DNA from: Candidatus Obscuribacterales bacterium
GTDB taxonomy: Bacteria; Cyanobacteriota; Vampirovibrionia; Obscuribacterales; Obscuribacteraceae
Length of the DNA: 64,000 nucleotides
Reading direction: 5' to 3'
Assembly (NCBI GenBank): GCA_020050835.1
Contig: JAGVKB010000102.1
Location: 124,001-188,000 of the forward strand
Of this stretch, positions 1-64,000 are shown piece after piece (within the stretch, counting starts at the first letter, position 1; every line of letters begins with the position of its first letter). Below the pieces are notes generated by a model. The model was not told the origin of the DNA. It saw only the letters and a program-made list of their open reading frames with translations, and did not search any database. The translations under genes were made by a program, and so were the position numbers.

Positions 1-3000
1 GAGGCTCCTGGGAGATCTCGACGCGCGGCTTGCTGCCGTTGCGCCCGTTGGTCAGCGAGGTGATCAGCGGCGTGCCGCTGGGATGCAGCACTGGCACGTA
101 GTCCCCGGCCGGTATCTCGAGCATCTTTTGACCGTCTGTCTCCAGTTTGGCGACCGATGAAACGCCATATTGCTCTTCGAGTGTCTTGCCGATATGACTG
201 CAGGATTTGTCTTCAACCGGCTCGAAGGAATCGACAATCTTGCCGAGGGTAACCTCCAAGCCGAGTCCGCGCAGTTCGCAGCACAATCCGTCAAAGGCTG
301 CTGTGCGCCCGCCAGGAGAGATATTCTTGCCTTGCACCATGTCGGCATAGGCCTGGTGCCGTCCGGTGATGTCGTCGGCTTTGAGCGTCATCATTTCGTT
401 CAAGACATGAGCGCCACCATATGCTTGAATTGCCCAGACTTCCATCTCGCCCATGCGCTGACCGCCGTGGTTAGCTTTACCGCCGACCGGTTGCTGCGTG
501 ACAGCGGCATACGGGCCGCCCAGCCCGGAGCGAGCGTTAATCTTGTGCAAGACAAGCTGATTGAGTTTAAGCATGTACTGGCGCCCGACCAGAACCGGCC
601 GGTCGAACGGTTCGCCGGTTTTGCCGTCTGTCAGCGTCACTTTGCCGTTAGTACCCATCCATTGATAGCCAGGCAGCTTGCGCACTTCGGCCAGAGCTTC
701 GGTAACCAGATTGTAGGAGGCGTCTTTACTGACCGACTCGTCAAATTGGTGGATGCGGTAATAGCGATTGAGAATGGATGAATAGAGACCGAGCTGCGTG
801 TCGAATACCTGTCCGACGTTCATACGGCTGGGCACACCGAGCGGGTTTAAGCAGATGTCGACCGGCGTGCCATCGGGCAGATAAGGCATGTCTTGATCCG
901 GAACGATGATCGAGACGATTCCCTTGTTGCCGTGGCGTCCTGCCAATTTATCACCGACTTCGACCGGGCAGAGCCTGGCGATCAGCACTTCGATTTCGCA
1001 GATCATGCCGGCCTTCAACTCGGGTGTAGTCTCGGGCGTGAAGATTCGAATGTCGATGACACGCCCGCCTGAGCCGTGCGGTACGCGCAGACTCGTATCA
1101 GCCATCTCTTCTGCGACCTTTCCGAAGATCGATTGAAGTAGCTCCTCTTCGGCCGATAGAGCTTTCTGCTCTTTAGGCGATAGCTTCGATACCAGGATGT
1201 CGCCCGGGTTCACGTAAGAGCCGACTTTGGCTATGCCGCGCTCGTCCAGGTGCTCTAAGTCTTTGCCGGCGACATTGGGCAGCTCCGGCGTGAGAATTTC
1301 AGGACCACGTAAAGTTTGGTGGACGCCGATTGAATGCTTCTCGATCTCGATGTGCGAGAGCTTATGATCTTTGATCAGTCCTTCGCGTACGACAATTGCG
1401 TCTTCGAAGTTGTAGCCGAACCAGGGAATGAAGGCAATCAATAGATTGCGACCGAGCGAAAGCTCACCCTTTTCGATGCCGGGACCGTCGGCGATAATCT
1501 GCCCGCCTTCGACCTGCTCGCCCACCTTTACGGTTGGGCGTTGATCCAGAATAGTGTTTTGATTGGTGCGATCGTATCTGATTAATGGATAATTTTTCAG
1601 CTCGCCGCTTGCTTGTTTGAGCACGATTTCGTTGCCGGTCACTTTGACGACTGTCCCGGCTCTGCGCGCCACCACCGAGTGTCCCGACGATCTGGCGACA
1701 ACCTTTTCAATGCCGGTTCCGACGCGCGGACGCTCTGGTCGGATCAGCGGCAAAGTCTGGCGCATCATGCCGCCGCCCATCAGGGCGCGGTTGGCGTCAT
1801 CGTGCTCGAGAAATGGGATAAGCCCTGATCCGACCGAGAAGAAGCCTTGAGGAGCTATCCCGATCATGTCTACTTCTTCCGGAGAGCAATTAAAGAAGGA
1901 TTCGCCACGGCGAGCTGGAACCTGGGGACCGACGATCGACCCGTTGTCCACCTTCGTGTCGGGCGGAGCCAGGGTGAACCTCTGGTCATCAGAAGGCGTG
2001 AGATAGACGACCTCATCGGTTACTTTGCCATCGACAACACGGCGATAAGGTACGGTCATGAATCCATCATCGTCAATCCGGCAATAAGTGGCCAGATATG
2101 CCACCATCCCGCAATTCTTGCCTTCCGGTGATTCGACCAGGCAGACGCGACCAATCTGGCTGGGATGAACGTCGCGCATCTCGGTCGGTGCGGCATTGGG
2201 GTCTATACCACCGGGTCCGAAGGAGGTGATGCGGCGGCGGTGGGAGAGCTCGGAGAGTGGATTTTGTTGGTCGAGATACTGCACGAGCGGGTTACCGCTG
2301 AAAAATTTATTGATCGAGTTGACGAACGGACGGGCGTCGACGAAGTCCATTGGACTGCCGATTTCGTCGTCTTCGTGCAACTCCAGCCTGGTGCGAATCG
2401 AACGTGCCATCTGACCGAGAGCCGGTCGCACTGACTTGGTGAGTACGCCGCCAACGCCGCGCAGATGCCGGTTTTCGAGGCTGTCGATATTGTCGGTGCT
2501 GCCCATGCCAGCCGGCAATCCCAGCAAGTACTCGACCGCCGCCAAGAGGTCGTCGGCAGAAAACTGTTGTGAATCATCTTCGAGTCCGAGCTTGGTGTTG
2601 ACTCTGCGCCGACCGAGCGAACCCAAAGAGTACCGTCGTTTGTCCGTAAGCTCCTTGAGCGCCTGTGCACCACTGGCAGTGCCGCCGCCACCGTCCGGTT
2701 TCCAGCCTCGTCCGACCACGGCGATCGCCTCGGTTTGCGTGAGCTGTTTCCATTCAATTCGGTAGCGTTCCAGCGCTCCGCCGATCCGCTTTTGAATCGT
2801 CGGAATGTCCACACCCATGGCGATCAAGAGTGTCGTGACCGAAATCCAGGAGCGCTTGGGTAGCTTGACTCTGCACTTGGCTCGGCTGGTCTTGCTGGTA
2901 CCGGTTTCGAGATCGAGTTCCATGCTGACCGGCGCGCCGAGTTCGGCGAGCATCAGCGCTTTGTAGATGGTGGCGCTCGGATTGGAATAATAAATACCCG

Positions 3001-3406
3001 GCGCCCTGACAAGCTGTCCAAGTACGACCCGCTCGGAGCCGTTGATCACGAAAGTCCCGCGATCGGTGATGACCGGCACGTCACCCATGTAACAGGTTGA
3101 CTTCCTGAGCTCGCCGGTTTGAGTGTCACGCAACCAAATTTCCATGAGCAGTCTTTTGGAATGCGTCATGTTCGTCCGGCGAGCCTGCTCGGACGATGTC
3201 GGGTAGCCCGAGTCCAGAGCGTAATCTTCGAAGCGCCAGTGCACCTTGCCGTCCTGCCCGACGAACGAGAGCTCGTAGCGGGGATTGAATTCACTGGCTA
3301 CCGGAGAGATCTCGGAAAAGAGTTCGCCTAGTGTCTCTTCGAGGAACCGCCGATAAGACCGTCTGGGGAATTCAGCGAGGTCCGGGGGTTGGAAATAGAA
3401 GCTCAT
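1..3406 (-). CDS. rpoB: RNA polymerase beta subunit, 3' end outside window
   Basis: Beta subunit of DNA-dependent RNA polymerase. 1135 codons are open from ATG 3406 to the left edge, so the stop lies outside. Hallmarks read from the translation are the rifampicin-pocket block (DQQNPLSELSHRRRI, around 2230-2280), the LIPFLEHDDANRALMG motif, PWFGYNFEDAI, AGRHGNKG with both active-site lysines, and the DMPYLPDGTPVD clamp motif. The protein lacks the large insertions of proteobacterial beta. It has a tail of at least 75 residues after the usual C-terminal LGLEV position. An AGGAG lies 7 nt before the start. The ATG overlaps the TGA of the upstream TPR gene by 4 nt. Ribosomal protein genes (rplJ/rplL), the normal upstream neighbours of rpoB, are absent. 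The residue matching E. coli Ser531 is Thr. Whether this is the only rpoB or a paralogue cannot be told from the window. Confidence 0.95.
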   Translation of the reverse strand, partial: MSFYFQPPDLAEFPRRSYRRFLEETLGELFSEISPVASEFNPRYELSFVGQDGKVHWRFEDYALDSGYPTSSEQARRTNMTHSKRLLMEIWLRDTQTGELRKSTCYMGDVPVITDRGTFVINGSERVVLGQLVRAPGIYYSNPSATIYKALMLAELGAPVSMELDLETGTSKTSRAKCRVKLPKRSWISVTTLLIAMGVDIPTIQKRIGGALERYRIEWKQLTQTEAIAVVGRGWKPDGGGGTASGAQALKELTDKRRYSLGSLGRRRVNTKLGLEDDSQQFSADDLLAAVEYLLGLPAGMGSTDNIDSLENRHLRGVGGVLTKSVRPALGQMARSIRTRLELHEDDEIGSPMDFVDARPFVNSINKFFSGNPLVQYLDQQNPLSELSHRRRITSFGPGGIDPNAAPTEMRDVHPSQIGRVCLVESPEGKNCGMVAYLATYCRIDDDGFMTVPYRRVVDGKVTDEVVYLTPSDDQRFTLAPPDTKVDNGSIVGPQVPARRGESFFNCSPEEVDMIGIAPQGFFSVGSGLIPFLEHDDANRALMGGGMMRQTLPLIRPERPRVGTGIEKVVARSSGHSVVARRAGTVVKVTGNEIVLKQASGELKNYPLIRYDRTNQNTILDQRPTVKVGEQVEGGQIIADGPGIEKGELSLGRNLLIAFIPWFGYNFEDAIVVREGLIKDHKLSHIEIEKHSIGVHQTLRGPEILTPELPNVAGKDLEHLDERGIAKVGSYVNPGDILVSKLSPKEQKALSAEEELLQSIFGKVAEEMADTSLRVPHGSGGRVIDIRIFTPETTPELKAGMICEIEVLIARLCPVEVGDKLAGRHGNKGIVSIIVPDQDMPYLPDGTPVDICLNPLGVPSRMNVGQVFDTQLGLYSSILNRYYRIHQFDESVSKDASYNLVTEALAEVRKLPGYQWMGTNGKVTLTDGKTGEPFDRPVLVGRQYMLKLNQLVLHKINARSGLGGPYAAVTQQPVGGKANHGGQRMGEMEVWAIQAYGGAHVLNEMMTLKADDITGRHQAYADMVQGKNISPGGRTAAFDGLCCELRGLGLEVTLGKIVDSFEPVEDKSCSHIGKTLEEQYGVSSVAKLETDGQKMLEIPAGDYVPVLHPSGTPLITSLTNGRNGSKPRVEISQEP

Positions 3407-5487
3407 TTAGTCGCTCCTGCGTTTTCGCCAGAAATTTGAGAGCCGGCTTCACTCATCAGGGCTCGTTTATGGATGAGCAATGCCTGCGCTAGATCGTCTG
3501 CGAACTCTTTCTTCTTGGGATTGAGCGCGCTGGCGATTCTAAACTCGGCTACTGCTTCGTTAATATCGCCACTGTTGAGGAGGTTCACAGCCAATCTGTG
3601 ATGGATGTTGGAATTTTGCGTGTAGGTGACCAGCAGCTGTTTGAGTATTTCAATTGCTCTCGGAAAGTCTCTCTCTGCTTCGGCTTCCTTTACCCGTGCA
3701 TCTGCTTCTTGCAGGGCCGGTTCGAGCTGTGGTGCTGCGTTGGTTGCGGTATTGCCAGTAGTGGCAGTCCTGCCGGCTGAAGCCTGGCGGGCGCCATTAG
3801 CCGAAGTGGGTATTTGTTGAGCTTGGCTGGCAGCTGGCTGGTTAGTTGCGACAACCTGATTGCCGCGCATCGCCTGGGCCGCTAGCCCAGTTTGAGCGGC
3901 GGTCGCGGGTTGATTGACCTGACTGGTAGGCGCCGTCTGAGCAACCGGTGCCGCCTCGAACATGTCCTTTTTTGACATGCTCAAATTGGGAGCCGCCGCT
4001 GCATTGAAGGTGTTTTGCATGCCGGCCGTGACCGGTGGTTGCAGCGAGCGCGGGGCGGCGGTCGGAGCGACAGGTGCGGTTGGCGTTCGATGCGAGCTGT
4101 TCTGCATCTCCTTCATGCGTGCTGCCGCCTCTTGATTGTTTTCGGGATCGATCAAAACGCAGGTAAGATAAGCCTGGTGGGCGCCTTGATAGTCGCCGTT
4201 AGCTTCCAGGCATTCTGCCAGAAGAAATTGATAACGGGCATTTCTCGGTTCCATCATCACCGATTGGCTAATTTCGGCCAGCGCTTCCCTTCTTAGGCCT
4301 TGATTGAAGAGCGTCTCGGCTGCCAGTCTGTGCTTTTCCGCTTTGTCGTGCTGGATGGCGCGAGCAAGGCTCTGCCTACCGCTTGCCAGACCCGGATTCT
4401 TTGGATCGAGCGCTTCGAGCCGGCGGTACTCGCTGTCGGCTCCGATGAAGTCTCCGGTCAGCTGCAGGGCGCCGGCCAGACCGAGATGGTTTTCAGCTAG
4501 AAGCGGATTAGTGGATACCTGTTTGCGCCAGATTTCTACCAGCGCTTGCCCGGCTGCGGTGTCGTGCGAATCTAGGATGACCGCTTTGCGCAGAGAGGCA
4601 GCAGCACCGGTGTAGTCCTTTTGATTGAGCGCCAACAGCCCGAGCTGTCGGTGTGCTGGCCCATAGTCAGTATCTTTTACGATCGCCTGCCGGTACCAGT
4701 TGATGGCGGTGCTGTGTTGACCGAAACGCAGCGCGAGGTCGCCCATCTTCGTGTAGGTGCGAGCGGAGGATTCCAATTGCATCGCTGCTTCGTACTCGAC
4801 AGATGCTCCTTCGTAATCGCCGACGGCGGCCAGTTGATCGGCTGTAGCCAGCCTGATGTCAGCCGACATCGGGTCGCGACCTTGCTTGCCCATCGCTTGA
4901 GCCAGGAGCTTTCCGGCCAAGCCGTTATCGGGTGCTGCTGCCAGCGCCTTACGGAAGAGCCCGGCGGCGGCAGTGAGATCGCCGCCGGCCAGCTTGGCTT
5001 TGCCGTATTCAACCCGAGCGGCTGAGAGATTGATGCGGAATTGTTTGCTCTGTGGGTCGAGCTGAACTGCTTGTTCGTGCGCTGACAGGGCATCAAGCCA
5101 GCGTCCTTGCTTACCGCAGGCAACTGCCTTGTTATTGGCAGCAATCGCCAAATCCTGTCGCTTTTTATAGTTGTCTATCGCTTCGTCTTGAGCGTGCTTG
5201 TGATCTTGAATCGCTTGCAGCTTGGATTGCTCAGCCCTTTTGGCAGCTTCTTCGGACTCCTTCTTTTGCTGAGCTTCGAGCTCGCGAAAGTCGGGACGCC
5301 GTTGGAATCTGCTCGGCTGGTTGATGATGAACTGACCTTCCTTGGTGTTGAAATCTTTGGATTCGCGTTCGTGAGGAAGCGGCGCTGCATTGAGCTTGGT
5401 CGCGCCGGCGGCGGTCGTGGCTAAGGTCAGTGTTAGTGAAAACGCCAGATTGAAGGTTGTGATTGCGATTGTCGACTGCTTGTACAC
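3403..5487 (-). CDS. Secreted or membrane-anchored TPR-repeat protein coupled to rpoB
   Basis: 694 residues. The N-terminus has a hydrophobic Sec-type signal (residues about 6-29, ending TTAAGA). A charged, Lys/Glu/Gln-rich helical stretch follows (about 65-115). A long array of tetratricopeptide repeats occupies about 115-450, with recurring motifs such as ALSAHEQAVQLDP and AINWYRQAI. A low-complexity Ala/Pro/Gln/Thr linker covers about 460-590, and two more TPRs lie near the C-terminus (about 595-665). TPR arrays are protein-binding scaffolds; the partner is unknown. Its TGA stop overlaps the ATG of rpoB by 4 nt (ATGA), which implies co-transcription and translational coupling. That is odd, because this protein appears to be exported while RpoB is cytoplasmic. 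No catalytic motif is visible. Confidence 0.85.
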   Translation of the reverse strand: MYKQSTIAITTFNLAFSLTLTLATTAAGATKLNAAPLPHERESKDFNTKEGQFIINQPSRFQRRPDFRELEAQQKKESEEAAKRAEQSKLQAIQDHKHAQDEAIDNYKKRQDLAIAANNKAVACGKQGRWLDALSAHEQAVQLDPQSKQFRINLSAARVEYGKAKLAGGDLTAAAGLFRKALAAAPDNGLAGKLLAQAMGKQGRDPMSADIRLATADQLAAVGDYEGASVEYEAAMQLESSARTYTKMGDLALRFGQHSTAINWYRQAIVKDTDYGPAHRQLGLLALNQKDYTGAAASLRKAVILDSHDTAAGQALVEIWRKQVSTNPLLAENHLGLAGALQLTGDFIGADSEYRRLEALDPKNPGLASGRQSLARAIQHDKAEKHRLAAETLFNQGLRREALAEISQSVMMEPRNARYQFLLAECLEANGDYQGAHQAYLTCVLIDPENNQEAAARMKEMQNSSHRTPTAPVAPTAAPRSLQPPVTAGMQNTFNAAAAPNLSMSKKDMFEAAPVAQTAPTSQVNQPATAAQTGLAAQAMRGNQVVATNQPAASQAQQIPTSANGARQASAGRTATTGNTATNAAPQLEPALQEADARVKEAEAERDFPRAIEILKQLLVTYTQNSNIHHRLAVNLLNSGDINEAVAEFRIASALNPKKKEFADDLAQALLIHKRALMSEAGSQISGENAGATK

Positions 5488-6095
5488 GGGATTTTTTCTC
5501 GGCTATCCGTCAACGTGAGCACAGCTTAACTTTCTGCATCAGGCTAGTCTATTGGGGTTTATCCCACTGCCTGCGTAGTTCTCCCACGGTCAACGAAAGC
5601 CGCACAACAGTTCGCTTAGCGCGGTTGCGAGAGGTTTGCAAGGCCCGTTTGCGATATGTTACTGATTTCTTTTGGTAGTCGTAAGCTACTTGTTCTCGCT
5701 ATTCGTAGCCCGGAAATCGGAAGCCGGCTCTAACTCGAATCCAAACCGCTACTAAGTCGAATTACTGCTTGCGTTGCGGAAAGTTTCTCTTTGTCGATAT
5801 CATGCCGGCTCATTCACGTGCCACCGCTAGTGGTGCCGGATAGCACGGTGATTTAGCGCTGGTCGTGGATTGATCCGGGTCGGTGACCGATGCGTCGAGG
5901 AGCATCATCGTGCAACGGAAGTCTAAGCAAAATCAATCAGGGTACTAATTAAGTGGCCGGCCGACACAATCCCTCAATCGTGATGCAAAAGGCCAGCTTA
6001 TCTATGATGGTGGATGCTTGCTCGGCCAAAGAGGCGCTGGCAATCAGCTAGGAAGTCGCTGTACTCGTCTTCAGGCTAAGCAACGATGCCGACTG
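5488..6095. other. Long intergenic region upstream of the TPR-rpoB pair
   Basis: 608 bases without a convincing gene. It should hold the minus-strand promoter and leader of the TPR-rpoB pair, but no good -35/-10 pair was found. One imperfect stem-loop is visible at 5804-5839: an outer GCCGG/CCGGC-type pairing encloses a CCAC/GTGG stem. No tRNA or known RNA family was recognised. Confidence 0.4.
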
Positions 6096-7127
6096 CTAAT
6101 TGGCGGCGGTCCAATTGACCGCCCTTGCTTCCGGCTGTTTGATTACCTTTTGAATGTGAAATTCCATCTCCGCTTCCGGATCGGACGTCACCGGGATGAC
6201 GGCATTTTCTTCCTTAAGGCAAACCATCAGCTCTGATTCCGGCAACAGCTCCAGAACGGTGTCGCAATAGAAGTTTTGCATCGCTTCAAGCAGCAGCTGC
6301 CGCCGGCGTTCAGCCTGATAATATGCTCCGGACCAGAAGGCATTTGGATTCGATCTGATGGTGGCGCTGGAAATGGGCATGAATTGGTCGGGATCAAAAG
6401 TTTGAGTGAGGTTGCGCAGATTGTCTTTGCTGTCCGAGATAACAGTGTGGAGCAGATCCACTGCCGCTTCTACCACTGAAATGGTTTCCGATTGATCGAT
6501 TGTAACCAGTCTGGTCTTGAACCTGCGTACGATCAGAGATCTCATCACTCGACTCATGACGACGTCGAACAGATAAAGTCTGAAGTAAGGATCGTTTGAT
6601 TCATTAACAGCTTTGTTTAAAACGAGCAGCAAGAAGTCCAGTTTAGACTCAGTCATCTGAGAAAGGGTGCAAAAGTAGGAGAGCAGCGCTCCGGAATTGC
6701 TCGAGTGATTGACGCTCATGAAGCTGCCCAGGCTGCGATTGTAACGGGCGACGTAGGCTTCGATCAGCCATTTTCGCTCGATATCTACATTGATAAATTG
6801 GCTGTTTATCCGAATCTCTCTCAGGCCCTTGGGATGATAGTAGCGTCTGAAGTCGGAAGATCCGTCGTCGAAGTAGAAATAGAAACCTCTTTGGTCTACG
6901 CCTTGGGTCAGTCTTATACCGACGGGAATGCCATTGATCGTCAATGTCTTTAGCTTGCCGGCGGAATAGAGTCGGCGCTCCAGCTCCTGATCACCATAAC
7001 GGACCGTCAAGCAATCATTAATAACTTTTGGTTCGGGGATAACGCGCTCGGGGCGTACTTTATTTTGCGGAGGTGTCGGGGCGATGCCGGACAGCAACTC
7101 GTTTAAACCTGTACCTGAATAGTCCAT
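6096..7127 (-). CDS. Conserved-looking protein of unknown function
   Basis: 343 residues, soluble, with no signal peptide or membrane helix; I do not recognise the family. The N-terminal 35 residues are Pro-rich and probably disordered. Residues about 40-100 look like a small beta-rich module (LTVRYGDQEL, TLTINGIPVGIRLTQG, GFYFYFDDGSSDFRRYY). The rest is mostly helical, rich in Leu, Phe and Arg, with no obvious catalytic motif. The ATG at 7127 has only a weak upstream purine run. The gene stands alone, with more than 400 bases on its upstream side and 608 on its downstream side. Codon use resembles the neighbours, so a real gene is likely although the function is open. Confidence 0.7.
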   Translation of the reverse strand: MDYSGTGLNELLSGIAPTPPQNKVRPERVIPEPKVINDCLTVRYGDQELERRLYSAGKLKTLTINGIPVGIRLTQGVDQRGFYFYFDDGSSDFRRYYHPKGLREIRINSQFINVDIERKWLIEAYVARYNRSLGSFMSVNHSSNSGALLSYFCTLSQMTESKLDFLLLVLNKAVNESNDPYFRLYLFDVVMSRVMRSLIVRRFKTRLVTIDQSETISVVEAAVDLLHTVISDSKDNLRNLTQTFDPDQFMPISSATIRSNPNAFWSGAYYQAERRRQLLLEAMQNFYCDTVLELLPESELMVCLKEENAVIPVTSDPEAEMEFHIQKVIKQPEARAVNWTAAN

Positions 7128-7540
7128 CTTTAGTTTAGGCCCCCGACTGGATTGTTTGAGAAGCTGGCATTACAGTTTCCGGCCTGTTCCAGTTTGCTAT
7201 TGATAATCTACAAAGTTGCTTTGGACAGTCAATGCGGGAAGTACGGTAGCTAGCAGTTCTAATCTTTAAGCGATTTCCAATTCCATGGCTCAGTAAAGTA
7301 GTGGAGTACGTGCCTTGATTGTATATACGACTGAGCGCTTGGCAGCGAGCGGGCGAACTAGAACAGGCTTGACGGGCTTTCTACCATCCCGTAACGTAGC
7401 GAATGGGGGTTAAGCTAGGATTTCTCTCCAGTTCTCAGAACCGTTGTTACAATATTACGGGTACGTGAGACTTATAAAGATTGGCTTGCCAATATCAAGA
7501 AGTCGGTAAGATAGGCATTCGGCAACAACACTAGAAGGGT
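7128..7540. other. Divergent intergenic region
   Basis: 413 bases between an unknown minus-strand gene and the plus-strand response regulator. It must hold both promoters. A TACAAT at 7448-7453 resembles a -10 box for the plus-strand gene, but the matching -35 is poor. No coding or RNA feature is visible. Confidence 0.35.
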
Positions 7541-8377
7541 TTGGAGCACTCATTGGACACGTCACAATCTGGAATCCAGCGACATTCAGTATTCCGTCCA
7601 CGCACAGTCTTATGTGAACGCCACGAGCTCGTGCGTTTCGGGCTTAAGCGAGTCGTGTCTGAAGTGGTCGAGATCGTGGGGGAAGCGGCCGATGGAATGG
7701 TCGCCACCGAGATAATCCGTCGCTTGAAGCCGGATTTCATCATCCTGGACGTAGATCTTGACATATTGAACGGTGTCGAGGTTTGCCGGCGCATTAGCCA
7801 GGAGCTTCCCAATTCGAACATTTTGGTACTGACTGATTCATATCACGCTACCAAGTACCATAACCAGCTTTTGCGAGCCGGAGCTCGGGGATTTTGTTTG
7901 AAGAGCTCAGGACCCCGGTCGTTGTTTGAGGCGATCGAACAGGTTACTCGCGGATTGCCTTATTGCGATCCCAAAATCACTCAGCTTGTCAAGCAAGCTC
8001 CGTCGACTTCGTTGCCGAATACCAGTCTTACTGACCGTGAGATTGAAGTATTGATCCGGCTCGATCTTCGCAATAAGGAGATCGCTGAAGAGTTGGATAT
8101 GAAGCTCAGAACGGTCGAAAAACATATCGAGTGCATTCTTGCCAAGCTGAAAGTGCCGACAAGAACCGCCGCCGCTTTGAAAGCTGTGCAGCTAGGCTAT
8201 GTGCTTCTGCCTAAGATGCCGGGCCGCGACCCGGTAACAGGGGTAACTCATGAGCAAACGGTTGCCGAGCTGCAAGCCGAGCTGGCGATCGCCAATGAGC
8301 ACCTGAAGGCATTGTTGAAACAAAACGAGCTGCTGAAAGAGGCGCTCAACGAGCGAATGCGCAGTTCTCAACAGTAG
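7541..8377 (+). CDS. NarL/FixJ-type response regulator with C-terminal coiled coil
   Basis: DNA-binding regulator of 278 residues. The receiver domain is at about 20-140, with phosphoacceptor Asp70 in FIILD, a Thr in ILVLTDS and the conserved Lys121. A LuxR-type helix-turn-helix is at about 160-222 (TSLTDREIEVL, NKEIAEELDMKLRTVEKH). The acidic pair that binds Mg2+ in normal receivers (DD before H) reads Glu-Arg here, so phosphorylation may be impaired. After the HTH an extra 50 residues form a likely coiled coil (about 236-275), which is unusual for this family. The start is ambiguous: TTG 7541, or TTG 7553 with GGAG 6 nt upstream. No sensor kinase gene adjoins it. Confidence 0.85.
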   Translation: MEHSLDTSQSGIQRHSVFRPRTVLCERHELVRFGLKRVVSEVVEIVGEAADGMVATEIIRRLKPDFIILDVDLDILNGVEVCRRISQELPNSNILVLTDSYHATKYHNQLLRAGARGFCLKSSGPRSLFEAIEQVTRGLPYCDPKITQLVKQAPSTSLPNTSLTDREIEVLIRLDLRNKEIAEELDMKLRTVEKHIECILAKLKVPTRTAAALKAVQLGYVLLPKMPGRDPVTGVTHEQTVAELQAELAIANEHLKALLKQNELLKEALNERMRSSQQ

Positions 8378-8495
8378 AAGTGGGCGAACGACTGCTTTCT
8401 TGTTGAAACCTGCCGGCATTCTTTAAGGGATTGACCTTCCTGTGAAGAATTGCGGTTTGCTATCCTTCGCTTTGACAACAGGTGGGGGAAGGGTG

Positions 8496-9419
8496 ATGAT
8501 CTCGTGGCAGGCAGGAGCAAGCACGAAGCAGTTGGCGCTCTGCCTGCTTGCGGTTGGGCAGCTCTCTTTTGCTCAGCCTGTCCAGGGGCAGGAGCAGGCT
8601 CCAGCCTTTCATCTAAGCAGCAACTTCAGCCGAAAGTTGCAAAGATACAGCGGCATAACGACCGCCACGGATTTTGTCTTAAGCCGAGCGATGACATTCG
8701 GCTTGTGGCTGCGCCTGCACGGGAAGGTAAAGGCGAGAATTGGAACTTACAGCCTGACTGACCTGCTGGCCGGCAAACTGAGGGCGGTCGAGATAAAGCT
8801 TGCTGACAGCCGTTATCGAGGCGTCCCGTTTGGAAGGTTGCAGATTGCCAGCGCTACTCCGGTTTGGATCAGGTACCTGAAATCTAAGCGGCAGAGCGCC
8901 GGTGTGGTCAACCCGATTCTTCTTAAATTCTCTGTTGACGTTTGCGGGCAGGATATCGCTAACGCGCTGGCCAGCCCTGAAATTGCGGCATCTTTGAGAG
9001 CAGTCAAGTTGGATCTGCCCGGTCTGGGTGGACAACAGTTGCAATTTCTCGAACCAAAGGTTGCGGTCAGGGACAATGCGATCGCAATCAAGTCTGTCTT
9101 GATAACGGCCGGAGCGCAAAGGGAAACTGGTGTTCCCATCACCCTTACCGGGACGCCGGAGCTAGTGGCAAACTCCAAGATCTTTATCAGAAATCTCCAG
9201 GTCGACTCTCCGGATATCCCGAATCCAAAGGAGTTTGCCGAGTTTACCTCGCAACTTCTGAATCCGTTGATAGATCTGGCGAGAAAGGATCGTCTGACTC
9301 ATGCTATCCGGCTCGACAGTCTCAAAATTCAAAATGACCGGGTTGAATTCAATGGTAATCTGTTGCTGGCACCAAGGGTGATGACTCCGTCCCTCGCACA
9401 GAAAGTAAGTAAAAGATGA
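8496..9419 (+). CDS. DUF2993 (LmeA-like) secreted lipid-binding protein
   Basis: 307 residues from ATG 8496, chosen because a strong purine-rich ribosome site (GGGGGAAGG) sits just upstream and the protein then begins with a Sec signal (about 1-31, ending AQPVQGQ). An upstream GTG at 8442 would add 18 residues without a signal-like start. The mature part resembles DUF2993 proteins, with beta-strand motifs such as GTYSLTDLLAGKLRAVEIKLAD and a repeated pattern of short amphipathic strands. These proteins are widespread in cyanobacteria and actinobacteria and are thought to bind phospholipids or glycolipids at the envelope. The stop overlaps the start of the next lipoprotein gene by 4 nt (ATGA), so the two are one unit. 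Confidence 0.7.
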   Translation: MISWQAGASTKQLALCLLAVGQLSFAQPVQGQEQAPAFHLSSNFSRKLQRYSGITTATDFVLSRAMTFGLWLRLHGKVKARIGTYSLTDLLAGKLRAVEIKLADSRYRGVPFGRLQIASATPVWIRYLKSKRQSAGVVNPILLKFSVDVCGQDIANALASPEIAASLRAVKLDLPGLGGQQLQFLEPKVAVRDNAIAIKSVLITAGAQRETGVPITLTGTPELVANSKIFIRNLQVDSPDIPNPKEFAEFTSQLLNPLIDLARKDRLTHAIRLDSLKIQNDRVEFNGNLLLAPRVMTPSLAQKVSKR

Positions 9420-9931
9420 TAGGCAAGACAAATGTGCTGTTTAAGCTACTGTCGTTCATAGCCATTTCAGCTGTTCTTCTCAGCTCCTGCACCGGCAGAA
9501 CAGTGCTCGATGGTTTGACTGGCGCAGATACCGGAGACCAATTGCACGTTTGGTTCGTCAAGCCGGCCGGTCAGGAATTGAAGCTGATAAAAGTGAGTCG
9601 ATCGCGCGGACACGGTGAGTGGCTGAAGGAAGCTGTCGAAGAGCTGCTGAGAGGTCCGAGCGGGCAGGAGATTCAAGCGGGTATGGGCAGCGAGATTCCC
9701 AGAGGGACGATTCTGCTGGGAGTCGTAGACAGTGGCGACAGCATCGAGCTCAATCTGTCGCGTCGATTTGCCTCAGGTGGAGGCAGCAGCTCGCTGGAGT
9801 TGAGACTAGAGCAGCTACGCCGCACTGTTTCGGAAGCAGCCGCCGGTAAGAAAGTCTACTTAAACGTGGAAGGGCAACGTCTCACGACAGCCGCCGGTGA
9901 AGGTCTGGAGATCAAGCAACCGATCAACTAG
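9416..9931 (+). CDS. GerMN-domain lipoprotein
   Basis: 171 residues with a clear lipoprotein signal: a hydrophobic core followed by the lipobox LLSSC, with the lipidated Cys at 25. The mature part (about 40-170) matches the GerMN fold: VWFVKPAGQELKLIKVSR, then AVEELLRGP, a GTILLGVVDSGDSIELNLS strand pair and a Gly/Ser loop. GerMN domains occur in spore germination proteins and in envelope lipoproteins of cyanobacteria and actinobacteria, where the role is unclear. The ATG overlaps the stop of the DUF2993 gene, so the pair is probably translated together and may act together at the cell envelope. Confidence 0.8.
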   Translation: MIGKTNVLFKLLSFIAISAVLLSSCTGRTVLDGLTGADTGDQLHVWFVKPAGQELKLIKVSRSRGHGEWLKEAVEELLRGPSGQEIQAGMGSEIPRGTILLGVVDSGDSIELNLSRRFASGGGSSSLELRLEQLRRTVSEAAAGKKVYLNVEGQRLTTAAGEGLEIKQPIN

Positions 9932-9970
9932 CAGACAGGTGTGGTACATAGCCGATAAGACCAAACAGAT

Positions 9971-9989
9971 CGGCCGGGCGGGCCGTTTT
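9971..9989 (+). terminator. Short GC hairpin with T-run after the GerMN gene
   Basis: CGGCC and GGCCG arms (5 bp) around a 5-nt loop, followed directly by TTTT, 40 nt after the GerMN stop. It is a weak but well-placed intrinsic terminator. Confidence 0.45.
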
Positions 9990-10037
9990 GGAGAAGCAAC
10001 CTTTTGAGGCGGAAGGCGCTAGCTTGAGGAATTGCAC

Positions 10038-12542
10038 TTGAGCACGGACAATACAATCGGTGCTGGAGTGTGGCTATGCTTGACGTGCGGATTCGAGACC
10101 GCCGATGGCAGCACAGTCTGCCCGCGTGACGGCTCTGTTCTCGTACCGCAAGTCGTGAGCCGGATTGTCGGTAAGACGCTCGACAACCGTTATCTGATTC
10201 AATCAATCTTGGGCCTCGGTGGCGTGACTGTTGTCTACAAGGCGCTTGACACCAGATTGAATCGGCCGGTCGTGATCAAAATGCTGCACGTCGAGTTCGT
10301 CGATGATTCCAAAAAGCTTCTGAGATTCCAGCGGGGAGCAAGAGCGGCCAGCGTGCTGTCGCATCCGAACGTTTTGACTTTGCATGATTGCGTACTGTCC
10401 GAGTCAGGCAGCTGCTATCTGGTGATGGATTTCGTTGAAGGCACAACGCTGGCCGCTGAAATCGGTTATCGCGGTGCGGTCGGGATTGAACGCGGAATTC
10501 GGATTTTCTTGCAGGTTTGCGATGCTCTTGCCCATGCCCACGAACGAAAGATAGTTCACCGGAATCTCAAGCCGAGCAATATCCTTCTGACCAAGAACGC
10601 TGATGGCAGCGAGAAGGTATTGTTAAGTGACTTCGGTATCGCCAAGCAGCTTGTCGGCGCCGGAGAGTCGGCTCAGAAGGTGACGAGCACCGGACAATGG
10701 GTCGGCAGTCCCTTGTACATGAGTCCGGAACAGGCACAGGGCAAGGATGTCGATGCCCGTTCGGATATCTTCTCACTCGGCAAAGTAATGCTGGAGGCTT
10801 TCAGAGGAAAGCTTCCGATCTTGGCAGACAGCATTTTAGGAAGTACGGACAGCGGTAGGACGCCTGACCGCGCGCATCCGGAGTACAGCGATCCGATTCC
10901 GGCACCGCTCAAGGAGATCATGTCCAAGTGTCTGCAGAAGGACCCAAAGGCTCGCTTTCAAAGTGTCAAGGAATTGAGGCGAGAGCTGGACCGGCTGCTG
11001 GGCAAGCAGAGCAGCTCCGGATTGAGCCTGTCGATGGCTTCGACAATCTGGTGGAACCGCGCCGGAGCTTCTTTCAAGTTAGTGCTTGCAATTGTGATAC
11101 TTGTAGTGGTGGCAGTCGCTACAATCGCCTGGCTCAACCTGACATTGCCTGGAAAGATTGAGTTAGCCAGGCTGTCGCTCATGCAGCAAGAGCTGTCCGG
11201 TCATGCCTCCGATCCAAAACTGCGAGATCTGTACATTGCCCTCGGCGATCTGTTGGTACAATCCGGCAAGTTCGGGGATGCTAAAGGCTGTTACTTGAGA
11301 GCTGAGATGATGACCGCCGCCGACAGCCGAACCGACCCGGTTAAGCGCATGGAGATTCTCAGCAAGATCGTCAAGACGTGCGCGCTAACCGGAGACAAGA
11401 GCTACGCAGTTACCGCGGCAACGAAGGCCTGTGAAATTGTCGATTTCCAGCGAAAGTCCTTGGTGTTTAGTGCCAACAAGGCTGAGTTGGGCAAATTATC
11501 CAAGTTGAGGCTGGCAATTGCTGGCTCGGCTTTCGGCGAGCAGAGCGAAGAGTATATGCAAAGCTTGCTAATCGCCAGCGCCGTTGCAGTCGATGAAGAA
11601 CGATTCAAAGATGCCAGGCAACTTTTAGAGAAAGTGATTAATACCGCTCGATCAAAGCCGGTCTTACAGGACCGTGCTTACTATCTTTGGGCCTCAATTG
11701 ATTTGAGCGCCGTTTACTGCGGTCTGGGACGCTGGAAGCTGGCCGAAGGGCTGCTCAAGCAGACCGTCAGTGAGTCGTCGAAGCGCTACGGACCAAACAG
11801 CAGTTATGCAATCTCCGCCTTAACGAGACTTGGCATGCTCTACCGCGATCAGGGACGTTTAGACGAGTCCATACCGGTTCTGCGCCAGGCATTGAATGCT
11901 TCCTACGAGGCCGACTTGCTAGAGCAGAGCTGGCCAATTGTTGCCGGGCTGGCGGCTTCCTATCGAGCCAAGAAAAACTATACCGCCTGCCAAAATCTTT
12001 TAGAGCCGCAGGTAGCGTTAGCCAGTGCCAGACCAGGTAAGGGCTCACCGGAGTGGATTGGTGCAGCAAGCATGCTGGCGGATGTTTACATTGAAAGAAG
12101 AGAGCTTCAGAAGGCTAGAAAGCTGCTCCTGGCGCTCGAGGCTTCGGCGGCTGCGTCCAAACAACTTTCGATTAACGAGCGGTTGGAGGTCGGTATCTTA
12201 CTGGTCAACCTGGACATGTCTAATGGAAATTTCAAGGCGGCTCAACAGCGTCTGGAACGCCTGCTGGGAGAGATTGACGCGCAGACGTTTGTGCGCGCCG
12301 CAATTCGGTCGGAGGTACTGACAAAACTGGCATTTTGTTACGCTGCAAACAAACGATGGCAGGACGCTGACTCAACTTACCGGCGGGTAATGCAGGTTGA
12401 TGAATCGGCAGCGGCGCTCACTCGTACTAAGCTGGCTCATGACTCAGAATTGTACGTTCAGTTCTTGAGGCAAATTGGTCGCAACGAGGATGCCGCTGAT
12501 CGTAAAGCGCGAACCGCTCGGATACTGGCACAAATAAAATGA
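10038..12542 (+). CDS. Zn-knuckle / pseudokinase / TPR membrane protein
   Basis: 834 residues from TTG 10038 (GAGGA 7 nt upstream; TTG 10032 is the alternative). Order: a Cys-containing knuckle (C14, C17, C28; the expected fourth ligand is missing), a protein-kinase fold (about 45-320), one membrane helix (about 346-368), then a long TPR region. The kinase fold keeps the beta-3 Lys (K81), DFG (198-200) and the SPEQ segment. It lacks the catalytic Asp: HRD reads HRN (174-176). The alpha-C Glu is Gly (about 100) and the last Gly of the P-loop is Thr. It is therefore probably a pseudokinase acting as a scaffold or allosteric partner. The topology puts the kinase fold inside and the TPRs outside the membrane, by analogy with PknB-type proteins. 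Confidence 0.85.
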   Translation: MSTDNTIGAGVWLCLTCGFETADGSTVCPRDGSVLVPQVVSRIVGKTLDNRYLIQSILGLGGVTVVYKALDTRLNRPVVIKMLHVEFVDDSKKLLRFQRGARAASVLSHPNVLTLHDCVLSESGSCYLVMDFVEGTTLAAEIGYRGAVGIERGIRIFLQVCDALAHAHERKIVHRNLKPSNILLTKNADGSEKVLLSDFGIAKQLVGAGESAQKVTSTGQWVGSPLYMSPEQAQGKDVDARSDIFSLGKVMLEAFRGKLPILADSILGSTDSGRTPDRAHPEYSDPIPAPLKEIMSKCLQKDPKARFQSVKELRRELDRLLGKQSSSGLSLSMASTIWWNRAGASFKLVLAIVILVVVAVATIAWLNLTLPGKIELARLSLMQQELSGHASDPKLRDLYIALGDLLVQSGKFGDAKGCYLRAEMMTAADSRTDPVKRMEILSKIVKTCALTGDKSYAVTAATKACEIVDFQRKSLVFSANKAELGKLSKLRLAIAGSAFGEQSEEYMQSLLIASAVAVDEERFKDARQLLEKVINTARSKPVLQDRAYYLWASIDLSAVYCGLGRWKLAEGLLKQTVSESSKRYGPNSSYAISALTRLGMLYRDQGRLDESIPVLRQALNASYEADLLEQSWPIVAGLAASYRAKKNYTACQNLLEPQVALASARPGKGSPEWIGAASMLADVYIERRELQKARKLLLALEASAAASKQLSINERLEVGILLVNLDMSNGNFKAAQQRLERLLGEIDAQTFVRAAIRSEVLTKLAFCYAANKRWQDADSTYRRVMQVDESAAALTRTKLAHDSELYVQFLRQIGRNEDAADRKARTARILAQIK

Positions 12543-12593
12543 AGTTGTATTCAGCAACCAGTCAGGGTGGAGGGCTATGCTTATTGCTAAGTT

Positions 12594-13631
12594 CTATGTT
12601 CGCGGTGCCGAAGTGGTCAATTGAGGATTCAATTGCTTCAGTGTTGCTGCGAACGAACTCTTGCCCATCTGCGATACAAAGGTGGACCAGAACTGGTGCC
12701 GCGTCATTGGTTTGCCGGTCGGGATGCCATCGGGGTTAGCCAGAACCAATTTAGTGTTTCCGGGATAGAGCTCCTCGAGCAACGACTGCGCGGATTTGCC
12801 ATTGCCATCATATACCAGTCCTACCATCTCTTTCCACACGGCTGCGGAAATTCCCTTAGTACCAGGGCGGCATTTGCTGCTGAGTGTTTTCACTTTCGGT
12901 TGTAACGTCTTCACTAGCTTCTGCATAGATTGCGCTGTTGGAGCGGGCTTCGCCATAAGCTTGGCCGAAGGCATGTAGGTGGTGCCGTCCCAGGACAGCA
13001 CCACTTTCCCATTCCCGCCCTCACAATTGGCGGCTCCATTCCAGCCAACGAAGTTGGTATCCGTCACGATCATTTCGAATGCACCGTCGCCGTCTATGTC
13101 TTTAAAGTGCGGCTGCACTTGTGTCGTACGATAGATCTCTCGTACCTTGTCTCCGCTCAACTGATAAATGAAGCATTCATCAGCGGAAGTGCTGCTGCCC
13201 TCATAAATCTTCAGCAGAATCAGCTCTGGGAGTCCATCTTTGTTTATGTCACGTGCTACCGGCTTTGCATCAACAGGTCCCTCAACCGTTGGATCGATCA
13301 CTGCAAAGTGCGGTTCACACAGTCCTTCCCAACGGGGCAGTTCTTTCTCAAAGACAACCTTACCACCGGACGACAATTTGAGGTGAACAAGACAACCTTG
13401 TACCAGTTCTTCAAACAGGTCGAATTGCCCAAACTTACCGCTTTGCACAGTAAGATCATGCTCCAGCTGCTCCCCAATGCCTTCCGTAAAGTACTTCGAT
13501 TCCTTCTTGCTCTCGATTGAAGTAATAACCGGTGCAGCTGTTTTTGCCTGGGCGAACCGCACGTTGTTAGACGCGAACAAAAATGCGAACAGCAGCACGC
13601 CTATGGTCACCGGCAATGACTTCGCTAACAT
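12594..13631 (-). CDS. Secreted protein with FG-GAP/VCBS-like calcium loops
   Basis: 345 residues from ATG 13631, chosen because a full-strength ribosome site (GGAGGTGAT) lies directly upstream and the Sec signal then starts at residue 1. An in-frame start at 13706 would add 25 unlikely residues. The mature protein has two loops of the DxDxDG type (RDINKDGLPELIL and KDIDGDGAFEMIV), as in FG-GAP/VCBS repeats that bind Ca2+ in beta-propeller proteins. The propeller looks incomplete, with only two clear blades. The C-terminal 100 residues are helical. There is no catalytic motif. The gene is convergent with the upstream pseudokinase gene and has its own promoter. Confidence 0.75.
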   Translation of the reverse strand: MLAKSLPVTIGVLLFAFLFASNNVRFAQAKTAAPVITSIESKKESKYFTEGIGEQLEHDLTVQSGKFGQFDLFEELVQGCLVHLKLSSGGKVVFEKELPRWEGLCEPHFAVIDPTVEGPVDAKPVARDINKDGLPELILLKIYEGSSTSADECFIYQLSGDKVREIYRTTQVQPHFKDIDGDGAFEMIVTDTNFVGWNGAANCEGGNGKVVLSWDGTTYMPSAKLMAKPAPTAQSMQKLVKTLQPKVKTLSSKCRPGTKGISAAVWKEMVGLVYDGNGKSAQSLLEELYPGNTKLVLANPDGIPTGKPMTRHQFWSTFVSQMGKSSFAATLKQLNPQLTTSAPRT

Positions 13632-13960
13632 ATCACCTCCCCATGTCGTAGTACGCATTATAACGCTTGACTCCGACCGCAGTGACAGAACACACCGCAC
13701 CCTCAACAGACAATGAAGTAACCGTCACGGTTTAACCAACGCTATCGCGAACGCCACGTGAAGGTGACTTCTGAACAAGAGGCTACCAGCGATCTGACCA
13801 GCTTGAAGTTGTTAATGGTTACTACTAGACTGCACACCCCCCGTAAATTCACACCGATTGTGAAGCCGAATTCTGAAATTGACAGCCGGGGAGATCAGGC
13901 GGCCAGGCTGGCCGCTATCATCAAGCTTTTAAAGTTGCACTCTCAAGGAGATTGAACGCA
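13632..13960. other. Divergent control region with a doubtful small reading frame
   Basis: 329 bases between the secreted FG-GAP-like gene and the hydroxy-acid oxidase. The minus-strand -10 box is at 13657-13662. A 65-codon plus-strand frame (GTG 13758 to TGA 13955) has no ribosome site and an unremarkable composition, so I do not call it a gene. AAGGAG at 13945-13950 serves the oxidase start. Confidence 0.4.
13657..13662 (-). promoter_or_regulatory. Consensus -10 box for the secreted FG-GAP-like gene
   Basis: A perfect TATAAT on the minus strand, 26 nt before the start codon and 10-20 nt before the strong GGAGGTGAT site. The -35 region is not a good match. Confidence 0.5.
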
Positions 13961-15040
13961 ATGGATTTCGTAAGCTTGTTCGACTATGAGAAATCTGCGG
14001 CAGAAGTGCTCTCGCGCATGGCTTTTGATTACTTCGCAAGCGGCGCATTCGACGAAGTCACGCTGGCGGAGAACCGTCGCGCCTATCAACGAATCTGGTT
14101 GAAGTATCACGTGATGGTCGATGTCAGCCGGCGTGATCTGTCGACAACAGTGCTCGGTCAAAAATTGTCCATGCCGATTCTAGTTGCTCCCATGGCATTT
14201 CAACGTCTCGCTCATGACAGCGGTGAGATCGCTACGGTTAAGGCTGCCGGCGCGGCCGGTACTGTCATGATTTTGAGCACGTTGTCGACTTGTTCGGTTG
14301 AAGAAGTTGCAGCGGCAGCCAGCGGTCCGGTTTGGTTTCAACTTTATGTTTTCAAGGACAGAGCCGTCACCAAAGCGCTCGTCGAACGAGTGGAGGCAGC
14401 CGGTTGTCAGGCTCTGGTCCTGACTGTCGATACCCCGATGCTGTCGTGCCGCGAGCGTGACGTTCGCAATCAATTTCATCTGCCGCAGGGATTGTCAGCC
14501 AAGAATCTGGCTCTGTCCGGTCTGCAGAATTTGCCGGAGGAGACCGACGAGTCAGCTCTATATAAGTATTTTGCTCAGCTGACGGACTCTTCCTTATCCT
14601 GGAAAGATGTCGCCTGGCTCAAGTCCATTACTAAATTGCCGGTGCTGGTAAAAGGGGTCGTCCGAGCGGATGACGCTGTCAAGGCTGTCGAATGCGGAGT
14701 CTCGGGGATAATCGTCTCCAATCATGGTGGCAGACAGCTAGACTCGGCTCCAGCTACGATCGATGTACTCAAGGAGGTTGTCGATGCTGTCGAAAAGCGG
14801 GTCGAAGTTCTGGTTGACGGCGGGATTCGGCGCGGAACAGATATTGTGAAAGCGATTGCTCTGGGCGCCCGGGCAGTCTTGTTAGGTCGACCTGTCCTCT
14901 GGGGATTGGCTGTTGGTGGCGAGCAATCAGCACGAGATGTGCTGGAGATTTTACGGCGTGAATTGGATTTGGCGATGGCCCTTTGCGGTTGTCCGACGCT
15001 CGGCGATATTAAGTTGGATCTCATCCTTACCAAATCTTAA
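13961..15040 (+). CDS. FMN-dependent alpha-hydroxy-acid oxidase/dehydrogenase
   Basis: Flavoenzyme of 359 residues that oxidises an L-2-hydroxy acid (lactate or glycolate) to the 2-oxo acid. The TIM-barrel is complete. Visible active-site residues are Tyr24, Tyr129 (QLYVFKDR), Lys231 (LVKGV), the catalytic His255 and Arg258 in SNHGGRQLD, and the FMN phosphate loop DGGIRRGTD...LLGRP. ATG 13961 was chosen because AAGGAG is 10 nt upstream; TTG 13952 would be too close. There is no membrane segment, which fits a soluble oxidase rather than membrane LldD. In cyanobacteria this family spans glycolate and lactate oxidases, and the sequence alone does not settle the substrate. It stands as a single gene before rpmE. 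Confidence 0.9.
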   Translation: MDFVSLFDYEKSAAEVLSRMAFDYFASGAFDEVTLAENRRAYQRIWLKYHVMVDVSRRDLSTTVLGQKLSMPILVAPMAFQRLAHDSGEIATVKAAGAAGTVMILSTLSTCSVEEVAAAASGPVWFQLYVFKDRAVTKALVERVEAAGCQALVLTVDTPMLSCRERDVRNQFHLPQGLSAKNLALSGLQNLPEETDESALYKYFAQLTDSSLSWKDVAWLKSITKLPVLVKGVVRADDAVKAVECGVSGIIVSNHGGRQLDSAPATIDVLKEVVDAVEKRVEVLVDGGIRRGTDIVKAIALGARAVLLGRPVLWGLAVGGEQSARDVLEILRRELDLAMALCGCPTLGDIKLDLILTKS

Positions 15041-15077
15041 GAGGTTATAGAGCGCTGGCGGCCCAATCGGATCGGTC

Positions 15078-15086
15078 TGCTATGAT
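15078..15086 (+). promoter_or_regulatory. Extended -10 promoter element before rpmE
   Basis: TGC followed by TATGAT gives a TGn extended -10 motif 39 nt upstream of the rpmE ATG. Extended -10 promoters can function with a poor -35, and none is evident here. Confidence 0.5.
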
Positions 15087-15124
15087 TACGGTTTGCGTTT
15101 CATCATACTTTATGGGATCTGAAG

Positions 15125-15343
15125 ATGAAGGAAGGAATTCATCCGAAATATTTCGATGTAACCGCTGTCTGCGTCTGCGGCAACAAGGTTGAACTTGGTT
15201 CGACCAGACAACAGATACGGGTCGAAATTTGTAGCAATTGCCACCCATACTTCACCGGTACACAAAAGATTGTGGACACCGAAGGACGGGTCGACCGCTT
15301 CGTCAAGCGCTACAAGCTGGACAAGGAAAAGCAGGGCAGCTAG
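15125..15343 (+). CDS. rpmE: Ribosomal protein bL31, zinc form
   Basis: 72-residue large-subunit protein. It has the typical start (MKEGIHPKYF), the TRQQIRVEICSNCHPYFTGTQK core, and four cysteines at 16, 18, 36 and 39 that form the zinc site of the C+ type. The length is normal for the family. bL31 sits at the central protuberance and bridges the subunits; the zinc form is normally used when zinc is plentiful. It is flanked by its own extended -10 element and a downstream hairpin, so it looks like a single-gene transcript. Confidence 0.95.
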   Translation: MKEGIHPKYFDVTAVCVCGNKVELGSTRQQIRVEICSNCHPYFTGTQKIVDTEGRVDRFVKRYKLDKEKQGS

Positions 15344-15367
15344 GCCCATGCGGTTCGAAAGTTTCCA

Positions 15368-15394
15368 GGCCTGGCAGTAATTTATTGCCAGGCC
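15368..15394 (+). terminator. Hairpin between rpmE and pyrF
   Basis: Perfect 9-bp arms (GGCCTGGCA / TGCCAGGCC) with a 9-nt AT-rich loop, 25 nt after the rpmE stop. The following T-run is short (TTT interrupted), so it is a moderate terminator candidate. Confidence 0.5.
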
Positions 15395-15427
15395 AGTTTG
15401 CTTACAGCGCATTAAGGTGATTCTGAA

Positions 15428-16177
15428 ATGACAAATAGCTCGCTCAAGGATGTAAAGGCGCACGATCGGCTCATCCTTGCTCTCGACACGCCGACGCTCG
15501 ATGCGGCGCGGGTGCTAATCGATCAACTACGCGATTATGTCGGTGTTTTCAAAGTGGGGCTCCAGCTGTTTTCCAGCCATGGACCGGCTTTGTTCGAGAC
15601 ATTGCATAAAGATGGCGTCCAAGTATTTTTTGATGGCAAGTTTCACGACATACCAAATACGGTAGCCGGTGCTACCGAGGCGATTGTGGCTCGCGGTGTC
15701 TGGATGTTCAACGTTCACGCCTCGGGAGGCTCGAAGATGATGAAAGCAGCTGTTGCTGCTTGCGAGACTTCTTGCCAGGCAACCGGCAAACCAAGACCGA
15801 AGGCTGTCGCCGTAACCGTGCTGACCAGCATCGCTGCCGAGACAATGAACGGCGAACTTGGAGTGGGTGGGTCAGTTGATACGCAGGTGCGCCGATTAGC
15901 GCTGTTGGCCAGACAATCAGGAATGGATGGCGTGGTCGCTTCTGCCGCTGAAGTGCCTATTTTGCGGGAAGCGTGCGGACCTGACTTCTTGTTGGTGACT
16001 CCGGGTGTCCGACCGCAATGGTCCGGTGCTGACGATCAGGCACGAATAGTGACGCCGTACCAGGCAATTAAAGATGGCAGCGATTACCTGGTGATTGGCA
16101 GACCGATAGTAGCTGCCCAGGACCGAGTGGATGCGGCAAAGCGCATCGCTGCCGAAGTGGCCGAGGCGCTTTCCTAG
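15428..16177 (+). CDS. pyrF: Orotidine 5'-phosphate decarboxylase
   Basis: Converts OMP to UMP, the last step of de novo pyrimidine synthesis. 249 residues, the normal length of the short bacterial form. The catalytic Asp-x-Lys-x-x-Asp array is D69, K71, D74 (FFDGKFHDIPNTV). LALDTP at the first strand, VTPGVRP and the phosphate-binding IGRPI near the C-terminus are all present. The position after D69 is usually Leu and is Gly here, which should be tolerated. No other pyrimidine genes adjoin it. It ends 12 nt before the stop of a convergent unknown gene. Confidence 0.95.
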   Translation: MTNSSLKDVKAHDRLILALDTPTLDAARVLIDQLRDYVGVFKVGLQLFSSHGPALFETLHKDGVQVFFDGKFHDIPNTVAGATEAIVARGVWMFNVHASGGSKMMKAAVAACETSCQATGKPRPKAVAVTVLTSIAAETMNGELGVGGSVDTQVRRLALLARQSGMDGVVASAAEVPILREACGPDFLLVTPGVRPQWSGADDQARIVTPYQAIKDGSDYLVIGRPIVAAQDRVDAAKRIAAEVAEALS

Positions 16178-16189
16178 AATGTTGCGCTC

Positions 16190-16915
16190 TTACTGTGGTC
16201 CTAGCGCTCTGATGGCGAAATCCTTGATAGCTGCTTGCCAGGCTTGAAACTTTTGACTGAGTGGGAAGTCTGGACTGTTTGGGTTGCATGTATTGCAGGC
16301 TCGCTCTACCTCTTCTGCGACTATGCGCTCAATGGCGAGAGTACGTAAGATTGGCTCGGTCAGTGTGGTTTGCATGCTTAAGAGTCTGCTCGTATTCCGA
16401 CCGTAACGAGCAAAGTTGGCCTTTAATTCCTGTTCGTAAGCGAGTTTGGCCGCGACCACCGCCGGCCACAATTGCTTTGATTGATTGATGAAATCACCGG
16501 GATCGTTCCAGCTTTCCAGTACTTGTGAAATCCTTTCGTGGAATTGCCGGAGTGAGCCCGGAGTGGCGATCCTGACGAAATTCTCTTCCAATGACTGCAC
16601 GATTTTGCAATCAAACGCTCCGAACTCGTCCTGCTTTAGAAGCCGGGAATCAGTTACAGCTTGACTGTGGTGATCCTTTTCTGTCCGCTCAATTGCTATC
16701 ACCGAACTTTCGCCTCTTTTAGTCGAGTCACATTCACCGCTTGCAGAATTCAGTCGATGTGAGTCGAACTCATCTTGCTGATGGCTCCTGAGGAGGGCAT
16801 CTAAAATTGAACTGGTATCACTAGCGAGGTGAGCGCTCAACGGTGCAAGTGCTTCTTCTTTCTGGTACTCGTCGTCGAGCTCGATATCATCTCTTGTTAA
16901 CTGAACTTCCATCAT
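16190..16915 (-). CDS. Hypothetical soluble protein
   Basis: 241 residues; I do not recognise the family. The first 90 residues are acidic and polar (DDIELDDEYQKEEA) and probably disordered. The remainder is predicted helical, with motifs such as RQFHERISQVLESWNDPGDF and ACNTCNPNSPDFPLSQKF. The only cysteine pair is CNTC. No signal peptide or membrane helix is present. GGGGAAG upstream of the two adjacent ATG codons supports the start. The convergent layout with pyrF suggests an independent transcript. Confidence 0.6.
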   Translation of the reverse strand: MMEVQLTRDDIELDDEYQKEEALAPLSAHLASDTSSILDALLRSHQQDEFDSHRLNSASGECDSTKRGESSVIAIERTEKDHHSQAVTDSRLLKQDEFGAFDCKIVQSLEENFVRIATPGSLRQFHERISQVLESWNDPGDFINQSKQLWPAVVAAKLAYEQELKANFARYGRNTSRLLSMQTTLTEPILRTLAIERIVAEEVERACNTCNPNSPDFPLSQKFQAWQAAIKDFAIRALGPQ

Positions 16916-17293
16916 GCTACTTCCCCAAGATTACATCACTCAAGAGCTGCCGACTAAACAACAAATGTACAACCAGATTGCGGAATCTGCATCATCGCCA
17001 AATACAAATTCGCCTCCGCAAATCGAAGGCTGCCAATTCCCTGACTGTCGAGGCCACGCCAAAAGCAAGCTGATTCGCGGCTGAAGCCAGAATCAGCTTG
17101 CTTTTGGAGTCTATTTTTCAATTGTGGAAATCTCGTGAAATTTGGCCCTAAATGAGGGTTGTAATCGTCTCATTTTGCTCATGAAAACCGGGAGAGAATG
17201 ACCGGAGAGTCTTACTGGCTAACCATATCTGGTGAACCAGCATGACTAAATCACCTGATTAACATGTGATTATCTCCTGGTTCGCAACAACCG
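16916..17293. other. Intergenic region with a large perfect hairpin
   Basis: 378 bases downstream of cdaA and upstream of an unknown minus-strand gene. Apart from the hairpin at 17059-17107, nothing coding is visible. Confidence 0.4.
17059..17107. repeat. 18-bp perfect inverted repeat (stem-loop)
   Basis: Left arm 17059-17076 and right arm 17090-17107 are exact reverse complements over 18 bases, with a 13-nt loop. On the plus strand the stem is followed after a few bases by a short T-run (TATTTTT), as in an intrinsic terminator. On the minus strand, the direction of cdaA, there is no T-run after the stem. It could be a bidirectional terminator for cdaA read-through, or a structured RNA element. 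Confidence 0.75.
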
Positions 17294-18310
17294 TCAGACT
17301 GAGGGTTCCGGTTCTTTGTCGGCTGACAAGGATTGCGGTTCCACCGGTTGCTTGGTTTCCTGCGGTTGAGCGCTGGCATCGTCGGAGCGCTCGCTTGCGC
17401 CACCAGTTGCGGTGTCAGGCTCTCGGCGCCGGCCCCGGCTGAAAAGGGTAAGGAATGAATGAAGTGGACCAGAACTTTTGATGCTTCCTGGCGTGTGATA
17501 AATGTAAGAGAGTGGGTCAGCAAGCTCGTCTGCGCTCTGATACTTCACCAGCATACCGTGACTGGCGGCCGAGATTACACCGGTTTCCTCCGAGACTACA
17601 ATGCACAAACCATCGTAGATTTCTGAAAGTCCGATGGCGGCCCGGTGCCTGGTGCCGTATTTGTAGCTCAAATTCGGGTTGTCGGTCATGCGAAGGAGTA
17701 CGCCGGCAGCTACAATCTTGTCGCCGCGAACGATAACGGCGCCGTCGTGCAGCGGCGAGTTCGGAAAGAATATGCTCAAGAACAAGCTGCTCGACACGTC
17801 GGCATTTACTGGTATGCCCGGGCTGAGATAATCGCGCTCTCCCTCCAGCGGTTCCACCACCAGGAGCGCTCCGGTTTTAGTGCGAGCCAGTTCGCGTACC
17901 GCGATGATGATCTGATCTACGACAAATCGAGATCTGACCTTTTCACTATTGGCCAGTGAAAAGTCGATTTTAAATGCGGTTGAGCGTCCAAGATAGCCGA
18001 GCCCTCGGCGCAGCTCCGGCTGGAAAATTATTAACAGTGCCAGGACTGCCACCGGTATCAACTGCTGCAATATCGAAGTAATCAACGTAAATCCGGCCAG
18101 GGCCGACAGGATACAGATAAGCGTCAGCACGAGCACGCCTTTCAACAGGCGTTCAGCTTGCGTGCCGCGAATTCGTACCCAAATCCAGATTAAGGCGTAG
18201 ACGACTATGAAGATCTCGGCGGCTATTTTGATCAGAGTCAACCAGCCTACGGTCGCGATGACCGTGGAAGCTTTGTCGAGATCGAGCCCTATTTTTTCCA
18301 GAAAATCCAT
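17294..18310 (-). CDS. cdaA: Diadenylate cyclase, membrane CdaA type
   Basis: Makes cyclic di-AMP from two ATP; in bacteria c-di-AMP controls potassium uptake, osmotic balance and wall homeostasis. 338 residues: three N-terminal membrane helices (about 18-45, 55-75, 80-97), then the DAC domain (about 110-270) with the signature DGA (189-191, in LHDGAVIV) and RHR (221-223, in GTRHRAAIG). Both motifs are intact, so activity is expected. The C-terminal 65 residues are polar, Pro/Glu/Gln-rich and unlike the short tail of firmicute CdaA. The usual partner genes (ybbR/cdaR, glmM) are not adjacent; lysA lies immediately upstream in the same direction. Confidence 0.93.
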   Translation of the reverse strand: MDFLEKIGLDLDKASTVIATVGWLTLIKIAAEIFIVVYALIWIWVRIRGTQAERLLKGVLVLTLICILSALAGFTLITSILQQLIPVAVLALLIIFQPELRRGLGYLGRSTAFKIDFSLANSEKVRSRFVVDQIIIAVRELARTKTGALLVVEPLEGERDYLSPGIPVNADVSSSLFLSIFFPNSPLHDGAVIVRGDKIVAAGVLLRMTDNPNLSYKYGTRHRAAIGLSEIYDGLCIVVSEETGVISAASHGMLVKYQSADELADPLSYIYHTPGSIKSSGPLHSFLTLFSRGRRREPDTATGGASERSDDASAQPQETKQPVEPQSLSADKEPEPSV

Positions 18311-18392
18311 CGGTTGACCCTATCCGTGTCTCTGGTGAGTATCTGTCAGCTCTCTTTCAATAATCTTCTTCCCGCTGGCAGGGATCTTGCAA

Positions 18393-19739
18393 CTATCTCT
18401 GAGCTCGACGCAACAGACGATCTGGCACGCGATCTTGTCGCAAGAGGTCCGCATTGGTTTCGCGCTCGATGATGGCATCGGCCCGCCCCTCCGATAACAA
18501 TACGCATGCGGGACGTCCGGTTCGATTGTAATTCGATGCCATGCTGTAGTTGTAGGCGCCGGTATCGAAGATTGCGATCAGATCGCCGGTGTCTGCTGCT
18601 AGATATGTATCCTTAATGATTATATCGCCCGACTCGCAGTACTTGCCTGCTAGCGTCAGTGGCTGTTCTGCACTCGAGCTGCTCATCCGGTTGGCTATGC
18701 AAGCGGTGTACTTGGCCTGATAAGTGATCGGTCTGGGGTTATCTGCCATTCCACCGTCGACTGCCAGATAGCGCAGCCCTCCCGGTAAGAGCTTGGAATG
18801 TCCGGCTCGATACAAAGTGACGCCGGCTGTTCCCACTATCGATCTGCCCGGTTCGACAACGAGGAAAGGTGGCGGCAGCTGGCGACTGCGGAAGGATTTG
18901 GATACCTGCGATGAGACTTTCTGGGCCCAGTCATAAATGGCCATCGGTCGGTCTGTCTCGAGATACGCTATACCGAGACCGCCGCCGATGTTGAGCTCAG
19001 GCAGATCGAGACCGAAATTCAGTTTGACTTCCTGAAAACAGTCAGCGAGAATTTCGACCATCTCCAGATATGGCTCGATTTCGTGGGACTGGCTGCCGAT
19101 ATGGGTGTGAAGACCCACCAGCTGGATTGACTCCTTTTGCTCGAGCGCCAGCGCTACCGCCGCTTGAAGCTCCGCCAGCGGCAAGCCGAATTTACTGTCG
19201 GTATGGCCGGTGGCGATGTAATGATGAGTGTCCGGAACAACACCAGGCGTTACCCGAAAGAGGATCCGAGCTTTCTTGCCGAGCTCGTTGGCAATTTGTC
19301 CGACCAACGCCAATTCTGATGCGTTATCGACCACAATGTTTACAGCGCCGGTCTGGAGACCCGCTTCAATCTCTTGCCGAGACTTGTTGTTGCCGTGCAT
19401 ATAAATCAATTCGGGCGGAAAATTGGCAGCGCGTGCCGTGTACAGCTCTCCGGCTGAAACAACATCGAGTCCGAGCCCGAGGTCGTCAATCAAGTGGCAC
19501 ATCGCCAAGCAGAGAAATGCCTTTCCGGCGTACAGGATGCGACTTTCAGGATACTGGGCGAGTCCCTGCTTGACTGCTTCGGCCGCCTTTCTAATTGTGA
19601 GCTCATCGAGCAGATAGAGCGGTGTTCCGAATCGGCTTGCCAATTCGACTGTATCGCAGCCGCCCACTACCAGGTGGTCATCGCTGTTAATTTGTGCTGA
19701 ATGCGGTTGCACTCTTGTATTGGGTGAAATTACAGCCAT
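18393..19739 (-). CDS. lysA: Diaminopimelate decarboxylase
   Basis: PLP enzyme converting meso-diaminopimelate to lysine. 448 residues, slightly longer than usual because of a 20-residue N-terminal lead. PLP Lys73 is in YAGKAF. HTHIGSQ, the glycine loop NIGGGLGI, EPGRSIV, the catalytic-Cys motif CESGD and the substrate-binding GAYNYSMASNYN are present. The length and all motifs indicate a functional enzyme. 82 nt separate it from cdaA downstream, so they may be co-transcribed. This links lysine and wall-precursor metabolism with c-di-AMP synthesis only by position. Confidence 0.95.
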   Translation of the reverse strand: MAVISPNTRVQPHSAQINSDDHLVVGGCDTVELASRFGTPLYLLDELTIRKAAEAVKQGLAQYPESRILYAGKAFLCLAMCHLIDDLGLGLDVVSAGELYTARAANFPPELIYMHGNNKSRQEIEAGLQTGAVNIVVDNASELALVGQIANELGKKARILFRVTPGVVPDTHHYIATGHTDSKFGLPLAELQAAVALALEQKESIQLVGLHTHIGSQSHEIEPYLEMVEILADCFQEVKLNFGLDLPELNIGGGLGIAYLETDRPMAIYDWAQKVSSQVSKSFRSRQLPPPFLVVEPGRSIVGTAGVTLYRAGHSKLLPGGLRYLAVDGGMADNPRPITYQAKYTACIANRMSSSSAEQPLTLAGKYCESGDIIIKDTYLAADTGDLIAIFDTGAYNYSMASNYNRTGRPACVLLSEGRADAIIERETNADLLRQDRVPDRLLRRAQR

Positions 19740-20063
19740 CGATAATTTTCCAACTGCGTTGAATCGAGCAACATCCTAACATGGCGAACGGCTCGACCGG
19801 CTGGCTGGTTTAGCCGCTGGCAGAATTGGGCAATATGGAGAAGAAACTATCTTAGTTTGCTTGTTGAGCACCGACCACCTCTTTGAATTGCAGGGTCTCG
19901 CCTCAAGCGGCTCTTGCTCCAGCGAGCAGATCAGGGCTCTCCTGATCGTGACAGATGGCATTCCACAGCTCGGCGGTTAAGAGATAACTGCCAGGGCAAC
20001 CATTTGCTTGCGAGCAGCTGCAAGCCGGGTGCTGACTCGCAGGAGATTAGCCGGTGGGAAGTC
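19740..20063. other. Intergenic region upstream of lysA
   Basis: 324 bases that should include the lysA promoter and the tail of the next minus-strand transcript. I see no lysine riboswitch-like fold, no hairpin with a T-run and no coding frame of merit. Confidence 0.35.
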
Positions 20064-21068
20064 TTACGGGTCGATTGAATGCGAGTGCCTAACAGCACTT
20101 GTGCTGTGAAGGCGTCGAGAATTTGGATAGTGAGCATGGTGAGCGGTCGAGACGCGAGCAGTTGCCGGCTCATAGCGCTGCCGGAGCTTCTTTTGCTTCT
20201 GGGAGTAGCTTGTATACCACGACTCGGCGGACTCATGATAATTGTTGACGGTGGTTTCGGTCGCCGAATCGTATCCGAAATAGTCGTGCTCCTTTTGCTG
20301 AGCACGAATCATCTGAAAGCGACGATCGCCCAGCCCGGTCAGACTGAACCCAAGGGCCGCCACATCGTCTGCGCTCCGGATTGCCAGAATGCTAGCCATG
20401 ACTCGTGTGCCTGCGGCTTTATCCAGATAGCGGATAGCGGCTTGGCGGCTCGCTTCAACCCAGCCGTCATGGCTGGAGTAGACGCCGATGATCTTGCCGT
20501 TGGCCATGAAGACCTGGCAGATCATCTCGTTTTCTTCCGTGTTGATTACAATGCATCCTGGCAAAGCAAAGCTAGAAATCTGCTCGATCGCCGAAGAGAG
20601 AAGTTGAGATGGCGATGCACTCTGGCTGAATTCGAGGACTTGACCGTGGAAGAGCGCAGCTGCAGCCAATACCAGATCTTCTGGTAGCTGATAGGCGTCC
20701 AGAATGTTGCCTGGAGTAGCCAGCTCAGCCATTGCATGAGCATGCGCATCCTGTTGCATAATCTGGTATCCGAGCTCTTTGCGACCGAAAAGCGAGCCGA
20801 CGATGCGCCCTCTGAAGATTAAAAGAGCAGAGCGGGATTTCTTGCGCGGAGAGATGATCTTCAAGCAGCAGGTTCTTTGATTGCCTTCAATGCTGATCAG
20901 AAGATGGTGGTAGCGGACAGTTTGAGTCTGAGCGATCTCATGACCATCAGATACGATCGGCAACGGAATCAAGTTGATGGCCCGGCGGTTTGCTCCAGAG
21001 TACTCCGTTGACTGGGAAACCATAGCTCGCACCTGGTCTTCGAAGCGCTTCTTTGTTTTCCAGAACAT
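20064..21068 (-). CDS. Hypothetical protein with two related alpha/beta segments
   Basis: 334 residues, soluble; the family is not recognised. Two segments read alike: CLKIISPRKKSRSALLIFRG followed by RIVGSLFGRKELGYQ, and GCIVINTEENEMICQVFMAN followed by GKIIGVYSSHDGW. Each looks like a beta-hairpin, a short loop and a helix, as in DUF4388-like or roadblock-like effector modules of signalling proteins. That comparison is only by feel. The C-terminal 80 residues are rich in Tyr, Ser, Arg and His and likely disordered. The start at ATG 21068 follows no strong ribosome site. The gene stands alone between lysA and yraN. Confidence 0.6.
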   Translation of the reverse strand: MFWKTKKRFEDQVRAMVSQSTEYSGANRRAINLIPLPIVSDGHEIAQTQTVRYHHLLISIEGNQRTCCLKIISPRKKSRSALLIFRGRIVGSLFGRKELGYQIMQQDAHAHAMAELATPGNILDAYQLPEDLVLAAAALFHGQVLEFSQSASPSQLLSSAIEQISSFALPGCIVINTEENEMICQVFMANGKIIGVYSSHDGWVEASRQAAIRYLDKAAGTRVMASILAIRSADDVAALGFSLTGLGDRRFQMIRAQQKEHDYFGYDSATETTVNNYHESAESWYTSYSQKQKKLRQRYEPATARVSTAHHAHYPNSRRLHSTSAVRHSHSIDP

Positions 21069-21218
21069 CGAGATTTAGTCCTCTAACTGTGTGGGGGCAG
21101 TACCAGCCCTTCTTTCCAGCCGAACGGGCACAGGGTAACAAATGCCCAATACCCAGTCACTGGGGAGATTACGAATTTCTGAGATTTCGTTTACTTTTAC
21201 TATTGTCTGAAGCTGTCA

Positions 21219-21662
21219 CTAAAAGGCGTCCGGCACATGGACCATGTCTGAGACCGCTGGTTTGCCCGAACCGTGAGCTAAACTGTCGGTTCGGCAGCCG
21301 ATCAACAACACGTCGAAACGGCATGGTAGATCAACTGCAGACATTTTGGACATAAAGAGGCGTGCCGCTGTAACGATTTTTTGACGCTTCCGCCAGCCAA
21401 TCGATTCGACGCCGGTGCATTCGTTGTCTAGCCGCTGTCTGTCGACACTCCTGGTTTTAACTTCGACAAAGATGAGCAATCCGGAAGGATGCCGCACAAT
21501 CAGGTCTAATTCAGCGAAGCGACCTGCTCTCCAGTTACGATCGATCAGCTGGCAGCCGCTGGCAAGGTAGAACTGAATTGCTGCCTCTTCGCCCAACTTG
21601 CCGATTGTCGCTCGCAGGGTGTAAGCGCCCGAATAGCCGGTCGCTTTACATTGCTTTGTCAT
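21219..21662 (-). CDS. yraN: YraN/UPF0102 family nuclease-like protein
   Basis: 147 residues, typical family length. The pattern GKLGEEAAIQFYLASG, then a RNWRAGRFAELDLIV strand and the LLIFVEVKTR strand form the Holliday-junction-resolvase-like PD-(D/E)xK core, with Glu and Asp in AELDL and the E-V-K of the last motif. Family members usually read GEIDL; the Gly is Ala here. The cellular role of YraN is not established. In many bacteria it lies beside rnhB and rplS. Here those genes are about 25 kb away, so the classical cluster is split. Confidence 0.85.
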   Translation of the reverse strand: MTKQCKATGYSGAYTLRATIGKLGEEAAIQFYLASGCQLIDRNWRAGRFAELDLIVRHPSGLLIFVEVKTRSVDRQRLDNECTGVESIGWRKRQKIVTAARLFMSKMSAVDLPCRFDVLLIGCRTDSLAHGSGKPAVSDMVHVPDAF

Positions 21663-21709
21663 CCTGTCTTTCCTCGCCTCCAGCTCACAGATACTCTGGC
21701 TGGCTCAGC

Positions 21710-21715
21710 TATAAT
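21710..21715 (+). promoter_or_regulatory. Consensus -10 box before serS
   Basis: Perfect TATAAT 59 nt upstream of the serS ATG. No convincing -35 lies at the expected distance. Confidence 0.45.
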
Positions 21716-21773
21716 GCTCTACCTGTGACCTCCACTAGATATGACGAAGCTCAGGAGTAATTAGTTCAAAGTT

Positions 21774-23054
21774 ATGCTCGACCTAAAGTTAGTTCGCGAA
21801 AGACACGAAGAAGTTCAACGCTCGTTGGCCAGACGCAACGGAGGGTTCTCGATCACTGAGCTCGTAGACCTTGATGGTCAACTCAGAACGGTCCAGGGTG
21901 AATGGGAGCGTCTCAATCAGCGCACCAACGAGATCTCCGAGTTGTTCAAGACCGGCAAAGCTCCGAAAGAGCAGATGGATGCCCTGCGTCAGGAGACAAA
22001 GGAGCTCAAGAAGAAGCGCGAGGAGATCGAAAGGGAGAAGGAAGAGCTAGATGAAAAGCTCGGCAAGGTAAGAATGGCTATTCCCAATCTGCCGGAGCCG
22101 AGCGTGCCCGATGGTCCCGATGAGACTGCTAACGTGGAGATCCACCGCTGGGGTGAGCTTCCGAAGATTGACAATCCGAAGCACCATTACGAACTCGGGA
22201 CCGAGCTGGATGTATTCGATTTCCAACGCGGCGTAAAAATTGCCGAGTCACGCTTTACCGTGCTGATGGAGATGGGCGCCAAAATGGAACGCGCACTCAT
22301 GAACTTCATGCTCGATGCTCATTCGAAACGTGGATATCGAGAGGTGTTTCCGCCGATTCTGGTCAATCGTCAGTGCATGATTGGAACAGGTCAACTTCCC
22401 AAATTTGAGGGTGATTTCTACAAGTGCGCCGACGACGAACTCTATCTGGTGCCAACTGCAGAAGTGCCGGTTACCAGTCTCTACCGCGATGATATTCTGG
22501 AAGAGGAGGCGCTGCCAATCTTTCATTGCGCCTATACGCCGAATTTTCGCCGAGAGGCCGGCAGCGCCGGCAAGGATACGCGTGGTTACATCAGGCAGCA
22601 TCAGTTCAATAAGGTCGAGCTGGTGAAATTCTGTTTGCCGGAGAGATCGTCTGAAGAACACGAAAGCTTGACCCGGGACGCCGAGCACATTTTGGAAGCA
22701 CTCGAGCTGCCTTATCGACGAGTCTTGCTTTGCGCTGGCGACCTGGGCTTCTCGGCTCAAAAGTGTTATGACTTGGAAGTCTGGTTTCCGGCCCAGGACA
22801 AGTATCGGGAAATTAGCTCTTGTAGTAATTTCGGTGAGTTCCAAGCCCGCAGAGCAAATTTGAAATACCGACCGGCCGATGGTGGCAAGCCGCGCTTCAT
22901 GCATACTTTGAACGGCTCCGGATTGGCAATCGGAAGGACACTAGCCGCAATTCTCGAGAACAACCAGCAGCCTGACGGGACTGTGGCGGTGCCGAAGGCG
23001 CTGGTCGCTTACATGAACGGCATAACCGTGCTCAAGCCCGGATCTCATAAGTGA
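21774..23054 (+). CDS. serS: Seryl-tRNA synthetase
   Basis: Charges tRNA-Ser. 426 residues, normal length. The N-terminal arm is a long antiparallel coiled coil (about 25-105, very rich in Lys and Glu), followed by the class II catalytic core: motif 2 (FRREAGSAGKDTRGYIRQHQF) and motif 3 (NGSGLAIGRTLAAILEN). The substrate-binding TAEVP and ISSCSNFGEFQARR are present. AGGAG lies 17 nt before the ATG, which is far, and in-frame stops prevent an earlier start. The last 4 nt overlap the GTG of the downstream membrane protein. Confidence 0.97.
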   Translation: MLDLKLVRERHEEVQRSLARRNGGFSITELVDLDGQLRTVQGEWERLNQRTNEISELFKTGKAPKEQMDALRQETKELKKKREEIEREKEELDEKLGKVRMAIPNLPEPSVPDGPDETANVEIHRWGELPKIDNPKHHYELGTELDVFDFQRGVKIAESRFTVLMEMGAKMERALMNFMLDAHSKRGYREVFPPILVNRQCMIGTGQLPKFEGDFYKCADDELYLVPTAEVPVTSLYRDDILEEEALPIFHCAYTPNFRREAGSAGKDTRGYIRQHQFNKVELVKFCLPERSSEEHESLTRDAEHILEALELPYRRVLLCAGDLGFSAQKCYDLEVWFPAQDKYREISSCSNFGEFQARRANLKYRPADGGKPRFMHTLNGSGLAIGRTLAAILENNQQPDGTVAVPKALVAYMNGITVLKPGSHK

Positions 23055-23782
23055 GCCAAGAGCCAGACAGCCGCACGTACAGCCGGTTTAGCCGAGTCTG
23101 TCTGACGATGGCGCTGTTGCATATTGTCGCTGGTGTCTTCTCTGCTTATCTGGTGCGCGAGGGAAATCTGCTCGCTATTTCGCCGATCAAGTTGCTGCGA
23201 TTTATCCCGGAGCACTTGGTTCTATGGCGATCGGATTGCTTGCTGTTAGCTGCGGCGTCACTTTCATTTGCTACTTTTGTTGTCTGCGCCCGAGAGATTT
23301 TTGATTCAGCGGCCGGGACATTGGCGACGCTGTCCGTCGTCTGCGTTACGATTGCTGCGGCCAACGATCTGAGCGGTTTGTGCTCGATGATGGTGCTTTT
23401 CTCGGATCTGTCCCAGCAGTTCGGCTCGCACGGACATTTTTTGGTGCATGAAACGATCCAACTCGCTTGGGCGACGATGGATAGCGCACTTGCGCAATGT
23501 CTCTTGATTGGCAATACACTTTACTCTCTGTCCGGGCTATTGATTGTGCGCTGCGCCTTCTTGACCGAGAGTTTTCCAAAGTGGTTGGCTTGGACCGGAC
23601 TTCCGATCTGGATGGTGACACTGGCGGTCAGTGTGCTCGCGTTTCTCGGGATGTTGCAATGGGTAATCATGATCACGATGGCGACGGTGCTTGTCTTTGT
23701 GCTCTGGTGCACCGCCATTGGTGTTACCTACGGCCGGTTGGGTAAACTATCAAATGAAGGTGTGGCTGCGCCGGTTGGGTAG
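23051..23782 (+). CDS. Multi-spanning membrane protein, DUF4386-like
   Basis: 243 residues, GTG start overlapping the serS stop (GTGA). About six hydrophobic segments cover most of the length. Motifs such as GNTLYSLSGLLIVR and FPKWLAWTGLPIW resemble the small DUF4386 membrane family, whose function is unknown; this similarity is from memory of the pattern. There are no charged residues inside the helices that would suggest a transporter site. Coupling to serS implies constitutive co-expression rather than functional linkage. Confidence 0.7.
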   Translation: MSQEPDSRTYSRFSRVCLTMALLHIVAGVFSAYLVREGNLLAISPIKLLRFIPEHLVLWRSDCLLLAAASLSFATFVVCAREIFDSAAGTLATLSVVCVTIAAANDLSGLCSMMVLFSDLSQQFGSHGHFLVHETIQLAWATMDSALAQCLLIGNTLYSLSGLLIVRCAFLTESFPKWLAWTGLPIWMVTLAVSVLAFLGMLQWVIMITMATVLVFVLWCTAIGVTYGRLGKLSNEGVAAPVG

Positions 23783-23862
23783 AGTTACTCACGCGCGTAT
23801 TTGCAAGATGCGCCGGCAAGAGCAGAAGGTCGTGCCATGATGACGGAAGGATTGAAGTAAGC

Positions 23863-25530
23863 TTAGCTCGAACTGCTATTCTGCAAACGGGTGAGATCTT
23901 CCAGCAGGGCGGCAACGCTTTGGTAGCGCCGGTCGATCTCTAGTTGGGTAGATCTCGCCACTAGATCGTCCAGGCATCGACTTGTGTGGTCTTGCTGATC
24001 CTTGGGTCGTGAGACAGAAATTGGAGACGGATCCTGACCAGTAAGCAGATAGTACATGGTGGCACCAAGCGAATAGATGTCGCTGGCGGTCGTCGGCTTG
24101 CCGCGAAATTGCTCGGGGGCTAGATAGTTGGGCTTCCCAACGACTGAGCCGGTCAGATTGGATTTCACTTGTTGAGCGACTGAGAAATCGATCAATCGAA
24201 CGATTCCGTCTTGTCCCAAGATCAGATTGTCCGGAGTGAAATCGCGGTGTATTACTGGCGGTGACTGTGCGTGAAGGTAGCTCAAAATCCCGCACAACTT
24301 GATGGACAGTTCGATCGCATATGCCTCATTCTGGGGTCCTTCGGCTGCCACCAGATCTTTGAGAGTGGTTCCTTCAGCCCGCTCTAATACCAAGTAGGCT
24401 CTGTGATCCTCGACGAACAGATCGAGAAAGCGGACGATTTGTGGGTGCTGGAGCTTGGCCAGCATGGCTGCCTCTTCTTGAAATTTCTCAGCAGCCTTCT
24501 TGCGGACTCGCGAATCCGGATAAACCGGCAGGATAAACTCCTTGAGCACTACCAAGTCGTCTAGATTGTCGCGCTTGTTGCGGCAATGAGCCAGGTAGAC
24601 CGTTCCTTGCCCGCCCACTCCGATTTTGGAGTCGACACAGTATTTGCCCTCCTGAAGTAGATTGCCTGGTTGAAGCGGTGTCAATTTGTCTCTTTTCGGG
24701 GCAGCGGAGAGTTCGCGCAGCCAGAGTTCGGTGTAACTCTGCCGTTCGGGCGGCGGGCTGAATACCTCGATCAGCTCGTCGTCTAAGAAGTCTGGGAAAA
24801 AGGATCGTAATGTGTTTACCAAGCGCTCGCGGTCTTCCGATGACAATATGTCTCCATACCGAATGCGCATTTGATAGCCGTCCCGGGCCGTCAGGCAGAG
24901 GCGATAATCTCGAACCGATCTCTTGCCTTTGGGACGCTCGACTGAAACGGCGAAAATGTCGTCCCAAAATAGGATTTTGCTGGGAAAGTAATGAAAGCCG
25001 CCCTTATCATTTTCGTTCATTAAGTAAGTAGTACCTGCAACATCAGCCGCGAAATCGAGCGCCGGTACCTCGGGAATTGGATAGACGAACCGCTGATCGG
25101 GCAGCCGGCGAAGTAGGCTGATCGTATTTCCGGTTAAGGCGATGTGAGTCGGCTTGTCCGCCGCAGCGATCGTCAAATAGGATACTGCCACGCCCATAAT
25201 GGAGTAAAAGACCCAGGAGATGTAATTTAGCACCGCTAGGACGCTGGCAAGACTACCACCGGGAGATTGAATCAGAAGCGGCTTAAACGGCTCAAGAAAG
25301 GCTTTGCCCAAGAAGATAAACAGGTAATGCAGCCAACCAAACGTCGCACCGGTGATGCAGATGCCGACTGTCAGCAGAGCGAGCACCGGCAACCAGGAAG
25401 CTACCGGTTTGAGCCAGAGATAGAAGTCCGCGTTCGGGCAATACGGCAGTACGCGGCTGTCGGAAACCCACAGTTTGGTCGGGAGATTGAAGGTACATCC
25501 GTGGAACAAAGGTAGATACTCCTGGCTCAT
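23863..25530 (-). CDS. Membrane Ser/Thr protein kinase, C-terminal kinase domain
   Basis: 555 residues. Two N-terminal membrane helices (about 44-76 and 93-120), a PH-like beta-rich segment (about 125-250), then a kinase domain (about 298-550). Visible kinase features are the P-loop IGVGGQGTVYLA, the ATP Lys330, an alpha-C Glu, the catalytic loop VIHRDFTPDN (HRD 428-430, N435) and YLAPEQ. The metal motif reads DFS instead of DFG (448-450), a mild change because the Asp is kept. The layout (helices first, kinase last, no extracellular sensor) is the reverse of PknB. Its ATG overlaps the stop of a paralogous kinase gene by 4 nt. Substrates are unknown. Confidence 0.88.
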   Translation of the reverse strand: MSQEYLPLFHGCTFNLPTKLWVSDSRVLPYCPNADFYLWLKPVASWLPVLALLTVGICITGATFGWLHYLFIFLGKAFLEPFKPLLIQSPGGSLASVLAVLNYISWVFYSIMGVAVSYLTIAAADKPTHIALTGNTISLLRRLPDQRFVYPIPEVPALDFAADVAGTTYLMNENDKGGFHYFPSKILFWDDIFAVSVERPKGKRSVRDYRLCLTARDGYQMRIRYGDILSSEDRERLVNTLRSFFPDFLDDELIEVFSPPPERQSYTELWLRELSAAPKRDKLTPLQPGNLLQEGKYCVDSKIGVGGQGTVYLAHCRNKRDNLDDLVVLKEFILPVYPDSRVRKKAAEKFQEEAAMLAKLQHPQIVRFLDLFVEDHRAYLVLERAEGTTLKDLVAAEGPQNEAYAIELSIKLCGILSYLHAQSPPVIHRDFTPDNLILGQDGIVRLIDFSVAQQVKSNLTGSVVGKPNYLAPEQFRGKPTTASDIYSLGATMYYLLTGQDPSPISVSRPKDQQDHTSRCLDDLVARSTQLEIDRRYQSVAALLEDLTRLQNSSSS

Positions 25531-26927
25531 ACTGGCTGGCGACTTAGCATCTGTTCTAGCTCGGTCTTCAATGCAGCGGCCGACTCGGGCCTGTCAATCG
25601 GCTCCATGGCTGTACAATGCGCCACGATTTGATTGAGACGAACACTTACATTCGGTTTCAATTCGACCGGTTGAGATACGCAGAGCGGTTCTGGATCATC
25701 TCCTGTCAAAAGAAAGAAGAGCGTGCACCCAAGAGCATATATGTCGCTCCTGGTCTCAGATTTTCCTCTGAGCTGCTCAGGGGCAATATAGGCTTGCTTG
25801 CCGATCATAGTACCGGTGGCGGTGCCGACGAATTGATTGGCTGCTCCGAAATCAATCACTGCCAGCCGTCCATCCTCCCGGAGAATAATATTGTCTGGTG
25901 AGAGGTCGCGATGAATAACTGGTGGACTTTGGGTGTGAAGGTAATTCAAGATATCCGTCAACATGACTGCCCAGGCAAGTACCTTGTCTTCGTCCTGCGG
26001 CCCCCATTCTTTGACCAATCGACGCAGGTCTTGTCCCGGAATGTATTCCATGAGCAGATAGTGCCGGCAATCCTCGACGAAATAGTCCAAGATCAACGCG
26101 AGATCTGGATGTCTCAATTGCGAGAGAAAATGTGCCTCGCGATCGAGCATCTCCATCGCCTTCATGCGTAGAGTTTCATGGCTGTCTGGTGGGACTACCG
26201 CTTCCTTGAGGACGAACAATTTCTTGTGCTTATCCTTGAGTAAGTAAATCGCTGAATACCCACCGAAAGCAAGTTGGCGATCGACAGTGAATTTACCTTC
26301 GCATAGGCTGTGCCCTGGCTCGAGCGGAATGAAATTGGTGGCTCCGAAACGTCTAGCCAGCTCGTCTTCCCACATCTCCGTATAGCTGAGTTCCAATTGC
26401 TTTCCACCCAGATGTATATGTGTGCTGGCCTCGAGCAAGGCAGGAAAGGTCTCAGAGCCGCCCGCCCAAACGTCAAGCGCCATAATCAGATTTTCGATCG
26501 CCTTGGACGAGAGGCGCTGGAGGTTAAAGCGCGCTGGTAGTCCGGTCTTAAATGATAAGGTTAGAACCCCAGATCGGCCGCGCGGTTGAAATGAAACACC
26601 GGCGAGCTCGGTCCATTTGCGCTGAGTTCTGACCGCATAACTCGGACAGACGACAAACGGTAAAGACAGCCCATCTCTGGTGATGAAGACGGTTTCGTCC
26701 GAGCAGAGTATTAGTGAGATAGTGGTCAGCGCCGCTACTAGAACTTCTCCGAAGAGGAGCATTCCGGTCGGGGCAAGCTTGATCAGTCCGTTTGCCAGAG
26801 CGAGTGTGATACAGAAGAAAGACCAGAGCAGAAATAAGAGGAGAATTGGCAGCAATAGAAGCAGGATACGGTGAGTGAAGGCTATCCACCTGTCCTTGTA
26901 TCTGAGTGAAACCTCTGCTTCTGCCAT
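25527..26927 (-). CDS. Membrane Ser/Thr protein kinase, paralogue of the downstream gene
   Basis: 466 residues with the same order as its neighbour: two membrane helices (about 17-46 and 52-75), a short beta-rich PH-like segment (about 80-150), a linker with the shared SYTEMW motif (the neighbour has SYTELW), and the kinase domain (about 213-465). Lys241, an alpha-C Glu in DREAHFL, HRD (339-341), DFG (359-361) and YIAPEQLRGK are intact, so it should be active. It lacks about 90 residues of the loop and linker found in the neighbour. The two kinases probably arose by tandem duplication and are co-translated. The start ATG has AGGA only 1-2 nt away, so initiation may be weak. Confidence 0.88.
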   Translation of the reverse strand: MAEAEVSLRYKDRWIAFTHRILLLLLPILLLFLLWSFFCITLALANGLIKLAPTGMLLFGEVLVAALTTISLILCSDETVFITRDGLSLPFVVCPSYAVRTQRKWTELAGVSFQPRGRSGVLTLSFKTGLPARFNLQRLSSKAIENLIMALDVWAGGSETFPALLEASTHIHLGGKQLELSYTEMWEDELARRFGATNFIPLEPGHSLCEGKFTVDRQLAFGGYSAIYLLKDKHKKLFVLKEAVVPPDSHETLRMKAMEMLDREAHFLSQLRHPDLALILDYFVEDCRHYLLMEYIPGQDLRRLVKEWGPQDEDKVLAWAVMLTDILNYLHTQSPPVIHRDLSPDNIILREDGRLAVIDFGAANQFVGTATGTMIGKQAYIAPEQLRGKSETRSDIYALGCTLFFLLTGDDPEPLCVSQPVELKPNVSVRLNQIVAHCTAMEPIDRPESAAALKTELEQMLSRQPV

Positions 26928-27046
26928 TCCTGTTTAAATTCTCTTTACATCCGCTCGAGTAGTATGTACCCATACGCGCTGCCGGTGTAATGTTTTCAGA
27001 TCTGTTGGCAACGCCCTAGCTTTTGAACTACAGGCGCTGAGAACTT

Positions 27047-27205
27047 AATTGGCTGGATTGATGTACCTGCCAATGTTTGTTATGCTTGATTCAGTAAGAT
27101 GGCGCTGTAGTTCGCCTTGTGGTGGTGTCGTCGGCGCTTTTGATTGCTGGATTGGCTGTATCGTTTTGCCCGGTTTAACAAAATTTGATGAATTGGCTGG
27201 AATTG
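27047..27205. repeat. Three copies of an ATTGGCTGGATTG-like motif around the pdxR promoter
   Basis: Near-identical words occur at 27047-27060 (AATTGGCTGGATTG), 27142-27154 (ATTGCTGGATTG core) and 27191-27205 (AATTGGCTGGAATTG). The first overlaps the -35 hexamer and the third overlaps the first codons of pdxR. They are candidate operator sites for autoregulation. Confidence 0.4.
27058..27086 (+). promoter_or_regulatory. Sigma-70-type promoter for pdxR
   Basis: TTGATG (27058-27063), exactly 17 nt spacer, TATGCT (27081-27086): four matches of six in each box. It lies about 100 nt before the pdxR start, leaving a leader that contains two repeat motifs. Confidence 0.5.
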
Positions 27206-28753
27206 TTTGGAGATCTGAAGCGAGCGCGTGGGCGTTCCACTCCAATGTATGTGCAGTTAGTGGATCGGGTTCGTGACGGGATACGATCCGGCCAATTGAG
27301 GGACAATTCACGTTTGCCGACAAATAGGGAGTTGGCAGAGCTCCTGCAGATTGATCGTTCCACCGTATCGAGGGCATATTTCGAACTCGAGCAAGAGGGG
27401 TTAGTGGACAGTCACGTCGGTCGTGGCACTTTCGTCCGGCTGGCTGGCGGGCATGACCGCCGCTCAAAGCACGGGCGGCTGGGCAGCGGCAATGAAAGCA
27501 TGGTGTGGCCTGCGAAGTTCTCGCGCTCCAGCCAGACTGCCTTTGCCATGCTCAGCCGGCAGCCTGGACAGAGCAGCTCAGCGCCCGATGTCATCTCATT
27601 TGCCGGCGGAATTCCCAGTCAGGAATTCTATCCTTATGAAGAGTTTCAATCGATTGTCAGCCAACTGATACGTTCCAATCGTTCGGCTGAGATGTTTGGA
27701 TACAGTCCGGCCGAGGGCAATCCGGAGCTGCGTAAAGAGGTCAGGCGATATCTTCGGCAGCAGGGAGTCGAGGCTAACGACAATGAGCTCTTGATTGTCA
27801 GCGGCTCGCAGCAGGCGATTGACGTAGTGACCAATACTCTGGTCGACCCCGGTGATGTCGTGCTGGTTGAAGAGCCAACCTACTTCTGGGCGCTCTGCAA
27901 CTTTACGGCCAGACAGGCTCGTTGTCTGCCGGTTCCCACAGACAGCGCCGGACTGGATCTCGATGTATTGGAATCTATCCTCTCCCGGCATCGAGTCAAA
28001 CTGCTCTATGTGATGCCGACTTTTCAGAATCCGACCGGTTCCACTCTGGGTTTGGAGCGACGCAAAAGACTGATCGAGCTGGCTAGGCGATATCAAATGC
28101 CGGTATTGGAAGATAATTTCGTCGGCGATCTTCGTTATGAAGGAGAGCCTGTGCCGTCGCTGCGCGCGCTTGATGCGAGCGGAGATGTTGTGATTCATCA
28201 AGGGACATTTTCCAAAGCGCTCTGTCCGGGGTTGCGATTGGGCTGGTTGGTGGCACCGGCCGAAGTAATGTCGAGAATGTCTCTGGCCAAAAGAGCCAGC
28301 GATCTTTCGACAAACTCCCTGTCTCAGGTTGTGATGGCAGAGTATCTTAAGCGTGGCTTCTACGAACGACATCTCGAACAGATCCGCAAGGTCTACAAGA
28401 TCAGGCTTGATACTATGTGTAGTGCCTTGCGCTGCCATATCGGACAAGCAATCAATTGGACGGCACCGCAAGGCGGATTATTCGTGTGGGCCCAATTGCC
28501 GGCCGGATGCTCGGCCAGAGAGTTGTTGTCCTTCGCCGAGCGCGAGGCGGTTACTTTCAGTCCGGGTGACATGTTTTTTGTCAATGGCGACCGGCAAGAG
28601 TTTTTAAGGCTGTCCTTTATCCAGACGGATGAGAAGACGATCGAGGAAGGTATCAGGCGGCTGGCCCGGGCAGTCGGCTCCTATTTGGAGAGCCGGCGTC
28701 ATTCGAACGGAGCGGGCGCTTCCGCCAGAAGTGGCGAAGCAACTTGGGTCTAA
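27188..28753 (+). CDS. pdxR: MocR-type regulator (GntR HTH plus aminotransferase fold), likely PdxR
   Basis: 521 residues. An N-terminal winged helix (about 20-85: PMYVQLVDRVRDGIRSGQL, LPTNRELAELL, RSTVSRAYFELEQEGL, GRGTFV) is joined by a linker to a full class I aminotransferase-like domain (about 130-510) with NPTG and the PLP Lys in QGTFSKALCPG (about 343). MocR regulators of this kind next to pdxST are PdxR: they sense PLP and activate its synthesis. The next genes are pdxS and pdxT in the same direction, which supports the call, although PdxR genes are commonly divergent from pdxST. ATG 27188 was chosen over the adjacent TTG 27185; neither has a clear ribosome site. Confidence 0.87.
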   Translation: MNWLELFGDLKRARGRSTPMYVQLVDRVRDGIRSGQLRDNSRLPTNRELAELLQIDRSTVSRAYFELEQEGLVDSHVGRGTFVRLAGGHDRRSKHGRLGSGNESMVWPAKFSRSSQTAFAMLSRQPGQSSSAPDVISFAGGIPSQEFYPYEEFQSIVSQLIRSNRSAEMFGYSPAEGNPELRKEVRRYLRQQGVEANDNELLIVSGSQQAIDVVTNTLVDPGDVVLVEEPTYFWALCNFTARQARCLPVPTDSAGLDLDVLESILSRHRVKLLYVMPTFQNPTGSTLGLERRKRLIELARRYQMPVLEDNFVGDLRYEGEPVPSLRALDASGDVVIHQGTFSKALCPGLRLGWLVAPAEVMSRMSLAKRASDLSTNSLSQVVMAEYLKRGFYERHLEQIRKVYKIRLDTMCSALRCHIGQAINWTAPQGGLFVWAQLPAGCSARELLSFAEREAVTFSPGDMFFVNGDRQEFLRLSFIQTDEKTIEEGIRRLARAVGSYLESRRHSNGAGASARSGEATWV

Positions 28754-28819
28754 GAGTTAATTGTGCGCATGTTTTTCACTGACGTAATAAATCTACCGAT
28801 ACAAGACGAGGTATTGAAA

Positions 28820-29737
28820 ATGGTGACGGAAGTCCAGATTGCAGATAACAAGGGCGCTAAGACCGGTACGGAGAGAGTAAAGCGGGCCCTGCCGCAGATG
28901 CTGAAAGGCGGAGTCATCATGGATGTCGTGACGCCGGACCAGGCGAAGATCGCCGAGGAAGCCGGCGCCGTTGCGGTAATGGCGCTCGAGCGTGTACCAG
29001 CCGATATTCGGGCCGACGGCGGTGTGGCCAGAATGAGCGACCCCGAGCTGATCGCCAAGATAATTGAAGCGGTGACAATTCCGGTCATGGCTAAGGCGAG
29101 GATCGGTCACTTCGTCGAAGCTCAAATTCTCGAGTCGCTCGGCGTCGACTGTGTAGACGAAAGTGAGGTGCTCACTCCTGCCGACGAAGAGTTTCATATC
29201 GATAAGTCGAAGTTCACGATTCCCTTCGTTTGCGGCGCGAGAAATCTCGGTGAAGCGCTCCGCCGAATAGGCGAGGGTGCAGCCATGATCCGAACCAAAG
29301 GTGAGGCGGGCACCGGCGACGTTGTCGAAGCAGTGCGGCACGCTCGGACGATACTAGGCGAGCTTCGCCGCCTGACGGTTCTTCCGGCCGAGGAGCGTAT
29401 GACTTACGCGAAAGAGATTGGCGCTCCATACGAGCTGGTTTGCGAAATAGCCGAGACTGGCAAGCTGCCGGTAGTCAACTTCGCGGCCGGCGGCATCGCC
29501 ACGCCAGCCGACGCCGCGCTCATGATGCAATTAGGTGTCGATGGCGTATTTGTCGGATCCGGAATATTCAAGTCCGGAGACCCGGCCAAGCGGGCCGCAG
29601 CGATTGTGAAGGCCACTACCTTTTACAACGATCCCAAAGTGCTGGCTGAAGTCAGCCGCAGTCTCGGCGAGCCGATGGTGGGCAGAACGGTGCGCAGCCT
29701 GGCGCCCGGAGAAGAGCTGGCCAGCAGGGGGTGGTAA
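28820..29737 (+). CDS. pdxS: Pyridoxal 5'-phosphate synthase, synthase subunit
   Basis: Builds PLP from ribose 5-phosphate, glyceraldehyde 3-phosphate and ammonia supplied by PdxT. 305 residues from ATG 28820, chosen because GAGG is 8 nt upstream and the family starts shortly before GTERVKR; an earlier GTG at 28763 would add 19 residues. Catalytic Asp35 and Lys92 (MAKARIGHF), [10 protein letters not shown] and [19 protein letters not shown] are conserved. The protein forms a dodecamer in known species. It lies 66 nt after pdxR and 2 nt before pdxT, so the three form an operon. Confidence 0.96.
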
Positions 29738-29739
29738 GC

Positions 29740-30384
29740 ATGACAGCAACAGTCGGTATTCTTGCCCTGCAGGGCGACTTTGCGGAACACGCGCGGATGC
29801 TGGAGCGCCTGGGCGCCCGTACCATGCAGATCCGCAGGGCCAGCGAGCTCCAGTTTGTTGATGGACTCGTAATTCCTGGCGGTGAGTCTACGACGATTGC
29901 TAAACTGACCGGAGAGACGACCGACCCCATATTCGATACCATAATTGAACGGGCGAAAGCCGGAATGCCAATTTATGGAACGTGTATGGGGTCCATTTTT
30001 CTCGCCCGGGAGATTGAAGGGTCCGCTCAAGGACGGCTTGCATTAATGGATATTCGGGTTCGGCGAAACGCATTCGGTCCACAAAGACAAAGTTTCGAAT
30101 GCAGTCTGGCAATTCCCGAGCTCGGAGATGAGCCGCTAACGGCGATTTTTATTCGCGGTCCAATTGTGCTTTCCTGCGGGCCGAATGTAAGAGTGATGGC
30201 CCGTGTCGCCGAGGGGATCGTCATGGCCCGGCAGGATAATCTGCTGGTGACGGCGTTTCATCCCGAAATTACTGAGGACTACCGTGTGCACCGGTACTTC
30301 CTGGAGATGGTAGAGACTCAAAATCAGAAAACCATGCGTCCACAGTCCATGCCGTCCTTGGCCCAGCCGGTGCTTGCCCGATAG
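29740..30384 (+). CDS. pdxT: Pyridoxal 5'-phosphate synthase, glutaminase subunit
   Basis: Glutaminase that releases ammonia from glutamine and channels it to PdxS. 214 residues from ATG 29740 (AGGGGGTGG just upstream); a GTG at 29731 overlaps pdxS and is less likely. Triad: Cys82 (GTCMGSIFLA), His174 and Glu176 (FHPEITED). VGILALQGDFAEH and PGGEST are typical. The C-terminus is about 20 residues longer than usual and polar. It overlaps no other gene and is followed by a 213-nt gap. Confidence 0.95.
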   Translation: MTATVGILALQGDFAEHARMLERLGARTMQIRRASELQFVDGLVIPGGESTTIAKLTGETTDPIFDTIIERAKAGMPIYGTCMGSIFLAREIEGSAQGRLALMDIRVRRNAFGPQRQSFECSLAIPELGDEPLTAIFIRGPIVLSCGPNVRVMARVAEGIVMARQDNLLVTAFHPEITEDYRVHRYFLEMVETQNQKTMRPQSMPSLAQPVLAR

Positions 30385-30597
30385 CTGGCGCAGCTCCAAG
30401 ACAATCAAGCATAGATACAGCGAGCTAAGCACTTTCGTTCCGGTTCGGATTGGCGGACAGAATGGGCAACTTTTTCGCCGCGTGAGTTAGAAAAATTCTC
30501 CGCCGCAATTCATACTGAGTTGTTTTGCGTTCTAATTACCTGATGGTAAGCTGGAAGCAGTACGTGCAGTTAGGCTGGAGGAAGGGTTCTAATCAAG

Positions 30598-32619
30598 GTG
30601 ATAGGAACAGTCCTTGACGGTCGATTCAAGATTCTCGAACTCCTGAGTGAAGATGCTGCTGGTCTGCTTTGGAAGGGCAGGCATGAGCTGCTTGGCCGAA
30701 CTGTCGCCATCAAGGTGTTCAAGACCGACCAGGCTGAAGGGTCGCAGAGTCTCGAGCGATTCAACCGCGAGGCAAATGTCTTATGCGCTCTCGATCATCC
30801 CGGCATCATAAAAATCTACGATTCAGGCATGACGCCAGAACGAGAGCCTTATCTCGTGGTGGAGTTGGTCGAAGGGCGCAATCTCAGAGAATTGCTCGAA
30901 GGTGATCGCACCGCCGGCGACAGCTGTCCGGTTGAGCTTTTCTCTCAGGTCTGCGCTGCTCTCAGTCATGCCCACCAGCACGGTGTGCTGCACGGTGCGC
31001 TCAAGCCGGAGAGCATCCTGGTTCTAGATGGTGACCCTCTTAAGATCAAACTGGGAGACTTTGGTATTGCAAAGCTGCTCGGTTTGGATCGAGCAGTGTC
31101 TCAAAAGAACACGCAGACCTTCGAGCGCTTCGGTGCTGTGCAATATATCAGTCCTGAACAGTGCACTGGCCGGCAGACTGATGCTCGCTCCGACGTGTAT
31201 GCGCTTGGCTGTGTAGTCTATGAATACCTCTTCGGCAGCGCTCCATTTACCGGTGGCAGCCCGGTCGAGATTGTCTCGAAACATATTTCGGCTGTGCCGA
31301 TGATACCGCAGACGGTGAGCGCCTGCTTTCGTAGTTTGGGGGCGATTGTTCTGAAAGCTTTGAACAAGCGACCGGATGATCGTTTCCAGTCGATGAAGGA
31401 ATTCAAGGCAGCTTTCGAATTGCATAAAGAGACGTCTGCGGCTACCTGTGCTAAACAACAGGCTGGCGCTAATTTGGTAATTAGATTGCTCGATCAGCGC
31501 CCGGGAATTGCTCATTTTGCCGTGGTTCTAGCAGTGCTGGCAATCACCGCAATTGGGTGTATTGCAACTTACACTGAATTCGGTCGAATGAAGGCAGCCG
31601 AGTGCCGATTGGCTTTTGACACCGCCCTTTCCAGCGATAACCAGCGCTGGTACGACAGTGCGACACACCTCTTGGCACTTTATGAAAACCTCGGTAAGTA
31701 TGAAGCTGCGGCCGCGCTCGAGAAGCGCATCCTGCCAGTCCTGGTGGAAAGATACGGTGATGGCAGCCAGGTGGTGTTTCAAGCACGGATGCAGATCGGC
31801 GAGTATCTGCTCAGAGGACATCGAGAGCAAGAGGCTCGCAAATGGTTTGATGATTTGAGTAAGTCTCTGGCGGCAGAGGCGGATGCCGCTAGCGATAGTC
31901 CACAGTGGCCACAGCTGATATACCGCTTTATTGAAGTCCATGATCGGATTCCTCAAAAGGAGAATTTTGACCTGGTGACGAAACTGGGAGAGCTGGGAGA
32001 ATTGTTGTGTCAAAGGCAACAGTATGAGCAGTGCATCCCCTATCTTGAGAGATCGCTCAAGCTCCGCAAGGAGCTGCATGGGCCGGTGGATGGGCTGTGG
32101 CCAAGGACATTGCACAGATTGGGGCTTGCCTATTGGCGAGTCGGCCGAACAAGGGAGGCATTAGAGCAGTTATCAGAGTCTGTGCGAGTGGCTGGGTCGA
32201 TGGTCGGCTTCTCCGAAGAGGACATGCTAAAGTGCGATATGGCTGATTTCTTGCGCGAACGAGGCAAACTGGCGGAAGCGGAGAAGTACTACAAGCAGTC
32301 GATTGAAATTCAAGATGCGGACGAAAATCCCAGCCTCTACGCGCAAACAATTGCTGGACTGGGAGATGTCTACAGGCGGGAGGGAAGACTGGGCTTGGCC
32401 GAGGAGAACTTTCGCAATGCCCGCAAGATTGAAAAGGATATTACCGGCAATCAACGTTGGTCGGCTCAGCTACATTGCTACCTCGCTCAGAAGTTCATGG
32501 ACAGCAAAGACCGCAAGCAGGCAAATGTGGAATTTAAAATAGCGCTTGATTCCGCGCTGTATTTTAACGACAAGTACCAGGAGCGGCTAATCCGAAGCCT
32601 TATGATGCAAAACCGCTGA
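30598..32619 (+). CDS. TPR-tailed membrane pseudokinase
   Basis: 673 residues, GTG start with GGAGGAAGG 12 nt upstream. Kinase fold at about 1-285, one membrane helix (about 304-324), then TPRs of the kinesin-light-chain type to the end (RTLHRLGLAYWRVGRTREALEQL). It keeps Lys39, Glu58 and DFG (154-156). It lacks the P-loop glycines (LLSEDAAGLLWKG). HRD is replaced by HGA (132-134) and the metal-binding Asn by Ser139. Catalysis by the usual route is therefore very unlikely. The layout matches the pseudokinase starting at 10038, but the two have lost different residues. The gene ends immediately before the stop codon of the convergent glycosyltransferase. Confidence 0.87.
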   Translation: MIGTVLDGRFKILELLSEDAAGLLWKGRHELLGRTVAIKVFKTDQAEGSQSLERFNREANVLCALDHPGIIKIYDSGMTPEREPYLVVELVEGRNLRELLEGDRTAGDSCPVELFSQVCAALSHAHQHGVLHGALKPESILVLDGDPLKIKLGDFGIAKLLGLDRAVSQKNTQTFERFGAVQYISPEQCTGRQTDARSDVYALGCVVYEYLFGSAPFTGGSPVEIVSKHISAVPMIPQTVSACFRSLGAIVLKALNKRPDDRFQSMKEFKAAFELHKETSAATCAKQQAGANLVIRLLDQRPGIAHFAVVLAVLAITAIGCIATYTEFGRMKAAECRLAFDTALSSDNQRWYDSATHLLALYENLGKYEAAAALEKRILPVLVERYGDGSQVVFQARMQIGEYLLRGHREQEARKWFDDLSKSLAAEADAASDSPQWPQLIYRFIEVHDRIPQKENFDLVTKLGELGELLCQRQQYEQCIPYLERSLKLRKELHGPVDGLWPRTLHRLGLAYWRVGRTREALEQLSESVRVAGSMVGFSEEDMLKCDMADFLRERGKLAEAEKYYKQSIEIQDADENPSLYAQTIAGLGDVYRREGRLGLAEENFRNARKIEKDITGNQRWSAQLHCYLAQKFMDSKDRKQANVEFKIALDSALYFNDKYQERLIRSLMMQNR

Positions 32620-34353
32620 TTACTCTCGATTGCTGATGATCAGTAGCGGCATGCGATCGGTCAGCTTTCCGTTGCTCTTGACGGCAAAGCCAGGGTTCAG
32701 GCTGTGCGCGATGAACGGACGACTGTCAACCACGCGTAATCTTGCCATCAATTCTGGTGGCAGGTCATTTACTTTGTCCTTGGGTACGATCAGCAAGGCT
32801 GGTCTGGAATCAGACAGAAATGTCTCCATCTCCTTTCGATCCGATAATTTGATGGGCTCTCTTCCGGTCTGGAACGTTACCTCGTCGATCCAGCTATCAA
32901 CAGTGCGATGAATTCCAATACGGGTGTCCGGCGAGCTGTTCTTAATGATTGATATGTAACTTAAGACCGGCTGCATGGTTACGATTGAAGGCAGTATCTG
33001 CAGGCTGAACCCGATAGCCGCCAGGCAGACTCCGGTAAATGCGAGAGAAAGTGCTTTGAAGTATTGCTGGTGATACATTGACAAGGCGATCAGCAGCCCG
33101 GTCAATCCCAGAGCGCTCGGCATCAATAGCCATTGCGTAGGAGCGGTATTCTGAACGATCTTTTGCAGAAAGTAAGCAGAGATGAATCCGGCTGCGACAA
33201 AGCAGACCGACAGTCCCCAGCCGCCGGTGATGACAGGTCTTTCGCGGCGGTCGATCCAGCGGCCAAGATAGATAGCAACCAGCGCCGCAGCAGCTGGATA
33301 GGTCGGCAGAGCGTAATAGTCGATTTTCCCGCGCGAGCAGCTGAAGAACAGGATTACAGTCGCAATCCATAACCAGAGAAAAAGCTCCGTCCTAGCTTCC
33401 GGCAAGGAAAGACCTGCTCGCCATCTTTTGATTGATCCGACCAAGGCCAAAGGCAGAAAGACCGACCAAGGCAAAAATCCAGTGAAGAGCGAAAGCGGCA
33501 TAAACCAGATTGGTCGGCGGGAGTCGTATGTCTGTCCGGCGAAGCGCTCAAGATTCTCATGGAGGAAAAAGTATTGCATCGCTCCCATGCCATTGGCGTG
33601 ATAAGCAGCAAAGAACCATGGGCTGGCAACGATTGCTGCTGTTAATCCACCTACCAAGACGTGACTCGGCTTAATGAGTTTGATCTGCTTCGTTAGTGCC
33701 AGATAGAGCAGGAAGGAGATGGCCGGCAGGACCAGACCGACCGGTCCCTTGGTCAGAAACGCCAGACCCATGCTTACTGATGCGAGCCACCAGCAGATAG
33801 ACCGGCGCTTCTCGGTTAAGGTGCCGGCATAAAGGAAGCACAAAGTACAAGTATCGAAGAGCGTCAGCAACATGTCCGACATGCAGAGCGCAGCGAAGGA
33901 AAAGAACATAAAGGCGCTAGCCAGCAGCATAGCCGCAAGCAGTCCGGGCAATATCCCGGCCATCAGTGCGGTTGAAACGGCTGTGGAACCGATTGTGAGC
34001 AAGGCACCGCAAATAGAAGGAAGGCGTGCCGTCAGATGTGAGATGCCGAATGTTTTGAATGTGCCGAGAATCAGCCAGTAGATAAGGATCGGCTTATCGA
34101 AAAACGGCTTGCCGTGATAAAGCGGTGTAACCAGGTTGGCATGCTCTAACATCTCTCTGGCACATTCTGCGAAAAATACTTCAGCGCGGCTAAATTTAGG
34201 CCAACAAACGGCGATCGTTGTATAGAGGACTCCAGCCAGAATAATGATCAAAGAAAGTCCAAGCAGGAATTCGCGCTTCCTGAGGATGCTAAAGCCGGTC
34301 TGCTTTTGCTCCGAAATACTGGGGGGGCGGCTCGGTATAAGGACTGTTTGCAT
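32620..34353 (-). CDS. ArnT/PMT-like membrane glycosyltransferase
   Basis: 577 residues with about 10-12 membrane helices, typical of family GT83 enzymes that move a sugar from a polyprenyl phosphate carrier to lipid or protein at the outer face of the membrane. The first outer loop carries the family pattern AECAREMLEHANLVTPLYHGKPFFDKPILIYWL. The usual acidic pair upstream (DE) reads RAE, with one Glu kept. LTKGPVGLVLP and SRGKIDYYALPTYPA are also family-like. The C-terminal 120 residues form a soluble domain. No lipid A or arabinose genes are adjacent, so the acceptor is unknown. The stop directly abuts that of the pseudokinase. Confidence 0.83.
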   Translation of the reverse strand: MQTVLIPSRPPSISEQKQTGFSILRKREFLLGLSLIIILAGVLYTTIAVCWPKFSRAEVFFAECAREMLEHANLVTPLYHGKPFFDKPILIYWLILGTFKTFGISHLTARLPSICGALLTIGSTAVSTALMAGILPGLLAAMLLASAFMFFSFAALCMSDMLLTLFDTCTLCFLYAGTLTEKRRSICWWLASVSMGLAFLTKGPVGLVLPAISFLLYLALTKQIKLIKPSHVLVGGLTAAIVASPWFFAAYHANGMGAMQYFFLHENLERFAGQTYDSRRPIWFMPLSLFTGFLPWSVFLPLALVGSIKRWRAGLSLPEARTELFLWLWIATVILFFSCSRGKIDYYALPTYPAAAALVAIYLGRWIDRRERPVITGGWGLSVCFVAAGFISAYFLQKIVQNTAPTQWLLMPSALGLTGLLIALSMYHQQYFKALSLAFTGVCLAAIGFSLQILPSIVTMQPVLSYISIIKNSSPDTRIGIHRTVDSWIDEVTFQTGREPIKLSDRKEMETFLSDSRPALLIVPKDKVNDLPPELMARLRVVDSRPFIAHSLNPGFAVKSNGKLTDRMPLLIISNRE

Positions 34354-34600
34354 AGTCGCTCCGCTTGGTGTTCTCTTTGGCGAGATTATGGCACTCTTTC
34401 ATCTTTATTTCTTGAGCTGGAACTCACGTATATTTCGCTGCAACTGCCACTCTGCCTAACGGGTGAGCTCATCAAGAGGCTATTTGTGGGGGATCAGGCG
34501 TGGGAGATCTACTAACCCAACGGGACTTTCCCCAATCGACTTGGGCTGTATGAAAACCTACTATTTGCGCAATGACGACATCCCCGTCGGAGGAGCCCCC

Positions 34601-37600
34601 ATGTCGAATCGCGAAGTCCTTGCTGTCAGAGACCGCACCAATGTGCAGAATCAGACTGATGACAGCACCGGTGCCTGGACTAAGTTAGCTCAGGACGCCT
34701 GGTCGGCTAGTTGCAGTGTGGGACGTGAGGCGAGACTGCTTGGTCAGGGCGTGGTCGGGGGATTCTTTGTCAAAGGTTATGACGCGATTGCAAACAACGG
34801 TAAGCAGACGGCGGTTCACCTGGCTGAATCAGTGGCTATCGGGGGAGCGCTCGCGATAGCCAGTAAGTCCGGTCCGGCGCCGATTAGATTGTTGGCGGCC
34901 GGAGTCGGCGGATATTTCGGTTATCAAATGTCCGATTGGATGAAGAATGACGTGTTCAATGGCTCGCGCTGGTCCGCGATCGGCTCTGCCGTAAGCGATA
35001 CCTGGCGGTCCGGGGCCAATCTGGATAGCAATATTGCAAAAATGCAAAACAATGCAGGCACTATATTGTTCGATTCGGCCTTGATGTTCGGTGGCGGCTA
35101 TGCTGGCGCCAAACTCGGTGCGGCCGGCGCACATAAAATGTCGAATTTCGAATTCTCTTTCCTCAAGCGGGGATCGCAGCTCGCTCCTGAGCTGACCAGC
35201 GTTGCTGCTCTTGAAACGGCCGGCCGTTTCAAGGCGGACCTGAAGCGCGTTGATGCCAATGATCCGCTGGTTAAGCTGGACGAAGTAATCGCTTCGAAGA
35301 AAAAGCGGCCGTCGACTCATGATCCCAGAGATATTGCCGGACTTCTTAAAGAGTCAAAAATGCTGGACTTGGCCAACAAGGACAGCGTGGCAAGAGATCT
35401 CAGAGACGTCAAGGCGCCTGAGTTGCAGAAGCAAAATACTGAACTACAGCGGACAACCGACAAGTTAAACGCCGAGATCAAGGTCAAACAAAAAGAATTG
35501 ACCGCGGTAGATACATTGCTTGCTGAGAAAAAGTCAGTCCAGGCTGCCGAGGCGAGATTGCAGTCGCTGGAGAAAGATGCCGGAGAGCTTGCAGGCAAGC
35601 GGACCGAACTGCGCACGCTCGAAGAGCAGATCGGCGCCCAGGCGAAAGCAAGGGAAGAAGCTAAAAAGAATCCTGTGACCGAGGCAACCGGCGCTAGAAA
35701 AGCTCAGGAGGCAAAGGCGGTAGAGGCTGAGGCGACGCAGTATGAAGCGCTTCGTGAGCAGGCTCGCGAGCTGAGAAGAGACATTTCGGAGAAGGAAGCG
35801 GCCACCGACCGGACCAATCCGAATTCTGCGTTCAAACAGGCGGACAGTCAGCTTCAGGCAGCCAGAAAGACATTGAGTGATGCCGAGGCAAATCGTCCGG
35901 CTCGAATGTCGCAGATTCAGGCGGAAATTGAATCTTTGAGAGGCGGCGTGGCTGAAAACACAACGCGGCAACAGGCGATCGCTCAGCAGGCGCAGAAAGT
36001 TGTCGAGTCATATTACGCACGTTTGTCTGATCTCATCAAGGATCCCAGCTCGTTGCAGCCAGTCCAAGCGACTGAGGCGCTTAAGGTTAAGCCAGAAAAC
36101 CAGCGCCAGAGCGCTGAAACGTTAAATGCAGAAACCGCCAGGCTGATCCAAGGTGGCGGCAAGTCGGATGTCGGCGCTGAAGTAACGAGTGTCAAGGAGA
36201 AGTTGCCGGCTGAAAGGATTGGCCAGGCAGTCGAAGAGAAGCCAGTACAAAAGTCCGATCTACATACGGTCAAGAGTACAGACGCCGGTAAACTGGTTAT
36301 CGATCAGGCTTTAACGACAACCAGCAAGCAGGTGGTCGATCTCACCAGTGGTGCAAAGCCCTTGGAGTCCAAGACCGTTGAGCCGGTCAGGAAGTCGGAA
36401 GGCAAGTCAGAAGTAAAGTCTGAAGCGACCTCCGAACAAAAGTCGGCAACAAAGGAGCAACGCGCTGAAGCGGCTTCTCCTGAACTGAAAGGCAGGCTCG
36501 AAGCGGAAGCTCGTGTTAAGTCTGCTCTGGATAATGCAAAGCCGGCAGTGACCGAAGCGGCCGAAAGACTGAAGGTATTTGATGAAGCGCGCGAGATTAA
36601 GCGGCGGACACGACAACAGCTCGACTCAATCAAGAGCGAGCTGGACGCAATTGAGAGCGGAAAGACACAGTTTGCCGATCAACTAGCAAAGCAACAGAAA
36701 GTCGAAGCACTTACAGCCAGGCAGAAAGAGCTGAATGTTGAGATTGAAAAAGCACAGGACTCGGTTAAACGGGTTGGCAGCGGACATTATTTCCAAGCGA
36801 TGAAGGGCATTCGCCGCTATTCCGCGAGTGTAGAGGAATTCTTCGCCAAGGAGCCAGACGCTGTTCGCCGCAATGAGTTTGCCAAGGAAGCGGTGAGGAA
36901 TCTTGAAGCGATGCTCGACGAGCTGCCCAAAGCTCGCCAGGGAACACGGCCTCCATCCGACAATTTAAGCCGACGAGGATTTGCGGGCAAGGATATTGAG
37001 CGTATCACTCAGATTCGCGAGCATGCAGATCGCAGGCTCGATCAGATGAACCACAAGCACGAAGGAAGAAATCAGAGTCTGCTCGAGTTGAAACCGGTCA
37101 AGCGAGCATTCGATAAAGTGACTTCCGGCGAGCTTCGCAATGAGATACCTGATTTCGTTCGGAAACAGCTTGAGGCTTCGCAGCAGAGAATATCCACGCT
37201 GTCGAAACCGGAAGGCATCTCAGATCGCGATTGGAAACAGATACAGTCGCGCGTGCAATCGTCCGACATTGTGAAGATGGCAAATGATCCAGTTAACGTC
37301 GAAGCGGTGATGAACAACTCTTCTGTGGTGTTTTTCGACCAGCAAGGAAGCCTGATCGGACAAATCGGTACCGACGGCAGATTTCGTCCGAAATACTTTG
37401 ATGTTCCGAGCATACTGCGAGGACCAGGCAGAGGTGGTGCTGGCGTCGACCGGCTTCAGGGCGAAAGCTTAGGCGGCTTCGCAATGATCGGACCGCAAGT
37501 CAGATTGACCTTTGGCGGTCGCCTTGAGTTGCACAACATCGGCACCAACTCGAAGGCCGAACCAATCTATTCCAAGGAAGTAATGTCCTTCGAAGGCAAG

Positions 37601-37729
37601 GTTGGACCAAAGGTCGAGGTTGGCGTCCCGGCCAACAAGCTCTCACCCGCCTCGGCCAGACCACGGACCAACACCGGCGGTGATGGCAGAGTCAACACTT
37701 CCGGCAAGAAAACGGAGGGTGCCAGTTAG
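34601..37729 (+). CDS. Large Ala/Glu/Lys-rich coiled-coil protein of unknown function
   Basis: 1042 residues from ATG 34601, chosen because CGGAGGAG is 6 nt upstream; the frame is open further up but without support. No signal peptide. Residues about 60-180 contain Gly/Ala-rich hydrophobic segments (VAIGGALAIASKSG, LLAAGVGGYFGYQMSDW, GGGYAGAKLGAAGAHKMS) that could insert in a membrane or pack as glycine zippers. Two long coiled-coil blocks follow (about 245-480 and 610-740), rich in Glu, Lys, Gln and Ala. The last 200 residues are more ordered, with Gly-rich turns (SILRGPGRGGAGVDRL, GGFAMIGPQVRLTFGGRLELHNIG). I do not recognise the family. It could be a structural or envelope scaffold protein. 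A terminator follows at 37864. Confidence 0.75.
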   Translation: MSNREVLAVRDRTNVQNQTDDSTGAWTKLAQDAWSASCSVGREARLLGQGVVGGFFVKGYDAIANNGKQTAVHLAESVAIGGALAIASKSGPAPIRLLAAGVGGYFGYQMSDWMKNDVFNGSRWSAIGSAVSDTWRSGANLDSNIAKMQNNAGTILFDSALMFGGGYAGAKLGAAGAHKMSNFEFSFLKRGSQLAPELTSVAALETAGRFKADLKRVDANDPLVKLDEVIASKKKRPSTHDPRDIAGLLKESKMLDLANKDSVARDLRDVKAPELQKQNTELQRTTDKLNAEIKVKQKELTAVDTLLAEKKSVQAAEARLQSLEKDAGELAGKRTELRTLEEQIGAQAKAREEAKKNPVTEATGARKAQEAKAVEAEATQYEALREQARELRRDISEKEAATDRTNPNSAFKQADSQLQAARKTLSDAEANRPARMSQIQAEIESLRGGVAENTTRQQAIAQQAQKVVESYYARLSDLIKDPSSLQPVQATEALKVKPENQRQSAETLNAETARLIQGGGKSDVGAEVTSVKEKLPAERIGQAVEEKPVQKSDLHTVKSTDAGKLVIDQALTTTSKQVVDLTSGAKPLESKTVEPVRKSEGKSEVKSEATSEQKSATKEQRAEAASPELKGRLEAEARVKSALDNAKPAVTEAAERLKVFDEAREIKRRTRQQLDSIKSELDAIESGKTQFADQLAKQQKVEALTARQKELNVEIEKAQDSVKRVGSGHYFQAMKGIRRYSASVEEFFAKEPDAVRRNEFAKEAVRNLEAMLDELPKARQGTRPPSDNLSRRGFAGKDIERITQIREHADRRLDQMNHKHEGRNQSLLELKPVKRAFDKVTSGELRNEIPDFVRKQLEASQQRISTLSKPEGISDRDWKQIQSRVQSSDIVKMANDPVNVEAVMNNSSVVFFDQQGSLIGQIGTDGRFRPKYFDVPSILRGPGRGGAGVDRLQGESLGGFAMIGPQVRLTFGGRLELHNIGTNSKAEPIYSKEVMSFEGKVGPKVEVGVPANKLSPASARPRTNTGGDGRVNTSGKKTEGAS

Positions 37730-37863
37730 GTACAGAACTAAAGAAGTAAATCGGGCTCCGAGCGCAAGTACCCCCGCTCCGGATCCCGAAAGCAGCCCGA
37801 GCCGGACCGTGATTTGACTACAGGATAGCGCGCACAGGCAGAGCCGGGCAAAAATAGGAAAGC

Positions 37864-37890
37864 AAAGGAGGTTGTTTCACAGCCTCTTTT
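37864..37890 (+). terminator. Intrinsic terminator after the coiled-coil gene
   Basis: An 11-bp stem (AAAGGAGGTTG with CAGCCTCTTTT, two G-T pairs) around a TTTCA loop. It has A-rich and T-rich flanks and could work in both directions between the two convergent genes. Confidence 0.6.
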
Positions 37891-37943
37891 CGCTTTGCAG
37901 TCCAGGCAGGCAGCTTCAGCTTGCCGAACTTAACTAGGCGACC

Positions 37944-39320
37944 TTAATCCGAACGCTGTCCGTCTGAAATTTGCAGGACGGCTTCGGGAAACGCACGTGC
38001 GTCTCCTTCCAAAAGCGGCGATCGCTCACCTTTGAGATAACGTCCAAAGAATGCCACGCTGTAGGAATTAATGACTTTTATTGCTCTTTTCCCGTCGGTC
38101 GGTCCGGACATTAAGGCTAGCCAGTGTACCGGCGTAAGCAGCGGCAGATCAGTGAAATTCGCATGCTCGGTTCCCTTCAACTTGATGTTGTAATGCGGTG
38201 CCTTGAGATGCCGACATAACTCAGCTATCCAGAGCGGGTCTCCACTGCGGTCCGCTTGCATAAACATAAATGGCTGGTTGAGGGCGATGGACCGCGGACC
38301 GATCGACCCATCCATCGCCAGCCCGGCCTTGAATCGTCTGTCCCTAACGCAGGACAGGATTGCTGTCTGGCCTCCCAGTGAATGCCCGTAGACTCCTATC
38401 TGCTCGAGTGCCAGTCTTTCAGTCAATAGTCCCTGGGGATCGCTTTGGTTGAATTGTTCAAGTTGATCGAGCACGAAACTTACATCGGCAAGTCTTACCA
38501 GCAAGTCGCTATTGCCATTCAGCAATTTGGGCACCGAAGGTGGTGAACCGGCCAGTAATTGCGAGCAGACTGTTCGGTCGGAGAAAATTGCAAAGGAGGC
38601 GTCGTAGGTATGATCGATCCCCACGACGATGAAACCATGGCTTGCCAGCTCCTCGGCTTGCACGGTGTTTTGTATCCTTCCACCCATCAGCCCATGCGAA
38701 AAGATGAGCACAGGGTATTTCGCCTCGGCCGGGCTAACCGGCGCCGCGCAAGTTGAATGGGTGGGGATCAAGTGCAGATGACTTGCTGCCAGTGCGAATA
38801 AAGGCGCTGCTAAAAACGGCGACAGGCTATTCGAACTTGGCATGTAGGTAGCCTTGGGCGCAGTAGCAGTACTGTCGGCGGGATACCAGACCTGGATCGC
38901 CAGCTCTCTCATTTGGAGCGGATCGCTGGCATAGAGCTCGCGGCGGCTTGAATCTTTCAGCCAATAAAATTGAGTTCCGACAGCGTAAGGACCAGTGGGA
39001 GCGGGCAGGTTCGGAATTGGAACGACGATTGCCAGCAAGGCAGAACCTATGATCAGCACCAATGAATCACGGCACATCCTCTTTCTCGCTTGCTCGTCTT
39101 CCGTCGCCTTTCTGCTAAAAACCGCCAATCCCAATAATGGCAGTGCCAGGTAGGACGGGGCTAGTTGCCAGCGAGCTCCTTCAATAGCTATCTGTGCTAG
39201 CAACAAGAGAAAGGCCATTGCGTAGACTATGGCTATCGCTCTCTGCCGCCTGGCCGGCTGGGGCAGCAAAATTGCCACTGCTGACAGTGCCATGGTAAGT
39301 AGAATTTCGAATGGCCTCAT
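37944..39320 (-). CDS. PAF-acetylhydrolase-like alpha/beta hydrolase with membrane N-terminus
   Basis: 458 residues from ATG 39320; an earlier start at 39359 would overlap the upstream gene by 34 nt. Four hydrophobic segments (about 7-20, 28-47, 55-70, 85-102) are followed by a Pro-rich linker and an alpha/beta hydrolase domain (about 120-440). The oxyanion region is LIFSHGLMGG, the nucleophile elbow is YGHSLGG (Ser about 314), and a late His is in KGTEHANF. The layout resembles platelet-activating-factor acetylhydrolase and dienelactone-hydrolase-type esterases fused to a membrane anchor. The substrate is unknown. It begins 5 nt after the DAHP synthase stop, so the two are co-transcribed. 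Confidence 0.8.
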   Translation of the reverse strand: MRPFEILLTMALSAVAILLPQPARRQRAIAIVYAMAFLLLLAQIAIEGARWQLAPSYLALPLLGLAVFSRKATEDEQARKRMCRDSLVLIIGSALLAIVVPIPNLPAPTGPYAVGTQFYWLKDSSRRELYASDPLQMRELAIQVWYPADSTATAPKATYMPSSNSLSPFLAAPLFALAASHLHLIPTHSTCAAPVSPAEAKYPVLIFSHGLMGGRIQNTVQAEELASHGFIVVGIDHTYDASFAIFSDRTVCSQLLAGSPPSVPKLLNGNSDLLVRLADVSFVLDQLEQFNQSDPQGLLTERLALEQIGVYGHSLGGQTAILSCVRDRRFKAGLAMDGSIGPRSIALNQPFMFMQADRSGDPLWIAELCRHLKAPHYNIKLKGTEHANFTDLPLLTPVHWLALMSGPTDGKRAIKVINSYSVAFFGRYLKGERSPLLEGDARAFPEAVLQISDGQRSD

Positions 39321-39325
39321 GCTGG

Positions 39326-40378
39326 CTAGACGCTGGCAGGCTGCAGCGAGGCCGTACACGTGGATAGCTTCTGATCTTGAGTGCAGGCCTGGTATACCGC
39401 TCGTACATCGCGCACGATCTCAGTGAGGACTGAAGGAGTGATCGCTTGACCGCCATCAGAAAGAGCTTTGCAGGGATCGTTGTGAACTTCGATTAGCAAT
39501 CCATCGGCACCGCAGGCGATCGCAGCTCTGGACATCGGACGGATCAGCTCGGGTCTGCCGGTACCATGACTCGGATCGACCAGAACTGGAAGCTGAGTCA
39601 TGTTTTTCAAAGCAGCTACCGCCGATAGATCCAGGGTATTTCTTGTGTGTGTCTCAAAGGTGCGAATCCCGCGCTCGCAGAGCACCACCTGGAGATTACC
39701 TTCCAGCAAGATATATTCTGCGGCTTGCAACAGCTCGCTGATGGTTGCGGAAAATGCTCGCTTGAGAAGGATCGGTTTTCTGGAGCGGCCGACCTCCTTG
39801 AGCAGCTCGTAGTTGTACATATTGCGAGCGCCGATTTGGAACATGTCGACGCATGAATCCGCAAGTTCTACCTGTTCGGCCGACATGACCTCGCTTACGA
39901 CAGGCAACCCGGTGATTTGGCGCGCTTCGCGCAAATACTCAAGCGCTTCGGCGCCCAGCCCGCGAAAATCATAAGGGCTGGTGCGCGGTTTAAATGCTCC
40001 GCCGCGCAGCAACTGGGCTCCGGCGCTTTTTACCTCGCTGGCAATCTGGAAAAGCTGAAGGCGTCCTTCGACCGAGCATGGCCCGGCGATTACTACCGGC
40101 GCTGCTCCACCGCCCAGGACCGCGCCATTGGAAAAGCGCAAGGAGATGTCATTTGAATTCAGAGCCAGTGGGCATTGAGCTTGAACTCTGATTACCTTTT
40201 CGACCCCTTCAATCCGGCTGAAGAGATGGGAAGGTAATCCGCTGGCATCGTCAATCACCACTACCAGTCTGTGTTGAGCGGTTCGGACGACCTGGCTGGA
40301 CAGACCCGCTTCGCGCAGAGCCTCGCAGACCTGCGTGTCCGTCTCCGGTGCCGAATTGGAACGAAGTACGATTATCAC
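39326..40378 (-). CDS. aroF: 3-deoxy-7-phosphoheptulonate (DAHP) synthase, AroF type Ibeta
   Basis: First enzyme of the shikimate pathway (PEP plus erythrose 4-phosphate). I place the start at GTG 40378: GGGGA is 7 nt upstream and the protein then begins MIIVLR, matching the family; a TTG at 40456 would add 26 residues. The N-terminal ferredoxin-like regulatory domain (about 1-70) is followed by the TIM barrel: AGPCSVE, RGGAFKPRTSPYDFRGLG, QIGARNMYN, LLKRAFSATI, CERGIRTFET, DPSHGTGR and DGLLIEVHNDP. These cover the metal and PEP ligands. The Thr/Ser pattern and length (350) fit the Thermotoga-like class. The hydrolase gene downstream is coupled; no other aro gene is nearby. Confidence 0.93.
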   Translation of the reverse strand: MIIVLRSNSAPETDTQVCEALREAGLSSQVVRTAQHRLVVVIDDASGLPSHLFSRIEGVEKVIRVQAQCPLALNSNDISLRFSNGAVLGGGAAPVVIAGPCSVEGRLQLFQIASEVKSAGAQLLRGGAFKPRTSPYDFRGLGAEALEYLREARQITGLPVVSEVMSAEQVELADSCVDMFQIGARNMYNYELLKEVGRSRKPILLKRAFSATISELLQAAEYILLEGNLQVVLCERGIRTFETHTRNTLDLSAVAALKNMTQLPVLVDPSHGTGRPELIRPMSRAAIACGADGLLIEVHNDPCKALSDGGQAITPSVLTEIVRDVRAVYQACTQDQKLSTCTASLQPASV

Positions 40379-40575
40379 TAGTGAATCCCCGGGCCTCTTG
40401 GCAGCTTGGCTCTGATCGCAAATTGAAAGAACATCATCATCCGAAAATTTTGTCAAGAAGTCGATTTTGGTAAGCTAAGCTTCAAGTTCTTCTTAATGGC
40501 TCAGCTGTCTAAATCATATGGTGGTTCTGCCCGAGCGGAAGCCTAAAGTAAATCTCCCTTAAAGCGCATTTTTTT

Positions 40576-41463
40576 GTGCAATACGCTACAGACGGTAACA
40601 TAAGTTTTCTCAAGGACAGGAGTTGGTGGCTCAAATCCTTTCGAGCCGCCCTGTCATTTGCGCCTGCCTGCTGGTGGCCGGCTTTATTGCTGGGATTGGC
40701 AAATCTAGCGCTCTTACTCGAGGCTAGATATCTGTACAATTCACTGAGAGTCCCTGAAATGCCGGTTCAGGAGCTAACGAAGATTTTCGCCATCGGCTGT
40801 GCGGTTGCGCTTAGCAGTGTTGTCGCCATTACCTGGGCTTTCGGGTCGTGGTTGCTTCGACTGACTGCTTTCGCTCAGGCCTGTATGCTGCACGACAGCA
40901 TTCCAGCCAGGGCGCTGTGGCAGCAAAGTTTGCTTAAGGTCCGCGGTCAAAGGCTATATCTCATGAAGCTCTGGGCGATTGCGTCAGTGTATCTGCTGGC
41001 GCCGACTTTCGTCATGTGTGTACTGACGGTAGTCAAGCTGGTGCAGTCTCCGATGCTCCTATCTCAGGCTGCTGGGCCGGCCTCCGCGCAACCCTGGTAC
41101 GGCTGCTTGCTCGACGCCGCAATCTTCGGCCTTTCAGCTGTGAGCACCTCGTACTCGATTCTTCTGCTCGTGCTTTCGTCTGTTTCGCTGACGAGAGCAG
41201 GCGAAACAGCCTGGTCAGCTGTAGTAACAATGGCCAAGCGCGTGATTCCACTTTTTTTGCTCGGCTTGTTTGTACTTGGTTTCAACGCTTTGGTTTCGAC
41301 GCCGCAGATCATCTGGGCGGGCGGCGCGCTCCTAGAGTCGTTGGATCAAAACGTCTACGCAATGATAGCCTGGCAGGTATGGTTCGCTCTGTCCAGCAGC
41401 GTTTTGTGGCCGTGGTCGGTGCTGCCCTATTGTCAGTTTCTGAAAGAAATGCGAGGCGGCTGA
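40576..41463 (+). CDS. Membrane protein of unknown function upstream of cobT
   Basis: 295 residues with about six hydrophobic segments (around 30-50, 70-100, 130-155, 185-210, 225-245, 260-285). No family is recognised. Loops contain RYLYNSLRVPEMPV and QSLLKVRGQRLYLMKLW. The pattern of a glycine-poor bundle with amphipathic connecting loops resembles the loosely defined DUF4013/YckC-like integral membrane proteins. The GTG start at 40576 has no clear ribosome site. The stop lies 4 nt before cobT, so co-expression is likely. A link to cobamide handling is possible but unsupported. Confidence 0.65.
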   Translation: MQYATDGNISFLKDRSWWLKSFRAALSFAPACWWPALLLGLANLALLLEARYLYNSLRVPEMPVQELTKIFAIGCAVALSSVVAITWAFGSWLLRLTAFAQACMLHDSIPARALWQQSLLKVRGQRLYLMKLWAIASVYLLAPTFVMCVLTVVKLVQSPMLLSQAAGPASAQPWYGCLLDAAIFGLSAVSTSYSILLLVLSSVSLTRAGETAWSAVVTMAKRVIPLFLLGLFVLGFNALVSTPQIIWAGGALLESLDQNVYAMIAWQVWFALSSSVLWPWSVLPYCQFLKEMRGG

Positions 41464-41467
41464 AGCT

Positions 41468-42622
41468 ATGACCGAAGAGTTTGTCGGTACTTTGCACGAT
41501 CCGGGCGCGGCGATGTCGCGGCTGCTAGGTAGGCTCCAAGCGAGCAACGGTGCTGGTCCTGATGAGAAGGGACGATTCGTGCTTGCGCTGGGTAGCACGG
41601 CTACATCCGACCTGGTTGGTATTTCAGCTGCCGGCGCCAGTCCGGAGATGAGGCGCTTGACCCCTCGGGTTGATGCGGAAGCATTGGTGCTGGGCCGGGT
41701 CGCGGGTGGGGGAGAATTGCCGGTATCGCCCGCCGGTATAGTGTCGCCAGTGGTGCTTACCAGAGCTGCTTTGCAGTTGGCAGGCATGCCGGTTACAGTA
41801 GTTGATTGCGGAACCTTCAGCTCACCGGTCTGTGAGTTTCTCAAAGCCGGTGACCAAGCGGCTCGTTGCCTTTCGACCGGCGACGCGATTGAGCTTGCGG
41901 TGGTGCGAAATCTATTTGAAGCAGGTATCGAATTGGGTAAGGAGTGGAGCCAGCAGGAAAGCTATCTCGTTCTGGGTGAATGTGTGCCGGGTGGTACTAC
42001 TACAGCGTTAGCCGTTCTGAAGGCGCTCGGCTTTGAAGCAGACCGGCTGGTGTCTAGCAGTTTGCTTAAGGCGGACCATCGCTTTCGAAGCAAGATTGTG
42101 ATGGATGGCCTGTCCAACGCGAAAGAAAGTGGGCTGTTGAATGCTCGCGAGCCTCTTAGCGCAGTCGCCGCCGTCGGTGATCCGATGCAGCCGTTCGTGG
42201 CCGGTGTGGCTATTTCTGCGGCCCGCCGGATTCCGGTTGTTTTGGCTGGCGGGTCTCAGATGCTGGCAGTTTGGGCGCTCGTTCGGGCTCTGGCTGAATC
42301 GCCGGAGCGCTGGCTGCCAGCGCAGCCGATTGGCGTAATTACGACTAAGTGGGTTGCATTCGACAGCGGTGCGGGATCTGTCGACTTGGCTCGCAGACTG
42401 GACGCACCATTTGCAGCAGTCTTTCCGAATTTGAGCCGGTCCAGGCACAACGGATTGAGGGCATACGAACAAGGCCATGTCAAAGAGGGGGTTGGAGCAG
42501 GGGGGGCAATGTCGGTGGCACATCTGTGCGGCGGGGCCAGCCATGATGAGATCTTGCAGGAGATCGACCAGACCTATCAAAAAATGGTGTCCGCGCGCTC
42601 TCAGCCAATGAGCTGCCCTTGA
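41468..42622 (+). CDS. cobT: Cyanobacterial/archaeal-type CobT family phosphoribosyltransferase
   Basis: 384 residues. It resembles the family of nicotinate-nucleotide-dependent phosphoribosyltransferases (CobT, TIGR00303) found in cyanobacteria and archaea, which activates the lower-ligand base of cobamides. Family-like stretches are VLGECVPGGTTTALAVLKALGF, a CGTFSSP loop, VAAVGDPMQPFVAG, PVVLAGGSQMLAVWAL and the C-terminal VKEGVGAGGAMSVA. It is not the short proteobacterial CobT. No other cobalamin genes and no cobalamin riboswitch are visible, so it may serve salvage and lower-ligand remodelling. Confidence 0.85.
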   Translation: MTEEFVGTLHDPGAAMSRLLGRLQASNGAGPDEKGRFVLALGSTATSDLVGISAAGASPEMRRLTPRVDAEALVLGRVAGGGELPVSPAGIVSPVVLTRAALQLAGMPVTVVDCGTFSSPVCEFLKAGDQAARCLSTGDAIELAVVRNLFEAGIELGKEWSQQESYLVLGECVPGGTTTALAVLKALGFEADRLVSSSLLKADHRFRSKIVMDGLSNAKESGLLNAREPLSAVAAVGDPMQPFVAGVAISAARRIPVVLAGGSQMLAVWALVRALAESPERWLPAQPIGVITTKWVAFDSGAGSVDLARRLDAPFAAVFPNLSRSRHNGLRAYEQGHVKEGVGAGGAMSVAHLCGGASHDEILQEIDQTYQKMVSARSQPMSCP

Positions 42623-42653
42623 TCAGCTGTCGCGAATGCTACCGCCGGCGGTG

Positions 42654-44123
42654 CTAAGCCGAGGACTGGTTGCCGCCCAGCTCCTTAGCTCGTTTGAGCG
42701 ACATTTTAGCGTCGCGCAGAATCGTCTCCGGATTGAGATCTTCCATATTGAAATTGGCGCAGCCGACTGAAACGGTTACGTGCGGACCCTTTCGTCCTGG
42801 TCCCTTCACGAAACTCATCTGCTCCACTTCCAGGCGAATCTTTTCAGCCAAAATTTTGCCACCGGCGACATCAGTGTTGGGCAGGACGACGGCAAATTCA
42901 TCTCCGCCGTACCGTGCCATTAGGTCGCTGGAGCGGGTCTGATTGAGAAGCCGGTTGGCGATTGTGGAAAGAACTAAATCACCAATTTCATAACCAAACT
43001 CATCATTAATGTTCTGGAGATGGTCGATGTCTATGATTAGCAGACCGACCGGTGAACGCTGCCTGAATGAAAAAAGCAGCTGTTGTTGCAAAAATCCGAC
43101 CAGGAATTCCAGGTTGTATAAGCCGGTCAACGAATCGGTGGAAGCGCGAAACTGCTCCTGCTGGTGCAATGTCTCGATCTCTTGATTTGCCTGTAAAAGC
43201 CTGAATACCGGACCCATTTGAATTTGCAGCTCGGCCATCGCCGTTCGCGAAGCTTGATCGAAGCCTTTCTTTTGAGCAGTCGAGAAGATAAGCGCGCCCA
43301 GTGTCACTCTCTCTCTCTTTACATAGAGGACCTCCGGCGTCGAGATCGTTTTACCTCCGTCTTCCAGCAATTGCCCTCTGAGATCCAGGGACAAGTCCTT
43401 GGCGGTGCTCATCTCCTTGGAAATTTTCTTAACCAGGTCATCGAAAGATTTCTTGCTCACACCGTCTCCGACTTGAAAGCTGGCCCATGGATTGGCCGTG
43501 CTTGAAAGCACCAGTCCGGAAATTTGCGAGTTGAAGAGTCTGGAGACGAGCGTGAAGTACTGATCCAAAAATTTCTTGCGAGGGGCCGTAACATCCATCA
43601 GTGAGCGAGCGAGACGGCCGACCAGGCGCTCGATCAGGAGATTGTTCACGACCAGTTGGTAACTGTTCAGGAGCTCCTTGCTGGAAAGCAATCCGGAAGC
43701 CAGACTACTTTCCTTGGTCATTGAGGGCTTCCAGCCCTGACCTTTGGACCGCTCGATCAGTGATTTCGCCAGATTTACCAGTTTGTCGCCGGTCTTGAGC
43801 TCCGTTAGATCTACCAAGGAATCCGCCATAGCCGCTGCCGACCAGAATGAGTCCGGGTTGTCATCGCTAGTTTTTACCAAAACGACCGGCAGTTGCTGTG
43901 TGCGATCGTTGCACTTGATCAAGCAAGATAACTGATACCCGTCGAGGTCTGTTAAGTCAGTGGCAGAAACCAAGACGTCCGCCCCCTCGGCGCAGAGCTG
44001 ATGCAAGGCGTCGAAGCCTCCGGCACAGCTCGATACTTCGAATCCGGCCTTGGTCAGGAAGTCCTCAGCCTGAGAAAGACTTGCTTTCTCATCGTTGACC
44101 ACCACTACTTTTCCCTCGGTCAT
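42654..44123 (-). CDS. GGDEF diguanylate cyclase with degenerate receiver
   Basis: 489 residues. A receiver-like domain (1-120) is followed by a linker and a GAF-like middle (about 180-300: LVSRLFNSQISGLVLS, YVKRERVTLGALIFS), a short coiled coil (about 300-325) and a GGDEF domain (about 325-485). The active site GGDEF is intact (406-410), as is the RxxD inhibitory site (RSSD, 397-400) at the usual 5-residue spacing, so it should make c-di-GMP with product inhibition. The receiver lacks the phosphoacceptor: the Asp position is Ala54, and the first acidic-pair residue is Asn10. Phosphotransfer control is therefore unlikely, and the domain may bind a partner instead. Confidence 0.9.
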   Translation of the reverse strand: MTEGKVVVVNDEKASLSQAEDFLTKAGFEVSSCAGGFDALHQLCAEGADVLVSATDLTDLDGYQLSCLIKCNDRTQQLPVVLVKTSDDNPDSFWSAAAMADSLVDLTELKTGDKLVNLAKSLIERSKGQGWKPSMTKESSLASGLLSSKELLNSYQLVVNNLLIERLVGRLARSLMDVTAPRKKFLDQYFTLVSRLFNSQISGLVLSSTANPWASFQVGDGVSKKSFDDLVKKISKEMSTAKDLSLDLRGQLLEDGGKTISTPEVLYVKRERVTLGALIFSTAQKKGFDQASRTAMAELQIQMGPVFRLLQANQEIETLHQQEQFRASTDSLTGLYNLEFLVGFLQQQLLFSFRQRSPVGLLIIDIDHLQNINDEFGYEIGDLVLSTIANRLLNQTRSSDLMARYGGDEFAVVLPNTDVAGGKILAEKIRLEVEQMSFVKGPGRKGPHVTVSVGCANFNMEDLNPETILRDAKMSLKRAKELGGNQSSA

Positions 44124-44422
44124 ACGTTATAAACCCCGGAGTCTTTCACCTGATAACCTCAGGCACCAGTCCACTATGCAATTGAAACAGGCTCTTGAAA
44201 TTTAGTTTCAAGCTAGTCTCGTCCATCGCCTCAATTATAAGCGTTTATCATCTTAACTTCTTTACTGAACTCATACTGCTGTAGCAGATACTAACAAGAT
44301 ACCGGAGCGGCTGATGATATGATCAAATACTCCCACTATTCGGGACCGTGACTGAATCTGCTCGGCTTTCTGGTGGGCAAATTTTTTGAGCAAAGGAAAT
44401 TTCAAACTCTGGTTCAACCCTC
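44124..44422. other. Divergent intergenic region
   Basis: 299 bases between the GGDEF gene (minus) and the acyl-CoA dehydrogenase gene (plus). A perfect minus-strand -10 (TATAAT) is at 44234-44239 without a good -35; it would give a leader of about 100 nt for the GGDEF gene. Nothing else is recognised. Confidence 0.4.
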
Positions 44423-45598
44423 ATGATTACTACTACTTTGAAAGATCAACCAATCGGCTTTGCACTGACTGAGGAGCAACGCCTGATCCAAGAAACCGTG
44501 CGCGAGATAGCCCAAAAGGAATTCGCGCCAAGGGCAGCCGAAGTCGACAAGAATCATCGATTTCCTCGTGAAAACTTTGAGCTACTTGCGGCCTCCGATC
44601 TCTGTGGAATGTTTTTCCCGGAAGAATACGGCGGAGCCGGCCTCGATCATGTTTGCTATGCAATTGCCGTAGAAGAGCTCGCTAAGGCGTGCGCGACAAC
44701 ATCTGTTTTGTATTCTGCGCATGTATCGTTGACGGCTGCTCCGGTATACAGCTGGGGTAACGAGGAGCAGAAGAAAAACTTCCTCGCTCCGATGGCGCGT
44801 GGCGAAAAGCTAGGAGCATTTGCACTATCCGAGCCTGGGTCCGGTTCGGATTCCGCAGCCGCAAGGTGCAAGGCAATTTTGAAAGGCGATCATTTTATTG
44901 TAAATGGAGTCAAGAATTGGATTACCAATGGTATTGAAGCTGATTACTATCTAGTCATTGCGCAAACTGATTCAGCGTTACGCCACCGCGGGCTGGTGGC
45001 CTTGATGATTGAGAAGGGCAGTCCGGGTTTTACCTTTGGCAAGCTCGAAGATAAGCTCGGAATCAGAGGGTCATCAACCTGTCAGATCATTTTTGAAGAT
45101 ACCCCGGTGCCGGTGTCTAACATGCTGGGCGGTATCGGCGATGGCTTTAAGGTGGCGATGAGCACTCTCGATGGTGGCAGAATCGGCATCGCCTCTCAGG
45201 CGGTTGGAATTGCTCAAGGCGCTTTGGATCATTCATACAAGTACGCTAAAGAAAGAGTGGCGTTTGGTGTCACTCTCAATCAGCTGCAGGCGATTCAATT
45301 CATGATGGTTGAAATGCAAACTGAGATTGATGCTGCGCGTCTTTTGACTTATCAGGCCAGCGTCGCGCAAGATCGCGGGCAACCGTTTACCCAAGAAGCG
45401 GCGATGGCAAAGTTGTACGCTGCCGAAGTAGCGATGAGAAGTACTGTGAAATGCGTGCAAATTTTCGGTGGATATGGGTATGTTACTGATTACCCGGTAG
45501 AGCGTCATATGCGTGATGCGAAGATTACGGAGATTTATGAGGGAACCTCGGAGATTCAGCGAATAGTGATCGCGAACAGACTACTAAAGGGGCAATAA
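44423..45598 (+). CDS. Acyl-CoA dehydrogenase (short/medium chain type)
   Basis: FAD enzyme of 391 residues that forms the 2,3-double bond of acyl-CoA. Signatures: [13 protein letters not shown] (FAD/substrate), [13 protein letters not shown], and the C-terminal catalytic Glu in [11 protein letters not shown], at the position used by butyryl-CoA dehydrogenase and relatives. [23 protein letters not shown] is standard. Electrons would go to electron-transfer flavoprotein, but no etfAB or other beta-oxidation genes are adjacent. The J-domain gene begins only 3 nt after the stop, so they share a transcript. Confidence 0.95.
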
Positions 45599-45601
45599 AC
45601 T

Positions 45602-46264
45602 ATGTCTTGGCAACCACCTCCGCCGCCTCCACCCAAACCAGGCGGTCAAGCGCAACCGCAGCAGGCATTGACCTATTACCAGCTCTTGCAAGTTGATCCG
45701 AATGCCAATCCGACCATCATTCGTTATGCCTACCGGTTTCTTGCAGCCATGTATCATCCCGACAATGCGGAGTCCGGTGATGCCGAGAAGTTCAAGACAA
45801 TCACGGAAGCCTGGCGGACTCTATCCGACAATGCCAAACGGCAAGCCTACGATGCGCAGGCTGGCTTGAAGGTTCAGCAGGCGGCCGCGGCGACCGGGCC
45901 AAGTGGCGTCAACAGCAGCGTCGGCAGTATGCCCAATATTCCCAAAGGTGGACTCTCCTGGAATGAAGTGGAGCTGCGTCTTGCCGTTCTGCAGGTTCTC
46001 TTGGAGGCGCGTCGCAAGCGACCGCAGACCGGTGGAGCTTCCGCCAAAATGTTGATGGACTGCTTGAACATCGGTATGGGTGATATTGAATTCGTTCTCT
46101 GGTATCTGCGCGAAAAGGGTTATATTGCTAGAACTGAAGCAGCTTTCATGATTACTGTGATCGGGGTTGATTACCTGATCGACCAGCTCTCGAAGACTCA
46201 ACCGCTTGATGCCGGATCGTCGCAGGCGCCGGTGGCGGTCAACCTGCCAGCCACTATTAATTAG
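45602..46264 (+). CDS. J-domain protein with Pro-rich N-terminus
   Basis: 220 residues. A poly-Pro start (residues 4-11) and Gln-rich linker lead into a J domain (about 22-85) with HPD at 52-54, the motif that stimulates the ATPase of DnaK. The C-terminal half (about 115-200) is a helical domain without the zinc fingers or peptide-binding domain of DnaJ (LSWNEVELRLAVLQVLLEARRKRP, GDIEFVLWYLREKGYIARTEAAFMITVIGVDYL). It reads like a winged-helix module. It is therefore a specialised type III J protein with an unknown client. It is co-transcribed with the acyl-CoA dehydrogenase and convergent with rnhB. Confidence 0.85.
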   Translation: MSWQPPPPPPPKPGGQAQPQQALTYYQLLQVDPNANPTIIRYAYRFLAAMYHPDNAESGDAEKFKTITEAWRTLSDNAKRQAYDAQAGLKVQQAAAATGPSGVNSSVGSMPNIPKGGLSWNEVELRLAVLQVLLEARRKRPQTGGASAKMLMDCLNIGMGDIEFVLWYLREKGYIARTEAAFMITVIGVDYLIDQLSKTQPLDAGSSQAPVAVNLPATIN

Positions 46265-46272
46265 CGCTGCAG

Positions 46273-46995
46273 TTAATCGCTCAGGTCGACTTTGAAGGAT
46301 TTGCGGTGCCAGGTGGTTAAGCCATGCTGCTTGATGGCTCGGCGGTGATGTTCCGATCCGTATCCTTTGTTTTGGTGCCAAGCATATTCTGGAAAACGCT
46401 CGGAAAGCTCGCACATAAATTGGTCGCGATGAACCTTCGCGACGATCGATGCAGCGGCGATCGATGCCGATTGAGAATCACCTTTGATGATAGTGAGTTG
46501 CCGGTCTGGCAATCCCGGCACTGTCTTGTTTCCATCGATCAGCAGCACTGCCGGTGATACTATAGTCAAATTGAGCCGCGCGCGCTTCATCGCCAATAAG
46601 CTGGCTTGCAGGATATTTAAGGTATCGATCTCCTCGACACTGGCTTGCCCGAAAGCGCAATCAGCCAGATCGTGCAAGGTTGCTGCGAGCTCCCGTCGTT
46701 CCGCATCGGATAGCATTTTTGAGTCGTTTAGCTTTTCGAGCGCGCGGGCGTGTTGTGTGCCCAATCGCAGGCGGGGCAGATAAACCGCTGCTGCCACAAC
46801 TGGACCAGCCAAGCATCCGCGTCCGACCTCGTCTAATCCAATCAGTGAAACAGTCTCGAGCGTGACCGCAGCTGCGGATTCAGAGATGGAGAGCTGTTGG
46901 GAGTTCCGGTAAAGCTGTTGCAGATTCAGGTCAAACGCCAGCAGCCGTTTTAGCCGCCTTTTGGTCGATTCCTTCGCCCGCTCTTTAGCCGGCAT
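46273..46995 (-). CDS. rnhB: Ribonuclease HII
   Basis: Removes ribonucleotides from DNA and RNA primers from hybrids. 240 residues; the first 48 are a basic extension beyond the usual start (TKRRLKRLL). Catalytic Asp55-Glu56 lie in LDEVGRGCLAGPVVAAAV. LNDSKMLSDAERREL, the later Asp in LLIDGNKTVPG, and KGDSQSASIAAASIVAKVHRD complete the set. Its first 11 nt overlap the end of rbgA. The rplS-rbgA-rnhB order is found in many bacteria and usually continues with yraN, which here lies elsewhere. Confidence 0.95.
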   Translation of the reverse strand: MPAKERAKESTKRRLKRLLAFDLNLQQLYRNSQQLSISESAAAVTLETVSLIGLDEVGRGCLAGPVVAAAVYLPRLRLGTQHARALEKLNDSKMLSDAERRELAATLHDLADCAFGQASVEEIDTLNILQASLLAMKRARLNLTIVSPAVLLIDGNKTVPGLPDRQLTIIKGDSQSASIAAASIVAKVHRDQFMCELSERFPEYAWHQNKGYGSEHHRRAIKQHGLTTWHRKSFKVDLSD

Positions 46996-47857
46996 CGGAT
47001 TCTTCTCCCGGGTTTAATGAATCAAGCAGAACCTGACCCAAACGGCCATCTCGTAAATCGGACAGAAAGAGGCTGGCGGCTCGCTTTGTGTCCGGTTTTC
47101 CGCCTGGTCCCACACAATTGCGCAGGACGGCTATCAACGTGAGGTCCGGTTTGCTTCCGGCGGCGGCGCCATAGTAAGCGGACAGCCGGCCGGGGTAGTT
47201 GCGTTCGAGCAATTTCAGTCCTTCAGCGGCTATCTCTTGAGAATCATATACTTGCTCCGGCAGGAGATTGAGCAAAGCCAACTTTAGCCTGGTCCACTCT
47301 GGTAGAGAGGTGGATGGCAGAATGCCAGGCGTGTCGAGCAGCTCGAGGGCAGGGTGCAATCTTACCCATTGAGAACCTTTGGTCACGCCGGGTTTATTGC
47401 CGACCAGCGTCTTTTTTCGGCCGATCAACCAGTTGATCAAGGACGATTTGCCGACATTCGGCATGCCGACGACGCAAGCTCTCATCGGTCTTGGCAATAG
47501 CCCCTTGCGGGTGTGCGCTTCGCGTGCTTTGCTCGTCAACTCGAGGGCCAGCGCTATAACTTTCTCTTTGCCGCGGGTTTGCTTCAGCGCCAATGCAAGC
47601 GCCCGGCGATCCGTCCCATCCGACAGAGCCTTTACCCAGGCCGAAAGCGGTCCGTTGTCTGCCAGGTCCTGTTTGGCCAGTATAATCACTCTGGGCTTGC
47701 TGCCGAATAGCTCGGCAGTTCTTGGATGCCCGCTCGACCGCGGGGCACGAGCATCGCGGACTTCAAAAACAAGATCAACCCATTTGAGTTGATCCTGAAG
47801 TCTTTGAAATGCTGAGAGCGGAGCGCCCTTCGGCGCTGATGTTCGGCGCGTTGCCAT
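46985..47857 (-). CDS. rbgA: Ribosome biogenesis GTPase RbgA/YlqF
   Basis: Circularly permuted GTPase that helps late assembly of the 50S subunit. 290 residues. Motif order is G4-G1-G3: G4 at 61-64, G1 GMPNVGKS at 131-138, G3 DTPG at 175-178. The C-terminal helical domain (about 190-285) is the family's RNA-binding tail. G4 reads AKQD rather than NKxD: the guanine-contacting Asn is Ala. This was confirmed by reading codons on the minus strand and could relax nucleotide specificity. The gene lies 10 nt after rplS and overlaps rnhB. Confidence 0.92.
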   Translation of the reverse strand: MATRRTSAPKGAPLSAFQRLQDQLKWVDLVFEVRDARAPRSSGHPRTAELFGSKPRVIILAKQDLADNGPLSAWVKALSDGTDRRALALALKQTRGKEKVIALALELTSKAREAHTRKGLLPRPMRACVVGMPNVGKSSLINWLIGRKKTLVGNKPGVTKGSQWVRLHPALELLDTPGILPSTSLPEWTRLKLALLNLLPEQVYDSQEIAAEGLKLLERNYPGRLSAYYGAAAGSKPDLTLIAVLRNCVGPGGKPDTKRAASLFLSDLRDGRLGQVLLDSLNPGEESDAG

Positions 47858-47867
47858 ATGCGCCTCG

Positions 47868-48293
47868 TTAGGATTCGGCTGCGTCCTTTTTCTCGGTTGG
47901 CGGCGCTTGTTGAGCCGGAGCGGCTTGGACAGGCGCGTCCTTTTTATGGCCTATCTTTTCCTTGATGCGAGTGGCCTTGCCGGTGCGCTCACGCAGATAA
48001 TAAAGTTTCGACCGGCGGACATCTCCGCGGCGCTGGACGGTAATCTTCTCTACGCGCGGCGAGTGAAGCAGGAATACCCGTTCGATGCCGATGCCTTGGA
48101 AAACCCGTCGGACGGTCACTGTGGAGCTGACTCCGGAGCCGTGGCGCTTGATAACCACGCCTTCGTAGCCCTGAGTGCGCTCCTTGCCGCCTTCTTTGAT
48201 CTTTACGAAAACCTTGACCGTGTCGCCGATATTCAGCTTTGGCAGGTTGTCTTTAAGGAGAGGAGCTTCTATTTCTCGAATTATCTGGTTCAT
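47868..48293 (-). CDS. rplS: Ribosomal protein bL19
   Basis: 141 residues from ATG 48293, where the family begins ([13 protein letters not shown]). In-frame starts further up (48329, 48389) would add residues not typical of bL19. Core motifs are [46 protein letters not shown] and [26 protein letters not shown]. bL19 sits at the subunit interface. A polar Ala/Gln/Pro tail of about 25 residues follows the normal end. The leader (48294 to about 48403) carries a small hairpin. Confidence 0.93.
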
Positions 48294-48692
48294 GGCTAGC
48301 CGTTCTAAAATTTGAAGTTGTTTAAACATCGCCTGAGCATCGGGCAGGCGCTTTCCCGGACCGCTGCAAGGTCGCAAACGGTCTGCCATTTTAGCATGAC
48401 AGGAGAACCATTATAGCCGCTGGCGCCGGTGCTTATTGCTACTTTAAAGATGCGTTCATAAATTGTCGCTCACGGAATTGGCAAGTATATGGATGCTAGT
48501 TGGTCGGCAGGCGATTCGCTCAATGTCGACCGGTCTGCTTTCGCCTGGCTTGAATACTTACGGGATTACGAAGCGGCGATGCTAGCGATAGTCTGTGGCA
48601 TTAGTGGCCGTCAGTCCCAGCTATTCACCGACAGACCGCTACATTCATTGCTCACAAAAAAATCCCTGCGACACTAAATGTGGTGCGCAGCT
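48294..48692. other. Leader of rplS and gap before nrdR
   Basis: 399 bases. It holds the rplS -10 box (48410-48415) and a hairpin in the leader: CGCCTG at 48330-48335 with CAGGCG at 48345-48350, which may take part in control of rplS. A 62-codon plus-strand frame at 48489-48677 lacks a ribosome site and is not called. Confidence 0.4.
48410..48415 (-). promoter_or_regulatory. Consensus -10 box for the rplS operon
   Basis: TATAAT on the minus strand, about 117 nt upstream of the rplS ATG. The -35 region is weak. It would drive rplS-rbgA-rnhB. Confidence 0.5.
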
Positions 48693-49181
48693 TCAATCGG
48701 CGCCGAATTCCACTGCCGGTGCTCGGGAGTTGGTCTGTTTAAGCGTATCGAGCTCGGCTATAAAGTCCTTAATCGACCGGAATTGTCTGTAAACGGATGC
48801 GAACCGAACATATGCCACTTGGTTCAATGAGCGGATTCGCTCGAGCGCCAGCTCACCGATCTGGGTGGAGCTGACTTCCCGCTTGCCTTCGGCTGCGAGC
48901 TCGTTCTCCACAGCGTCCACGAGATCGTCGATCTGTTGAGCGGTTACCATTGTCTTGGCGCAAGCTCGTGAAATACCGGCTCGGAATTTCTCTCGCAGGT
49001 AGGGTTCTCTGCTGCCTGATTTCTTTACAACCAGCAGTTGAATAACTTCGAGCCGCTCATATGTGGTAAACCGCCGCTCACAGGATTCACATTGCCTTCG
49101 CCTGCGGACAGATGAGCTTTCTGCCGTTAGTCGCGATTCCAAGACTCGGCTGTCCTTGTGGTTGCAAAATGGACAGTACAT
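48693..49181 (-). CDS. nrdR: Transcriptional repressor NrdR
   Basis: Zinc-ribbon and ATP-cone repressor of ribonucleotide reductase genes. 162 residues from ATG 49181, which gives the family start MYCPFC; an in-frame start 19 codons earlier is not supported. Zinc cysteines at 3, 6, 31 and 34 are followed by RRFTTYER and the ATP-cone (about 48-140: VVKKSGSREPYLREKFRAGI...VRFASVYRQF). No nrd gene is in the window. It is divergent from a J-domain gene and the two promoters overlap. Confidence 0.95.
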   Translation of the reverse strand: MYCPFCNHKDSRVLESRLTAESSSVRRRRQCESCERRFTTYERLEVIQLLVVKKSGSREPYLREKFRAGISRACAKTMVTAQQIDDLVDAVENELAAEGKREVSSTQIGELALERIRSLNQVAYVRFASVYRQFRSIKDFIAELDTLKQTNSRAPAVEFGAD

Positions 49182-49257
49182 CTGGAAAGCTCTCCAAGTT
49201 GTCTCGCCTGAGTTGAATCTGACCAGGCCGGTCGGCAACCATCACGATGACTTTGCA

Positions 49258-49263
49258 ATTATA
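49258..49263 (-). promoter_or_regulatory. Consensus -10 box for nrdR
   Basis: TATAAT on the minus strand about 77 nt before the nrdR ATG. The -35 is a poor match. It lies next to the divergent J-domain promoter. Confidence 0.45.
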
Positions 49264-49273
49264 GAACAGGCAA

Positions 49274-49302
49274 TTCACTGTCTCTTGCGGTTGCGGCATA
49301 AT
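49274..49302 (+). promoter_or_regulatory. Promoter for the second J-domain gene
   Basis: TTCACT (49274-49279), 17-nt spacer, CATAAT (49297-49302): four and five matches to the two consensus boxes. It is 60 nt before ATG 49362. Confidence 0.5.
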
Positions 49303-49361
49303 GAGAATCATGATTTACAGTCCGTTTTTGACGGTGAGTGAAGGCGCTTTATTCTGACCTC

Positions 49362-50042
49362 ATGGCAGGCAACAAGAAAGAGACTCTTTATCAAATTCTC
49401 GGCGTCGATTCAAATGTCGGCTCGGCCGATATAAAGCGAGCCTATCGCAGGCTAGTTAAGAGCCTTCATCCAGATGTCGAGCATAGCAAGCATTCGGATG
49501 AAGACAGAAACATCGCCACCGAACGGATGATGAGGGTAAATCATGCCTATGAAACGCTGATGGACCGCACGAAGCGCTCGGCATATGATACCGAGCTCGG
49601 CATCAGTCGCAGCAGTCGAGTCATTGTTCAAGCCGCTGCGATGGTAAATGAGGATGAACTCAGAGAACGCTATCTTCGGCGAGTCTTTCATCCTTCCAGG
49701 CACGCGATATTGAAGGTTATGAACTCTTACCAACGCCAGCTCAGGCTGCTCTCCCAAGACATCTACGACGAACAGCTGGTGTCTGAATTTGAGCGTTATG
49801 TCGACAGTTTCGAAGAGACCTTGCGGGCTGGCTCCGACGCGTTTGCGCGCGAGCAGTGGCCGAAGTCGCTCGACGCCGCAGTTCAGATGATGCGCTATTG
49901 CATCGCGCAGGCTGCAGACGCGCTTGAAGAGATGCGGCGGTTCTGCACCAATTTCGACTATGACCATCTGGCGATGGCTCAAAACCTGATTAAGATAGCC
50001 GGGGACCTGTCAAAACAATCGCTGAGTTTGACCAAGTACTAG
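49362..50042 (+). CDS. J-domain protein with helical C-terminus
   Basis: 226 residues from ATG 49362; GTG 49338 in the same frame is possible, and neither has a strong ribosome site. J domain at about 8-75 with HPD at 36-38 (VKSLHPDVEHS), so interaction with DnaK is expected. The rest (about 90-226) is all helical, with many charged residues (SEFERYVDSFEETLRAGSDAF), and has no zinc or peptide-binding domain. The client is unknown. The stop codon overlaps the stop of the convergent gene in a CTAG. Confidence 0.83.
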   Translation: MAGNKKETLYQILGVDSNVGSADIKRAYRRLVKSLHPDVEHSKHSDEDRNIATERMMRVNHAYETLMDRTKRSAYDTELGISRSSRVIVQAAAMVNEDELRERYLRRVFHPSRHAILKVMNSYQRQLRLLSQDIYDEQLVSEFERYVDSFEETLRAGSDAFAREQWPKSLDAAVQMMRYCIAQAADALEEMRRFCTNFDYDHLAMAQNLIKIAGDLSKQSLSLTKY

Positions 50043-50665
50043 AAAATTCGATCGAGCATCTCGGCTGTCAACCAGCCACGATTGATCAAGGCTTCTCGCA
50101 GACTACAGCAGGTAGTTTTTTGCTCGATGAGCGCTACCTTCAGTTGATCGTCATCGACCATACCCAGCTCGAGCAGCCTTTGTCCCCACCGATGAGGATG
50201 ATCGGAAGGTAATTTTAAAACAGCTTGCAGGCGCAGATAATAGTCCTTTTGCTGCTCGGTAATATAGCCGGCTGCAACCAAGAGGCAGCCTACATGAATC
50301 AGCTCATTCTTTGTATTGTGCTGAATTTCCAGAATAGCGTCGAGTTCATCGAGTGTCAGCAATCCGGCTGATACGAGCAGCTGACCGAGCTTTGGCCGGC
50401 AATAATCATTGGATTGTTCCGCCGGTGCTGATTCTTGATCGTAATTTCCTTGCTTGGGCTCCCCTTGCTGGCTACTGTGATAGTCCCAAGATCGAGTTAA
50501 GCGTTGCCGCGCCTCCCTGACCATCTCCAGCTCCAGGTCGAAAAGGCCTGCTTCGCTTTCGCAGAGTCTGTTCATTAATGCCGTGTAGGCTTCCTTTACT
50601 TCACTCGCTGGAGAGCCTTCTGGCAATCCCAGCAGGAGAAAAATGTTCTTGACCATGACTATCAT
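50039..50665 (-). CDS. Degenerate J-like domain plus MshEN-like repeat
   Basis: 208 residues. The N-terminus (about 5-65) looks like the first helices of a J domain (LLGLPEGSPASEVKEAYTALMNRL) but has no HPD, so it cannot stimulate DnaK in the usual way. After a Gln/Glu/Pro linker, residues about 90-208 show the GQLLVSAGLLTLDELDAILEIQ pattern with partial repeats (GCLLVAAGYITEQQ, GQRLLELGMVDDDQ), as in MshEN/GspE N-terminal domains. Some MshEN domains bind c-di-GMP; the key Arg contacts are not clear here. It is convergent with a true J-domain gene, sharing the CTAG stop. Confidence 0.7.
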   Translation of the reverse strand: MIVMVKNIFLLLGLPEGSPASEVKEAYTALMNRLCESEAGLFDLELEMVREARQRLTRSWDYHSSQQGEPKQGNYDQESAPAEQSNDYCRPKLGQLLVSAGLLTLDELDAILEIQHNTKNELIHVGCLLVAAGYITEQQKDYYLRLQAVLKLPSDHPHRWGQRLLELGMVDDDQLKVALIEQKTTCCSLREALINRGWLTAEMLDRIF

Positions 50666-50815
50666 CTACCCCGCTGCCTGGACTGCGGAAGAAAATGCCG
50701 GATCTGTCCGCGGCCCAAGTGCTACGCCAAAGTGTCATTCAAATTCGTCTGCCGTCCAGACTGCTGATTGACAACCTGATTCAAGCTTGACATCGAGAGC
50801 GTATCACTGTCAAGG

Positions 50816-52186
50816 TCAGCTGACGGCACAACTAGCGACTATAGCTGGTTGTTCGGTCGCCGTCAGCACCACTTCGGCGATTAAGTCGTAAGGTTTGGCA
50901 TCGAAGACTCGCACGTTGAGCAAGTCTCCAATCACAATGCTGTATCTTTCGTCCGGCTTGACGTAGACCTGGTTGTCGATCTGAGGGGCATCCCACTGGC
51001 TTCTTCCGAAGTAGAGCTTTTTAGATTCGTCGAAGCCTTCAACTAAAACGTCCAATTCCGTGCCGATCAGATTCTGATTGCGCTGGCTCGAAATCTGGTG
51101 CTGGAGCTCCATGATTCGCTTGCGTCGCTGCTTTTTGACCTTCTCTGGCAGCTGCCCGGCCATCTGCCCGCTCGGTACTTCAGTCTGTAGCGAATAAGTA
51201 AAGACGCCCAGCCGGTCGAATCTCTGCTCTTCGATGAAGTTGACGAGATGCTCGAAGTGCTCTTCTGTCTCTCCCGGAAAGCCGACGATGAATGTCGAGC
51301 GAATTGCTACATTCGGTACCAGTTCCCGAATACGGGTGACTACCCTGGCCGGCAGCGCCGGTCTGGCCATCGCCTTCAAAATCTCTGGGTGGCTGTGCTG
51401 GAGCGGAATGTCTACATACTTAACAACCTTGGGGAGGCGGGCGATCGTCTCGAGCAAGCGGTCGGTCGCTTCGCCTGGATAGAAATACATGATGCGAATC
51501 CATTCCAGATCCTCAATCTCATGCAGAGCTTCGAGCAGCTCAGCCAGGGACATCTTGCCGTAAAGGTCCAGGCCGTAATAGGTGGAGTCTTGCGAAATCA
51601 AGATAATCTCGCGGACTCCGGAAGCTACCAGTATCTTTGCTTCCTTTACGAGCGATTCGATCGTGCGCGAGCGAAAGTCTCCGCGCAGCATCGGAATGAT
51701 GCAGAAGGTGCAGCGATGATCACAGCCCTCGGCGATCTTGAGATAGGCCGAGGCGCCGAAGCCGGTCTGCATTCGAGGCAGCGCATCTTCCTGGTGATCG
51801 TTGGGAACGTCGCTCACCTCTACTACTCTTAAGGATGAATCTTCGGAAATTGCCTTGACCACCTCGACAATTTTGTGGATATCGCCAGTGCCTACCACTG
51901 CTCTTGCCTCGGGCAGCTCTTCCAGCAGTTCCGCCTTGAAGTGCTGAGCGAGGCAGCCGGCGATGATTATCTCTTTGCCCTCGCTGGCCAATTCAACTAA
52001 TGTCTTCACTGACTCCTGCCGGGCATCGGCGATGAATGAGCAGGTGTTGACCAAGCAGATGTCGGCCTCGTCGTTGTCGAATGTTACTTGAAATCCGGAC
52101 TGATTCAGGAGACCGAGCATAACTTCCGTGTCAGTGGTGTTCTTGGGGCATCCCAGTGAAACCACCCCGATCTTGGGGTTGCGCAT
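50816..52186 (-). CDS. rimO: Ribosomal protein uS12 methylthiotransferase
   Basis: Radical-SAM enzyme that methylthiolates the conserved Asp of ribosomal protein S12. 456 residues. The N-terminal UPF0004 domain supplies Cys13, Cys49 and Cys78 for the auxiliary cluster. The radical-SAM motif is C155-x3-C159-x2-C162 (GCDHRCTFC). The C-terminal TRAM domain starts at about 375. ISQDSTYYGLDLYG and YFYPGEATDRLL distinguish RimO from MiaB. It is followed upstream by the rodZ-like and rluB genes in the same direction. Confidence 0.95.
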   Translation of the reverse strand: MRNPKIGVVSLGCPKNTTDTEVMLGLLNQSGFQVTFDNDEADICLVNTCSFIADARQESVKTLVELASEGKEIIIAGCLAQHFKAELLEELPEARAVVGTGDIHKIVEVVKAISEDSSLRVVEVSDVPNDHQEDALPRMQTGFGASAYLKIAEGCDHRCTFCIIPMLRGDFRSRTIESLVKEAKILVASGVREIILISQDSTYYGLDLYGKMSLAELLEALHEIEDLEWIRIMYFYPGEATDRLLETIARLPKVVKYVDIPLQHSHPEILKAMARPALPARVVTRIRELVPNVAIRSTFIVGFPGETEEHFEHLVNFIEEQRFDRLGVFTYSLQTEVPSGQMAGQLPEKVKKQRRKRIMELQHQISSQRNQNLIGTELDVLVEGFDESKKLYFGRSQWDAPQIDNQVYVKPDERYSIVIGDLLNVRVFDAKPYDLIAEVVLTATEQPAIVASCAVS

Positions 52187-52298
52187 AAGAGCTGACTGAC
52201 CTCCTTAAATGAGCCTGCCACCAACGGCAAAATCGCGCCGTCCAGGCAAAATGTCGATACTTGGATGAAATGGCTTGGATTTAGGCGCGGCCGAATCG

Positions 52299-53363
52299 CT
52301 AGTCGGCGTCGAGTCGGCCTTCGCTATAGCGATAGGGTACGTCGATTGAGCGGGTTCCTCCGCCCAGCGATTCGCCAGGAATATATTGACGCGATGGCAC
52401 GTCGTCAAGATTGCGGTATCGTCGTTCATGAGCCTCGGAAAGTCGCCTTTCATCAGTCTTCTTAAGCGGTTTCTTCAACCCTGGCAGCGACTTAGTGCCG
52501 CCCGCGGCTTGAGTTTTAGAGGCATCTTTCAAGGGATCGCCGGCTATGCTGGTCGATTTGGACATGAAAGTGCGCTCGGAAATCTTGCCGGATTCGCCGA
52601 AGGTACCCATTTTACCCTGGTAGTCAACAGTTAGGCTACCCCCGTTGCCGGCCCGCACTCGTAAACCTTGAGAATCTTGATAATCGCGCCGGTCGCCCTG
52701 TTCGAGATAGCCGGTAAACAGGCTTTCTCCGGTCGCCACCGACTTCACTTCCACCCAGACATGCTGGCTGGCTGAAAGCGAGATTCGGGCATCGGCCGGT
52801 TGAGTGGAGTCGGCTGTCGGAATTTGCGGTGTCTGCCCGCTGGTGGATTGAGATGAGACTGCGGTATTGAACTTGGATGTTTGTTCACGCAAGGACATCA
52901 AAGATGGATCCATCTGATTGGCCTGGTTGTTAAGCTGGACTTTAACTAGATAGGTCAATAAACCGACGACTACCACTATCCAGAAGGCGTTAAAGTAAAA
53001 AGTCTTAAATGTAGGCGGACCGCCTCGCTCAGCCTTCCCCCGGCTGAAATACTCGGGAGTCGTGTAGACCAGCTGCTGAGCATTTGCGGTTTTTGTCGCA
53101 TTCTTGTGCCCGTTGCCGGGCGATTCTTCGGCATTCTTCCGGTATTCTTCCGACAAAGCCTGTCCGTCAAGACCGACGCATTCAGCATAGCGCTTGATAT
53201 AGCCAGCGACATATACCGGCTCTGGCAGCTCTTCCGTTTGAGCACCATCGATAGACAATAGATGTCCGATCGGAATCTTGGTGCGTTCATATATCTGCCT
53301 GACTGAGAGACCTTGATTCTCTCTGGCCGATTTCAGTTTCTGTCCGATCAATTCGAGCGACAT
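52299..53363 (-). CDS. RodZ-like cytoskeletal adaptor (HTH, membrane helix, DUF4115)
   Basis: 354 residues from ATG 53363 (TTG 53369 is just upstream). The N-terminal helix-turn-helix (about 3-70: LKSARENQGLSVRQIYERTKIP...YVAGYIKRYAECVGLD) is of the type that binds MreB. A linker and a single membrane helix (about 125-142) follow, then an outer Ser/Gln/Pro region and a DUF4115 beta domain (about 190-260). The final 95 residues are basic and unlike E. coli RodZ. No mreB gene is in the window. The gene sits between rimO and rluB, an arrangement that suggests co-transcription. Confidence 0.85.
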   Translation of the reverse strand: MSLELIGQKLKSARENQGLSVRQIYERTKIPIGHLLSIDGAQTEELPEPVYVAGYIKRYAECVGLDGQALSEEYRKNAEESPGNGHKNATKTANAQQLVYTTPEYFSRGKAERGGPPTFKTFYFNAFWIVVVVGLLTYLVKVQLNNQANQMDPSLMSLREQTSKFNTAVSSQSTSGQTPQIPTADSTQPADARISLSASQHVWVEVKSVATGESLFTGYLEQGDRRDYQDSQGLRVRAGNGGSLTVDYQGKMGTFGESGKISERTFMSKSTSIAGDPLKDASKTQAAGGTKSLPGLKKPLKKTDERRLSEAHERRYRNLDDVPSRQYIPGESLGGGTRSIDVPYRYSEGRLDAD

Positions 53364-53370
53364 CAACAAC

Positions 53371-54093
53371 CTATGTCCCCAGCTTTTCTATTTCGTCCTG
53401 GTCCAGGTATCGCCAGACTCCAGGCGCCATCTGCCCCAATTGTAACCCACCTATGCCAACTCTGACCAAGCGAGTCACACGATAACCAAGTTGTGTGCAC
53501 ATGCGTCTGATCTGCCGATTCCTACCTTCGCGTATCGTAAGTTCGAAACTAGACTCGGACTGATTACGGTCAAGTAGACGAACTTTAGCCGGCAGTGTCG
53601 GACCATCGGACAGGACTACACCGGCAGCCATGTGCTTGAGATCCGACTCGGCAATTGAGCCGCTTACCCAAACCAGATACTTCTTCTCCTGGTGATGAAC
53701 TGGATGAGTAACCTTTTGGGTTAACTCACCATCATTAGTAAAGAGCAGAAGTCCTTCCGAGTCCATGTCAAGTCTGCCAACCGGGCGCAAATGGCGCAGT
53801 TTTGCAGGTAAAAGATCGAGAACGTCCTCTCGTCCGAATTGATCGCCGCAGGTCGTGACTACGCCTCGAGGTTTGTACATCACCAAGTACGTAAATTGCT
53901 TCAGCTTGATCGGTTTGCCGTCGATTGCCAGTTGGTCGAGCTTGGGGTCTACAGTCAGACCGAAATCTGTTACGACCCTGCCGTTGAGACTGACTCGTCC
54001 AGCCGAAATCAGTTTGTCGGCCTCCCGGCGAGAGCAGCGTCCGGATTTGGCGATTGCCTGATTCAAGCGAAACAGCTTGGCTGAGCTGGTCAT
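53371..54093 (-). CDS. rluB: 23S rRNA pseudouridine synthase, RluB type
   Basis: 240 residues from ATG 54093 (GTG 54105 is the alternative). S4 RNA-binding domain at about 6-60 (RLNQAIAKSGRCSRREADKLI), then the RsuA/RluB catalytic domain with Asp109 in GRLDMDSEGLLLFTNDG, followed by THPVHHQEKKYLV and GRNRQIRRMCTQLGYRV. The DSEG form fits RluB, which makes pseudouridine 2605 in 23S rRNA, better than RsuA. It is 7 nt ahead of the rodZ-like gene. Confidence 0.92.
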   Translation of the reverse strand: MTSSAKLFRLNQAIAKSGRCSRREADKLISAGRVSLNGRVVTDFGLTVDPKLDQLAIDGKPIKLKQFTYLVMYKPRGVVTTCGDQFGREDVLDLLPAKLRHLRPVGRLDMDSEGLLLFTNDGELTQKVTHPVHHQEKKYLVWVSGSIAESDLKHMAAGVVLSDGPTLPAKVRLLDRNQSESSFELTIREGRNRQIRRMCTQLGYRVTRLVRVGIGGLQLGQMAPGVWRYLDQDEIEKLGT

Positions 54094-54121
54094 GCGCAGC
54101 ACCACCGGTGGTGTAGACCGG

Positions 54122-54454
54122 CTATATTCGTGACTCCGGCTCTTCGGTCAAAACCTTAGTGCCTTGCCCAGCTAGCTCGTCAATTCTGCTGGCGACGCGT
54201 TCTTTGGTCTCTTGCATGGTCGTATTGGCCTTTTTCAGCGCCTCGCCGCTGCGCGATTGCAATTCATGCACGGCTTGATTCGTCTTGTCCTTGAGATCTT
54301 GAAGCTGGTCGCTAGCTTGCTTGTAGAGGTCTTCCGAGCCGTCCGCCAGCTGCCTCCTTAAGTCGGCTCCGGACTTCGGCGCCGACAGCAGCCCGAATAA
54401 GTAGCCCATCATTCCACCCACTAAAAGGCCCTCGAAAAATCTACTACCTGACAT
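54122..54454 (-). CDS. YtxH-domain small membrane-associated protein
   Basis: 110 residues. The N-terminal Gly-rich hydrophobic segment (LLVGGMMGYLFGLLSAPKSG) ends in the APKSG motif typical of YtxH, followed by a long amphipathic helix (about 30-100) rich in Lys, Glu, Gln and Thr. YtxH proteins are linked to stress in Firmicutes, with no defined activity. The start overlaps the DUF948-like gene by 11 nt, so the two are coupled. Confidence 0.85.
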   Translation of the reverse strand: MSGSRFFEGLLVGGMMGYLFGLLSAPKSGADLRRQLADGSEDLYKQASDQLQDLKDKTNQAVHELQSRSGEALKKANTTMQETKERVASRIDELAGQGTKVLTEEPESRI

Positions 54455-54875
54455 TTTGCTCTCCTCTGTCTGTGGTTATCTGTCTGGTCTCCGGGTGCCT
54501 TTCTTCACTATCCTTGCTGGACAGATATGATCTTAGCCCTGCCAAGAGAGCGGTGCCCCACACTGAGGACTTTCTCTTGGCTTCCTCTGCTACCAGCCCG
54601 ATCGAACCTGATACCTCTTCCACCTTGTGCCCGACGTCGGTGACCTTCTGAGTTGTATCTCGGCGCAGCGCATTGACGCTTTCGGCGAGCTGTTTAAACT
54701 CCTGCAAAGTGGCCGGCACTTCAGTATCGAGTGTATTGGCGAGCTTCTCATATGCCAGCAAGGTGCGGGCTGCTTGCATCAACATCGGAAAGACTGACGA
54801 GACGAAAAGCAAAAGCGAGATCGTCAAAATTACTAGCGAAAACGAAACCAATATGTCGACATAGGCCGGATTCAC
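54444..54875 (-). CDS. DUF948-like membrane coiled-coil protein
   Basis: 143 residues from GTG 54875, chosen because AGAGGA is 8 nt upstream and the membrane helix (about 6-28, ILVSFSLVILTISLLLFVSS) then lies at the N-terminus. Residues about 40-95 are a heptad-like helix (ANTLDTEVPATLQEFKQLAESV, DVGHKVEEVSGSIGLV), as in DUF948. DUF948 and YtxH genes are often neighbours. It overlaps the YtxH gene by 11 nt and is preceded by another YtxH-like gene, so this is a three-gene envelope cluster. Confidence 0.8.
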   Translation of the reverse strand: MNPAYVDILVSFSLVILTISLLLFVSSVFPMLMQAARTLLAYEKLANTLDTEVPATLQEFKQLAESVNALRRDTTQKVTDVGHKVEEVSGSIGLVAEEAKRKSSVWGTALLAGLRSYLSSKDSEERHPETRQITTDRGEQNVR

Positions 54876-54891
54876 GGCATATTCCTCTCGC

Positions 54892-55269
54892 CTAACGATG
54901 CTGGAACGGCAGCACTGAGGAGCCTCCCAATTCGAGCTCCTCACGCTTCTTGGCCGCTGCCAGTTTACCGGCGGCTACAGCGCGCTTCAATCTCATGGTC
55001 TGTTCTTCTACGACCAACTGGCAATAATTGAGCGCGGAAGCATAGAGGTCCAGTGAGTCGTCCACCAATTCATTGGCTCGGTCGGGAATTGTACGCGCGG
55101 TATCAGTGATTTGCCCGCGGAACTCTCTGCCTGGCTTGGGAGCTGTCAAAAGAGCGACTGCTACCCCGCCGACAGCTCCGATTGTCAAACCAACCAGCCA
55201 GGTGCCGACTGATGACCAGTTATCTGACGGATCGTCATGTAATGCGCAGCGTAACGAGTTTCTAGCCAT
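54892..55269 (-). CDS. YtxH-like protein
   Basis: 125 residues. One Gly/Ala-rich hydrophobic segment (LVGLTIGAVGGVAVALLTAPKPG) carries the LLTAPKPG end typical of YtxH-like proteins, and an amphipathic helix follows (about 50-115). It is a second copy of the fold in the same cluster, with little identity to the first outside the APK(S/P)G motif. 16 nt separate it from the DUF948-like gene. Confidence 0.78.
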   Translation of the reverse strand: MARNSLRCALHDDPSDNWSSVGTWLVGLTIGAVGGVAVALLTAPKPGREFRGQITDTARTIPDRANELVDDSLDLYASALNYCQLVVEEQTMRLKRAVAAGKLAAAKKREELELGGSSVLPFQHR

Positions 55270-55443
55270 TCAACGCTCTCCGGTTTGTTTCGCGAATAAT
55301 TTCAGTTTGAGGGAAGCATTTTTTGTCATCGGTCCAGTCCAGACGGCTTCCTAAAGAAGTTTACACCAAGGCAGGTCTAACGGCTACGGAAAAGCAGGTT
55401 TATGACGGACGGTAAGGTGGATAGTTAGTCCTAAGCAGGTCCG

Positions 55444-55449
55444 TATAAT
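55444..55449 (+). promoter_or_regulatory. Consensus -10 box before the spermidine-synthase-like pair
   Basis: Perfect TATAAT 24 nt before the GTG start, leaving a short leader with a purine-rich GGAAGGAAGG ribosome site. The -35 is weak. Confidence 0.5.
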
Positions 55450-55472
55450 GATAGGCAGGAAGGAAGGTCTAA

Positions 55473-57671
55473 GTGACAACATTGCAAAGCAGCGTGAACA
55501 ACGGCGCAAACGGACCAGCGCGGTTAGAGCTCTTCACGGTCAGCCTGCTGGCATTGTTCATGGAGATGCTTGTCATTCGGTACCTGGGTACCGAAGTCTT
55601 GATCTTTTCTTACTTCAAGAATGTGTCGCTGATGGCGGCTTTCTTGGGGCTCGGTCTCGGTTTCATCTGGACTAACAGCAAGAGAGATTACTTCTGCTGG
55701 TCGGGACCTTCATTCTTAGTATTGTGCGGGGTTTTGATCTGTGCACTGGGGCTTAACATCACGTTTTTGACCTACGTAGATCCTTTCAAGTTCATGCTGT
55801 TCGGAGTCGGCAATCCGCAGGGAGGCACTGTTTATCCGATCTGGACCTGCATTAGAACTGTCGCCATCATGTTGTCACTTTTTGCCTTGACAGCTTTTGC
55901 CTTCGTCGGTTTGGGGCAGAAGATGGGGCAGCTCTTTGAAAAGCTCAAACCGCTCGAAGCTTATTCTGTGAATGTGCTTGGCTCGCTGGCTGGCACCATC
56001 TTGTTTTCAGTCTTGAGCTATTTTGAGCAATCGCCTGGTGCCTGGATGGTGACCGGCGGACTGCTCTTCGTCGCGGTCAAGCGCCGACCGATGCATTTCG
56101 CCCTTTTGGGCTTGGGCATCGTGTATCTAGTCTGGCTGGGCGCTTTTGTCGCGAAGTCTCAGTACGGAGACGATTATGTAGAGACACTTTGGTCGCCGTA
56201 TTACCGGGTAGATGTGATTCAATCTCACCCGCCCGGCGGTCTGGAAAAGGGCCTCAAGTACGGGTATGACCTGCATGTCAGCTATGGCACCTTTCAATCG
56301 ATTGTCGATTGTCGTCCGGAGAACCTGGCGAAGTTTCCCCAAAAGGTGCAGGACGAGATGCTCATTTCGTTCTCCTTGCCCTATGGGCTCTTCAATTCGA
56401 CCCCCAAGCGTGTGTTGATCTTAGGAAGCGGTAATGGCAGCGATGTCGTGGGGGCGATTCGATCCGGCGTTGAGAAAGTCGATGCGGTTGAAATCGATCC
56501 GGTGCTGTCGAAACTCGGAAAGACTCTCCATCCGGAAAGACCTTATCTGTCTCCGCAAGCTCATCTCAATGTCATGGATGCGCGTACTTATCTCAAAAAC
56601 TGCCATGAAAAATATGACTTGATCGTGTTTGCCTACCTCGACAGTCATACGGCGTTCTCCTGCCTGTCTTCCCTGCGCACTGACAATTACATTTTCACTT
56701 CTGACGCGTACAAAGAAGCTGCTAAGCTGCTCGGCGACGATGGTGTGATTTATGTAAGCTTCATCTGTTTCCAGGACTGGCTGTGGGATCGCCATGCCAA
56801 GGCGCTGGCAGCTGCAACCGGAATGACGCCGTTGGGTTATTGTGCCAATAACGGCAATGTCGATGTCGGTGTATTGATTGCCGGACCAGGCGTGCGTGGC
56901 AAGACCGCCTCTGAGCTTCATATGAATAAGCCGCCCAGGAAGGTCGACTTAAATAGTCCGGTGCCAATTGCCACCGATGATTGGCCATTCCTCTTCTTGC
57001 CGCAGATGGAGCTTTCTACTACTTACGTTCTACCGTTGTTACTGATTTTGCTGCTGTCTGCTTGCGTAGTGTTCAAACAGTTGAAAGCCGGCGCTAAGGA
57101 GCCGTTGAACTGGGAGATGTTCTTGCTGGGAATGGGTTTTATGCTGCTGGAAGTCAGAGCGATGGCGGATCTCTCCTTGCTCTTCGGCTCGACCTGGATT
57201 GTCAACAGCGTCGTTATCTCGGTAGTTCTGTTCGTGATTCTGGTCGGAAACTGGCTGGCGGCGCGTCTGAACAATATCCGATTCGTGCCGGTCTTTTTGG
57301 TGGCACTGATAGTTTCACTTGGCCTTTCAACCGCCATTCATGTCGCTGATCTGACCGCCTATGGGGAAGTTGCCGGACGTGTGCTGGGAATTCTGTTTTA
57401 TGTCTTTCCAGTTGCCTTCGCCGCCACTGTCTTTGCGCTCTTCTTCCGAGGAGCCCAAGTCTCCAGCCAGGCGTTGGCTTTCAACCTGTTCGGTGGGCTG
57501 GTTGGAGTTGCGCTTGAGTATCTTTCAATGCTGTTTGGTATAAGAGCTCTGGGATGGATCGGAGTGACTATTTACTCAGTCGTCCTGTTATTTTATCTAA
57601 AGCAAGGCGGAGGGTTTAAATCGCAGCCGGTGGCGGTTAGTCAAGAATTATCGCAAGGAGACAAGCCATGA
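55473..57671 (+). CDS. Membrane-embedded spermidine-synthase-like protein, first copy
   Basis: 732 residues, GTG start with GGAAGG about 6 nt upstream. About six membrane helices (15-225), then a Rossmann methyltransferase-like domain (about 235-500) and about seven more helices (510-720). The domain has the spermidine-synthase layout: TLWSPYYRVD (238-247), nucleotide loop LGSGNGSD (317-324), acidic VEIDP (339-343), and DAR (369-371). The catalytic region where aminopropyltransferases have Asp-x-x-Asp/Pro reads LDSHT (389-393). Membrane proteins of this type are annotated as spermidine synthase-like in many bacteria, with no proven reaction. The stop overlaps the paralogue's start by 4 nt. 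Confidence 0.83.
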   Translation: MTTLQSSVNNGANGPARLELFTVSLLALFMEMLVIRYLGTEVLIFSYFKNVSLMAAFLGLGLGFIWTNSKRDYFCWSGPSFLVLCGVLICALGLNITFLTYVDPFKFMLFGVGNPQGGTVYPIWTCIRTVAIMLSLFALTAFAFVGLGQKMGQLFEKLKPLEAYSVNVLGSLAGTILFSVLSYFEQSPGAWMVTGGLLFVAVKRRPMHFALLGLGIVYLVWLGAFVAKSQYGDDYVETLWSPYYRVDVIQSHPPGGLEKGLKYGYDLHVSYGTFQSIVDCRPENLAKFPQKVQDEMLISFSLPYGLFNSTPKRVLILGSGNGSDVVGAIRSGVEKVDAVEIDPVLSKLGKTLHPERPYLSPQAHLNVMDARTYLKNCHEKYDLIVFAYLDSHTAFSCLSSLRTDNYIFTSDAYKEAAKLLGDDGVIYVSFICFQDWLWDRHAKALAAATGMTPLGYCANNGNVDVGVLIAGPGVRGKTASELHMNKPPRKVDLNSPVPIATDDWPFLFLPQMELSTTYVLPLLLILLLSACVVFKQLKAGAKEPLNWEMFLLGMGFMLLEVRAMADLSLLFGSTWIVNSVVISVVLFVILVGNWLAARLNNIRFVPVFLVALIVSLGLSTAIHVADLTAYGEVAGRVLGILFYVFPVAFAATVFALFFRGAQVSSQALAFNLFGGLVGVALEYLSMLFGIRALGWIGVTIYSVVLLFYLKQGGGFKSQPVAVSQELSQGDKP

Positions 57672-59833
57672 GCGCAAGCGATGCCGAGCCCAAGCAATCC
57701 GATCTCGGTGTTGAACTTTTCCTGCTAAGCTTCGCCTCTTTATTTTTAGAGCTACTGGCGATTCGCTGGCTGTCATCGGAGATCCGGGCTTTCAGCATCT
57801 ATAAGAACTTTCCTTTGATCACCTGCTTTGTCGGATTGGGTGGAGGCTTCTTGCTGGCCTGTCGCGGCGAAAGGTTCTTTCGATTCTTTCCCTGGTTGCT
57901 GCTAGCGCTGACCATAATTGTCGCCACGAGTGATTTGACCGGTCTGGCGGTGATAGTGGCGCCCAGCACGCGCACTATTACCGGGCATGTCTGGGGAGAT
58001 CTTGTGCACCCGCCGGCGATGGCAGTAAGCGATCCGCTGCTTTACACGGCCCTTTCCTTTGGATCCTTTTTCTCCTTGCTGACCTTGCTAGCTTGCACCT
58101 TCGCTGCACTCGGCGAGCGAATCGGCAGATTATTCAACGCCTTTGTGCCGTTGCGCGCGTATTCTGTCAATCTGCTTGGTGCTACCTTCGGTATCATCGG
58201 CTTTGCGCTGCTCTCCTTCCTGTGCACCGGTCCGACAGTCTGGATGGCGGTTGCGGTAGTTCCCCTGCTGTACAGCTTCAGAAAGCAAAAGCTGGGAGCG
58301 CTGGCCCTTATCTTGTGCGTCGCTACGGCCGGGCTCATGCCGCTTTTAAATCGGCCACAGCCAGCAAGCAATGGAGCATTTTGCGGTACTCTCTGGTCGC
58401 CTTACCACCGCGTCGATATCGAGCCGTTCTACTGGAAGTCCGAGGGAGGCTCCTCCGGCCAGGAGCAGATTGGCTACAACATTACAGTCAATAAAGCATT
58501 TTTCCAGCAACCGTTGAATCTTTCCCAGCAGTTTCTGGGAAAGCTTGCCGGCGGGAAGCAGCTGGCTGATTTCAAATTGAATCTGTATGAGTTTCCCTAT
58601 CTGCTTTTGAATCCAACCAGCGTCCTGGTAATGGGCAGTGGTACCGGCAATGATGTCGCTGCCGCTTTGCGGCATAAAGTTGGCTCGGTGCAAGCGGTCG
58701 AAATCGATCCTCTGATGGTTAAGCTAGGCCATGAGCTTCACGCAGAGAAACCGTATGATGCGCCGAACGTAAAAGTCGACATTAATGACGCCCGCGCCTT
58801 CCTGCGGCAGACCCCTAACCAGTACGACCTGGTCTTGACCGGTGTGCTTGATTCTCATACGGTTGCCGGCAATTCGCTTTCGGTCAGGCTGGACGACTAC
58901 GTCTACACGGCAGATGGATTACGTGACGCGCTGGCTCGAGTGAAACCGGGTGGACTGCTCAACATCTCTTACTGTGCGACTGAGGATTTCTTAGCTAAGC
59001 GTATTGCAGCCAATCTCAGGTTGGCTGCCGGTGGTGCGTCAGCCAACAATATCGCGGTTTTCAAAGAGAAGGGGACGGATATCTGGCATTATCTGGCTCC
59101 GGTCACTCCAGAGTTTCGGCAGAAACTGCGCCAGATACTGCCTGCTGACTACGAAGACTTGACAGAGGTGGATGTGACTGGAATCAGACCGTCCACTGAT
59201 GACTGGCCATATCTCTATCTGCGCCCGATGACGCTCGACCCGACCTATCTTTCGGTCTGTCTGGCAGCGCTGCTTTTGGCCTGGGCGGTGCTCGGCAAGT
59301 CAGTAAGGCAGTTTCAAACAGCTCACCGGTGGCATCTGTTTTTTCTGGGTGCTGGTTTCTTGCTGGTTGAGCTGGCGATCGTCGATCGCCTGGCATTGAT
59401 CTTCGGAACCACATGGATAGTAAATTCGGTGGCAATTTTTGCCGTGATGGTGACTATTACTCTAGCTAATTTGCTGGTTCTCAAATACCCATTCAAGTTG
59501 TCGGCTGGTGTTCTCTATAGCCTGTTGTTGGGGCTGATGGTTGTGCTTTATTTCGTGCCGGTTGAACGTTTCAACGCCCTGGGCGTTGTGACAGGCGGAC
59601 TTTTGGCTGCTTTGTTGAGTGCGGTGCCGATCTTTTTTGCCGGCATCATTTTCTCTCGATCTTTTGCAAAAGAAGAGCAGCCGAGCGTCGGCTTGGCCTT
59701 CAATACTTTTGGAGCAGTGGTCGGTGGTTTGCTGGAGTACGCGGCGACTTACACCGGTCTGCGCAGTTTGCTTTTGATCGCCGCGATGATTTATGTCCTG
59801 TCTTATCTCTTCTATCGCCGGGCAAAGTTGTAG
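57668..59833 (+). CDS. Membrane-embedded spermidine-synthase-like protein, second copy
   Basis: 721 residues with the same layout as the preceding gene: helices, Rossmann domain (about 238-500), helices. Matching motifs are TLWSPYHRVD (241-250), MGSGTGND (322-329), VEIDP (344-348), NDAR (373-376) and LDSHT (394-398). Identity is clearest there and in the AYSVN segment of the N-terminal helices; loops differ in length. ATGA overlap with the first copy and GCAAGGAGA just upstream make translation coupled. Retention of two diverged copies suggests a heterodimer or two related substrates. The natural substrate is unknown; LDSHT is not the usual polyamine motif. Confidence 0.83.
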   Translation: MSASDAEPKQSDLGVELFLLSFASLFLELLAIRWLSSEIRAFSIYKNFPLITCFVGLGGGFLLACRGERFFRFFPWLLLALTIIVATSDLTGLAVIVAPSTRTITGHVWGDLVHPPAMAVSDPLLYTALSFGSFFSLLTLLACTFAALGERIGRLFNAFVPLRAYSVNLLGATFGIIGFALLSFLCTGPTVWMAVAVVPLLYSFRKQKLGALALILCVATAGLMPLLNRPQPASNGAFCGTLWSPYHRVDIEPFYWKSEGGSSGQEQIGYNITVNKAFFQQPLNLSQQFLGKLAGGKQLADFKLNLYEFPYLLLNPTSVLVMGSGTGNDVAAALRHKVGSVQAVEIDPLMVKLGHELHAEKPYDAPNVKVDINDARAFLRQTPNQYDLVLTGVLDSHTVAGNSLSVRLDDYVYTADGLRDALARVKPGGLLNISYCATEDFLAKRIAANLRLAAGGASANNIAVFKEKGTDIWHYLAPVTPEFRQKLRQILPADYEDLTEVDVTGIRPSTDDWPYLYLRPMTLDPTYLSVCLAALLLAWAVLGKSVRQFQTAHRWHLFFLGAGFLLVELAIVDRLALIFGTTWIVNSVAIFAVMVTITLANLLVLKYPFKLSAGVLYSLLLGLMVVLYFVPVERFNALGVVTGGLLAALLSAVPIFFAGIIFSRSFAKEEQPSVGLAFNTFGAVVGGLLEYAATYTGLRSLLLIAAMIYVLSYLFYRRAKL

Positions 59834-59956
59834 CGTCAGCGTGTAACGGCTGCACCGAAAGACGCCGTTTAGTTTGTTCGGGCAGGCGGCTGGACTGGCG
59901 GAGCTACCTTTGTTGTAGATCTCCGGTTCGTTGTTGCCGAAAGAGACCTGGGCGGC

Positions 59957-61222
59957 TTACTTCGTTACTTTCGGTGACTCGAGTGCGGTAAAGCGGCCGA
60001 GCAGTATATCGCAGAGGTGCTCGGCGATCGCTCGCTTGGGCATTCTCGACAGGTTCTCGCGACCCCCGTCGACGGTCAAAATGATTACTGCATTGTCGTC
60101 GCTGCCGAATCCGATGTCTGGCACTGTGATGTCATTGCCGACGATTACATCGAGATTTTTCCGCCTCAATTTTTCGGTGGCATGGGTAAATAGCGCTTCG
60201 GACTCTGCTGCAAAGCCGATTATGATTTGATCTTTGCGCTTCACTCGTCCAAGCAAGTCCAGGATGTCTGGGTTCTTAGTGAGCTCCAGAACTATATCTT
60301 CCGACTCGGTCTTCTTGATTTTCTGCTCCGAGACGGAGATCGGCCGGAAGTCTGCAACGGCAGCCGTCATTACCAGTGCATCACAATTGTCGAATTCCGT
60401 CTCCACCGCTTCTTGCATCTCGAAAGCTGTTTCGACGAGAATGACCGGATAGGGACGATCTACTTCGACCGTGGATACGAGCGTTACATCGGCTCCGCGA
60501 GCGTGTGCGGCATCAGCCATGGCGATGCCCATCTTCCCGGACGAGCGATTACCGATGAAGCGCACGGGATCAATCGGTTCGCGCGTGCCGCCGGCGGTTA
60601 CCAACAGTTGGCGGCCGTTAAGTGTGCGATGGGATGACAAGCGTGCACCAACCGTAGCCATGATAGTTTCAAGCGAAGCCATCTTGCCAGCTCCCCAATC
60701 TCCGCAGGCTACCTCCCCAATTTCGGACGGAATGATCTCGTAACGATATCGGTTTTGCAGAATGGCGAGATTGTTTTGAGTGGCTGGATGCTCGAGCATC
60801 TGTGGGTTCATTGCTGGTGCCAGCATAACTTGCGCTCTGGTGGCCAGTACCATCGTGGTCAGAAGATCATCACAGATGCCGTTGGCCAGCTTGGCTAGCA
60901 AATCGGCTGTTGCCGGTGCGATCAAGACCAGGTCCGCCTTCTTAGCAAGCTCGATGTGCTCGGGACGCCATTGACCATCAAAGCTGAATTGAGAGCAATG
61001 AACGGTATTGCGAGTCATCGTCATCAGTGACAGCGGCGTCACGAACTCTTTGGCATTAGGCGTAAGAACCGCGTGCACCTCGGCTCCGGCTCGTCGTAGC
61101 ATGGAAGCAAGATCGCAAGCCTTATAAGCAGCGATGCCACCACTGACTCCCAGCAAGATCGTTCTGTGTTGCAGTGGATTGAGCGATTCAGAATTAGACT
61201 CACTAGTTCTGTTCTTGTTCAT
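59957..61222 (-). CDS. coaBC: Bifunctional phosphopantothenoylcysteine decarboxylase/synthetase
   Basis: Two steps of coenzyme A synthesis: CoaB joins cysteine to 4'-phosphopantothenate and CoaC decarboxylates the product. 421 residues from ATG 61222 (AAGGCGG upstream; TTG 61243 is less likely). CoaC part (about 20-185): GVSGGIAAYK, the catalytic His in RPEHIEL, PAMNPQM and ACGDWGAGKM. CoaB part (about 200-420): VTAGGTREPIDPVRFIGNRSSGKMG, AAVADFRP with KIKK, and the NDIT loop. All key motifs are present. It is divergent from metG. Confidence 0.96.
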   Translation of the reverse strand: MNKNRTSESNSESLNPLQHRTILLGVSGGIAAYKACDLASMLRRAGAEVHAVLTPNAKEFVTPLSLMTMTRNTVHCSQFSFDGQWRPEHIELAKKADLVLIAPATADLLAKLANGICDDLLTTMVLATRAQVMLAPAMNPQMLEHPATQNNLAILQNRYRYEIIPSEIGEVACGDWGAGKMASLETIMATVGARLSSHRTLNGRQLLVTAGGTREPIDPVRFIGNRSSGKMGIAMADAAHARGADVTLVSTVEVDRPYPVILVETAFEMQEAVETEFDNCDALVMTAAVADFRPISVSEQKIKKTESEDIVLELTKNPDILDLLGRVKRKDQIIIGFAAESEALFTHATEKLRRKNLDVIVGNDITVPDIGFGSDDNAVIILTVDGGRENLSRMPKRAIAEHLCDILLGRFTALESPKVTK

Positions 61223-61396
61223 GGCGACCGCCTTATCAATCAAACCCCGCTAATTCTCAATATTATCCTACATTTACACCGGGAATCGAAAGCCTGACCG
61301 TCCCGGCTTGGTAGAATTGCTGTTCGAGCCTGCCGGGACCACGGCAGAAATAGCGCCCTGACCGGGCAAGAGCCAGCCATTCGGGTGAGAGAGGAC

Positions 61397-62929
61397 ATGG
61401 AAAAATTCTACGTGACCACTGCTATTGACTATGTCAACGCCTCGCCGCATATCGGACATGCCTACGAAAAGATAGCGGCCGACATCCTCGCTCGCTACTA
61501 CCGGCTTAAAGGGCGAGATGTATTCTTCTTGACCGGCGTTGACGAACACGGGTCAAAGGTGGAGCGAGCTGCGCAGCAGGCTGGCGTTACTCCGAAAGTC
61601 TTTTGCGATCAGATGTCCGGCAAATTTGAGCAGGCCTGGAAGGCGCTCGGTTTGTCTTACGACTATTTCATTCGGACCACCGAAGACCGCCACACACTGG
61701 TGGTTCAAGGTATCTTCAAGAAGATGCTGGAGAAAGGTGACGTTTATAAAGGTACCTACGCCGGTCTTTATTGTGAGGGCTGCGAAGATTTCCTGCGCGA
61801 ACGGGACCTCGACGGCGACGGCAATTGCCCCAATCACAAACGCCCGCCACGAGAGACTAAGGAAGAGAACTACTTCTTTCGCTTGAGCAGTTACAAGCAC
61901 CGATTGAAAGAGTGGATATCGAATGGCGATGGCGTCGTCATGCCGGATGGCCGCCGCAAGGAGGTTCTCAATCAGCTTGATGACGATGAGCTCGGCGACT
62001 TTAGCGTTTCACGATCGCGCTCTTCGCTTAGTTGGGGAATCCCAGTGCCTGGCGATCCGGATCAAGTTATTTATGTTTGGGTGGATGCTCTGACCAATTA
62101 TCTCACCGGCGTCGGTTATCTGACCGACAAGTCGATGCTTGCCCGCTATTGGCCATGCGATCTTCATTTGGTCGGAAAGGATATCACCAAATTTCACGCG
62201 ATTTATTGGCCGGCGATGCTCATGTCCGCTGACGTTGCCCTTCCGAAGCGAGTTTTCGGGCATGGGTTCATTACAGTTGAAGGTCAAAAGATCAGTAAAT
62301 CGATCGGCAACGTAATCGACCCCAATCAGCTCGTAGAGAGGTACGGCGCTGATGCTGTCCGATTCTTCCTGTTTGCGGCGACTTCGTTCGATCAAGATGG
62401 TGATTTCTCGAAAAAGGAATTTCTCACTAAAGTAAATTCAGAGCTGGCCAATAATCTTGGCAATCTGCTTAATCGAACGCTGACGCTCGTGGAGCGCAAT
62501 TGTGGTGGCATTGTGCCTGATTGCCAGCCTGAAAATAATCTGCGTGAAGAGGCTAACGAGGTGCACGTAGTTTACTGCAAGCTGATGGAAAGCTTCGAAT
62601 TTGCTAAAGCGATCGAAGCTGTCTTTGCGCTGGTCGATCAAGCCAATAAGTACATAAACGACGAAAGACCGTGGGCGCTGTTCAAGGAAGGAAAGAAAAA
62701 GGAAGGAGAGCAGGTGCTCTATACGGTGCTAGAGATCTTGCGCCGGACTGCGTTGAAGCTCTATCCAATTACACCCGGGCTGTCTGCGGGCATCTGGAAT
62801 CAACTTGGATTCAAGAGTTTGATCGAAGATGTGAGCCAAAATGAAAAGGGCTTCTGGGAGCTTATCCCGGCCGGTCAAGCGATTAATAATGTAGGACCGA
62901 TCTTCAAGCGAATTGAAGAGGAAGTTTAG
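61397..62929 (+). CDS. metG: Methionyl-tRNA synthetase
   Basis: Charges tRNA-Met and initiator tRNA. 510 residues from ATG 61397, where the family start (KFYVTTAIDYVNASPHIGHAYE) fits; a GTG at 61385 adds 4 residues. HIGH is at 18-21 and the KMSKS-type loop reads KISKS (298-302). One zinc knuckle has C126, C129, C144 and His147 in place of the fourth Cys, a known variant. The C-terminal anticodon domain ends without the dimerisation domain found in longer MetG. All expected catalytic features are intact. Confidence 0.97.
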   Translation: MEKFYVTTAIDYVNASPHIGHAYEKIAADILARYYRLKGRDVFFLTGVDEHGSKVERAAQQAGVTPKVFCDQMSGKFEQAWKALGLSYDYFIRTTEDRHTLVVQGIFKKMLEKGDVYKGTYAGLYCEGCEDFLRERDLDGDGNCPNHKRPPRETKEENYFFRLSSYKHRLKEWISNGDGVVMPDGRRKEVLNQLDDDELGDFSVSRSRSSLSWGIPVPGDPDQVIYVWVDALTNYLTGVGYLTDKSMLARYWPCDLHLVGKDITKFHAIYWPAMLMSADVALPKRVFGHGFITVEGQKISKSIGNVIDPNQLVERYGADAVRFFLFAATSFDQDGDFSKKEFLTKVNSELANNLGNLLNRTLTLVERNCGGIVPDCQPENNLREEANEVHVVYCKLMESFEFAKAIEAVFALVDQANKYINDERPWALFKEGKKKEGEQVLYTVLEILRRTALKLYPITPGLSAGIWNQLGFKSLIEDVSQNEKGFWELIPAGQAINNVGPIFKRIEEEV

Positions 62930-62947
62930 GGTTCTAGCGTAACCGGA

Positions 62948-64000
62948 CTACTTTACTTTTCTGTAAATGAAGACGCTCTTGTATTCAGAGCTGTGGAATT
63001 TATTGACGCTTTCAATGGCGATCTTGCGTTGCTTGCTGCTGTTGTTGGCGATCATGTCGTCGCCTACATAGATTGCCGCATGTCCCGGACTGTCGCCGTA
63101 ACGGTGAGCGATGATTACGTCTCCCGGTTGAGCCTGGCTCAGCGATAGCTTCTTGAAGCCGAATCGGCGCAGATCGTTTTCCAATCCTTCGACGGTTGCA
63201 TCCTTGGTCGGCAGATTATCGGCCTTCTTCAGGACCACACTTACAAAGCGTGCGCAGCCTAAAGTTTCCGGAATCGAACTGTCGTAATCTTGAATCGAAT
63301 GACCGACCATCGACTTGATCACCTTGTCTGTGCGTTGCCAGTGGGCGGCGGAAGCTTTGGTGTAAGGTCCGCTTGGTTTGTCGAACTGATCTCTTTTACG
63401 CTCGGGGCTATCTGGCCTGTCCGGTTCGTTGGGCGGCCAGGGAGCATCCTGACCGGTTACATGGTTGTGAGTATACTGGCGACCATCGGGGCCTACCCGC
63501 AGGCTCATGCCTGCTATTTGCGGAGAGCCGCTGTCTGTCTGCATTTCGGTTGGACGAACGCCCTGGCGATTGAGCGCTGGCCCGGACGGCAGTGGCTCAA
63601 CCGGCGGCCAGGGAGCATCTTGCCCGGTTAGGTGATTGTGAGTGTATTGTCGCCCATCCGGACCAATTCTCAGGCTCATGCCGGACAGCGTCGAGCCGCC
63701 GGGTTGTTCCAGGCAACCCGGCGCATAATCGCCTTGGTCGGGCGGCAGAATCGGTTGCTCGGGCGGGGGAGCCTGATTTCGCCAGTTATAGAACGGATTG
63801 GATTGGTTCGGCCCTGATTCCCAGGCAAAGAGCGAATTGTGGCCCATTCCTGGTTGTTGGGGCGACTGCCAGTTGTAAAACGGGGGTCGATTGCCGTTAA
63901 TCATGCCTGGCATATTTGGGTTGTAGAACGGCGATGCGCCGGAATTGCCCTGCCACGGTGCCTGCATGCTGCTGTAGTAGGAATTGAGAAGCTGTTGTTG
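62948..64000 (-). CDS. NlpC/P60-like peptidase with Pro/Gln-rich repeats, 5' end outside window
   Basis: At least 350 codons, open to the right edge; an internal ATG at 63967 has no ribosome site, so the true start probably lies beyond. The N-terminal part is Pro/Asn/Gly/Gln-rich (NPFYNWRNQAPPPEQP). Two near-identical 27-residue units follow, each reading GMSLR-GPDGRQYTHNH-TGQDAPWPP with two differences. The C-terminal 130 residues carry an NlpC/P60 or CHAP-like papain fold: Cys in LGCARFVSVVLKKA and His in SPGHAAIYVGDDMIA, with GDVIIAHRYGD between. Such domains cut peptidoglycan peptides. The repeats may bind wall or partner; the signal peptide, if any, is not visible. Confidence 0.75.
   Translation of the reverse strand, partial: QQQLLNSYYSSMQAPWQGNSGASPFYNPNMPGMINGNRPPFYNWQSPQQPGMGHNSLFAWESGPNQSNPFYNWRNQAPPPEQPILPPDQGDYAPGCLEQPGGSTLSGMSLRIGPDGRQYTHNHLTGQDAPWPPVEPLPSGPALNRQGVRPTEMQTDSGSPQIAGMSLRVGPDGRQYTHNHVTGQDAPWPPNEPDRPDSPERKRDQFDKPSGPYTKASAAHWQRTDKVIKSMVGHSIQDYDSSIPETLGCARFVSVVLKKADNLPTKDATVEGLENDLRRFGFKKLSLSQAQPGDVIIAHRYGDSPGHAAIYVGDDMIANNSSKQRKIAIESVNKFHSSEYKSVFIYRKVK
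63432..63511. repeat. 80-bp direct repeat, copy 1
   Basis: Encodes the second of two peptide units in the NlpC/P60-like gene. It is closely similar to 63603-63682, with scattered substitutions and no indel, mostly at synonymous positions, which points to selection on the peptide. Confidence 0.85.
63603..63682. repeat. 80-bp direct repeat, copy 2
   Basis: Partner of 63432-63511, starting 171 bases further on in the same frame (57 codons). The spacer between the units is Pro/Gly/Arg-rich and not repeated. Confidence 0.85.

Follow-up and report, generated by a model that had tools for sequence, protein, structure and literature searches.

Two overlapping genes of an Obscuribacterales bacterium, P1 and P2, are predicted to encode MFS-type transporters that carry an extracytoplasmic, ligand-handling domain derived from an aminopropyltransferase. 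This is the most likely of the explanations considered, with a probability of roughly two in five, and transport itself is a putative function, weakly suggested by the MFS fold of a structure model. Both proteins belong to a family that has lost key residues of spermidine synthases while keeping a set of its own.

The window, meaning the whole stretch of 64,000 nucleotides analysed, holds both genes on the forward strand with intact reading frames: P1 (55473–57671, 732 amino acids, GTG start), which is MFS-like with a central spermidine-synthase-fold domain, and P2 (57668–59833, 721 amino acids, ATG start), a diverged paralog of P1. The genes overlap by an ATGA, and a purine-rich, Shine–Dalgarno-like stretch lies ahead of both (GGAAGGAAGG; AGGAG). 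The two proteins are 33 % identical over 717 aligned positions (E 9e-101), so their likeness is not due to chance. Common to both are TLWSPY[YH]RVD, found as TLWSPYYRVD in P1 (56184–56213) and TLWSPYHRVD in P2 (58388–58417), and LDSHT (56637–56651 in P1, 58847–58861 in P2). The former is the family form of the [ST]PYQ motif in the N-domain of aminopropyltransferases. A further, family-specific motif stands just ahead of the second membrane block of P1 (TDDWPFLF, 56973–56996) and has its counterpart in P2 (TDDWPYLY, 59195–59218).

Pfam Spermine_synth (PF01564) matched only the centre of each protein (3.5e-8 for P1, 3.8e-9 for P2), and the scores of 33.7 and 36.8 bits exceeded the gathering threshold of 22.9, placing both in the superfamily. 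AlphaFold2, run with an alignment of 76 sequences, predicted seven helices, a soluble domain and seven more helices (pLDDT 91.3, pTM 0.92). In P1 these parts correspond to an N-terminal membrane block (residues 14–234, 55512–56174; bounded by the model helices and by hydropathy in 76 homologs), a soluble domain (residues 235–515, 56175–57017; bounded by VIA-align to 1uir) and a C-terminal membrane block consisting of an MFS half with one leading helix (residues 516–710, 57018–57602); the soluble domain of P2 spans residues 239–523 approximately (58382–59236), by alignment to P1. The central domain has the Rossmann part and N-terminal beta domain typical of polyamine aminopropyltransferases and was superposed on a Thermus aminopropyltransferase (1uir_B) over 259 residues (VIA-align Z 23.1, rmsd 2.9). 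An earlier note on this DNA had described two diverged copies, each with a Rossmann domain between two blocks of helices and sharing TLWSPY-RVD and LDSHT, and this description was borne out.

The structure search with the whole model was uninformative on the membrane blocks because the spermidine-synthase fold filled the list. The C-terminal block was folded alone (pLDDT 94.2), and the best 50 rows of its structural alignment search were all MFS transporters (Z up to 18.8); the top Foldseek rows were also MFS, with probabilities of 0.99–1.00, though with weak E-values (0.03 and above). Comparison of the N- and C-terminal blocks detected an internal repeat that was weak by sequence and lay in the expected register (61 columns, hhalign probability 40 %, E 2.9e-4). 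Because the C-terminal block matches MFS transporters and the weak repeat links both blocks, the membrane part is modelled as a split MFS, in which 6+1 helices precede the soluble domain and 1+6 follow it.

Residue, charge and hydropathy statistics rest on the 76-sequence alignment. The residue register was fixed by phmmer alignment to 1uir and by joint alignment with other aminopropyltransferases, from the count of which one row in a wrong reading frame (L102) was left out. The comparison set consisted of 22 aminopropyltransferases from related genomes, including the membrane SpeE on contig C24 of the same genome, and in all 22 the glycine-loop acid, the first Asp of DxxDP and the polyamine-site motif DE..YHE were kept. 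In the family, the position of the GGG[DE]G acid (321) was non-acidic in 76/76 homologs, with Thr, Ser, Ala and Asn among its occupants; it lies in the loops GSGNGSD of P1 (56424–56444) and GSGTGND of P2 (58634–58654), in the latter as Thr. The first DxxDP Asp (position 387, Ala in P1) was Gly, Ala, Ser or Pro in all 76, and DE..YHE was found in none of the family members listed. The second DxxDP Asp, D390 of LDSHT, was invariant, as were D342, D369, R402 and T409, and D324 was kept in 75 of the 76. This indicates that the replacement of the usual catalytic Asp context by LDSHT, remarked on in the earlier note, is family-wide. E/D340, D342 and D369 match adenosyl-site residues and are retained, while D390, R402, T409, D502 and W504 form, as judged from the alignment, a family-specific invariant set.

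The glycine-loop acid binds the amine of decarboxylated SAM (dcSAM) and keeps SAM out (PMC1282579; PMC3725402), with Asp101 excluding the carboxyl group of SAM (PMC1282579). In Datura spermidine synthase the D103I exchange alone abolished aminopropyl transfer and brought a weak methyl transfer (PMC3725402). Loss of this acid would make SAM chemically acceptable to P1 and P2, as with Datura D103I, their use of SAM being hypothetical. The main rival explanation, which comes near to the idea of the earlier note, builds on this loss: the domain would be a SAM-dependent methyltransferase held at the cytoplasmic face by the MFS-like block and methylating a membrane or transported substrate at an amine or headgroup, the donor having switched from dcSAM to SAM with the GGGDG Asp, as in plant putrescine N-methyltransferase. 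Its support comes from the uniformly non-acidic position 321, the Datura and Asp101 results, matches of P2 to Methyltransf_31 and Methyltransf_25 that both fell below cut-off, and the METTL13 and archaeal m4(2)C synthase rows of the structure search, which are methyltransferases on this fold. As the dcSAM-amine Asp/Glu is gone as well, a methyltransferase is a better guess than an aminopropyltransferase among the two activities that had been proposed for these proteins. However, charge bias and MFS homology place the domain outside, away from SAM, which leaves a cytoplasmic SAM-using enzyme doubtful; nor do conserved lipid or substrate genes adjoin the family.

The placement of the domain was predicted from K+R counts per side, taken with the AlphaFold2 helix boundaries. 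Counts opposite the soluble domain exceeded those on the domain side in 76/76 homologs (mean 15.4 vs 3.0), and the C-terminal block alone was biased in the same direction, again in 76/76. With automatic helix finding, C-side parity was obtained in 66/76 instead of 76/76; the finder missed helices in most of 12 MFS controls from the same genome, so the hydropathy topology of these controls was only partly usable. Cysteine content was uninformative as a sign of location (0.58 % vs 0.64 %). The helices flanking the domain are strongly hydrophobic (206–234 in 84 % and 516–540 in 96 % of homologs). SLC15 structural rows aligned helix 544–571 of P1 with MFS TM1, the N-terminal end of which is cytoplasmic, so the hydrophobic helix 516–540 would come from outside. 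Most structural rows matched the TM3–TM4 loop, from about residue 104–110, to the strand that opens spermidine synthase, which would put this K/R-poor loop on the side of the domain, and a 533-residue MFS protein of the same genome has zero K/R in the equivalent TM7–TM8 hairpin loop. As charge bias and MFS homology are independent and agree, we infer with moderate strength that the soluble domain is extracytoplasmic, in a position comparable to that of the TM7–TM8 hairpin loop of 14-helix MFS proteins. The earlier picture of a membrane-buried Rossmann enzyme is not upheld, the domain being a soluble insert between the membrane blocks that is predicted to lie outside the cytoplasm.

This prediction carries a serious caveat. 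The same outside prediction was obtained for nine canonical membrane SpeE proteins (L103–L111, NF002956), whose active sites are complete and which have a seven-helix, N-in charge pattern. SAM and dcSAM are cytoplasmic, and membrane SpeE should need cytoplasmic dcSAM. Either the P1/P2 family and membrane SpeE both work outside or the charge rule misleads for this architecture.

The genes flanking P1 and P2 are ordinary and unrelated to them: DnaJ-domain, RimO-like radical SAM, RodZ-like, pseudouridine synthase, DUF948 and YtxH genes upstream, CoaBC and MetG genes downstream. No conserved neighbour family of the homologs was detected, since no Pfam family occurred in more than 4 of the 109 immediately flanking genes scanned, the commonest being HATPase_c (4) and PMT_2 (4). 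A lipid or membrane substrate, suggested in the earlier note and to be checked by co-occurrence with lipid or exopolysaccharide genes, found no support here, and a conserved lipid or exopolysaccharide gene cluster around the homologs was rejected for lack of any shared context among the 109 genes. Large PMT_2-type, glycosyltransferase-like membrane proteins were seen near L042, L047, L057 and L006, too few for an association. A GmhB-like HAD phosphatase, judged by eye, lies directly 3′ of two distant family members (the phosphatase gene at 3662–4327 of locus L006, from contig C99 of the same genome, and at 10223–10816 of locus L026, a P1-clade relative). Also in the window, an NlpC/P60 protein (62948–63967, reverse strand) repeats the segment SLR-GPDGRQYTHNH-TGQDAPWPP within its N-terminal half.

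Third in rank stands a catalytically dead aminopropyltransferase fold that would have a structural or regulatory role within an MFS protein and bind no cofactor. The loss of both key acids and the multi-copy nature of the family favour such a scaffold. The invariance or near-invariance of D342, D369, D390, R402 and D404 over many phyla would be unusual for a dead pocket, and this explanation is considered unlikely.

It is very improbable that P1 or P2 is an ordinary membrane-anchored polyamine aminopropyltransferase. The fold is the same and PF01564 scores above its cut-off, but against the curated NCBIfam speE models the proteins reached 35–40 bits, far below cut-offs of 249.55–537; both catalytic acids and DE..YHE are missing, and the genome encodes a separate intact membrane SpeE (contig C24) as well as two SpeD. 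Either key acid was present in 0/76 homologs and both in 22/22 comparison enzymes. On the active-site losses and the low scores against curated SpeE models, P1 and P2 are not to be filed as ordinary spermidine synthases, which agrees with the view already taken of them in the earlier note. The same genome also contains a second SpeE-like domain (L012, C32:77562–78368) that keeps GGGDG, has the second DxxDP Asp replaced (DLTV) and ends in a Gly/His-rich tail.

The family is widespread. When 84,980 genomes were scanned by pattern and tblastn, at least 467 homologous stretches were detected in many bacterial phyla, and the best 79 of the 467 loci came from Obscuribacterales, other Melainabacteria-type lineages, Acidobacteria, Chloroflexi, Planctomycetes, Nitrospinae, Deltaproteobacteria and others. 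Strong matches were present in 18 of 30 related genomes, often several per genome. The genome under study (7.0 Mb, 154 contigs) has further full-length relatives on contigs C77, C14, C88 and C99, a more distant relative of 834 residues on C16, and forms of 1100 residues. One very diverged member of this genome (L006, C99:12648–14831) has LESQT in place of LDSHT and a very long branch in the tree, and probably has a different function.

P1 and P2 fall into different clades, each with 100 % SH-aLRT support, which makes them paralogs of long standing and speaks against a recent duplication. The relative G005, assembled in some 20 contigs, carries its P1-type gene on contig C14 and its P2-type gene on C10, and a P1–P2 pair was found at none of the P1- and P2-clade loci inspected; neighbouring family copies occur sporadically elsewhere (L029, L042, L061). 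With orthologs apart in G005 and unpaired at the inspected loci, the overlap of P1 and P2 is a local arrangement and not a conserved unit. The earlier description of the genes as coupled therefore stands for the ATGA overlap in this genome, whereas a functional pair is not supported. As a general feature, an obligate heterodimer or a conserved P1–P2 pair was rejected, the orthologs being non-adjacent in G005 and at the inspected loci. The idea that P1 or P2 is a duplicate in decay deserves hardly any weight: the genes are adjacent and 33 % identical, but they come from separate old clades, each has an intact frame, and P1 and P2 alike carry every family-invariant residue.

Fusions of an MFS-like membrane part with a spermidine-synthase-like domain are already known (NF037959; PMC11237479). 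NF037959, the fused MFS/spermidine synthase model, describes such a combination, and two long paralogs in the same genome match it at 127–139 bits (L013 and L015; cut-off 40), whereas P1 and P2 gave no match to it even at E 1. In L013 the domain follows the helices and is itself followed by TPR repeats; in P1 and P2 it lies between two membrane blocks. The membrane polyamine aminopropyltransferase (NF002956/PRK03612; seven transmembrane helices plus SpeE, represented here on C24) shares the N-terminal seven-helix layout and the domain fold, but keeps GGGDG, D[FL]PDP and DE.RYHE, all absent from P1 and P2, and is without a second membrane block. A study of PSP operons mentioned a 7TM fusion and gives a precedent for joining this domain to a transporter-like part (PMC11237479); that fusion sits in a CesT/PspA/DUF350/DUF4178 operon, whereas P1 and P2 lack a conserved operon and have a second membrane block. 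The aminopropyltransferase fold without the glycine-loop Asp is also found in plant putrescine N-methyltransferase (PMC3725402), but that enzyme is soluble, keeps the polyamine site and has a known substrate. The 14-helix MFS proteins (DHA2/EmrB type, SLC15) show the same 6+2+6 layout, with a hairpin loop on the outside between two extra helices, but this loop holds no enzyme-fold domain. A literature search found no paper on a fused MFS spermidine synthase or on a membrane-bound spermidine synthase. What is new in P1 and P2 is the domain between two membrane blocks, their own motif set and their position outside NF037959.

In the preferred explanation, that of a transporter with an outer ligand-handling domain, the aminopropyltransferase-fold domain sits on a pair of extra helices that separate the N-terminal from the C-terminal six-helix bundle. 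Having lost the dcSAM-amine Asp/Glu, the first (catalytic) DxxDP Asp and DE..YHE, the domain would make no spermidine. It might instead bind, and perhaps chemically alter, a transported or regulatory ligand that could be adenosyl- or polyamine-like, and this handling might run in step with the MFS cycle. P1 and P2 would then be two transporters with different ligands and not halves of one enzyme. A more specific proposal, held more tentatively, is that a transferase-fold domain binding an adenosyl ligand is mounted on the MFS hairpin at the outer side of the membrane, so that transporter and SAM-type fold cooperate across it. Several observations count against the transporter explanation: the conserved adenosyl-site residues speak for a domain inside, as SAM and dcSAM are found in the cytoplasm; the nine intact membrane SpeE proteins are also predicted outside; C-side parity falls to 66/76 with automatic helix finding; and the 109 flanking genes show no conserved operon.

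The homologous stretches, at least 467 in number, probably carry spermidine synthase annotations although they are without the residues that this reaction needs. Should the outside placement hold, it would be an unexpected case of a SAM-type fold put to use on the extracytoplasmic face of a transporter. The same topology signals would put even intact membrane SpeE outside the cytoplasm, and the same question would then arise for the canonical membrane-bound SpeE.
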